A stretch of 31,035 bases of DNA from a virus, in IMG/VR virus record IMGVR_UViG_3300042691_006523, positions 1 through 31,035 of that record. One strand, 5' to 3'. Of the stretch, positions 1-31,035 are shown piece by piece. Every line of letters starts with the position of its first letter. Position 1 is the stretch's first letter. The translations under genes were made by a program, and so were the position numbers. The notes under the pieces are model-generated. The model was not told the origin of the DNA, did not search any database, and saw nothing but the letters and a program-made list of their open reading frames with translations.

Positions 1-2
1 GT

Positions 3-608
3 GTTTCTACCTATGCGACGATCCCCAACAAAATTCAACAGGCTCGTCCTATCCAGATCTATGTCAACCGACAGTCTGGTACGTCTGGGCCTACAGGGTT
101 AACCCTTAATGGCGGGATTACAGACTCCGCGACCATGATTACGCTGAACTCAACTGTCGGGCTTCCAGCCCAGGGTTACGTGAAGATTGGCAATGAAACC
201 ATCTTCTATAGCTACATTGTCGCCAACAACTTGATGAACTGCTTTCGTGGGCAGAACAACACCACGGCTGCGGCGCATCTGACAGGAGCTGCTGTAACCC
301 TTACAAACCTGCCTTGCGTGACCCTGTGGCCGGTTCCTGATGATTCCCAGACCTACACCCTAGTTTATTGGCGGATGCGTCGTATACAGGACGCTACGAC
401 CGGTGTGGTGGATTTTGATATTCCTTTCCGTTTCCTGCCCTGCCTGACCGCAGGACTGTCGTATTACCTGGCTCTAAAGCTCCCAGAAGGGGTTAACCGG
501 CTTCAGACGCTGAAGGCTATGTACGATGAGGCTTGGGATCTGGCAGCGGGTGAGGACCGCGAGAAAGCGGCTGATCGGTTGGTTCCACGGCAGATGTTTA
601 TAACCTGA
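3..608 (+). CDS. Virion neck/connector-region protein, 5' truncated
   Basis: The reading frame is open from the window edge (first full codon at base 3) to the TGA at 606-608, so the true start lies upstream; the ATG at 135 is only an internal methionine. About 200 residues are visible. They read as a beta-rich protein (STYATIPNKIQQARPIQIYV near the edge) followed by a helical C-terminus with the motif YDEAWDLAAGEDREKA and the ending RLVPRQMFIT. That ending is familiar from structural-module proteins of uncultured short-tailed phages, usually left as hypothetical. The next ATG follows one base after the stop, so the two genes are translationally coupled. The position directly before the zinc-ribbon, small basic and adaptor genes suggests a head-tail junction or neck role. 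That role is inference; the reading frame is certain. Confidence 0.75.
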   Translation, partial: VSTYATIPNKIQQARPIQIYVNRQSGTSGPTGLTLNGGITDSATMITLNSTVGLPAQGYVKIGNETIFYSYIVANNLMNCFRGQNNTTAAAHLTGAAVTLTNLPCVTLWPVPDDSQTYTLVYWRMRRIQDATTGVVDFDIPFRFLPCLTAGLSYYLALKLPEGVNRLQTLKAMYDEAWDLAAGEDREKAADRLVPRQMFIT

Positions 609-609
609 A

Positions 610-1032
610 ATGGGCAATAGGTTTTCTTCCGGCAAAAATTCGATCGCGGAGTGCGATCGTTGCGATTTCCGCTTTAAGCTGAAGGAACTGCGTCGTCTGG
701 TCATCAAGACCAAAAACATCAACATGCTGGTCTGCAAAAGCTGCTGGGACCCGGATCACCCCCAGTTGCTCTTGGGTATGTATCCGGTAGATGACCCACA
801 AGCAGTTAGGGACCCACGACCGGACCGAAGCTATTTAAAATCTGGTCTTAACGGGCTGCAGATTCTTTTAGGTACCGGAGTTTCACCGCAGCAAACAGGC
901 GACTCTTCTGGGGGTAGCCGGATTATTCAATGGGGCTGGTCGCCGGTAGGTGGAGCCAGCGCTAACGATGCAGGGTTGACGCCCAATGACTTAGTGGCTA
1001 AAACCTTTGTAGGGACAGTAACCACCTCTTAG
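610..1032 (+). CDS. Zinc-ribbon virion-module protein
   Basis: 140 aa. Residues 15-45 hold two CxxC pairs, C15/C18 (ECDRC) and C42/C45 (VCKSCWD), separated by 23 residues of basic and hydrophobic sequence. This is the layout of a zinc ribbon that would bind one zinc ion. Next comes DPDHPQLLLGMYPVDDPQAV, a conserved-looking segment I recall in many uncultured phage genomes. The C-terminus (about 95-140) is Gly/Trp/Ser-rich (IIQWGWSPVGG) and resembles a surface-exposed tail. The ATG lies one base after the upstream stop. The gene ends TTAGGAG, so its TAG stop is part of the Shine-Dalgarno for the next gene. The function is unknown. A structural or DNA-contacting role at the neck is inferred from its neighbours only. 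Confidence 0.8.
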   Translation: MGNRFSSGKNSIAECDRCDFRFKLKELRRLVIKTKNINMLVCKSCWDPDHPQLLLGMYPVDDPQAVRDPRPDRSYLKSGLNGLQILLGTGVSPQQTGDSSGGSRIIQWGWSPVGGASANDAGLTPNDLVAKTFVGTVTTS

Positions 1033-1041
1033 GAGTAGAGA

Positions 1042-1230
1042 ATGAACATCAAAACAGTAGCAAAGGCGGAAGCCAAAAAAGCAGTTAAAAGCCACGAGAA
1101 GTCGATGCACGGTAAAGGCTACCGCGCTGGTGGCAAGACCAACATGGAGATGAAAAAGCTTGGCCGTGGTCTGGCTAAAGTCGCTAACCAGAAAGCTCCC
1201 GTGCGCATGGTGCGTAAGGTAGGTATCTAA
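1042..1230 (+). CDS. Small basic protein, likely virion-associated
   Basis: 62 aa and strongly basic: about a quarter Lys/Arg, with few acidic residues after the first third. The N-terminal half should form an amphipathic helix (KTVAKAEAKKAVKSHEKSMH), followed by a glycine-rich turn (GKGYRAGGKT) and a second basic helix. Its Shine-Dalgarno (TAGGAG at 1030-1035) includes the upstream stop codon. Small Lys-rich proteins of this type are common next to capsid and neck genes in uncultured phages and have no assigned function. Binding to packaged DNA is a reasonable guess from charge alone. It is immediately followed by another small gene at 1231 with no spacer. Confidence 0.75.
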   Translation: MNIKTVAKAEAKKAVKSHEKSMHGKGYRAGGKTNMEMKKLGRGLAKVANQKAPVRMVRKVGI

Positions 1231-1497
1231 ATGGCTAAGTTCTCAATGAAAAAAGGCGGCAAAGAAGTTGGCCCAGCCAGCGTCTATGCTGAACCCCACA
1301 CCATGACAGGTAAAAAAGTTACCGCTGCAGAGCTTCCGCTTCAGGAAAACGGCGTTCGCTACACTGACAACATGAACATGTCGGTGGGTAACATCAACCG
1401 TGGCAAGTATCCCCAGGTCAACAAGAATGGTGAGACTAAAATCCGTGGTACTGGCGCGGCTACTAAGGGTGTAATGGCTAGAGGACCGATGGCGTAA
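1231..1497 (+). CDS. Small virion-module protein with RGTGAATKG motif
   Basis: 88 aa, basic and glycine-rich. Recognisable pieces are an N-terminal KFSMKKGGKEVG, a central HTMTGKKVTAAELPL and a C-terminal RGTGAATKGVMARGPMA. The last motif recurs in small proteins beside neck genes of uncultured marine and freshwater phages. The ATG directly abuts the upstream TAA. The TAA stop (1495-1497) overlaps the next ATG by one base (TAATG), implying translational coupling to the adaptor gene. No enzymatic motif, signal peptide or membrane segment is present. The function is unknown; a minor structural or scaffold-like role is inferred from location. Confidence 0.75.
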   Translation: MAKFSMKKGGKEVGPASVYAEPHTMTGKKVTAAELPLQENGVRYTDNMNMSVGNINRGKYPQVNKNGETKIRGTGAATKGVMARGPMA

Positions 1498-2180
1498 TGA
1501 ATTACTCCCAGCTCTTTGAAACGATCAAGGGGTACGTCGAGAACGACTTCCCCAGCACAACCTGGACGGATCCTGCCGGTACGGGTCAGGTTGTGTTCAC
1601 CCAAAAAGAGCAGATTGATACGTTCATTCAGCAGGCTGAACAGCGGATCTATAACACGATCCAGTTCCCTGCAATCCGCAAGAACATGACTGGAACGGCT
1701 ACGGCCAACAATAAGTACTTAGCTGTTCCGTCAGATTACTTGTACACCTACTCCTTAGCTGTCGTTGATCCGGTTACAGGAATCTATGAGTACCTGCTGA
1801 ACAAGGACGTGAACTTCATCCGTGAAGCCTTTCCGTACCCGTTAGTGACTGGTAAACCCACCCATTACGCCAATTTTGACGCCAACACATTTATTCTTGG
1901 CCCAACGCCAGATGTTAGCTACACAATGGAGCTGCACTTTGGGTACTACCCAGAGTCTATTGTTACGGCTGGCACGTCTTGGGTTGGGGACAACATGGAT
2001 GCGTTGCTTCTCTACGGTGCTTTGCTTGAGGCTTACACCTTTATGAAGGGCGAGCAGGATGTAATCGTGGTCTACCAGAAGCGTTACGACGAAGCCTTCA
2101 TGATGGCTAAACAGCTTGGCGACGGTAAGCTCCGTCAGGACGCCTACAGGGATGGGCAGGTAAGGTACCCCGTTAAATGA
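1497..2180 (+). CDS. Head-tail adaptor protein (SU10/P22 gp4-like phage adaptor)
   Basis: 227 aa. The N-terminus MNYSQLFETIKGYVEN is followed by EQIDTFIQQAEQRIYNTIQFPAIRKN. This amphipathic helix pattern is typical of the phage adaptor family that joins the portal to the tail nozzle (SU10-type adaptor; comparable in role to P22 gp4 and T7 gp11). A beta-rich middle (YLAVPSDYLYTYSLAV, then FILGPTPDVSYTMELHFGYYP) leads to a C-terminal helix (YGALLEAYTFMKGEQDVIVVYQKRYDEAF) and the ending RDGQVRYPVK. The length fits the family. It acts in the assembled virion as a ring under the portal. The start overlaps the previous stop (TAATG) and the end overlaps the next start (ATGA). The family call rests on pattern recognition, not a search. 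Confidence 0.8.
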   Translation: MNYSQLFETIKGYVENDFPSTTWTDPAGTGQVVFTQKEQIDTFIQQAEQRIYNTIQFPAIRKNMTGTATANNKYLAVPSDYLYTYSLAVVDPVTGIYEYLLNKDVNFIREAFPYPLVTGKPTHYANFDANTFILGPTPDVSYTMELHFGYYPESIVTAGTSWVGDNMDALLLYGALLEAYTFMKGEQDVIVVYQKRYDEAFMMAKQLGDGKLRQDAYRDGQVRYPVK

Positions 2181-2593
2181 TCACCCAAACCCAGACCACA
2201 TCGTTTAAAGAGGAACTCTATGAGGGGGTGCATAATCTTCTCACGGATACCATCATGATCGCGCTTTATAGAGAAGCTGCAAATCTTGGTGCCGACACGA
2301 CTGTGTACACGACAGAACACGAAGTAACTGGCACTGGTTATGTAGCTGGCGGTAACGTACTACTAGGCGCTACTGTGCAGTCGTCTGGAAATACTGCGTT
2401 TGTTAGTTTTAACAACACGACTTGGCCTGGAGCTACGTTTACTTGCCGTGGCGCTCTGATTTATAACTTTAGTAAAGCTAACCGAGCTATTGCGGTACTG
2501 AACTTTGGTTCAGACCGTACAGTGACAAATCAGACGTTTACCGTTACATTCCCCGCTAATACAGCGGATAGCGCAATCATAAGGATGACCTAA
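2177..2593 (+). CDS. Virion protein, paralogue A of a duplicated pair
   Basis: 138 aa. It starts in an ATGA overlap with the adaptor gene. The layout is SFKEELYEGVHNLLTDTIMIALYRE, then a Gly/Thr/Val beta region (TGYVAGGNVLLGA; FNNTTWPGATFTCRGALIY) and a C-terminal PANTADSAIIRMT. The gene at 2882 has the same order of motifs: SFKVEILKAVHNF, GNGYATGGATLV, DNYTWTSATFTTSGGIIYN, and a C-terminal FPAPAAATAIIRIA. The two are therefore paralogues separated by one small gene. Similar proteins are frequent in uncultured phages without an assigned role; a small beta-sandwich virion component (decoration or neck/tail) is a plausible inference. The stop overlaps the next ATG as TAATG. Confidence 0.75.
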   Translation: MITQTQTTSFKEELYEGVHNLLTDTIMIALYREAANLGADTTVYTTEHEVTGTGYVAGGNVLLGATVQSSGNTAFVSFNNTTWPGATFTCRGALIYNFSKANRAIAVLNFGSDRTVTNQTFTVTFPANTADSAIIRMT

Positions 2594-2880
2594 TGCTTTC
2601 AGCTTCTGGCGGTGCTTTACTTGGCAACATCAAAGCGATGGGGGTCTCCGGTCGGGGGTTCACGCCTGAAGAACTTGCTGAAAACGCGGTAGACAGAATT
2701 ATTGCTGTAAGCGCAACGGCTGATCCGGTTATCCGGCAGCAGGCTGAGGCGTTCAAAAACCACATTCGTGCTGTGTTGGTGAGCTACGGGCATCAGTGTA
2801 TTAGATCAAACCACACAACGATATCTAACCGCCTCCGTGATGCGGGGCACCCTGAATTAACACAACTTTTGGAGAAATAA
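2593..2880 (+). CDS. Conserved hypothetical small helical protein
   Basis: 95 aa. The N-terminus is Ala/Gly-rich (MLSASGGALLGNIKAMG). The remainder is mostly helical: ELAENAVDRIIAVSATADP, then IRQQAEAFKNHIRAVLVSYG, ending NRLRDAGHPELTQLLEK. I recall this arrangement from small genes in uncultured phage structural modules with no known function. It starts in a TAATG overlap. Its last codons and stop (TTG GAG AAA TAA) contain a GGAG Shine-Dalgarno at 2871-2874, placed for the ATG at 2882, so end of gene and ribosome site overlap. It sits between two paralogous virion genes, which suggests co-inheritance with them. An assembly-chaperone role is possible but not shown. Confidence 0.7.
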   Translation: MLSASGGALLGNIKAMGVSGRGFTPEELAENAVDRIIAVSATADPVIRQQAEAFKNHIRAVLVSYGHQCIRSNHTTISNRLRDAGHPELTQLLEK

Positions 2881-2881
2881 A

Positions 2882-3343
2882 ATGGCTGGATTTACCACAG
2901 CAATGCCAAACAGCTTTAAGGTTGAAATCCTGAAGGCTGTTCATAACTTTTCAAACCCCGGTGGCAACACTTTCAAACTAGCTTTGGCTAAAGCAACGGC
3001 CTCTGTAGTAGGTACTTATGGTGCTGCAACAACTAGCTATCTTGATTTAACCGGTAACTCCGACGAACTTCCCAACGGTAACGGTTACGCTACTGGTGGA
3101 GCAACCCTTGTTTCTGTCACCCCAGTTCTGGACAGCTCAACGGCAGTCTGTGACTTTGATAACTACACCTGGACGTCGGCTACCTTTACGACTTCTGGCG
3201 GCATCATTTATAACGATTCTGCTTCTGGCGACCCTGCTTGTGCAGTATTGAGCTTTGGTGGTGACCAACAGGTTACTTCCGGTGACTTCCAGATTCAATT
3301 CCCCGCTCCTGCAGCGGCAACCGCAATTATTCGGATTGCCTAA
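2882..3343 (+). CDS. Virion protein, paralogue B of a duplicated pair
   Basis: 153 aa. It is homologous to the 2177-2593 product over its whole length: an N-terminal helix (SFKVEILKAVHNF), a GYATGGATLV strand, DNYTWTSATFTTSGGIIYN, and the ending AATAIIRIA in place of DSAIIRMT. It carries an insertion of roughly 15 residues around LDLTGNSDELPNGNG relative to its partner. The sequence is rich in Ala, Thr, Gly and Ser with few charged residues, as expected for a beta-structured virion protein. A GGAG Shine-Dalgarno lies at 2871-2874 inside the previous gene. Its exact position in the particle cannot be judged from sequence. Confidence 0.75.
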   Translation: MAGFTTAMPNSFKVEILKAVHNFSNPGGNTFKLALAKATASVVGTYGAATTSYLDLTGNSDELPNGNGYATGGATLVSVTPVLDSSTAVCDFDNYTWTSATFTTSGGIIYNDSASGDPACAVLSFGGDQQVTSGDFQIQFPAPAAATAIIRIA

Positions 3344-3356
3344 CTAGGGCTGGAAT

Positions 3357-4403
3357 GTGTCAACTTACGACATCGGTTGGGGTGGAGGTGGCTGGGGCAT
3401 AAATGGCTGGGGTGGTATAGCCCCCGCTTATGAAGTCACAGGCGTTGCCGCAACCGGTGCGGTTGGCACAGTATTAATTCAGGTAACGACCACAGCAGTA
3501 GGGGTCGAGGCCACAGGCGCAGTAAATGATGTAGTACCTGCTGTAGCTCCAACAATTACTGGGGTAGCTGCGACAGGGGCAGTAGGCGATGTACAGGCAG
3601 TACCGATTCGGATTGTTGTAGTTACTGGGGTTGAGGCAACAGGTGCAGTATCTCCTCCGGCTAATTACTTCATATCACACACGCCGGTTGGTGTTCAGGG
3701 CGTTGGAGAAATTGGCGGGTTTATTGTTCAGGTTGATGACATTGTTGTCCCTGATGCCTTGCCAATAGTTGGAACCGGGGCTGTTGGAGATGTACGGTTT
3801 GCCATAGATCATGCTGTTACAGGCGTATCGGCAACCGGTGCGGTAGATGATGTGAATACTGAGGTTATGCCTGCAATTGTGGGTGTGGCAGCGGTTGGAG
3901 CAGTACAGGATGTAGCAATTTCTGTTAACTCTACCTTTGTGGCGGTTGGGGTTGAGGCAACAGGGGCGGTAAATAGTGATGGGTTCCAGATTGTATATAC
4001 CCTCACCGGGGTTGAAGGGACCGCCGCAGTTGGTACTGTTATACCGACTGTCATACATGAGCACGATAGCGTAGAGGCGTTTGCTTTAGTCGGGACCGTT
4101 ACTTTTGTAATCAGTTCAAATGTTTCAGTCACGGGCGTGGCAGGAACAGGAGCAGTAGGAACCGTAGCAATACGGGTTGACAACACGGAGCTAGTTACAG
4201 GCGTTGGTGCCACAGCTTCAGTTGGAACGGTTGAAATTGAAGTTGACGACGGAGTTTTAGTAACTGGGGTATCTGGTGCAGGAGCGGTTGGAACTGTAAA
4301 ATTTGGTGGGTGGACACAAATAAACGACGCACAAAACCCAAATTGGGTTGCCGTAAATGATGCTCAGGTACCAAACTGGATTGATGTGGATGTAGCAGCT
4401 TAA
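3357..4403 (+). CDS. Repeat-rich virion protein (14 x VTGVxATGAVGTV-type repeats)
   Basis: 348 aa, starting with GTG; the ATG two bases earlier is in another frame. Residues 1-26 are Gly/Trp-rich (IGWGGGGWGINGWGG). From residue 27 to about 314 the protein is built of about 14 imperfect repeats of 17-24 residues with consensus VTGVxATGAVG[TD]V plus a variable 6-12 residue connector. The C-terminus (WTQINDAQNPNWVAVNDAQ, then a second PNWIDV) holds two copies of a PNW motif. The regular V/G/A/T pattern suggests stacked beta strands or a beta-solenoid, as in a fibre or spike shaft. It begins the fibre region, so a structural role at the tail is likely. No signal peptide or enzyme motif is present. 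Its TAA is fused to the next Shine-Dalgarno (TAAGGA). Confidence 0.75.
   Translation: MSTYDIGWGGGGWGINGWGGIAPAYEVTGVAATGAVGTVLIQVTTTAVGVEATGAVNDVVPAVAPTITGVAATGAVGDVQAVPIRIVVVTGVEATGAVSPPANYFISHTPVGVQGVGEIGGFIVQVDDIVVPDALPIVGTGAVGDVRFAIDHAVTGVSATGAVDDVNTEVMPAIVGVAAVGAVQDVAISVNSTFVAVGVEATGAVNSDGFQIVYTLTGVEGTAAVGTVIPTVIHEHDSVEAFALVGTVTFVISSNVSVTGVAGTGAVGTVAIRVDNTELVTGVGATASVGTVEIEVDDGVLVTGVSGAGAVGTVKFGGWTQINDAQNPNWVAVNDAQVPNWIDVDVAA
3435..4298 (+). repeat. Degenerate protein-level tandem repeats (about 14 units)
   Basis: The repeat units lie inside the 348-aa gene. Typical cores are VTGVAATGAVGTV, ITGVAATGAVGDV, VTGVSATGAVDDV and VTGVAGTGAVGTV. Several central units are decayed, for example VGVQGVGEIGG and VEAFALVGTV. 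Spacing varies from about 17 to 24 codons, and the DNA is much more diverged than the protein, so this is an old or selected protein repeat and not a recent DNA expansion. Confidence 0.8.
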
Positions 4404-4412
4404 GGAATAAAT

Positions 4413-5387
4413 ATGGCAACTAATTACACGAACCTACTGGGTTTTGCTCTCCCCACAACGGGAGAGTTATCTGGCACCTGGGGACAGGTTGTTAACGACA
4501 GCATTACTGAGCTGGTTGAGGATTCAATCGCTGGTACCGCTTCAGTCAGTGTTACAGCAGGTGATGTAACGCTTACAACTACAGGATCTGGTGCAGCTAA
4601 CGAGGCGCGATGTGCAATTATTCGCGCTACTGGAACTCCTGGAACTTCTCGAAACATTATTGCGCCAAGCTCAAGCAAAGCGTATATCGTAGATAACCAG
4701 TCTGATTCAGCAATTGTTTTTAAAGGCGCAGCAACGGTTGGCGTTACAGTAGCCGCCGGTAAACAGGCGCTTGTAGCTTGGAATGGTTCAGACTTTGTGC
4801 AGGTTGGCGCTTCTGCTGGTGGTTCTAACACGCAAGTTCAATACAACAGCAACGGGACTTTAGCTGGCTCGTCAAACTTAACCTTTAACGGAACCACGCT
4901 TACTGGAACTTTTTCAGGAATTCTTGGTGCGACCGGCCCCGCGGCAGTAACCGGCACAACGATTACGGCAAACACTGGGTTTTCTGGCCCTCTTAACGGA
5001 ACGGTTGGTGCAACGACGCCAAACACCGGGGTGTTCACCCAGGTAGACATTACCGCTCAAGGCGACCTGCGATTGCAGGATACAACCGGTGGTGAGTATG
5101 TTGCCCTACAAGCTCCTGGTACTCTTGCATCAAGCTACACGCTAACGCTGCCAACTGACGATGGTACAAGCGGGCAATTTTTGGCTACGGATGGCTCTGG
5201 AGTTTTGTCTTGGTCCACGGTATCTAGCCCCTCACAGGCAGGTGGTGCGTTGATTGTAAATAACACAACAGCTACGGTCAGCTACACGGTAGCCTCTGGA
5301 TCTAACGCGTTTTCCGTTGGTCCAATTACCGTGGCGGATGGCGTGACTGTAACAGTAGCTAGCGGCCAGCGCTGGGTCGTAATTTAA
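4413..5387 (+). CDS. Tail fibre / virion-attached fibre protein
   Basis: 324 aa. The N-terminal module (about 1-130) begins NYTNLLGFALPTTGELSGTW and continues VNDSITELVEDSIAG. This leader is very common on fibre proteins of uncultured phages and is probably the virion-attachment part. A linker (NTQVQYNSNGTLAGSSNLTF) leads to GPLNGTVGATTPNTGVFTQV and then LRLQDTTGGEYVALQAPGTL, both familiar fibre-shaft modules. The C-terminus (VADGVTVTVASGQRWVVI) is short and lacks a large receptor-binding tip. It may therefore be a base fibre on which other fibre subunits dock. The Shine-Dalgarno TAAGGA includes the previous stop, and its own stop is again fused to a TAAGGAG. Confidence 0.85.
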   Translation: MATNYTNLLGFALPTTGELSGTWGQVVNDSITELVEDSIAGTASVSVTAGDVTLTTTGSGAANEARCAIIRATGTPGTSRNIIAPSSSKAYIVDNQSDSAIVFKGAATVGVTVAAGKQALVAWNGSDFVQVGASAGGSNTQVQYNSNGTLAGSSNLTFNGTTLTGTFSGILGATGPAAVTGTTITANTGFSGPLNGTVGATTPNTGVFTQVDITAQGDLRLQDTTGGEYVALQAPGTLASSYTLTLPTDDGTSGQFLATDGSGVLSWSTVSSPSQAGGALIVNNTTATVSYTVASGSNAFSVGPITVADGVTVTVASGQRWVVI

Positions 5388-5397
5388 GGAGCAAGAC

Positions 5398-6285
5398 ATG
5401 AGTTCGATTTCAGCAGGAACCTCCCCAAGCACTTCGCTAGTAGCTACTGGTGATACATCAGGTGAGCTTGTATTAAAAACCAATAACGGCACTACTGCTG
5501 TCACGATTGGCACTAACCAAGTAGTTACTCTTGCACAACCTCTTCCAGTATCTTCTGGCGGAACCGGCGGCACTTCAGGTGTAAACCTTGCTACTTCAGT
5601 GACTGGAACGCTGCCTGTTGGAAACGGTGGAACCGGAGCAACTACGCTTACGTCAAACAATGTCATATTAGGTAACGGCGGATCGGCGGTTCAGTTTGTT
5701 GCACCGGGAAGTTCTGGGAATGTCTTAACCTCTAACGGAACAACTTGGACTAGCGCGGCAGCATCAGGTGGGTTGACATTACTTTCTACAGTAACAGCCG
5801 ACAGTAGCTCTACAGTGGATATTGAAACCGGAATTGGGTCTAGTTATGATTTTTATCTTATTACGGTTCACAATGTTACCACTGACTCTACTGGTATTTT
5901 TCAAGCAAGAATAAAAATTGATGGTAGCTATTCAACAGGTAGTAACTATCATGCTATGTCAAATGGTGGGTATTCAAATGGCTCTGGTAATTTAGCTTAC
6001 AACCAGTCTGGTGCTACATTTTTATATTTAACTCTTAGCAATCCAGGGTCGTTATCTAGCGCGGCTGTTGGTGGCGAATTTTGGTTTGGGAACCCTACAA
6101 ACACTACCAGAAGAAAAATAGCCAATTGGGTTTTTGGCTGCTGGAACCAAAATGATGGTGTCATTAACACGCTTCAAGGAACCGGAACCATTAACTCAAC
6201 TTCTGCATGGACAGGAATACGTTTTTATTTTGGTAGCGGCACCGTTGTGACAGGGACATTCCGTTTATATGGATACGCAAAGTAA
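5398..6285 (+). CDS. Tail fibre with variable receptor-binding tip (copy 1)
   Basis: 295 aa. The order is: an N-terminal module with GDTSGELVLKTNNGTTAVTI (about 18-37), a PLPVSSGGTGG hinge (48-58), a shared shaft module VNLATSVTGTLPVGNGGTG to NVLTSNGTTWTSA (62-120), and a unique tip (121-295) ending GTFRLYGYAK. The shaft module is nearly the same in the fibre at 6580, while the tips differ strongly. The tip looks like the C-terminal beta domain common on phage fibres that ends in an LYG motif, and is presumed to contact the host surface. The tip DNA is AT-rich compared with the shaft (45 G/C of 120 by hand count at 5941-6060). A tail-fibre assembly chaperone gene follows at once. Confidence 0.85.
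   Translation: MSSISAGTSPSTSLVATGDTSGELVLKTNNGTTAVTIGTNQVVTLAQPLPVSSGGTGGTSGVNLATSVTGTLPVGNGGTGATTLTSNNVILGNGGSAVQFVAPGSSGNVLTSNGTTWTSAAASGGLTLLSTVTADSSSTVDIETGIGSSYDFYLITVHNVTTDSTGIFQARIKIDGSYSTGSNYHAMSNGGYSNGSGNLAYNQSGATFLYLTLSNPGSLSSAAVGGEFWFGNPTNTTRRKIANWVFGCWNQNDGVINTLQGTGTINSTSAWTGIRFYFGSGTVVTGTFRLYGYAK
5599..5621 (+). repeat. 23-bp exact repeat shared by two fibre genes (copy 1)
   Basis: The 23 bases here are identical to 6751-6773 in the second fibre gene, within a longer region of clear homology. They encode VTGTLPVG plus flanking bases. They offer a ready site for homologous recombination that would exchange fibre tips with their downstream chaperones. Confidence 0.8.
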
Positions 6286-6296
6286 GGATTAAAATC

Positions 6297-6575
6297 ATGG
6301 CACGACATCACATGACTGTTGACGGCCCGGTGCCGTTTACACCGGAAGAAGAGGCTGAATGGGACGCAATGGAGCGTCAGTGGGCGGAGGTTGGCTTCCC
6401 TACAAAAATTAGAGAGCAAAGAGATGCTTTGCTCAAAGCTACTGACTGGACCCAAGGAGCAGATGTTCCGCAATCTTTTAAAGATAAATGGGCGCTCTAT
6501 CGACAAGCCCTTCGGGACGTGCCTCAACAGGCTGGCTTTCCTGACAACGTAACATGGCCAACTAAACCGGAGTAA
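6297..6575 (+). CDS. Tail fibre assembly chaperone (Phage_tail_APC type)
   Basis: 92 aa. The core IREQRDALLKATDWTQGADV, then KDKWALYRQALRDVPQQAGF and NVTWPTKPE, matches the phage tail assembly chaperone family I know as Pfam PF16778 (RDxLLxxTDWTQ and YRQALRD hallmarks). Such proteins help fibre subunits trimerise and are usually encoded just downstream of the fibre they serve, as here. The chosen ATG follows a TAAGGA Shine-Dalgarno that includes the stop of the fibre gene. The final codons AAA CCG GAG TAA contain GGAG for the next gene. The acidic, helical composition fits a soluble cytoplasmic chaperone. Confidence 0.88.
   Translation: MARHHMTVDGPVPFTPEEEAEWDAMERQWAEVGFPTKIREQRDALLKATDWTQGADVPQSFKDKWALYRQALRDVPQQAGFPDNVTWPTKPE
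6563..6575 (+). promoter_or_regulatory. Coding end fused to Shine-Dalgarno (KPE-stop junction 1)
   Basis: The bases TAAACCGGAGTAA encode the last residues and stop of the 6297 chaperone. They also supply a GGAG at 6569-6572, seven bases before the ATG at 6580. The same 13 bases occur at 7674-7686 and 9532-9544, each time at the end of a small chaperone-like gene. Confidence 0.75.
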
Positions 6576-6579
6576 TGAC

Positions 6580-7434
6580 ATGCCAGTAACTATTGATGGA
6601 TCGAATACGCCCACCGCTGGTGGTGTGGGATACGGTGATGGCACCGAGTTAGCGTTTACCGCAGCCGGGTCCGCGGGTCAGGTGTTGCAGAGCAACGGAG
6701 CAGGTGCGCCAACATGGGCGGCTGTGCCAACTGTCAACCTTGCAACCGGTGTGACTGGAACGCTGCCTGTTGGCAACGGCGGAACCGGAACAACTACGCT
6801 AACAGCAAATAACGTATTGTTGGGCAATGGCACTTCAGCTTTGCAAACAGTAGCACCTGGAAGTTCAGGGAACGTGCTTACTAGTGATGGGACGACATGG
6901 ACAAGTTCTACTCCTGCGGGCGGTGGAAGTTTAATTTTGGTAACAACCACCACCGGAAGTTCGGTCTCATCTGCAGCATTAACTAGCGGGTTAAATGCAA
7001 CATACCCTGTTTATAAGTTGTATGTTAATTATACAAATATCGGAAGCAATAGAGATTTGGCTATTAGGTACTATATAGCAGGCTCCTTACAAACATCACC
7101 AAGCGGCTACTATAGGTCAAGCATGTACGCTTCCCCTGGCTCAAACTGGACAAATTCTAGTTTTAGCGGATCAGCGTCAATTTATTTTGCGGCTCTTAGC
7201 GGGCAGAATGTAAGTCTTGAATTCACAATTTTTACTCCAGCATCTACAACTCGACCTCCTGTTTATTTTGTTGCAAGCAACGGAGTTAGCACAGCTAACA
7301 ACGGGTATTCAGAATACGGTATGTTTGGATACGACATGTCTTCTGGAGCTGGCGCATTGACTGGGTTTGAATTTAGTTTTAGCGGAAGTTCTGTCAATAA
7401 TTTCAGCGCCCGCTTATACGGCATTAAGACATAA
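6580..7434 (+). CDS. Tail fibre with variable receptor-binding tip (copy 2)
   Basis: 284 aa. The N-terminal module (IDGSNTPTAGGVGYGDGTEL to SNGAGAPTW, 5-46) differs from that of the 5398 fibre. Residues 52-110 (VNLATGVTGTLPVGNGGTG to NVLTSDGTTWTSS) are nearly the same as that fibre's shaft. The tip (about 115-284) is again unique, Tyr/Ser/Asn-rich, and ends FSARLYGIKT. The ending suggests the same fold as copy 1 (which ends FRLYGYAK) with heavy divergence. The tip DNA is very AT-rich (17 G/C of 60 at 7021-7080, against 33 of 60 in the shaft at 6751-6810). It is probably a receptor-binding fibre, alternative or additional to copy 1. Confidence 0.85.
   Translation: MPVTIDGSNTPTAGGVGYGDGTELAFTAAGSAGQVLQSNGAGAPTWAAVPTVNLATGVTGTLPVGNGGTGTTTLTANNVLLGNGTSALQTVAPGSSGNVLTSDGTTWTSSTPAGGGSLILVTTTTGSSVSSAALTSGLNATYPVYKLYVNYTNIGSNRDLAIRYYIAGSLQTSPSGYYRSSMYASPGSNWTNSSFSGSASIYFAALSGQNVSLEFTIFTPASTTRPPVYFVASNGVSTANNGYSEYGMFGYDMSSGAGALTGFEFSFSGSSVNNFSARLYGIKT
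6751..6773 (+). repeat. 23-bp exact repeat shared by two fibre genes (copy 2)
   Basis: Identical to 5599-5621; see that entry. The surrounding 180 or so bases of the two fibre genes are also clearly homologous. Confidence 0.8.
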
Positions 7435-7443
7435 GGTGACATA

Positions 7444-7686
7444 ATGGCTAGCTATAAAATTACATCCGACAGCTCTGCTCCTGTAGAAATATCCGCAGAA
7501 GAACTTAAAGAGCTAAAAAATCTAGGACTTGAGCAAGCAAAAACTCAATACAAAACAGACAGAGCCCGCGCATACCCAGATTTCCGCGACTACCTAGATG
7601 GTATTGTCAAAGGCGATCAAGCGCAGGTACAGGCATACATTGATGCGTGCTTGGCGGTCAAAGCAAAATACCCTAAACCGGAGTAA
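7444..7686 (+). CDS. Tail fibre-associated chaperone-like protein
   Basis: 80 aa. The C-terminal half, YPDFRDYLDGIVKGDQAQVQ and then YIDACLAVKAKYPKPE, is a pattern I recognise from small proteins encoded after tail fibres in many phages (tail-assembly/XkdW-like). The N-terminal half (YKITSDSSAPVEISAEEL) is a short beta strand plus helix. It follows the second fibre gene with a stop-fused Shine-Dalgarno (TAAGGTG) and ends with the KPE-stop junction that serves the next gene. It differs in sequence from the 6297 chaperone, so the two fibres appear to have different partners. The chaperone role is inferred from position and family resemblance. Confidence 0.75.
   Translation: MASYKITSDSSAPVEISAEELKELKNLGLEQAKTQYKTDRARAYPDFRDYLDGIVKGDQAQVQAYIDACLAVKAKYPKPE
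7674..7686 (+). promoter_or_regulatory. Coding end fused to Shine-Dalgarno (KPE-stop junction 2)
   Basis: TAAACCGGAGTAA gives the final KPE and stop of the 7444 gene and a GGAG at 7680-7683, six bases before the ATG at 7690. Confidence 0.75.
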
Positions 7687-7689
7687 AAC

Positions 7690-8244
7690 ATGGCAACGAT
7701 CATAAACGCAGACACCGTAGTTGGCGGTGCGATAATCACCGGGGATACTTCTGGCGTCCTCGAACTACAGGCTGCTGGATCTACAAAAGCCACGATCAAC
7801 GGATCTGGATTATCGTTAGCCGCACCTTTGCCGGTAGCTTCTGGTGGAACGGGTAACGCGTTTTTCTCTGTGAGCGGCCCAGCTTCAAGCGCCAAGACCT
7901 ACACCTTCCCAAACGAAAACATGTCGGTTGGGTACCGCAACATCCCACTATCTGGATCAGCTAAAACCACTTCTTACACACTAGAAGTTGGCGATGTAGG
8001 AAAGTACATTGAGGTTGGATCTGGTGGAAGCATTACGATTCCAGACGCAACCTTTTCCGCTGGTGATGTGGTGTCAGTGTTCAACAATACATCAGGAAGC
8101 GTGACCATAACCTGCACGATTACTACGGCGTACAAAGGCGGCACAGACTCAGACCAAGCAACAGTAACCCTTCAAACGCGCGGTGTGGCGACTATTCTGT
8201 TTATCAGCGGCACCGTCTGCGTGATTAACGGAAACTTAGCATGA
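7690..8244 (+). CDS. Fibre-module protein (shaft-like, no large tip)
   Basis: 184 aa. The N-terminal part (IINADTVVGGAIITGDTSG, then LELQAAGSTKATINGSGLSL) and the hinge APLPVASGGTG correspond to the N-terminal modules of the 5398 fibre (GDTSG; QPLPVSSGGTG). The rest (about 60-184) is a beta-rich domain with YTLEVGDVGKYIEVGSGG and DVVSVFNNTSGSVTITC. This is a common small fibre domain in uncultured phages. The C-terminus (TILFISGTVCVINGNLA) is hydrophobic. The start follows the second KPE-stop junction, and its TGA overlaps the ATG of the glycine-rich gene (ATGA). It may form the base to which the following glycine-rich protein attaches; that is inference. Confidence 0.8.
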   Translation: MATIINADTVVGGAIITGDTSGVLELQAAGSTKATINGSGLSLAAPLPVASGGTGNAFFSVSGPASSAKTYTFPNENMSVGYRNIPLSGSAKTTSYTLEVGDVGKYIEVGSGGSITIPDATFSAGDVVSVFNNTSGSVTITCTITTAYKGGTDSDQATVTLQTRGVATILFISGTVCVINGNLA

Positions 8245-9128
8245 GCGGAATACAGAATCTATTCGCGGCTAATTCGTTTGGCCCCCCTCCTGGACAGCAG
8301 GCATATACAACTGCTGGAACTTACTCTTGGGTTGCCCCCGCTGGAGTGACAAGTGTTTCAGTTGTTGCTGTTGGCGGTGGTGGCGGTGGTGGTGGCTGGA
8401 ACGGCGGGTCTGCTATTGGAGGTGGCGGTGGAGGTCTTGGATATCGAAACAACGTATCGGTAATTCCAGGGAACTCGTATACCGTGGTTGTTGGAGTAGG
8501 CGGGACCGGTGGTGGGGGTAATTCAACCAACCAAACCGATGGTGGGGAAAGTTACGCTAATTGGGCAACTGTCAATGGTAGAGGCGGGACAAGAGGTAAT
8601 GTCACGAGCGTGCCGGGCGGAACATACACAGGCGCTGGTGGCGGTAATGGCGGTGCAGCATCTACAACGGAAGGGCCTAATGGGCGACGAGGCGGTGGCG
8701 GTGGTGGCGCTGGTGGGTACGCTGGTAATGGCGGTATTGGTGGGCGGGGCACGATTCCACCTGCAAACGGAACTGCTGGATCTGGAGGCGGTGGCGGCGG
8801 TGGCGGCGAAGGTGGTTTTAACGGCAACTACTTAGCTGGCGGGAGCGGAGGCGGCGTCGGACTTCTAGGCCAAGGCTCCAACGGCACTGCCGGTATCGGA
8901 AGCGACACAGGTTCTGATAAAGGTGGTGGTGGCGGTAGCGGTGGCGCGAATGGTAGTGGCACTAGTTATGGTGGTGTTGCTGGCGGTGCTTACGGCGGTG
9001 GTGGAGCTGGAGGTGGAAATGCAAGCGGTACGGCTTTTTCTGGCGGTAACGGTGGTGTAGGCGCAGTCCGTATTATTTGGCCCGGAACTACACGTCAGTT
9101 TCCAAGCACCAATACGGGGAATCTGTAA
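8241..9128 (+). CDS. Glycine-rich fibre / adhesin
   Basis: 295 aa. Residues about 20-45 (YTTAGTYSWVAPAGVTSVSV) form the typical entry strand of phage glycine-rich domains. Residues about 45-275 are dominated by runs of glycine (GGGGGGGG, GGNGG, GGGGAGG) with Ala, Ser and Asn between. The C-terminus GGVGAVRIIWPGTTRQFPST ends the domain. Known relatives of this type of sequence are the distal adhesins of T-even-like phages, where polyglycine II helices form a sandwich displaying variable loops at the tip. A host-binding tip is therefore likely. The long antisense frames here are only complements of glycine codons. It is coupled upstream (ATGA) and downstream (TAATG at 9126-9130). Confidence 0.82.
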   Translation: MSGIQNLFAANSFGPPPGQQAYTTAGTYSWVAPAGVTSVSVVAVGGGGGGGGWNGGSAIGGGGGGLGYRNNVSVIPGNSYTVVVGVGGTGGGGNSTNQTDGGESYANWATVNGRGGTRGNVTSVPGGTYTGAGGGNGGAASTTEGPNGRRGGGGGGAGGYAGNGGIGGRGTIPPANGTAGSGGGGGGGGEGGFNGNYLAGGSGGGVGLLGQGSNGTAGIGSDTGSDKGGGGGSGGANGSGTSYGGVAGGAYGGGGAGGGNASGTAFSGGNGGVGAVRIIWPGTTRQFPSTNTGNL

Positions 9129-9544
9129 TGAACTTATACATTCGTCTCAAGAACGGACAGCCATTTGAGCATCCTATTTTGGAAGACAATTTCCGCGCCG
9201 CTTTTCCACATGTAGACCTTAATAATCTTCCAGATTGGGTTGCAAAATTTGAACGCATTCCACAACCAACACCAGGAGTGTATGAAGTTTACGAAGGCGT
9301 AACTTACGAGCGCGATGGCGATACATTTAAAGACGTGCATCACGTTCGTGCAATGACTGCAGAAGAAAAGACTGCAAAACAAAATGAGATTAAGTCTGCC
9401 TGGGTGGAATACCCAGGATGGGCGTCTTGGACCTTTGACGAAGAAACATGCTCATTTAAACCGCCTGTTTCGCGCCCAACCGACGGCAAACCATATCAAT
9501 GGGACGAACAAACTGTGTCTTGGGTAGAAATTAAACCGGAGTAA
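9128..9544 (+). CDS. Probable fibre-associated chaperone/accessory protein
   Basis: 138 aa from the ATG at 9128. A longer frame begins at a TTG at 9077, but the ATG overlaps the upstream stop (TAATG), as elsewhere in this operon. The sequence MNLYIRLKNGQPFEHPILED, a central YEVYEGVTYERDGDTFKDVH, the helix AEEKTAKQNEIKSAW and a Trp-rich end (PGWASWTFDEETC, YQWDEQTVSW) are typical of small proteins placed after fibre genes in uncultured phages. It ends VEIKPE with the same KPE-stop junction as the two other chaperone-like genes. The likely role is assembly of the glycine-rich adhesin. This is inferred from position and the shared gene end, not from a proven family. Confidence 0.7.
   Translation: MNLYIRLKNGQPFEHPILEDNFRAAFPHVDLNNLPDWVAKFERIPQPTPGVYEVYEGVTYERDGDTFKDVHHVRAMTAEEKTAKQNEIKSAWVEYPGWASWTFDEETCSFKPPVSRPTDGKPYQWDEQTVSWVEIKPE
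9532..9544 (+). promoter_or_regulatory. Coding end fused to Shine-Dalgarno (KPE-stop junction 3)
   Basis: TAAACCGGAGTAA gives the last residues and stop of the 9128 gene and a GGAG at 9539-9542, five bases before the ATG at 9548. Confidence 0.75.
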
Positions 9545-9547
9545 ACC

Positions 9548-9682
9548 ATGGCAGAGAAATGGATTCAGAAAGCGGTGAAGAAGCCCGGTGCGCTGCGTAG
9601 TGCATTAGGCGTTAAGGCTGGTAAAACCATCCCTGCCAAGAAGTTGGCTGCAGCCGCTAAAAAGCCAGGTAAGTTAGGTTAA
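9548..9682 (+). CDS. Small basic protein, apparently truncated by a TAA
   Basis: 44 aa: WIQKAVKKPGALRSALGVKA, then KTIPAKKLAAAAKKPGKLG and stop. It is very Lys/Ala-rich. The sequence belongs to a small basic protein type common in uncultured phages, which I recall continuing after KKPGKLG with a segment like QRARLAQTLKKMK. Here the expected Gln codon reads TAA (9680-9682), and the same frame continues for 12 codons to a TGA at 9719-9721. The start has a clear GGAG at 9539-9542. The gene sits between the last fibre chaperone and the holin. Its function is unknown; DNA or virion association is suggested only by charge. Whether the 44-aa product is functional cannot be told. Confidence 0.7.
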   Translation: MAEKWIQKAVKKPGALRSALGVKAGKTIPAKKLAAAAKKPGKLG

Positions 9683-9721
9683 CGCGCTCGACTGGCGCAG
9701 ACTTTGAAGAAGATGAAGTGA
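9683..9721 (+). other. In-frame remnant downstream of the TAA in the small basic gene
   Basis: Read in the frame of the 9548 gene, these bases encode RARLAQTLKKMK and then TGA. That is the expected C-terminus of the family, and it ends two bases before the holin ATG at 9723. The continuity indicates a single nonsense change (probably CAA to TAA) and not an unrelated spacer. Confidence 0.6.
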
Positions 9722-9722
9722 C

Positions 9723-10193
9723 ATGTTAGAAACCCTACTTGGCGGCGTATTTGGTGGCATCCTCCGGTTAGCTCCGGAGGTGTTTAAACTCTTTGACCGG
9801 GCTAATGAGCGTAAGCATGAGTTGGCTATGGTTCAGGCAGAGATGGAGTTTGCCAAGATCCGGGGTGAGATTGCCATGCGCCAAGTAGAAGCCGCTATGA
9901 CTATGGCTGAGATGGACACAATGGCAGAAGCGTTCAAGGAGCAAAGCCGCACCGCCACTGCAGCCGGAAAAGCTGTAGCGGCAATCTCTGCCTTGGTCCG
10001 TCCCATGATTACTTATGCTTTTGTGGGTACGTACTTTGCGGTCAAGCTGGCTTCATACCTACTGGCAATAGATCAAAACGGTGACTGGAAAGAAGTGCTG
10101 GTCAAGATGTGGACACAAGACGATGTGACCATTATGTTTATGATTATTTCGTTCTGGTTCGTTGGGCGGGTTTATGACCGGGCCAATCGGTGA
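9723..10193 (+). CDS. Holin, GTA_holin_3TM-like
   Basis: 156 aa. The N-terminus LLGGVFGGILRLAPEVFKLF is an amphipathic or first membrane segment. Residues about 24-75 form a charged helix (ERKHELAMVQAEMEFAKIRG). Two further membrane segments follow: RPMITYAFVGTYFAVKLASY (about 96-120) and MFMIISFWFVGRVYDR (about 138-153). The order, with the RP-x-ITY motif and FWFVGR near the end, matches the 3TM holin family first described for gene-transfer-agent release (GTA_holin_3TM). It would form lesions in the inner membrane and release the endolysin. It overlaps the endolysin start by 20 bases, forming a two-gene lysis cassette. No spanin gene is seen beside it. Confidence 0.78.
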   Translation: MLETLLGGVFGGILRLAPEVFKLFDRANERKHELAMVQAEMEFAKIRGEIAMRQVEAAMTMAEMDTMAEAFKEQSRTATAAGKAVAAISALVRPMITYAFVGTYFAVKLASYLLAIDQNGDWKEVLVKMWTQDDVTIMFMIISFWFVGRVYDRANR

Positions 10194-10644
10194 AGCCCTG
10201 ACCGTGGCTGCGGATTTATGTCGGCACTTTGAGGGGTTCAGTAGTAAACCCTATGTCTGCCCGGCTGGGTACCCAACGATAGGCTACGGAACCGTCTACA
10301 AGCCAGACGGAACCACGGTAACTATGCAGGATGCGCCCATAACCAGGGAAACCGCTGAAGAGTGGTTACTGCACGAACTAAAGAACAACTACATGGCAGG
10401 AGTGCTTAAGGCATCTCCCAAGCTGATTACAGAACCAATGGCTCTTGCCGCCATGACTGATTTTGCGTATAACTTAGGTGTAGGACGCTATCGCGGATCG
10501 ACGCTGCGTCGTAAAATAAACGAACAGAATTGGGACGGGGCTGCAGAGCAGTTGATGCGATGGGTGAACGGCACTGTTCAAGGCGTCTTTGGTCCGCTGC
10601 CTGGGTTAATACGTCGCCGCAAAGCTGAAGCTAAATTACTGTGA
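10174..10644 (+). CDS. Endolysin, GH24 T4-type lysozyme (muramidase)
   Basis: 156 aa from the ATG at 10174, which is preceded by GGGCGGG. A TTG at 10162 would add four residues but has no good ribosome site. The catalytic region HFEGFSSKPYVCPAGYPTIG holds E20, C29 in the position of the T4 lysozyme aspartate, and T35, giving the E-x8-[D/C]-x5-T arrangement of GH24 phage lysozymes. Further family signs are TDFAYNLGVGRYRGSTLRRK and the C-terminal GLIRRRKAEAKLL. The enzyme cleaves the bond between N-acetylmuramic acid and N-acetylglucosamine in peptidoglycan. There is no signal peptide or clear SAR segment, so export through the adjacent holin is expected. Confidence 0.93.
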   Translation: MTGPIGEALTVAADLCRHFEGFSSKPYVCPAGYPTIGYGTVYKPDGTTVTMQDAPITRETAEEWLLHELKNNYMAGVLKASPKLITEPMALAAMTDFAYNLGVGRYRGSTLRRKINEQNWDGAAEQLMRWVNGTVQGVFGPLPGLIRRRKAEAKLL

Positions 10645-10651
10645 GCTGACC

Positions 10652-12541
10652 ATGGCCTTTATAAAATTACAGTTTCGACCGGGCGTTAACAGGGATCAGA
10701 CCAACTATACCAACGAGGGCGGTTGGTTTGCCTGCGACAAAATCCGGTTCCGTTCGGGGTACCCCCAGAAGCTAGGTGGCTGGCTTGCCACTACAACCCA
10801 GACATTTGTTGGTGTCTGTCGCCAGATGTTTGGTTGGTTCACCAGCTATAGCGATAACTTATTAGCCATGGGTACCAGCAAAAAAGTTTACATAGAAGTT
10901 GCTGGTAACTATTCCGACATCACGCCACTTCGGGCTACTACGGCTCCCGGTGCGGTAACTTTTGCTGCCGATACTGTTGCGCCTTTTAGCAGTACGATTA
11001 CCGTCACGGATATGGCCCACGGTGCTGCGGCTGGGGACTTTGTAACCTTTTCTGGCGCATCTGGGCTAGGCGGCGCAATTACAGCAGGCGTCTTAAATCA
11101 GAACTACGAGATCGCGCAGGTACTCACAACTGATACATATACAATCATTGCCAAAAGCCCAGTTACGGGTTTACCCGTAGAGTCAAACGCATCTGATACG
11201 GGCGATGGTGGTCCTGCTGTTGTAGGTGCCTATGAGATTCCTATTGGGTTTGATGTAACTACATATGGCTATGGTTGGGGTGTTGGCACTTGGAGCCGTA
11301 GCGCTTGGGGGTCAGGTACTGAGACTCCGCTTGTGCAGTTGCAGCGTGACTGGTGGTTTGACCAGTTTGACAATGACTTAGTGATGAATATCCGTAATGG
11401 AGGTATTTACTACTGGGTACGCGGCACTACTGTAAATCCCACAACTGCCTTGGCTACCCGTGCGGTGGCGCTATCTTCTCTACCGGGAGCGAGCGATGTT
11501 CCTTCAGAAGCTATGCAAGTTCTTGTATCGCAGAACGACAAACATCTTCTGGCCTTTGGTGCTACCCCTTTTGGGGGTGGTGCTTTCGATCCTCTTCTCA
11601 TTAGATGGGCGAATCAGGACGATCCTGCGAACTGGACGCCAACCCCAACTAATTCCGCTGGATTCCTCCGAGTCTCGCGTGGGTCTGCGATTGTTCGGGC
11701 GTTGGCGGTTCGGCAGGAAATCCTAGTCTTTACAGAATCTCACCTGTACTCTCTGCAGTATCTGGGTACCATTGATGTGTTTGGCCTTCAGGAATACGCC
11801 GATAACATCTCAATCATCGGACCGCGGGCGGTTATTTCTGCCAATAACGTGACCTATTGGATGGGTCAGGATAAATTCTTTGCCTACTCTGGACGGGTTG
11901 AAACGCTCCCCTGTACACTGCGTAACCATGTGTTCAACAACCTGAACTACAACCAGACTGATCAGATTATCTGCGGCACAAACGAGGGGTATCACGAAAT
12001 TTGGTGGTTCTACCCAAGCGCAAATTCAAATACAGTCGACAAGTATGTGGTGTACAACTACATGGAAAACGTCTGGTTTTATGGTGATATGCCTCGTACG
12101 GCGTGGCTAGATAATCCTCTGCGAACTTACCCTCAAGCTGTAGGCTACGAAAACCTGCTTTTTGATCATGAGCGTGGAGTCGATGCTAACGGATTGCCGA
12201 TGGAAGCGTACATCCAGTCTTCAGACTTTGATCTGGCTGATGGTGATCAATTTATGCTCAGCCGACGGATTATCCCAGACGTTAATTTCAGCGGGTCTAC
12301 GGCTAATACCCCAGAGGTAACCTTTGCAATCCGACCCCGGAACTTCCCAGGATCAACCTATCAGCAGGATGTGTTTGATGGGCAACCGGTAGTAGAAAGT
12401 TCAGTCAACGTCTACACCGACCAGGTGTTTATTCGAGCACGTGCCCGCCAGATGGCCTTGAAGGTAAGTTCTGAAGACCTTGGAGTTACATGGCAGTTAG
12501 GTAGCCCACGTCTTGATGCTAGACCGGACGGACGCCGCTAA
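10652..12541 (+). CDS. Tail nozzle protein (T7 gp12 / P22 gp10-like)
   Basis: 629 aa. The N-terminus [20 protein letters not shown], then [20 protein letters not shown], is the signature opening of the short-tail nozzle family that forms the distal DNA tube below the adaptor. Beta-propeller-like strands follow ([20 protein letters not shown]). A separate beta domain at about 110-185 ([20 protein letters not shown]) looks inserted. Next come [38 protein letters not shown] and a C-terminal half with [14 protein letters not shown] and DGRR at the end. The length suits gp12-like proteins. With the 1497 adaptor it supports a short non-contractile tail. The TAA overlaps the next ATG (TAATG). Confidence 0.88.
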
Positions 12542-13713
12542 TGGCAATGGAGAAGTTCCGGGCAGCACCGCTGCCTGTGCCTACCAGACAGTACGATCAG
12601 CAGTACATGACGCAGCTCGTGCGTATTCTGGGTTTGTATTTCTCTCAGCTTGACTCTCAGACGCCGAACCAAGCCAACTCGTATCGGGCGCTGCAGTTTA
12701 TAGGTGGTAATTTTACTGGTGAGTCAGTTACGGCTAACGATGTGACGGCTGGCACATTTACCGGCGGGTCGATGGATGCCGAGTATGGAGACTTCACGAC
12801 GCTTGTAGGCAATCTAATTCGGTCTGGCTCTTTCCAAGGGGGTGTTGGCGTATTTGACAACATCACTGCATCTCAGGCTAATGCGTCCCTATTTACTGGA
12901 TCAGGTAGGCAAATAAATTTCCCGCACGGAGCGTTTTCTAGCAGTTTAAATCAGGCGGATGGAAACATAGCTACGGCTTATGCCATGACTTATGACACTA
13001 CGGATTACTCCTATGGGGTCAGCATTGGCAGTCATACAACCACATTTACCGGATCAATTGCTACAACGACTTTGACGGTTACAGCCAATAGTGCTGGATC
13101 TATTTTGCCGGGGATGATTATTACCGGGACTGGGGTTTCTGCTAATACATACATTATTACCCAGCTAACCGGAACGCCCGGAGGTGTTGGAACCTATTCC
13201 GTAAGCGTGTCTCAGACAGTAAGCAGCACCGTAATTACTGGAAGCAGGGCGTCAAAGTTAGTGGTTACTTACCCCGGAAGGTACAATATTCAGTTTAGCG
13301 CCCAGTTGGTAAACACCGATTCGCAGATTCACGACATAGACATTTGGTTTAGAAAAAACGGGGTTTTTAGCTCATCTGCTGATATAGCGAATAGCAACAG
13401 CCAGTATTCGGTTCCAAACAAACACGGAAGCATTGATGGCCACTTAATTGCTGCCCTAAACTTTTTTGTTGACTTAGCGGCAAATGATTACATAGAAATT
13501 ATGTGGCATACCTACAATACAGCCACAACTATTCAAGCTCTCCCCGCGGTCTCAGCGTCTGGCACAACCCCGGCTATCCCGGCCACCCCATCAATCATAG
13601 CCACAGTAGCTTATGTTTCTGCCCCCGTAGCGGCTTTAACCCGTGTAACGCCGGTTGGGGTACCCGCCAGCGGCGAAGTTGGCACCGTGGTTACAGCGGT
13701 TGTAACCCCTTGA
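12541..13713 (+). CDS. Fibre-like protein with inserted beta domain and terminal repeat unit
   Basis: 390 aa. The N-terminal helix ([20 protein letters not shown]) is typical of proteins docked on the nozzle. A shaft region follows ([20 protein letters not shown] and three similar FTGG/LVG/FQGG segments, about 47-115). A TNF/BppU-like jelly-roll domain starts at about 140 ([17 protein letters not shown]) and resumes at about 235 ([18 protein letters not shown]). Between the two halves lies a roughly 70-residue beta domain (13030-13240). The C-terminus [19 protein letters not shown] is one unit of the repeat that makes up the 3357 protein. A virion fibre or appendage next to the nozzle is the best reading; binding specificity is unknown. 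Confidence 0.78.
13030..13240 (+). other. Beta-domain apparently inserted within a jelly-roll loop
   Basis: Residues about 163-233 of the 12541 product ([20 protein letters not shown] to [16 protein letters not shown]) match a widespread free-standing phage module with the pattern GS-TLTV-G-GTGVS-YTVS-SQTV-S-TITG. It interrupts the expected continuity between GVSIG and [16 protein letters not shown], which in related jelly-roll fibre domains are adjacent. The boundaries are estimates. Confidence 0.55.
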
Positions 13714-13734
13714 CAGTTCTAGGATAATCCGATC

Positions 13735-16674
13735 ATGTCTAAATCTTCCGCTTACGGACTAGCGTCCCTAAAAAAACAACCCAAACGGTTTGTTACCGGC
13801 GGGGAAATTATCGGCATTTACGAAGACCTGTTTGGTCGCCGTCCAGATGACGACGGGCTTAAGTACTGGACCGAAGCGTTACAAGGCAAAACACGTGCTG
13901 AAGCATACGCCCAAATTGGTGGCGCTGCTGGTGGTCAAGACGTTAAAGAAGTTGACAGTAAAGAAATTGCTGAGAAAGCAATTAAAGCCGCTTACGAAGA
14001 GCAGCTTGGCCGTAAAGCTGATGACGCAGGTTTAAAGTACTACACAGACAAAGTACTTGCTGGCGAAGCTGATATTAATAAAATTAGCGCCGATCTTGAT
14101 CGTTCAACTGAAGGCTACAACTACGACGCTGAGCGCCTTGTCAGTTCATACCGGCAAAACTTTGGACGTGACCCAGATCAAGCGGGTTTTCAATATTGGA
14201 TGGGTGAAGAGGACAAAGCTTCCTCTGGCATTGGCGCGTTAAGCGACGCGTTTCGTGCAGCTGCTTCTGGAAAAGATATTGCCGCTGCAGCCGCTGCTCC
14301 TGAAGGTGGGTATACATCAATGGATCTCGAAGCACTCCGCGCTGATCCATACGCAGGTCTGTATGCTTCTGAAAACCCATATTTATTTGATCTATCGCCT
14401 GAGCAAAGAGCTAATCTGGTTAACGTATCTCAGACTCAAGCTGGGCAATACATTCAATTCACAAACCCAGTTACAGGACGTCCTGTAATTTCTCGCGCTA
14501 ATCCAGATGGTACGTTTACTAGCATTTCTGGAGACGATGTTCTTCAAGCGGCTAACGTCCGTGGCGCTATGAATTTAGCGCTTAGTTCTGGCGCATTAAC
14601 TCAGGCAAAATATAATGAGATCGAATCCAAGATCCTTAACGCTCCTGCTGGCACTACGATGCCTTGGAGCGAGATCTATTCAACGCTCAGTGCTCCACAG
14701 GCTCGCGTTATTCTCAATAACATGGGTATTCAGATTGGCGAGGATGCGGATCCGGTCGCGGCGTTAGCTGAGTCTTCTGCCCGTAACGAGCTGGTCACGC
14801 AGTCAATTATTCAAAATGGTTTGACGCTTGGCACAATCCCTTCTACTCGTTTAATTGGGCAGACAGCACAGGCTACTGGGCAAGCGTATCCGTTTACTGA
14901 AGAAGCTATGCGTGCCGCAGTGCCGCGTAATATTTTTTATACGCAAGATACGCTAAATAACTTAGGCACTCGTTTAGGAAATGCGCCTCCTGTCACACGG
15001 CAGAGCCTTACGCCTGAGTTCTTTGGCGTAACACCGGGAATGACTAAGAAAGAAGCTGACGATATTTTAGCAATTCGTCCTTCCGGACCAGCGCCGTTAC
15101 CAACGCCATTCCAAACGTATGCAGATCGTCCTTTACTTGGCGGTGCTGCTCCTGGCGCACCTAATATTCTTGGTATTGCTGCTCCTGCACCTTATGCTGG
15201 CGTGCCTGCAACACCTCCACGTCCTGCACTTAATGTGTCTCCGGCTGGGCAAGCAGCGGCAGATGTTCGAGCCACGTTAGAAGCGTCTCAAAACTATCTT
15301 GATCCGCGTGATTTTGTTCCGGTTGATAGGTTTAATCCGTTTACTGCTGTCGTTCCAACTACCCCCGGCACTACGGTAATAACACCAACCACACCAACTA
15401 CTTCTACTACACCAGGTACAACAGCCGGAGGAAGATCTAACGAACCCGGTTCTGAGTATGAAGGCAGACAGGGCGGTTATGTTGGAATGGCTGATGGCGG
15501 TATTGCTGGTTTAGCTCAGAAAGTTCAGAGTGCTGGTCGTGGCGACGATACTATGTTGGTCCACATGACGCCTAACGAAGTTGCTGGACTTCAGGCGTTG
15601 GCTATGCAGATGGGCGGCTCGGGCACGATTAACCCTTATACCGGTTTGCCTGAGTTTGGTTGGCTGGATAAGGCTTGGAAGAATTTCCTGAAACCTGTCC
15701 GCAAGGTGGCTCGCGGTCTTGGCCCAATTGGTACGATTGTTGGCGCCTACTTTGGTGGTCCAATTGGCGCAGCGCTTGTTGCAGGTCTTCAGAATAAAGA
15801 AAAGACATTTGATTTTGGGCGTGCTGCAACTGCAGCCGCTGCTACGTATATTGGTGGCAAAATTGTTAGCGGTGTAGGTGGAATGACCGGTGCTGAAGGT
15901 GTAACTCCTCCTGTTGGTGGGGAAGTTGCCGGTGCCGCTCCTCCTGTTAGCGCTCCTCCTATTGGCGGTGAACTTGCTGGAAGTGCGCCTGCTGCTCCAA
16001 TCTCAGATATCTCCTTTCCTAGCAGTTCAGTACCTGCTGGCGCTCCCCCCGATTTAGGTAGCGCCATGTTTGATATTGCTAAAGAAGGCGCTAAAGCTGT
16101 TGGCATCGACACCCCGGCTAAAGCACTTTTTGCTGGCACACAAGCTGTATCAGCAATTAAAGGCTATCAAGACCAGAAGAACTACGAAGAAGACTACGCC
16201 CGTGCCTTGGCAGAGGAAGAAGAGCGTCGTCGACTCCAACGTGAGCAAGCCTACGCAACTATGCGGCAGTACCCGATTAACTTTGGTGCTGAAGGCGGCG
16301 TGATGGTGACAGATGAGCCGGGCGAAGATTTAGCCGCTGGCGGTCTGAAAGAAGGCAGCTTCATTGTCCCTGCTGACGTCGTTGCGCACCTTGGTAACGG
16401 CAGCACAGATGCTGGACTTAAAGCTCTGGCTAAAAAATACGGGGCTAAGCCTATTAAAGGTCCCGGAGATGGAATGAGCGACTCCATCCCAACGCACATC
16501 GAGGGCAGACAACGCGCCCGCGTAGCGGATGGTGAAGCAATTATTGAGCCGATGGTTACACAGAAGGTCGGTGCCAAGAACCTTTACGCAATGATGGACA
16601 AGGTTCGCAAGGCTCGCACAGGTACAACCAAGCAAGGTAGAGAAATTAACCCAATGCGCTACATGCCCGCGTAA
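13735..16674 (+). CDS. Internal/ejection virion protein with three DUF4214-like repeats
   Basis: 979 aa. Residues 28-45, 86-103 and 138-155 hold three copies of a Y-E-x-x-LGR-x-D-D-x-GL-x-YW unit (IYEDLFGRRPDDDGLKYW; AAYEEQLGRKADDAGLKYY; SYRQNFGRDPDQAGFQYW), the hallmark of DUF4214. A long low-complexity Ala/Pro/Gly/Thr region follows. A glycine-zipper hydrophobic segment lies near 660-685 (GPIGTIVGAYFGGPIGAALV). GG-rich motifs (GGYVGMADGGIAGL near 581; GGVMVTDEPGEDLAAGG near 851) flank it. The C-terminus RQRARVADGEAIIEP to LYAMMDKVRKARTG is familiar from long proteins downstream of nozzle genes in marine podoviruses. A role as a DNA-ejection or inner-core protein is inferred from position and composition. 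Confidence 0.75.
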   Translation: MSKSSAYGLASLKKQPKRFVTGGEIIGIYEDLFGRRPDDDGLKYWTEALQGKTRAEAYAQIGGAAGGQDVKEVDSKEIAEKAIKAAYEEQLGRKADDAGLKYYTDKVLAGEADINKISADLDRSTEGYNYDAERLVSSYRQNFGRDPDQAGFQYWMGEEDKASSGIGALSDAFRAAASGKDIAAAAAAPEGGYTSMDLEALRADPYAGLYASENPYLFDLSPEQRANLVNVSQTQAGQYIQFTNPVTGRPVISRANPDGTFTSISGDDVLQAANVRGAMNLALSSGALTQAKYNEIESKILNAPAGTTMPWSEIYSTLSAPQARVILNNMGIQIGEDADPVAALAESSARNELVTQSIIQNGLTLGTIPSTRLIGQTAQATGQAYPFTEEAMRAAVPRNIFYTQDTLNNLGTRLGNAPPVTRQSLTPEFFGVTPGMTKKEADDILAIRPSGPAPLPTPFQTYADRPLLGGAAPGAPNILGIAAPAPYAGVPATPPRPALNVSPAGQAAADVRATLEASQNYLDPRDFVPVDRFNPFTAVVPTTPGTTVITPTTPTTSTTPGTTAGGRSNEPGSEYEGRQGGYVGMADGGIAGLAQKVQSAGRGDDTMLVHMTPNEVAGLQALAMQMGGSGTINPYTGLPEFGWLDKAWKNFLKPVRKVARGLGPIGTIVGAYFGGPIGAALVAGLQNKEKTFDFGRAATAAAATYIGGKIVSGVGGMTGAEGVTPPVGGEVAGAAPPVSAPPIGGELAGSAPAAPISDISFPSSSVPAGAPPDLGSAMFDIAKEGAKAVGIDTPAKALFAGTQAVSAIKGYQDQKNYEEDYARALAEEEERRRLQREQAYATMRQYPINFGAEGGVMVTDEPGEDLAAGGLKEGSFIVPADVVAHLGNGSTDAGLKALAKKYGAKPIKGPGDGMSDSIPTHIEGRQRARVADGEAIIEPMVTQKVGAKNLYAMMDKVRKARTGTTKQGREINPMRYMPA

Positions 16675-16683
16675 GGAACAAAC

Positions 16684-17727
16684 ATGCCCACGCAAACCGT
16701 AAGTACAACAAGTGACGTCCCAGCCTTCCTAGAACCGTATTACACGGGCGCACCACAGGTCGGGCAACCCGGCCAAGCTGGCTACAAAGCTGCTGTTCCG
16801 GGGCTTATTCCCAAAGCCTACGAGTTTTATAGCAAACCCTACCAGGAAGTCTACGGTCAAGGGCTTCAGGCGTTAGGTCTTGAGGGTGCTGGTCGTATTG
16901 CCGGTATGTCTCCGTATCAGGCACGTGTTGGTCAAGAGCTTGGCGCTATGACTACGCCTGGTCAGTTTGGCGCGGCTACTCAGTACGGCATGGGTGCAGG
17001 TGATGTTTACGGCGCGCTATCTGGTCTGCAGGCTCCTACTGTTGGTATTGGAAGCATTACAGGTCAGGGCATCCTTGGCGCTTACATGTCGCCGTATCAG
17101 CAGGCTGTTACGGATATTCAAAAGACATCAGCAATTACTGACGCTCAGAAAGCTCAGTTGGCACAGAATCTTGCAGCATCGCGTCAAGGCACATATGGTG
17201 GCGCACGTCAGCTTCTGGCTACTACCGAGCGCGAGAAAGCCCTTCAGGGTCAGCTTGGCAACATTCAGGCTACGGGTCTACAGAACGCATATCAGCAAGC
17301 GCTGGCTCAGTTCAACGCTGAAAATCAGTTGGGCTTCCAAGCACAGCAGGCTAACCAACAAGCGGCTCTCCAAGCAGCCCAACAGCGTTTAGCCGCAGGT
17401 CAAGGTCTTGCTGGTCTGGCCGGTACGATGGCGAACATTGGCGTTGGTCAACAGGCCGCTGACATTGATCGTATTAAGACCATGGGCGCGTTTGGCGACC
17501 TCCAGCGTGGTATTAGCCAGCAGCAACTTGACGTTCAGTACGCAGATGCCATGCGTCGGATGCAGTACCCCGAGTCTCAGATTCAAGGTATTTCTGGGAT
17601 TCTTCGTGGCGTACCGCTTACAGATACTACGCAGACTGCGGTTACTCCTCCGCCTAGCTTTGCTAGTCAGCTGGCTGGTCTGGGTCTCTCTGGCCTTGGC
17701 CTTTACAACATGATGAATCCTAAGTAA
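16684..17727 (+). CDS. Probable internal/ejection virion protein, Gln/Ala-rich
   Basis: 347 aa. The N-terminus is VPAFLEPYYTGAPQVGQPGQ and then LIPKAYEFYSKPYQEVYGQG. The middle has MSPYQARVGQELGAM and GAYMSPYQQAVTDIQKTSAI, so a MSPYQ motif occurs twice. Residues about 150-275 form a long helical stretch rich in Gln, Ala and Leu (QAQQANQQAALQAAQQRLAA), a likely coiled coil. It ends with a short hydrophobic helix (ASQLAGLGLSGLGLYNMM). Composition and location between two other core-like genes suggest an ejected or internal virion protein; no enzyme motif is present. It starts after a TAAGGA Shine-Dalgarno that includes the upstream stop, and its own stop is likewise fused to the next Shine-Dalgarno. 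Confidence 0.72.
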   Translation: MPTQTVSTTSDVPAFLEPYYTGAPQVGQPGQAGYKAAVPGLIPKAYEFYSKPYQEVYGQGLQALGLEGAGRIAGMSPYQARVGQELGAMTTPGQFGAATQYGMGAGDVYGALSGLQAPTVGIGSITGQGILGAYMSPYQQAVTDIQKTSAITDAQKAQLAQNLAASRQGTYGGARQLLATTEREKALQGQLGNIQATGLQNAYQQALAQFNAENQLGFQAQQANQQAALQAAQQRLAAGQGLAGLAGTMANIGVGQQAADIDRIKTMGAFGDLQRGISQQQLDVQYADAMRRMQYPESQIQGISGILRGVPLTDTTQTAVTPPPSFASQLAGLGLSGLGLYNMMNPK

Positions 17728-17737
17728 GGGAAACCAA

Positions 17738-19366
17738 ATGGTAGCTCCTATGATTCCCGGACGTCCCATGGCTGGTATTACCGCTGGGAACCCTGATTTT
17801 ATTGACACGCAGCGTCGTATCAGCCAGCTCGATAGCAATGTTGACCCTAAAAAAGATGAGTTGGCGCAGTACCTGATAATGCTGACTCAGCAAAACAAGG
17901 TTGGAACTCCTGAATACTTTATGGCTGCAGGCGAGTACGCTGAACGGGAAAATACGCGTAAAGAGCAGCAGGCTAAACAAGCAGATCAACCTCCAGTCAT
18001 TAACAGACTTATTGCTTCTGCTGCCCAAGAAACCGCCATGAACCGTGGTGTGGCAGCAGTTCCAGCTCCTAATGTAGGTGGCTACGCCCCTGGCGGTATC
18101 GTTGCGTTTTCTAATGGCGGTCAGCCTTCTGTTGGTCCTGCCATGATGTCTACAATAAAGCCAGGCCCCGGCGTTTCGTTCTCTCAAGCTTTCCCCGGTG
18201 CCGCAGCTACTACGGCTTCGCGCATGCCGGGACTGTTTGGTCGAATTGGCGCGTTGACTCTTGGCCCGTTGGGTGCATTTGAAGCAATGACCGGCCCTTC
18301 TGGAGATGATATTGATCGCCTGAAAGAGTTTGAGCGGGCTAAAGAAATTCTCCGTAGCGCTGGATTTACAGACAAAGACATTAGCGCTTTGCCTTCAAAA
18401 GATGTTTACCGTATGGCCTCCGGCTATGGGTACAAACCGTCTCAACCGGATGTAAGAACAGCAGGCGCACCAACGCCAGTTCCAGTACCCGCACCCGCTC
18501 CAGAAGCGCCTCCTCCTGCACCTGAAGCTAAACCTCCAGGTATTAGCGCTTTGTTGCCGTCTACTAGACCCGACTATGGCAGTTTAATGGCTAATGTTAA
18601 GTCCATGACTGGCAACATAATGGGCGCTGCACCTACGGTACCAACTGATCAAAGCGCGCTTACTTCTGAGAAGAAAATGTACGAGGAAGCTGGCGTTGAT
18701 TTTGGCCTGTTTAAGAGACAAATTGCTGAGGAGCGCAAAGCTCTGGAGGCATCTAAAGGTGATCGCACTGAAGCGGCTAACCTACGCCTTATTGAAGCCG
18801 GTTTGGGCATCCTTGGCGGCGAGTCTCCCCATGCCTTCGTCAACATCGGTAAGGGCGCATCTCCTGCCGTTAAAGGTTTTGCTGAGGACATTAAAGAGCT
18901 TAAGAAGATCGAACGCGATCGCAACAAAGCCATTCGTGATCTTGAAATTGCGGATAACCAGCTTGCCCAAGGTCTTGGCAAGAGCGCTTCTGATCGTAAG
19001 GCTAAGGCTGAAAAACGTCTTGATGATTACAACGAGCGTACTGCTATGATCCAGTCTCAGATGGCTAACACCCTATTTAGCAATGAGATGCAAGCCTACC
19101 TCAAAGGGCTGGATATTCGTTCTACTGAAGGGTATCGTACTGAAGCACTTACCCAGAACAAGATTGCTGCTGCGCAAGAGACTGCCGCAAAGATAATGAA
19201 CAGCGATAAGTTCTCTGGATTGAAGGCTGGCTCACCAGAATACGAAGCTGCATTTAACAGCCTTGTTCAAATGTTGTTGCGCCAAGGTAAACCAGGAGAA
19301 AGTGCTGCAGGTACTAGACCAAACATAGCTGGTCGATTTGATGCGCAAGGTAACTTAATCAAGTAA
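17738..19366 (+). CDS. Probable internal/ejection virion protein
   Basis: 542 aa. The N-terminal third is helical (DTQRRISQLDSNVDPKKDEL). At about 114 it has GGYAPGGIVAFSNGG, related to the GGYVGMADGGIAGL of the 979-aa neighbour. A short hydrophobic Gly/Leu segment (LFGRIGALTLGPLGAFEAM, about 165-185) could insert in a membrane. A Pro/Ala linker (PVPVPAPAPEAPPPAPEAKP, about 247-268) joins it to a charged C-terminal coiled coil (ELKKIERDRNKAIRDLEIAD). Proteins with the APGGIVAF motif recur in this genomic position in uncultured podoviruses. It is likely ejected with DNA or part of the inner core, with the 13735, 16684 and 19376 products. The function is inferred only. Confidence 0.72.
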   Translation: MVAPMIPGRPMAGITAGNPDFIDTQRRISQLDSNVDPKKDELAQYLIMLTQQNKVGTPEYFMAAGEYAERENTRKEQQAKQADQPPVINRLIASAAQETAMNRGVAAVPAPNVGGYAPGGIVAFSNGGQPSVGPAMMSTIKPGPGVSFSQAFPGAAATTASRMPGLFGRIGALTLGPLGAFEAMTGPSGDDIDRLKEFERAKEILRSAGFTDKDISALPSKDVYRMASGYGYKPSQPDVRTAGAPTPVPVPAPAPEAPPPAPEAKPPGISALLPSTRPDYGSLMANVKSMTGNIMGAAPTVPTDQSALTSEKKMYEEAGVDFGLFKRQIAEERKALEASKGDRTEAANLRLIEAGLGILGGESPHAFVNIGKGASPAVKGFAEDIKELKKIERDRNKAIRDLEIADNQLAQGLGKSASDRKAKAEKRLDDYNERTAMIQSQMANTLFSNEMQAYLKGLDIRSTEGYRTEALTQNKIAAAQETAAKIMNSDKFSGLKAGSPEYEAAFNSLVQMLLRQGKPGESAAGTRPNIAGRFDAQGNLIK

Positions 19367-19375
19367 AGGCATACC

Positions 19376-22300
19376 ATGGCTGTTTACGCCCAGTTAGCAG
19401 ATGGACGACTGTTAGAGTTTCCTGATGGCACATCTCAGGAGGTAATGACAAAAGCCGTTAAACGCTTTTTAATGACTGAAAAAGGCCCCGAGACGGGCCT
19501 TGGTTCTAAGCTAGTTGGGGGTTTTAAGCGTACCGTTTCTGACATTCAGACGGGCATTGAGTCTCTCTACGATCCGGAAGGCGCTGCGCGTCGAGGGCTA
19601 GAAAGACAGGAAGAACTTGGACTTCAGTACGCTCCTGGTACGGACCTTGAAGCCGTAAAGAAAGCCTATGCTGAGCGTGGGTTGTTTCCCGCTGCTGGTG
19701 AAGTTGTTAGTCAGATTCCTGGCGCAGTTGCTGAACAGGTTCCCACTATTGCTAGTACGTTAGCCAGCGCCCGTGCTGGCGCTATGGCGGGTCGTCGTTT
19801 TGGCCCTCTTGGTACTCTTATTGGTGGTGCTGCTGGTGCAGCCACACCTACTATGGCGCAGCTTTTTGGCGCTAACTTACAGCGTCAGGCTGAAGAAGGT
19901 CAGGAAATATCCAGAGGCCGTGCCGCTGCAGCAGCCGTTCCGGGTGCAGCTCTTGAAGTTGCATCTACCTTCATTCCGTTGGGCGGCAAGGTTATCAGCA
20001 AGATTCTTGGGCCGGGTGCAGAGGAGCTTCTTGCCCGTGGTGGTTCAAAGATCGTAGAAGAAGGTTTAGTTAAAACTTTAGCTAAAGGCACCGCTGTTGG
20101 TGTCATGGCTGAAATCCCAACTGAAGTTACCCAGCAGATGCTTGAGCGTCTGCAAGCAGGTTTACCTCTAACTAGCCAAGATGCTCTAGCTGAGTACGGT
20201 CAGGCTGCATATGGTGCCGGTCTTGTGGGTGGTCCGTTTGGTGCCGTTGGTCGTGTCGGTCAGCGCTCTGTTGCTCGGGGTGAGCAGGCTGATGAGTTGC
20301 GTGAAAAACAGCGCCTTGAGTCTGAGATTGCCGCTAAAGAAGCTGCCGCAGCAGAAGAAGCCGAGACTGCCCGTAAAAAATCCCCTGAATATCGCATTGA
20401 GCTGATCGGCAAAATCAACGAAGCAGAAGACCGGTTAAAGCAAGTAGAACCAATTGCTAAAGATAAATCTGCTGATCCAGATGTTCGCAACGAAGCTATT
20501 GCAGAAGCTAAACAGCTTAAAGAGCAACTGAAAAAGCTAAACGAAGAAATGAAAGCTTCCATGAAGGAAGCCGGATTAGCGCCCACACTTAAGGAAGCTA
20601 TTGCTCAGAAGCCTCGTGAAATGCCTGTAGTTGACGAGTTTGGTAATGTGGTTAAGCCAAAAGGTGCGCCGTTAACCGAGGAAGAGTACGGGCAAAAGCT
20701 TGACGACGCCGCTACCAAATGGAACGAAACACGCGAAAAGATTTTTGAATTACGAGCTAAAGAAGAAGCTCGTCAAGCTGCTGAAAGAGATAAGTACAGC
20801 GAGCAGGTAACAAAGAGCATTAAAAATTACCTCACCGGACTTGATGAGCTGGACGAAGCTAACCTTGAACAGCGCACAAAGCTAGAGTTAGAGAAGCGTG
20901 AAAAGGGCGAAAAAGAAGCGCTGCAGCAGCGCGCGCTAGATCGTACCCAGCGGATTGTTAATGACTTTGGTTTTCACATACTAGGGTACAGCATTGACCC
21001 TGAAGTTCTTCGTCTTAAAAACGAAATTGAAAATCTTAGCCGTCCTGAATCCATTGCAGCGGCTCCTGACCGTGATGCTCGCCTTAAACAAATTGATGAT
21101 TTAAAAGCTGAGTTAGATAAAGCTCAGCAAAATGCGTCGCCTACTAGCCGCGAAGGTCTACGGCGCTTGATCGACGAGGGGCGTGTTAGTCGTGATGTCA
21201 CAAACGCATTAGGCATTAAAGGGTTGGGCGGGCGCACTGTATCTGCTACAGATGCGTTACCAAAAATTGAAGCACGTATTAACCAGCTAGAAGCCCAACG
21301 CAAAGCTTTAACTGCGTCAGAAAAGCAACTGATAGATGGCAATAACGAGCTTACACCTGCTGGACAAAAGCTTGTTGCAGTAGATGTTCAACTAAACGAG
21401 TTGAAGCGGCTTCGTACTGTCGGTCAACAGGCAGAAGAAACCGGCGTTGAGAAAGGTGTTGGCGCTTCTGTACGGGAAGCTTTCTTAGGAAAGGCACCTG
21501 CTTTAGCTGACGACATTGATCTGACTGTCCCCATCACGCCATATATTGCAGAGCAATACAGAAAAGAAGCTGAAAAAGCTAACGTGCAGGCCACCGGAGC
21601 ATATTCCGACATGGCTATGTTGTTGGACGACTACCAAAAAGGCAGATTCTTTGGTGAAAAAGGGGCGCAGCGTGACATAGAAGCTGCCAGCTACACACGT
21701 GAAGGCCTTCTCAGAGAAACAGAAGAAGCTCGTAAACGCGTTATTGACAATTTAATCCGTGAGATTTCTTACCAGCGGTTAGCCGAAAAGAGACCTGCTT
21801 TCACTCGTGACGAAGCTATCAAGGTTGCGTTTGACGTTAACAATATCCTGGAAGAGCTAGTCAACCGTGGAACCGCACTCCCCAGTGGGCAGTTCTTAGA
21901 AATTGTCGGGCAGCGCCCTGCACAGATGCGCGGTGATAAGATTGTTAAAGCCGCTGAGCCTATCGCCCGAGACAGCCGTAATTTGAAAGACCGCCAGTTT
22001 GGTGCTCCTGCGCAGGCCGTAGAAGTATTAGCGGAGAGTATTAACCAAATAAAACAGCAAGCTATTGCTGCCTCTGTTCGTGCTGTCCGCGCTGACAAAG
22101 AGACGCTGCAGCTTCGTAAAACTCCTAGAGAAGCGCAGCCTGATCTGGTTAAAGACCTTGATCGCGTCCTCCGCATGGAGGATCTGCAGCCTGAAGTTCG
22201 GGATGTTCTTGAGCAAGCTCAGCGCCGGATGGAAGAGGGCGGCATTAGCGTTGAGCTAGAAGAGCTTCTTGATGAGCAGGTAGGCCGCATACTGCGTGGC

Positions 22301-25300
22301 ACCGACAAGCCGTTTACTGTTGAAGCGTTCCGCACCGCTGATGTAACCAAGCCAGCCGGTAGACGCGCTATGGCGGCACGGGCAGATGTTAACGCCCCCC
22401 TTATCGACGATATTCAAAACCGGATGCGTATTGATTCTGAACTGGCTCAGTATGCACAGGGTGAGCAACGTACGCTTGTTCCTCGTGGAGAAGGTTTTGC
22501 CGAGGTTGATGTTCAGGGTAGCTTGTTTCCAGAAACAGAAGCTACGGCTCGCGCCACTCCCGCTCAGTTTCAGCGTTTACAAAAGTCTGGGAAAGTACGG
22601 AAAGAGCAGAAAAAGGTTGCTGAAGCTAAACAAAAAACCGAAGAAACCGAACGTGAAATTCGTGCAGCTGCACGGGCTGTAAAAGAAGAACTGCGTCCTG
22701 AAGCTATACAAAGCAGAAAGCGCGATCTTCTTGGGCGTATTCAACAGTTGATGCAAGAAACAAAGCAGAAAATTGAATCTGCTAAGTTTGAAACTCCCGA
22801 TAAGCTTATGGAGAAGGTTAAAGAAGAACCTGCTCGGGCTTTGTTAAGCCGCATCGAGATAGCGGCTAAGGATTTAAAAGCTGAAGATGCTGAGTTTGAA
22901 ATGTCTACGGAAGGTCTGCGCCTTACCTGGGTTCCTGACTCAACGCTTAACGCATGGGCGCGGCTAGATGAGAGTATTGCTAAAGAAGCTAAGAACATTA
23001 AAGAACTAGAACGCTTGGCAGCTAACGCCGAGAAAGGTTCTTTGGAGCAACGTAAAGCACAGGCACTGGCTAAGCAGCAACGTGTTGCTGTGCAACAAGT
23101 ACTTACGGCTCGTAAAAAACTAGCTGAACAGTATGCGGATCGTCAACGTGCTTTAGAGACACGTATTCAGTCAGGGCTTGGTTTACCTGGACGCAGAGTT
23201 ACTGTTGAGCAAAGACCGACAAAGCGCAAAAAGACCAAGGAAGAATACGCCGCTGAAATGAAGGCGTATAAAGCGTTGCCCGCTAAAGAGCGTGAACTTA
23301 CCCAAAAACCCACTAAGTTTGAAGCTGGTAGCGCACGACAGGCAAAAGTTGTTCCGATTAAATCTAAGGAGCAACTGGATAAAGAAATTGCTGCGCGTCG
23401 CCAAGAACAGCTTGATGATATCCGCCGCCGGGCTAAAGTTGGTTCAGTTGAAACAGTAGTTCAGAAAACCAAAGAAAAAGAACTAGACGCTAGACGGGCA
23501 TTTAATGACGCTAAAGCTAAGCGTGATCTTTTTGAGTTAGCTGTTAAGAAGGGCGAAGCTAAAAAAGACCCGGCAAAGCTAAAGCGACTGAATCAACAAG
23601 TTGAAACAGCTAAAAACAAGCTCGACGATATACGTAGCGATTTACGGTTGATGACTTCTGGGGACATCGAGAACATTGTTCGTCAACCCAGCCGTGGTCC
23701 GATTGGTGGTCCGGTTCAGTGGTACGACAAAAAGTTTACGCCCGATCAGATGCGCAGCATGTCTGGTCTTGGTATTGATACGTTTAGCCCAAGAAGTTTT
23801 TCGGTCGATGACTCTATCGACTTTGCTGTGGGTGAAGGTCAGGGTGGCGGTATTGACCAAGCTGCGGCTGATAAGCGCATGGCTGAGGTTGAGAAGAAGC
23901 TCCCCGCAGGTATTAAGTTCAAGTACTTTCCCACCATGGAGAGCGTCACCGTTGACATCCTCCGGGAAATGTCTAAGCAGGGCGTTGATATTTATAACAC
24001 CTACATCCGTGGCGGTGTGAAGCCGGATGGCACCGTGTTTGTTATCGGCGGGAATCACGTTGACATGGTAGATCTGGAAAAGACTATCGCGCACGAGTTT
24101 GTCGGCCACTTTACTTTCGAGGGTATGCTCGGTCCTGACGGCATGAAGAACCTGCTGGGTCGGGTAGATAAGTCTCTGGGTGGTGTGTTTAAGCTGGCCG
24201 ATACGCTCGGCGTAGCCGAAGATGCCCGTAATGCCTACGCTGCCGGTCTGAAGTATGGCCTTAGCCCCAAGGATGCTGAAGTAAAAGCCTTGAAGGAAGT
24301 CATCGCCTACACGATGGAGAAGCGGGTTGACTCGAAATTCTTGGAGAAAGCTAAGCGCTGGATTCAGGAAATGGTTGGGGCTTTCCGTGCGTTGCTGAAG
24401 AAGATGGGTCTGCTGGATGCCGCAAGCCTGTCAACGTCTGACCTCTTCTACATGATGAAGCAGGCCAATAAGTACTTCGAGGAAGGCAAGCCAATTGCCT
24501 ACAAGAGCGCAGACGGCGACATTAGCTTCCGGGCTATTGAGCCTAAGTACGGCGCTGGCATGGAAGATCTTGGCGCTCTGGCAGATAAAGTTGTCGGTAG
24601 CCAGAAAGGTTTTGTTGACAAGATTAAAGCCAACACCATGGGATTGGCTGGCCGCGTGCAGTTTGTTGACCGTTGGGCCGCACTGGAAGAAGCCGTTAAG
24701 CGTGGTGTTGACAAGGGCATTATCGACTCCCTGAAGGCTGGGGATGTCATGTACTTTGCTCGAATAGCAGACCAGCGCCATGCGCTGACATCTGAGGTAG
24801 CAACTAACGGAAACCTTAAACTAAAAGAAGTCAAGCGTCCTGACGGTAGGATCGAAAAGATCGTTGAATCTGAGCGTAGCGCAAGCCTGAAAGATGTTGC
24901 TGAGGCGTTGCAAAAAGCTAACGTGGGCGATGCTGACGCTACTAACCGTTTATTCACCCTGTATCTGGCCGCTGAACGTGCCCAGAATGTTGGCCTTGAT
25001 AAGCTGAACTTCAGCGGGAAAATTACCGAAGCTGACATGAAGAAAGCGCTTGCTATGGGCCGGGCTAATCCAGCCTTCCAAGAAGCGCGGAAACTGTACA
25101 ACGAGTACAACAAGGGTTTGATTGAGTTTGCCGTTAAAGCTGGTGCGATGAGTAAAGAGCTAGGGGCTAAGCTTCTCGCTAAAGGCGATTACATTCCTTA
25201 CTACCGTATCCGAGGCGGTGTTGCTGAGCTGTTGATTGGCGGTGAGAAGCCTATCCAGATTGGCGATACGAAGAGCCAGCCTTATCTAAAAGAACTTATT

Positions 25301-27160
25301 GGTGGCGATGAGGCCATCATGGACTTCTTCACGTCGTCGCTGCAGAACACTAGCCTGCTGACGGACATGGCGCTGCGCAACATGGCGACATACCAAGCGG
25401 CTAACGTGCTGAAAGATCTAGGCGTAGCTAAGGTTGTTAAGGGTACTGGTCCAGCAGGCAAAGACGTCATTCGCTTTAAGTACAACGGCGATGAATACTA
25501 CGCGCAGATTGATACACAGGCTAAAGAAGATTTGTTTGGTGATATTCCATCTGAACTTATCGTCACTGGCATGGAAGGTATTAAGGTCATTGTCCCTGGT
25601 GTCGTTCGTGGTCTTGCTGGCCCGGCTAATATTCTGCGTAAATTTATTACGCGTGACCCCCGCTATGCAGTGCGTCAGGTTTTCCGTGATTCGCTGACGG
25701 CGTCCATGACTACTGGATCAAACATGATCCCGCTGGTTTCTACGATGGGTCAGCTAAGCACGCTTTACAAAGAAGGTGCCGGTGCTCTTCAACGACGTGG
25801 TATAACAACCGGGCAGGTCATTACCGGCGCTCCTGAAGACATGAACAAGATTCTTCAGCAGATCACTTCTGGTAAGCCTGGCTGGGACATGGCGATGGCT
25901 AAGCTCGATCAGTTTGCGATGGCTGGTGATGCGGCAACCCGCATGGCGCTGTACAACTCTTTCCTGAAGCAAGGACTGTCTGAGCGCGAGGCCACCATGG
26001 CTACGCTGGAGTCGATGAACTTTGGACGCCGTGGCGTATCGCCTTCGATCTACTTCCTGAACGCAACTGTTCCGTTCTTCAATGCCGGTATTCAGGGTCT
26101 GGATGTTCTGTACCGTGCGTTCACTAACCAGATGCCGTACGCCGAGCAGTTGAAGGTTAAGCAGAAGCTGTTGGCTCGGGGCGCTTTGATGGCTGCGTTT
26201 ACATGGGCTTATGTCGCCATGATGCAGGACGATGAGGCGTACAAGAACGCTACCCCAGAGCAGCGTTACGGCAACTGGTTCATTCGTATCCCAGGTATGG
26301 AAGAGCCGTTCCGGGTGCCTATCCCGTTTGAATTGGGCTTGATCTTCAAGGCTATCCCAGAAGGTTTGATGAACGCTGCCATCTCGGATGAGAAAGGCTC
26401 GAAGATTGCTGGCGATCTGTTTAAGCAGATGATGCGTTCAATGCCGGGTAATCCAGCAGAAGCTGGCGTACCGGTACCAACATTCATGAAGCCGCTGATC
26501 GAGACGGCGCTGAACAAGTCGTTCTTTACGAACCGTGACATTGTTGATGCCCGGTTAGAAGGTCTTGATAAGCGCTTCCAGTACCGCGACAAAACGCCTG
26601 AGTTGTTGAAGATTCTTGGCCCGTTGTTCGAGGTTATTAATCTGTCTCCTGTACAGGTTGAGAATCTAGTCCGTGGTTACACTGGCTCGCTGGGTGTTGG
26701 TTTACTAAGCGTTGTTGACCCGATCTTACGCACTAAAGAAGCTGGCGCTGCTGCACCAAAAGGCATGTCAGAGGTGCCGTTCGTTGGTCCAATCATCGGC
26801 GGTCTGTTCCAGCCTAACGACGCTGGGCGCGTAATTAACGAAGCCTACGACAGCGTCAAGGAGATCCAGTCTCGTCAGAACACGTATCGGAAACTGAGAG
26901 AAGAAGGCCAGACCAAAGAAGCTGAGGAATACCTGAAAGAAAATCTGCCTGCTTTACAGGCTTCGTCTGCGGCAGGTGCTTTCCGTCAGCAGATGGGTGA
27001 AATTACTAAGGCTGAGCGTGCAGTCAAAGCAGCTCCTCCCGACATGATGACGCCTGAACAGAAACGGAAACGCCTTGACGAATTGCGCGAGTTGAAGAAT
27101 AACTTGGCTCGTCGGATGAACGAACTCAGCGCACGAACAGAACGCCAAGCCGCCCGTTAA
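19376..27160 (+). CDS. Giant polyvalent-type ejection protein with HExxGH peptidase-like motif and LPD38-like C-terminus
   Basis: 2594 aa, a quarter of the window. Residues 1-35 hold ADGRLLEFPDGTSQEVMTKA, a module seen at the N-terminus of phage internal proteins. Residues about 100-220 are Gly/Ala-rich and hydrophobic (GRRFGPLGTLIGGAAGAATP), a possible membrane-inserting part. Residues about 300-1450 are charged coiled coil. Around 1485-1600 lies a small domain with AHEFVGHF (H1573, E1574, H1578), resembling the HExxGH motif of metallopeptidase domains in phage polyvalent proteins. Further on are YFARIADQRHAL (about 1794), YNEYNKGLIEFAVKAGAM (about 1908), GDYIPYYR (about 1937) and an LPD38-like region (about 2180-2420, NWFIRIPGMEEPFRVPIPFE). 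It is probably injected with the DNA. No polymerase motif was seen. Confidence 0.75.
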   Translation: MAVYAQLADGRLLEFPDGTSQEVMTKAVKRFLMTEKGPETGLGSKLVGGFKRTVSDIQTGIESLYDPEGAARRGLERQEELGLQYAPGTDLEAVKKAYAERGLFPAAGEVVSQIPGAVAEQVPTIASTLASARAGAMAGRRFGPLGTLIGGAAGAATPTMAQLFGANLQRQAEEGQEISRGRAAAAAVPGAALEVASTFIPLGGKVISKILGPGAEELLARGGSKIVEEGLVKTLAKGTAVGVMAEIPTEVTQQMLERLQAGLPLTSQDALAEYGQAAYGAGLVGGPFGAVGRVGQRSVARGEQADELREKQRLESEIAAKEAAAAEEAETARKKSPEYRIELIGKINEAEDRLKQVEPIAKDKSADPDVRNEAIAEAKQLKEQLKKLNEEMKASMKEAGLAPTLKEAIAQKPREMPVVDEFGNVVKPKGAPLTEEEYGQKLDDAATKWNETREKIFELRAKEEARQAAERDKYSEQVTKSIKNYLTGLDELDEANLEQRTKLELEKREKGEKEALQQRALDRTQRIVNDFGFHILGYSIDPEVLRLKNEIENLSRPESIAAAPDRDARLKQIDDLKAELDKAQQNASPTSREGLRRLIDEGRVSRDVTNALGIKGLGGRTVSATDALPKIEARINQLEAQRKALTASEKQLIDGNNELTPAGQKLVAVDVQLNELKRLRTVGQQAEETGVEKGVGASVREAFLGKAPALADDIDLTVPITPYIAEQYRKEAEKANVQATGAYSDMAMLLDDYQKGRFFGEKGAQRDIEAASYTREGLLRETEEARKRVIDNLIREISYQRLAEKRPAFTRDEAIKVAFDVNNILEELVNRGTALPSGQFLEIVGQRPAQMRGDKIVKAAEPIARDSRNLKDRQFGAPAQAVEVLAESINQIKQQAIAASVRAVRADKETLQLRKTPREAQPDLVKDLDRVLRMEDLQPEVRDVLEQAQRRMEEGGISVELEELLDEQVGRILRGTDKPFTVEAFRTADVTKPAGRRAMAARADVNAPLIDDIQNRMRIDSELAQYAQGEQRTLVPRGEGFAEVDVQGSLFPETEATARATPAQFQRLQKSGKVRKEQKKVAEAKQKTEETEREIRAAARAVKEELRPEAIQSRKRDLLGRIQQLMQETKQKIESAKFETPDKLMEKVKEEPARALLSRIEIAAKDLKAEDAEFEMSTEGLRLTWVPDSTLNAWARLDESIAKEAKNIKELERLAANAEKGSLEQRKAQALAKQQRVAVQQVLTARKKLAEQYADRQRALETRIQSGLGLPGRRVTVEQRPTKRKKTKEEYAAEMKAYKALPAKERELTQKPTKFEAGSARQAKVVPIKSKEQLDKEIAARRQEQLDDIRRRAKVGSVETVVQKTKEKELDARRAFNDAKAKRDLFELAVKKGEAKKDPAKLKRLNQQVETAKNKLDDIRSDLRLMTSGDIENIVRQPSRGPIGGPVQWYDKKFTPDQMRSMSGLGIDTFSPRSFSVDDSIDFAVGEGQGGGIDQAAADKRMAEVEKKLPAGIKFKYFPTMESVTVDILREMSKQGVDIYNTYIRGGVKPDGTVFVIGGNHVDMVDLEKTIAHEFVGHFTFEGMLGPDGMKNLLGRVDKSLGGVFKLADTLGVAEDARNAYAAGLKYGLSPKDAEVKALKEVIAYTMEKRVDSKFLEKAKRWIQEMVGAFRALLKKMGLLDAASLSTSDLFYMMKQANKYFEEGKPIAYKSADGDISFRAIEPKYGAGMEDLGALADKVVGSQKGFVDKIKANTMGLAGRVQFVDRWAALEEAVKRGVDKGIIDSLKAGDVMYFARIADQRHALTSEVATNGNLKLKEVKRPDGRIEKIVESERSASLKDVAEALQKANVGDADATNRLFTLYLAAERAQNVGLDKLNFSGKITEADMKKALAMGRANPAFQEARKLYNEYNKGLIEFAVKAGAMSKELGAKLLAKGDYIPYYRIRGGVAELLIGGEKPIQIGDTKSQPYLKELIGGDEAIMDFFTSSLQNTSLLTDMALRNMATYQAANVLKDLGVAKVVKGTGPAGKDVIRFKYNGDEYYAQIDTQAKEDLFGDIPSELIVTGMEGIKVIVPGVVRGLAGPANILRKFITRDPRYAVRQVFRDSLTASMTTGSNMIPLVSTMGQLSTLYKEGAGALQRRGITTGQVITGAPEDMNKILQQITSGKPGWDMAMAKLDQFAMAGDAATRMALYNSFLKQGLSEREATMATLESMNFGRRGVSPSIYFLNATVPFFNAGIQGLDVLYRAFTNQMPYAEQLKVKQKLLARGALMAAFTWAYVAMMQDDEAYKNATPEQRYGNWFIRIPGMEEPFRVPIPFELGLIFKAIPEGLMNAAISDEKGSKIAGDLFKQMMRSMPGNPAEAGVPVPTFMKPLIETALNKSFFTNRDIVDARLEGLDKRFQYRDKTPELLKILGPLFEVINLSPVQVENLVRGYTGSLGVGLLSVVDPILRTKEAGAAAPKGMSEVPFVGPIIGGLFQPNDAGRVINEAYDSVKEIQSRQNTYRKLREEGQTKEAEEYLKENLPALQASSAAGAFRQQMGEITKAERAVKAAPPDMMTPEQKRKRLDELRELKNNLARRMNELSARTERQAAR

Positions 27161-27241
27161 AGATACAGACATGTGTCTTGCCGTAAACGCCAGAACCTAT
27201 GGCGGCTTTGGCTATCTCTAAACGGACGGTTTCGGTGTCGA
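27161..27241. other. Convergent intergenic space
   Basis: About 80 bases between the end of the giant gene and the terminator hairpin. No gene is supported. A GATACAGAC at 27162-27170 repeats a nine-base string found on the - strand at 30662-30670, possibly by chance. A weak palindrome (AGACATGTGTCT) lies at 27167-27178. Confidence 0.5.
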
Positions 27242-27272
27242 GGCAGGGGACGAAAAACCCCTGCCCCTTTTT
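27242..27272 (+). terminator. Rho-independent terminator of the rightward late block
   Basis: A perfect 8-bp stem (GGCAGGGG at 27242-27249 with CCCCTGCC at 27258-27265) closes an 8-base loop ACGAAAAA. It is followed by CC and TTTTT (27268-27272). The orientation fits termination of the + strand transcript. On the - strand the hairpin is not followed by a T run. Its T run overlaps the stop codon of the convergent primase gene. Confidence 0.88.
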
Positions 27273-30168
27273 AAGCTGCTTCCAAGGATAGCGGCGTACT
27301 AGTTTCTTCATCGCCCTCGATCTTCCGGGAGATCTTTATTGCGTTGACTCGGGTTGGCGGTCCCTTGGTTTTCGACATCAGATCTTTCTTCAGGTAGGAC
27401 ACGGCGTATTTACTCTCCATCTCCTTCTTGAAGTCTGAGTACCCGAAGCTGTGTTCGTTGCAGTACTTCTTCAGGCGCTTCTCTTCGATGTAGTAGTCGA
27501 TATGCCCCGGCGTTACGCCATGCTCAACCCTACCGCAGACCTCAGTCCGTGAAGTACTGACGTCGATCACCCCATCATCGCCAAGCGAAGCGGTCAACGC
27601 ACCGTTCAATGTCTTAACGATAATAAGTTTGCCGTAGTAGTCTGACGTGTAGGAGTTCAGCACATCTTCAGCCGTGCGCAGATTGCCCTTCCTTACGCCT
27701 CGGGCATCATCAACTAGGCTCTTCAGAAAGCGAATCACCGTCTCGATGGGGTAACGCATAATCCCAGCTTCAGCCGCCAGCATTGCGCCAGCCACCACGG
27801 TAGTACATCCAACCTGCCAGAAGCGTTCCTGACTGACGAAGTTCATTTCTTTCTTCAGTCTGATGCCGACTTCACGCACCACCTGCCTAGCCCTATCAGG
27901 GTTATCCACTAACCACTGCACATACATGTGACCAGCAACGCCGTAGTTCATTCGTAGGCTTTCGATCAGCGCTTCATCTTCAGGCGTGAGGCTCAGAACC
28001 TGGGTCGGATTCCACTCCAGCAAGCGAAGCATCTCACCTTGGGACGAATGTTCCCGGCTATCCAGCAAGTCCTTGGCGTGCGTATTGGAGGTGAATAGCG
28101 TCTGCGTCTGCCATTGCGTGTCATTGATTCGCTCTTTGTTAGCTCCCGATTCCATCCGGTCTTTACCCTGACCTTCAGACATATCCAACAAGAAAGCCGA
28201 GAACCATTCAGGAGCAGTGCGGTTCTTCTGTGTGATCTCGTCTGACAGCAGGGGCAGGTTCTTCAGCAGGCCAAGGCGTTGCTGCATCGTTACGTCTGAT
28301 GTGCCTTTGCCTGTGCGGTAGTAAACCGGATGCCCCCAGACGCTAGATACGAGGTCCATCGAGAGCGACTTACCCGTACCGGAATCTGTTGACCCGATGT
28401 GCCATGTCAACCCGTTAAAGGTTGTGTAGCGCATCAGCGGTGTGGCAAAGGCGATCAGAGACATCGTCAGCACGCCGTCTAGTTTGTGCCGCATGATCAT
28501 GTTGACCACCTTGCGCCACTCGTCGATGGATCCGGTTGGCCTACAAGCTTTGTTCAGGTTGCCCAGGTGCCGCATCGGGATGTGCCGTGGAGGCAGACCA
28601 GCCGAATAGATATGCTCGTTAAAGACAAATGTCCCGTCCTCTTGCCATCCGTAGCTGGGCGGCACCTTGATGACTCGGTTGTTGATGGAGGCTTCTTCCA
28701 CTGCCGACCGGACGTACTCGAACAGGTTTTTATCGTTCCAGCCACCAGACGCTAGGACGTTCTGCTCAGCCAGCGCCTTCAGGGTTTCGTCCTTGGATAC
28801 CACCGCCCTCTGATTCAGCGTGACTTCCATCGCTCCTGTGGCACGCAGGGCTACCATGTGGACCATGTGCTCGTCTTCGTGCTGAAGGATATTAACTACA
28901 AACAAGTCATAGGGAAGAATCATTACCTGCTTGGTAACATCTTTTCCTTCGTCGTCCTGCATCTTGACGTCCCGAAACACACCGCCTTTTGCCCCGAAAG
29001 AAAAGCCCTTCGGCGCGGCTGGTCTGCGCAGGGTAGTCGTGGATATGGGTGCGGCTTCGGGCAGGTCTACGGTCTGTTCTGCGGGTTCTGGGAGGACAAT
29101 CTCCTTGGCTTCCGTCTCTACCTTCAGCTTCCGACCCAGCGCCAAAGGGTTGGTGATCTTGCCGAAATGGGGACAGCTTGTGCAGATGCCGGGGTTCTCA
29201 GAGTCCAGTTTCAGACAGGGGTACGGCCCCTTGATCTCCCGTAGCTTCTGCGCCATCCGGTCTGGGGTATAGGGGTGCAGTTCCGACAGCTTAATCGCCC
29301 ACTCCCCACCGTCATCGCATTTTTGCGCTAATGACAGCATCCCACGCCAGAGCGGCTCCATCCCATCTTCTTGGGCATGGCTCATGTAGTGAGCTAGTTG
29401 TCCGCACCCTGTACCTTCTTCCGTACGCTTGGCGATCTGGGCGAACAGCGTTTCACTATTCTCGATCAGCTTCAGCGTTGTCGTAGTGGGCGCAGTCTTG
29501 GGACGTTGCCCCGGTAGGCTGGCGAGCGTGTTCTCGTAGGTAGGTGCCTTCAGCTTAGACTTGATAAAGGAGTCCAGCTCAAACAGAGAAAACTCCCTGC
29601 TGTGTGCCTGAAGAACCTTGACCGGGCGTGGCTTAGCCTTCTTGAAGTTAAACGTACCCGGTACGCGCAGTACCCTCGCGGCGTCAGCCGTGCAGTTCCA
29701 GTCGATGATCAGACCTTCTTGCTTGCACAGACGTTTAAAGTTTTCAGCTATTGGTTTCCACTGAGCGATAGGCACTTCCTCATCGAAAGGCCAGTAGATG
29801 TGAAAGCCACCCCCCGATGACACGACGATAGGCTGACCGAGTTCGGCCATGCCTGTCTCCCCCATGAACTTCTCGAACGCGGCAATCGCTTCCTGTCGAC
29901 TCTGGTAGGCCTTCTCACCGCCGAGGTCTACGTCCATGAACAACGACTTCATAGACTTAGCGTTGTCAGCTAAGCGGTTATCAGGCGTACGAAAGTTCGC
30001 TAAGGCGAAGTACGCGTCTTTATTCTCTGCCGCAAACTTGTTTGCAGCATCTAGCACTTCATCGAGCGTGTCGACGAAGATGTGTTCCTTCTTAGCAGTC
30101 GTGAACTCAGCAACGCAGTAAACGCCAGAGGAAGGAAGCACAGCCGCTAGAAAATCAAGCGGTTGCAT
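27271..30168 (-). CDS. Primase-helicase fusion (AEP-type primase + DUF927 helicase)
   Basis: 965 aa. The N-terminal primase region has FMDVDLGG (D79, D81), SSGGGFHIYW (H123) and IDWNCTADAARVLRVPGTFN (D156; R165, R168). This is the DxD / sxH / R-P-G-T-N pattern of archaeo-eukaryotic-type primases. A cysteine cluster (C318, C329, C332 in GICTSCPHFG) probably binds zinc. The C-terminal helicase has WHIGSTDSGTGKS (Walker A, K600/S601) followed by SVWG, a DUF927 hallmark. Walker B is LPLLSDEI (D643/E644), and an arginine-bearing SSQGEMLRLLEW follows. It should prime and unwind DNA at the phage origin. The start has an AAGGGGA ribosome site. It is the last gene of a leftward operon that converges on the late block. 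Confidence 0.9.
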   Translation of the reverse strand: MQPLDFLAAVLPSSGVYCVAEFTTAKKEHIFVDTLDEVLDAANKFAAENKDAYFALANFRTPDNRLADNAKSMKSLFMDVDLGGEKAYQSRQEAIAAFEKFMGETGMAELGQPIVVSSGGGFHIYWPFDEEVPIAQWKPIAENFKRLCKQEGLIIDWNCTADAARVLRVPGTFNFKKAKPRPVKVLQAHSREFSLFELDSFIKSKLKAPTYENTLASLPGQRPKTAPTTTTLKLIENSETLFAQIAKRTEEGTGCGQLAHYMSHAQEDGMEPLWRGMLSLAQKCDDGGEWAIKLSELHPYTPDRMAQKLREIKGPYPCLKLDSENPGICTSCPHFGKITNPLALGRKLKVETEAKEIVLPEPAEQTVDLPEAAPISTTTLRRPAAPKGFSFGAKGGVFRDVKMQDDEGKDVTKQVMILPYDLFVVNILQHEDEHMVHMVALRATGAMEVTLNQRAVVSKDETLKALAEQNVLASGGWNDKNLFEYVRSAVEEASINNRVIKVPPSYGWQEDGTFVFNEHIYSAGLPPRHIPMRHLGNLNKACRPTGSIDEWRKVVNMIMRHKLDGVLTMSLIAFATPLMRYTTFNGLTWHIGSTDSGTGKSLSMDLVSSVWGHPVYYRTGKGTSDVTMQQRLGLLKNLPLLSDEITQKNRTAPEWFSAFLLDMSEGQGKDRMESGANKERINDTQWQTQTLFTSNTHAKDLLDSREHSSQGEMLRLLEWNPTQVLSLTPEDEALIESLRMNYGVAGHMYVQWLVDNPDRARQVVREVGIRLKKEMNFVSQERFWQVGCTTVVAGAMLAAEAGIMRYPIETVIRFLKSLVDDARGVRKGNLRTAEDVLNSYTSDYYGKLIIVKTLNGALTASLGDDGVIDVSTSRTEVCGRVEHGVTPGHIDYYIEEKRLKKYCNEHSFGYSDFKKEMESKYAVSYLKKDLMSKTKGPPTRVNAIKISRKIEGDEETSTPLSLEAA

Positions 30169-30182
30169 AAAGTCCCCTTTGT

Positions 30183-30365
30183 TTACGCGTTGTGTAGTTT
30201 TTTGTCGAGCGTATGTACTACGTTATCTAGTTCTTGAATCCGCGCCGCAAGACGCTTCACGAGTTCGCGCTGAGCTTCTATGGGTAAACTTTCATCGTCT
30301 AACCACAGGTCACAGTACTTAACTAGTTCTTTATCGGTCAGAGCTTGAGGTTGAAAGTTGTACAT
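30183..30365 (-). CDS. Small hypothetical protein upstream of the primase gene
   Basis: 60 aa from the ATG at 30363-30365. A GTG 12 bases upstream would add four residues, but the GGAG lies just after that GTG, six bases before the ATG, so the ATG is preferred. The sequence NFQPQALTDKELVKYCDLWL, then LPIEAQRELVKRLAARIQEL and NVVHTLDKKLHNA, is acidic at first and then a helical coiled-coil-like segment. It overlaps the end of the HTH gene by 28 bases and ends 14 bases before the primase start, so the three are co-transcribed. I recognise no family. A replication-accessory or regulator-partner role is a guess from position. Confidence 0.65.
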   Translation of the reverse strand: MYNFQPQALTDKELVKYCDLWLDDESLPIEAQRELVKRLAARIQELDNVVHTLDKKLHNA

Positions 30366-30619
30366 AAAATTCTCCACGCATCGTCGGTTTGAGATGTTTT
30401 CTTTAATACGGCAATCACCTGCGCCACGCGCTCTTGATACGCTGGCGTTACATCGGTTGCTCCCGTAAACCAGTTGTAAATCGTTTGTCGACTCGCGCCG
30501 ACTATCTGGGAAATACGCTGCATTGATACGTCACGGCGCACTGCCCAGCGCCCAAGCTCGGTACCAAGACCTTCTGGGGCGTCATGTATTGTTTCGATTA
30601 TCTTTTGTGAGTAAGGCAT
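30338..30619 (-). CDS. Cro/CI-like HTH DNA-binding regulator
   Basis: 93 aa from the ATG at 30617-30619. Residues about 28-60 (WAVRRDVSMQRISQIVGASR, then QTIYNWFTGATDVTP) form a helix-turn-helix of the XRE/Cro type, with recognition helix SRQTIYNWF. The C-terminal helix AYQERVAQVIAVLKK may dimerise. An alternative GTG at 30643 would add eight residues but lies inside the hairpin at 30629-30646. The ribosome site for the ATG is poor, so translation may depend on coupling or on the RNA fold. It probably binds DNA nearby, and the three CTGTATC repeats upstream are candidate sites. It could be an early-gene repressor. No integrase is visible, so lysogeny cannot be argued. Confidence 0.8.
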   Translation of the reverse strand: MPYSQKIIETIHDAPEGLGTELGRWAVRRDVSMQRISQIVGASRQTIYNWFTGATDVTPAYQERVAQVIAVLKKTSQTDDAWRILCTTFNLKL

Positions 30620-30628
30620 AGCGTCCAA

Positions 30629-30646
30629 GGGGTGCCGAAGCACCCC
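30629..30646 (-). promoter_or_regulatory. C(UUCG)G hairpin before the HTH gene
   Basis: On the - strand, GGGGTGC-TTCG-GCACCCC forms a perfect 7-bp stem closed by C-G around a UUCG tetraloop, an exceptionally stable RNA hairpin. The bases after it (TTGGACGCT, then ATG) are not a T run, so it is not a standard terminator. It lies between the stop of the 30656 gene and the HTH start and covers the alternative GTG start. It may act as an mRNA stability element, a processing site or a partial attenuator. Confidence 0.7.
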
Positions 30647-30688
30647 TGTATCAGGTTAGTCGTCTGTATCCCATTCTGCAACTGTATC
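30646..30688. repeat. Three direct CTGTATC repeats at 18-bp period
   Basis: CTGTATC occurs at 30646-30652, 30664-30670 and 30682-30688, each start exactly 18 bases from the last. Two copies fall in the end of the 30656 gene (DTV and DTD codons on the - strand), and the third lies after its stop. Candidate operators for the adjacent HTH protein or short iterons; this is unproven. Confidence 0.5.
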
Positions 30689-31035
30689 AGCCAAGGTTGA
30701 TTTCTTAGCTGTGGGTGCTGGAGCGGCTTTCTCCTTGCGGACTTCAGGCTCATCCACTTCTTCGGCAACAGCCTCGGGTTCGGGTTTTACCTTAGTCTTT
30801 GCAGGAGGCTTACCCTCTATGGCAACGGGCTGCACGGAGTCAGTCTGCGCCACCGTCATGGTGATAGCGCGGAGCGCATCAGCAGTCTTACCCTGCTTAA
30901 TAGAAGCCTCGTGCTCTTCGTCTGTCAGCCAGCGCATAGGCTTGAAGAACAGCTTGGGGGACTCAGACTTGGTATCGAACTTCATCCGTGTCACAACCGT
31001 GTCAGGGCTTACCGACTGAGCCGCCAGCCAGCGTG
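30656..31035 (-). CDS. Protein with acidic C-terminal tail, 5' truncated at window edge
   Basis: The frame is open from the right edge (last whole codon at 31031-31033) to the TAA at 30656-30658. The GTG at 30994 is internal, so the gene starts outside the window. Visible residues begin RWLAAQSVSPDTVVTRMKFD, then SPKLFFKPMRWLTDEEHEAS. The middle is a Pro/Ala/Glu/Lys linker (KPPAKTKVKPEPEAVAEEVD). The end TVAEWDTDD is strongly acidic. A folded N-terminal domain, flexible linker and acidic tip resemble the layout of single-strand DNA-binding proteins, and the gene lies upstream of a primase-helicase in the same operon. That identification is only a suggestion, because no OB-fold signature is visible in this fragment. 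Confidence 0.65.
   Translation of the reverse strand, partial: RWLAAQSVSPDTVVTRMKFDTKSESPKLFFKPMRWLTDEEHEASIKQGKTADALRAITMTVAQTDSVQPVAIEGKPPAKTKVKPEPEAVAEEVDEPEVRKEKAAPAPTAKKSTLADTVAEWDTDD

Follow-up and report, generated by a model that had tools for sequence, protein, structure and literature searches.

A HExxxH metallopeptidase-type domain, exchanged between motif types, in a giant phage ejection-type protein with a conserved LPD38 module

Introduction

Does a zinc-site motif in the middle of a giant phage-type protein mark a protease, and what might such a protease cleave? The virus contig IMGVR_UViG_3300042691_006523 (31,035 bases, analyzed over its full length and called the window here) encodes a 2594-aa protein for which an initial annotation had proposed a metallopeptidase delivered into the host. 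Zincin-like metallopeptidases (MPTases) are the commonest domain of polyvalent proteins in the account of Iyer et al. (2017, PMC5512222), although in their text on these domains the MPTase role is still a proposal. A limited literature search for phage ejection proteins and metallopeptidases as a joint subject returned no match.

Sequence sets and alignments

Handles of the form L058 denote individual loci. Alignment A1 holds 49 of the 54 first-round domains, mostly of the HExxH type (L018, L032, L067, L069 and L075 were left out). A2, weighted to HExxGH, holds 18 of 20 HExxGH rows plus L068. Three further alignments were chosen by the authors: A3 (9 rows) and A4 (6 rows) from HExxGH groups, and A7 with 20 of 25 HExxH rows, L068 being among those left out. 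A5 contains 92 of 105 non-redundant rows, in which HExxGH prevails; L018, L024, L042, L052, L058, L083, L155, L157, L159, L161, L202, L203 and L209 were left out. A6 covers the C-terminal module in 25 rows, the window plus 24 of the 49 that were eligible, at a mean column identity of 52%; a further 12 candidate rows were dropped for a stop codon in the matched stretch.

Results

The motif lies in a giant protein with an LPD38 C-terminus

AHEFVGHF, with H1573, E1574 and H1578, is present in the 2594-aa ORF where the initial annotation had placed it (24041-24130, or residues 1556-1585), and the sequence before it is TVFVIGGNHVDM, as given there. The codons are 24092-24094 for H1573, 24095-24097 for E1574 and 24107-24109 for H1578. 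The whole protein has five histidines (534, 1561, 1573, 1578 and 1802), three of which (1561, 1573 and 1578) fall inside 18 residues. Shuffling the protein 5000 times never produced HExxGH and produced HExx(G)H three times. The clustering of histidines and the result of the shuffles indicate that AHEFVGHF is not a chance motif.

The LPD38-like C-terminus proposed earlier was confirmed by PF18857 (116 bits against a curated cutoff of 27), and phrog_18222 matches residues 1898-2584 (Table 1). LPD38 is confined to phage-type proteins in the survey of Iyer et al. (PMC5512222), and 51 unique peptides represent the LPD38 protein gp69 of JC1 in the proteomics of that phage's purified virions (PMC9144972). 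Taken with the neighboring gene that weakly matches a DNA ejection protein family, the LPD38 domain and the gp69 data suggest that the 2594-aa protein is probably ejected into the bacterium with the viral DNA.

Table 1. Features of the window discussed in the text
Feature	Positions	Strand	Basis or remark
979-aa protein with two DUF4214 stretches	13735-16674	+	DUF4214 E 1.8e-13; upstream of the ejection-type genes
Upstream gene, weak match to a DNA ejection protein family	16684-17727	+	phrog_4287 E 2.7e-5
2594-aa large polyvalent/ejection-type protein containing the MPTase domain	19376-27160	+	ORF; LPD38 and phrog_18222 matches
Zincin-like metallopeptidase domain, residues 1478-1706 (modeled extent)	23807-24493	+	Model and 92-row alignment A5
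H1561	24056-24058	+	His before the active-site helix; possible pocket residue
Motif H1573-E1574-F-V-G-H1578 (HExxGH)	24092-24109	+	Two predicted zinc ligands and predicted general base
E1641 in the following helix (LKEVIAY)	24296-24298	+	Predicted third zinc ligand
Conserved C-terminal module, residues 1764-2594	24665-27157	+	Best 80 of 88 viral relatives; alignment A6
LPD38 domain, residues 2286-2470	26231-26785	+	PF18857 E 2.9e-33
965-aa protein with DUF927 and primase/helicase PHROG matches	27271-30168	-	DUF927 E 3.6e-22; convergent with the ejection-type gene

Homologues fetched without the motif retain it

We searched with the C-terminal module (residues 1761-2594), using patterns that lie outside the motif, and took the best 80 of 88 viral relatives. 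Removal of 15 loci with fewer than 350 aa upstream and of 8 duplicates left 57 informative proteins, the near-copy of the window included. An HExx(x)H motif was found in 56 of the 57, always before the C-terminal module and at a varying distance from it. Within 420 aa of the module, 19 proteins carry HExxGH and 25 carry HExxH; another nine have HExxH farther upstream, and four show neither pattern. In L030 (HEVGVH), L036 (HEVGTH) and L072 (HEVGAH), an HExxxH motif lies about 480-580 aa upstream of the module and is followed by a Glu (DDELLAYAVEEA, DDEIIAYAVEEA), so that the HExxxH spacing occurs as 19 HExxGH and three HEVGxH. The one exception among the 57, L039, has no HExx(x)H motif and is open at its 5' end. 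Conservation of the H/E/H residues, on which the initial annotation depended, therefore holds in homologues that were fetched without the motif. Among genome contigs, three stretches matched one motif-containing pattern and none was confirmed as a relative.

A glutamate in the following helix is conserved

Counts of H/E/H are circular in the 54-, 92-, 105-, 106- and 141-row sets, which consist of motif-bearing rows, and two of the searches used motif-containing patterns as well; the 57-protein set is the one obtained independently of the motif. E1641 lies outside the first search patterns (the second pattern of A4, used in a later search, covers its region). It is kept in 53 of the 54 first-round domains, which were collected without an A1 filter. 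It is also kept in 139 of 141 rows of a larger set that holds the window twice, as itself and as its near-copy, and that additionally required a match at E 1e-3 to profile A1, which contains the Glu column. The two exceptions in the larger set, L058 and L155, carry a long insertion, beyond which a corresponding Glu stands in VRELIARAAE. Once 106 rows were re-aligned without these two, E1641 was kept in 106 of 106, as were both histidines in these motif-selected rows. Four columns only are invariant in A5, namely H96, E97, H101 and E164 (H1573, E1574, H1578 and E1641), with H/E/H having been selection criteria and the rows lacking an aligned E1641 (L058 and L155) excluded beforehand. H1561 is kept in 9 of 9 members of the window's nearer group, and a His stands there in 67 of 108 HExxGH rows.

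The insertion of L058 and L155 separates the HExxGH helix from the Glu helix, inside the protease domain. It includes a common stretch, LTRRRLLQAAGAA / MTRRRLLQAAGAA, which we take to be reminiscent of a twin-arginine signal.

The predicted fold has a zincin-like order of elements

Residues 1478-1706 were modeled with the 92-sequence alignment (mean pLDDT 92.6, pTM 0.87). The model runs strand, helix, strand, helix, two strands, the long HEFVGH helix and further helices, with E1641 in model helix 154-171. In this prediction the order of the core elements appears close to that of the polyvalent MPTases described by Iyer et al. The zincin-like element order supports the initial annotation; comparisons with PDB folds were weak and gave differing results for two models. 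With an earlier, poorer model (pLDDT 65.8), the top VIA-align row was lethal factor (Z 6.7, rmsd 3.7, 157 aligned), and IrrE reached Z 6.0 (rmsd 3.3, 90 aligned), values that by the program's own warning may reflect merely a common arrangement. With the better model, lethal factor fell to Z 3.3 (through its N-terminal domain), followed by N4 vRNAP (9pnt, a weak match at Z 3.1, rmsd 3.2, 90 aligned) and MATCAP (2.4); these zincin-type rows, at Z up to 3.3, are scattered among unrelated rows, the best of which reaches Z 4.2. For neither model did Foldseek return a PDB structure at E ≤ 0.001. A comparison with predicted viral structures gave 229 matches, of which seven were at E ≤ 0.001, and three of the seven are named large polyvalent proteins.

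Family searches with the window domain gave no Pfam family at E up to 10, no PHROG for the MPTase part and, in the PDB by sequence, one chance match (E 1.2). Pfam searches with 49 members reached 71 families at E up to 1; the 25 listed are scattered and mostly weak, and among them are Zincin_1 (4), SprT-like (2), DUF6782 (2) and Peptidase_M78 (1). Among the 92 members of A5, 12 matched a virion RNA polymerase PHROG, 5 a DarB-like antirestriction PHROG and 25 a PHROG without a name, and the window matched none. Profile A1 matched three solved ejection proteins, in each case over the HExxH of that protein and a Glu farther on: 9sfn_G (E 3.5e-14), 23sg_S (7.6e-8) and 8vb2_A (3e-4). A designed helical bundle, 4uos (1.2e-4), outranks 8vb2 in that search, so the 8vb2 match rests on the aligned motif and not on its E-value. 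A5 matches 9sfn_G at E 7.4e-4. A2 found no significant zincin in the PDB (the top row, leucurolysin-A, had E 0.0068 and an alignment that missed the motif; 3e11_A came at 0.09), and the C-terminal profile A6 gave one chance row (E 1) and no credible solved chain. In profile-profile comparison, the two HExxGH groups are firmly joined (A3/A4, 96.9%, E 1.3e-10), whereas HExxGH against HExxH is weak (A3/A7 2.1%, A4/A7 34.6%; control A3/A6 0.6%).

These searches bear on whether AHEFVGHF could be a chance motif that falls in a helical region and has no metal site. The lack of a curated family for the window domain and the weak PDB fold searches would fit such an origin. It is contradicted by the shuffles, by retention of the motif in homologues fetched independently of it and by a Glu that stood outside the search pattern, and we regard it as highly improbable. 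Conservation of H/E/H and the Glu, the zincin-like element order and the published HEXXXH spacing support the likeness to polyvalent metallopeptidases that had been noted for this locus. Residues ~1478-1706 very probably form a zinc site of the MPTase type found in polyvalent proteins. In this site H1573, H1578 and E1641 would bind the metal and E1574 would act as the general base.

The domain resembles the HEXXXH set of polyvalent proteins and occurs in cultured phages

The polyvalent MPTases described by Iyer et al., divided by them into 12 clades, include an HEXXXH set, with a possible bend in the helix (PMC5512222). Like that set, the window protein is a giant multidomain phage-type protein with an HExxxH helix, then a Glu helix, and an LPD38 partner. 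Its place in the set, assigned from the published description, is well supported. The HEXXXH kind of MPTase has been known since 2017. What the present analysis adds is the occurrence of the HExxxH type in cultured phages and, as the more interesting part, the exchange of MPTase types described below.

Matches were found in 152 phage records, five of which we examined; since HMMER was run over five proteins per search, bits are quoted. Four of the five are of the HExxxH type: Achromobacter phage CF418P1 (HEVVGH, A5 91 bits), Vibrio phage 1.232.O (HELVVH, 56 bits), E. coli phage PTXU04 (QBQ76639.1, HEIIVH, 45 bits) and Aeromonas phage phiARM81mr (HEVLAH, 41 bits). Planktothrix phage Pag-Yong1 is of the HExxH type. 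The CF418P1 protein (L218; OQ817832.1, WNO49116.1) is annotated as a 'putative portal', a name that looks wrong because the protein matches the C-terminal module of the window and carries the HEVVGH metallopeptidase domain.

Podophage ejection proteins 9sfn_G, 23sg gp10 and 8vb2 gp48 (the last apparently of the phiM1 ejectosome) resemble the window protein as ejection or internal virion proteins that have an HExxHA motif and a later Glu. Unlike the window, they have the classical HExxH, they are joined to it mainly via HExxH homologues, and the HExxGH-rich A5 reaches 9sfn_G only. In N4 vRNAP, an ejected giant protein, the HExxH domain C1 precedes a large helical C-terminal domain, as its structural description has it (PMC12633501). 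In contrast to N4 vRNAP, the window protein has no polymerase family above its cutoff. Residues 594-649 (window 21155-21322, + strand) show a match to PF21867, a domain of virion RNA polymerases, that stays below threshold (E 0.077; 13.7 bits, cutoff 27).

Dipeptidyl peptidase III (family M49) also has HExxGH, with its Glu in a later motif, and the family has HExxH members whose zinc site is described as much alike (PMC5805324). M49, where both lengths occur, offers a parallel to the presence of five- and six-residue zinc motifs ahead of a single C-terminal module. Dipeptidyl peptidase III differs from the window domain in being a free-standing two-domain exopeptidase of ~550-740 aa. We rejected membership of the window domain in M49, given its lack of any Pfam family at the E-value threshold used above and its size of ~230 aa inside a 2594-aa protein.

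MPTase types are exchanged before a conserved C-terminal module

We compared how motif types are distributed on two quick trees whose rows differ. The MPTase tree has 106 rows, with the motif columns removed, L058 and L155 omitted and the three HEVGxH rows added. A starred branch splits its main HExxH group (24 rows) from the other 82, and the three motif states need three changes. L068 (HELGH) falls among the HExxGH rows, nearest L074 (HELTGH, 58% identity); its HExxH may have come from HExxGH by loss of a single residue, though starred branches do not fix this placing. The tree of the C-terminal module (56 proteins, with the two-motif L062 typed by the motif nearer the C-terminus) needs 10 changes for HExxH versus the rest, of which 8 are forced by starred branches. 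Shuffled labels needed 18.7 changes on average, and 0 of 500 shuffles were as low as 10, indicating that type is more clustered on this tree than shuffled labels would be.

Exchange was also apparent between close relatives, here non-identical pairs with at least 75% C-terminal identity over at least 600 aa (54 pairs of 63 proteins). Ten of these pairs differ in MPTase type and 12 more have the same type with less than 50% domain identity, many pairs having members in common. The pairs that differ in type make up three groups: L028/L054; L044 and L047-L049 versus L046 and L053; and L071/L072. All are IMG/VR contigs, any single pair of which may be a chimera. The clearest pair, L071/L072 (L071:2708-12349, L072:1385-10501), shares 95% of its DNA sequence across a 12.5-kb stretch that takes in the C-terminal module and the genes downstream of it, and 92% across 985 bases at the gene's 5' end. 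The middles (1947 and 1767 aa) have no protein similarity to each other (best E 0.19), and hold an HExxH MPTase in L071 and an HEVGxH MPTase in L072. Beyond the middle, the DNA match picks up again near residue 2376 of L071, shortly after the MPTase domain, and the protein alignment begins earlier, at 2317. In this pair the MPTase was thus exchanged jointly with the block upstream of it, as expected if a protease and its cut sites travel together.

Mosaic exchange among ejection proteins is already known, as one account of these proteins notes (PMC8954989), and recombined cassettes were raised as a possibility by Iyer et al. Repeated exchange of MPTase type before one C-terminal module goes beyond what their text on these domains describes. 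As a tentative model, a delivery chassis may consist of an N-terminal stretch (~360 aa in the clearest pair) and the ~830-aa C-terminal LPD38 module, both kept, between which payloads and their own metalloprotease are swapped as a unit. Proteases of the HExxH, HExxGH and HEVGxH types would then each release the payloads to which they are matched and could replace one another, and L068 may be an HExxH revertant.

Self-processing and its alternatives

The MPTase lies between a long exchangeable N-terminal and middle region and the conserved LPD38 module, which is probably a packaging or delivery part. The domain most likely serves to cut the giant protein that contains it, either in the head or once ejected, and such a cut would free the upstream payload modules from the C-terminal module. 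P1 DdrB undergoes processing ahead of packaging, and autoproteolysis has been proposed (Iyer et al., PMC5512222). No cut site or cleavage product was observed for the window protein. Self-processing is favored by the near-universal presence of the motif and its exchange together with the upstream block. We give about even odds to the reading as a whole, in which an HExxxH-variant MPTase with a zinc site serves most likely in self-processing of an ejected protein. N4 vRNAP, which has an MPTase domain and is packaged unprocessed (PMC5512222), calls for caution about assuming maturation in the head.

The main rival is that the zinc protease acts on host proteins, for example in defense or in the membrane, in the infected cell. 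The type changes on the C-terminal tree are a turnover that would fit an arms race and keep this reading in consideration, and Iyer et al. list host targeting by MPTases as possible (PMC5512222). Two proteins carry two metallopeptidase-like motifs each, L062 with HELTH and HEVGAH (residues 1729 and 1964) and L057 with HELGH and HELVH (residues 1253 and 1548), which would also suit a host effector. However, the motif's presence in 56 of 57 informative homologues suggests a standing role and is unlike an optional effector, and MPTase type follows the C-terminal tree more closely than shuffled labels do. We consider a host-directed effector rather unlikely, and less so than the structural role considered next.

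That role would be a pseudo-enzyme, in which the zincin fold and metal site serve packaging or folding without relevant proteolysis. Encapsidation of N4 vRNAP, which stays unprocessed, depends on a region that includes its MPTase (PMC5512222). In addition, 8vb2 aligns at HEAAHA, and the main text of the phiM1 paper does not contain the terms metallop-, protease or HExxH. Against a pseudo-enzyme, E1574 is kept alongside the histidines in 54 of 54 and 105 of 105 rows, which were found by an HE-containing pattern, and among the 57 proteins fetched by the C-terminal module only the 5'-cut L039 is without the motif. We view the pseudo-enzyme as improbable and continue to prefer self-processing. With a kept motif, an exchanged type and a cultured E. 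coli phage, PTXU04, the choice between self-processing and attack on the host becomes testable.

Two of the HEVGxH proteins, L036 and L072, match no Pfam family other than LPD38. Both have a stretch, GTWHGSDA..FDRRF..GPYVTPDKEY, between the MPTase and the C-terminal module, which is reminiscent of the ADP-ribosyltransferases of polyvalent proteins.
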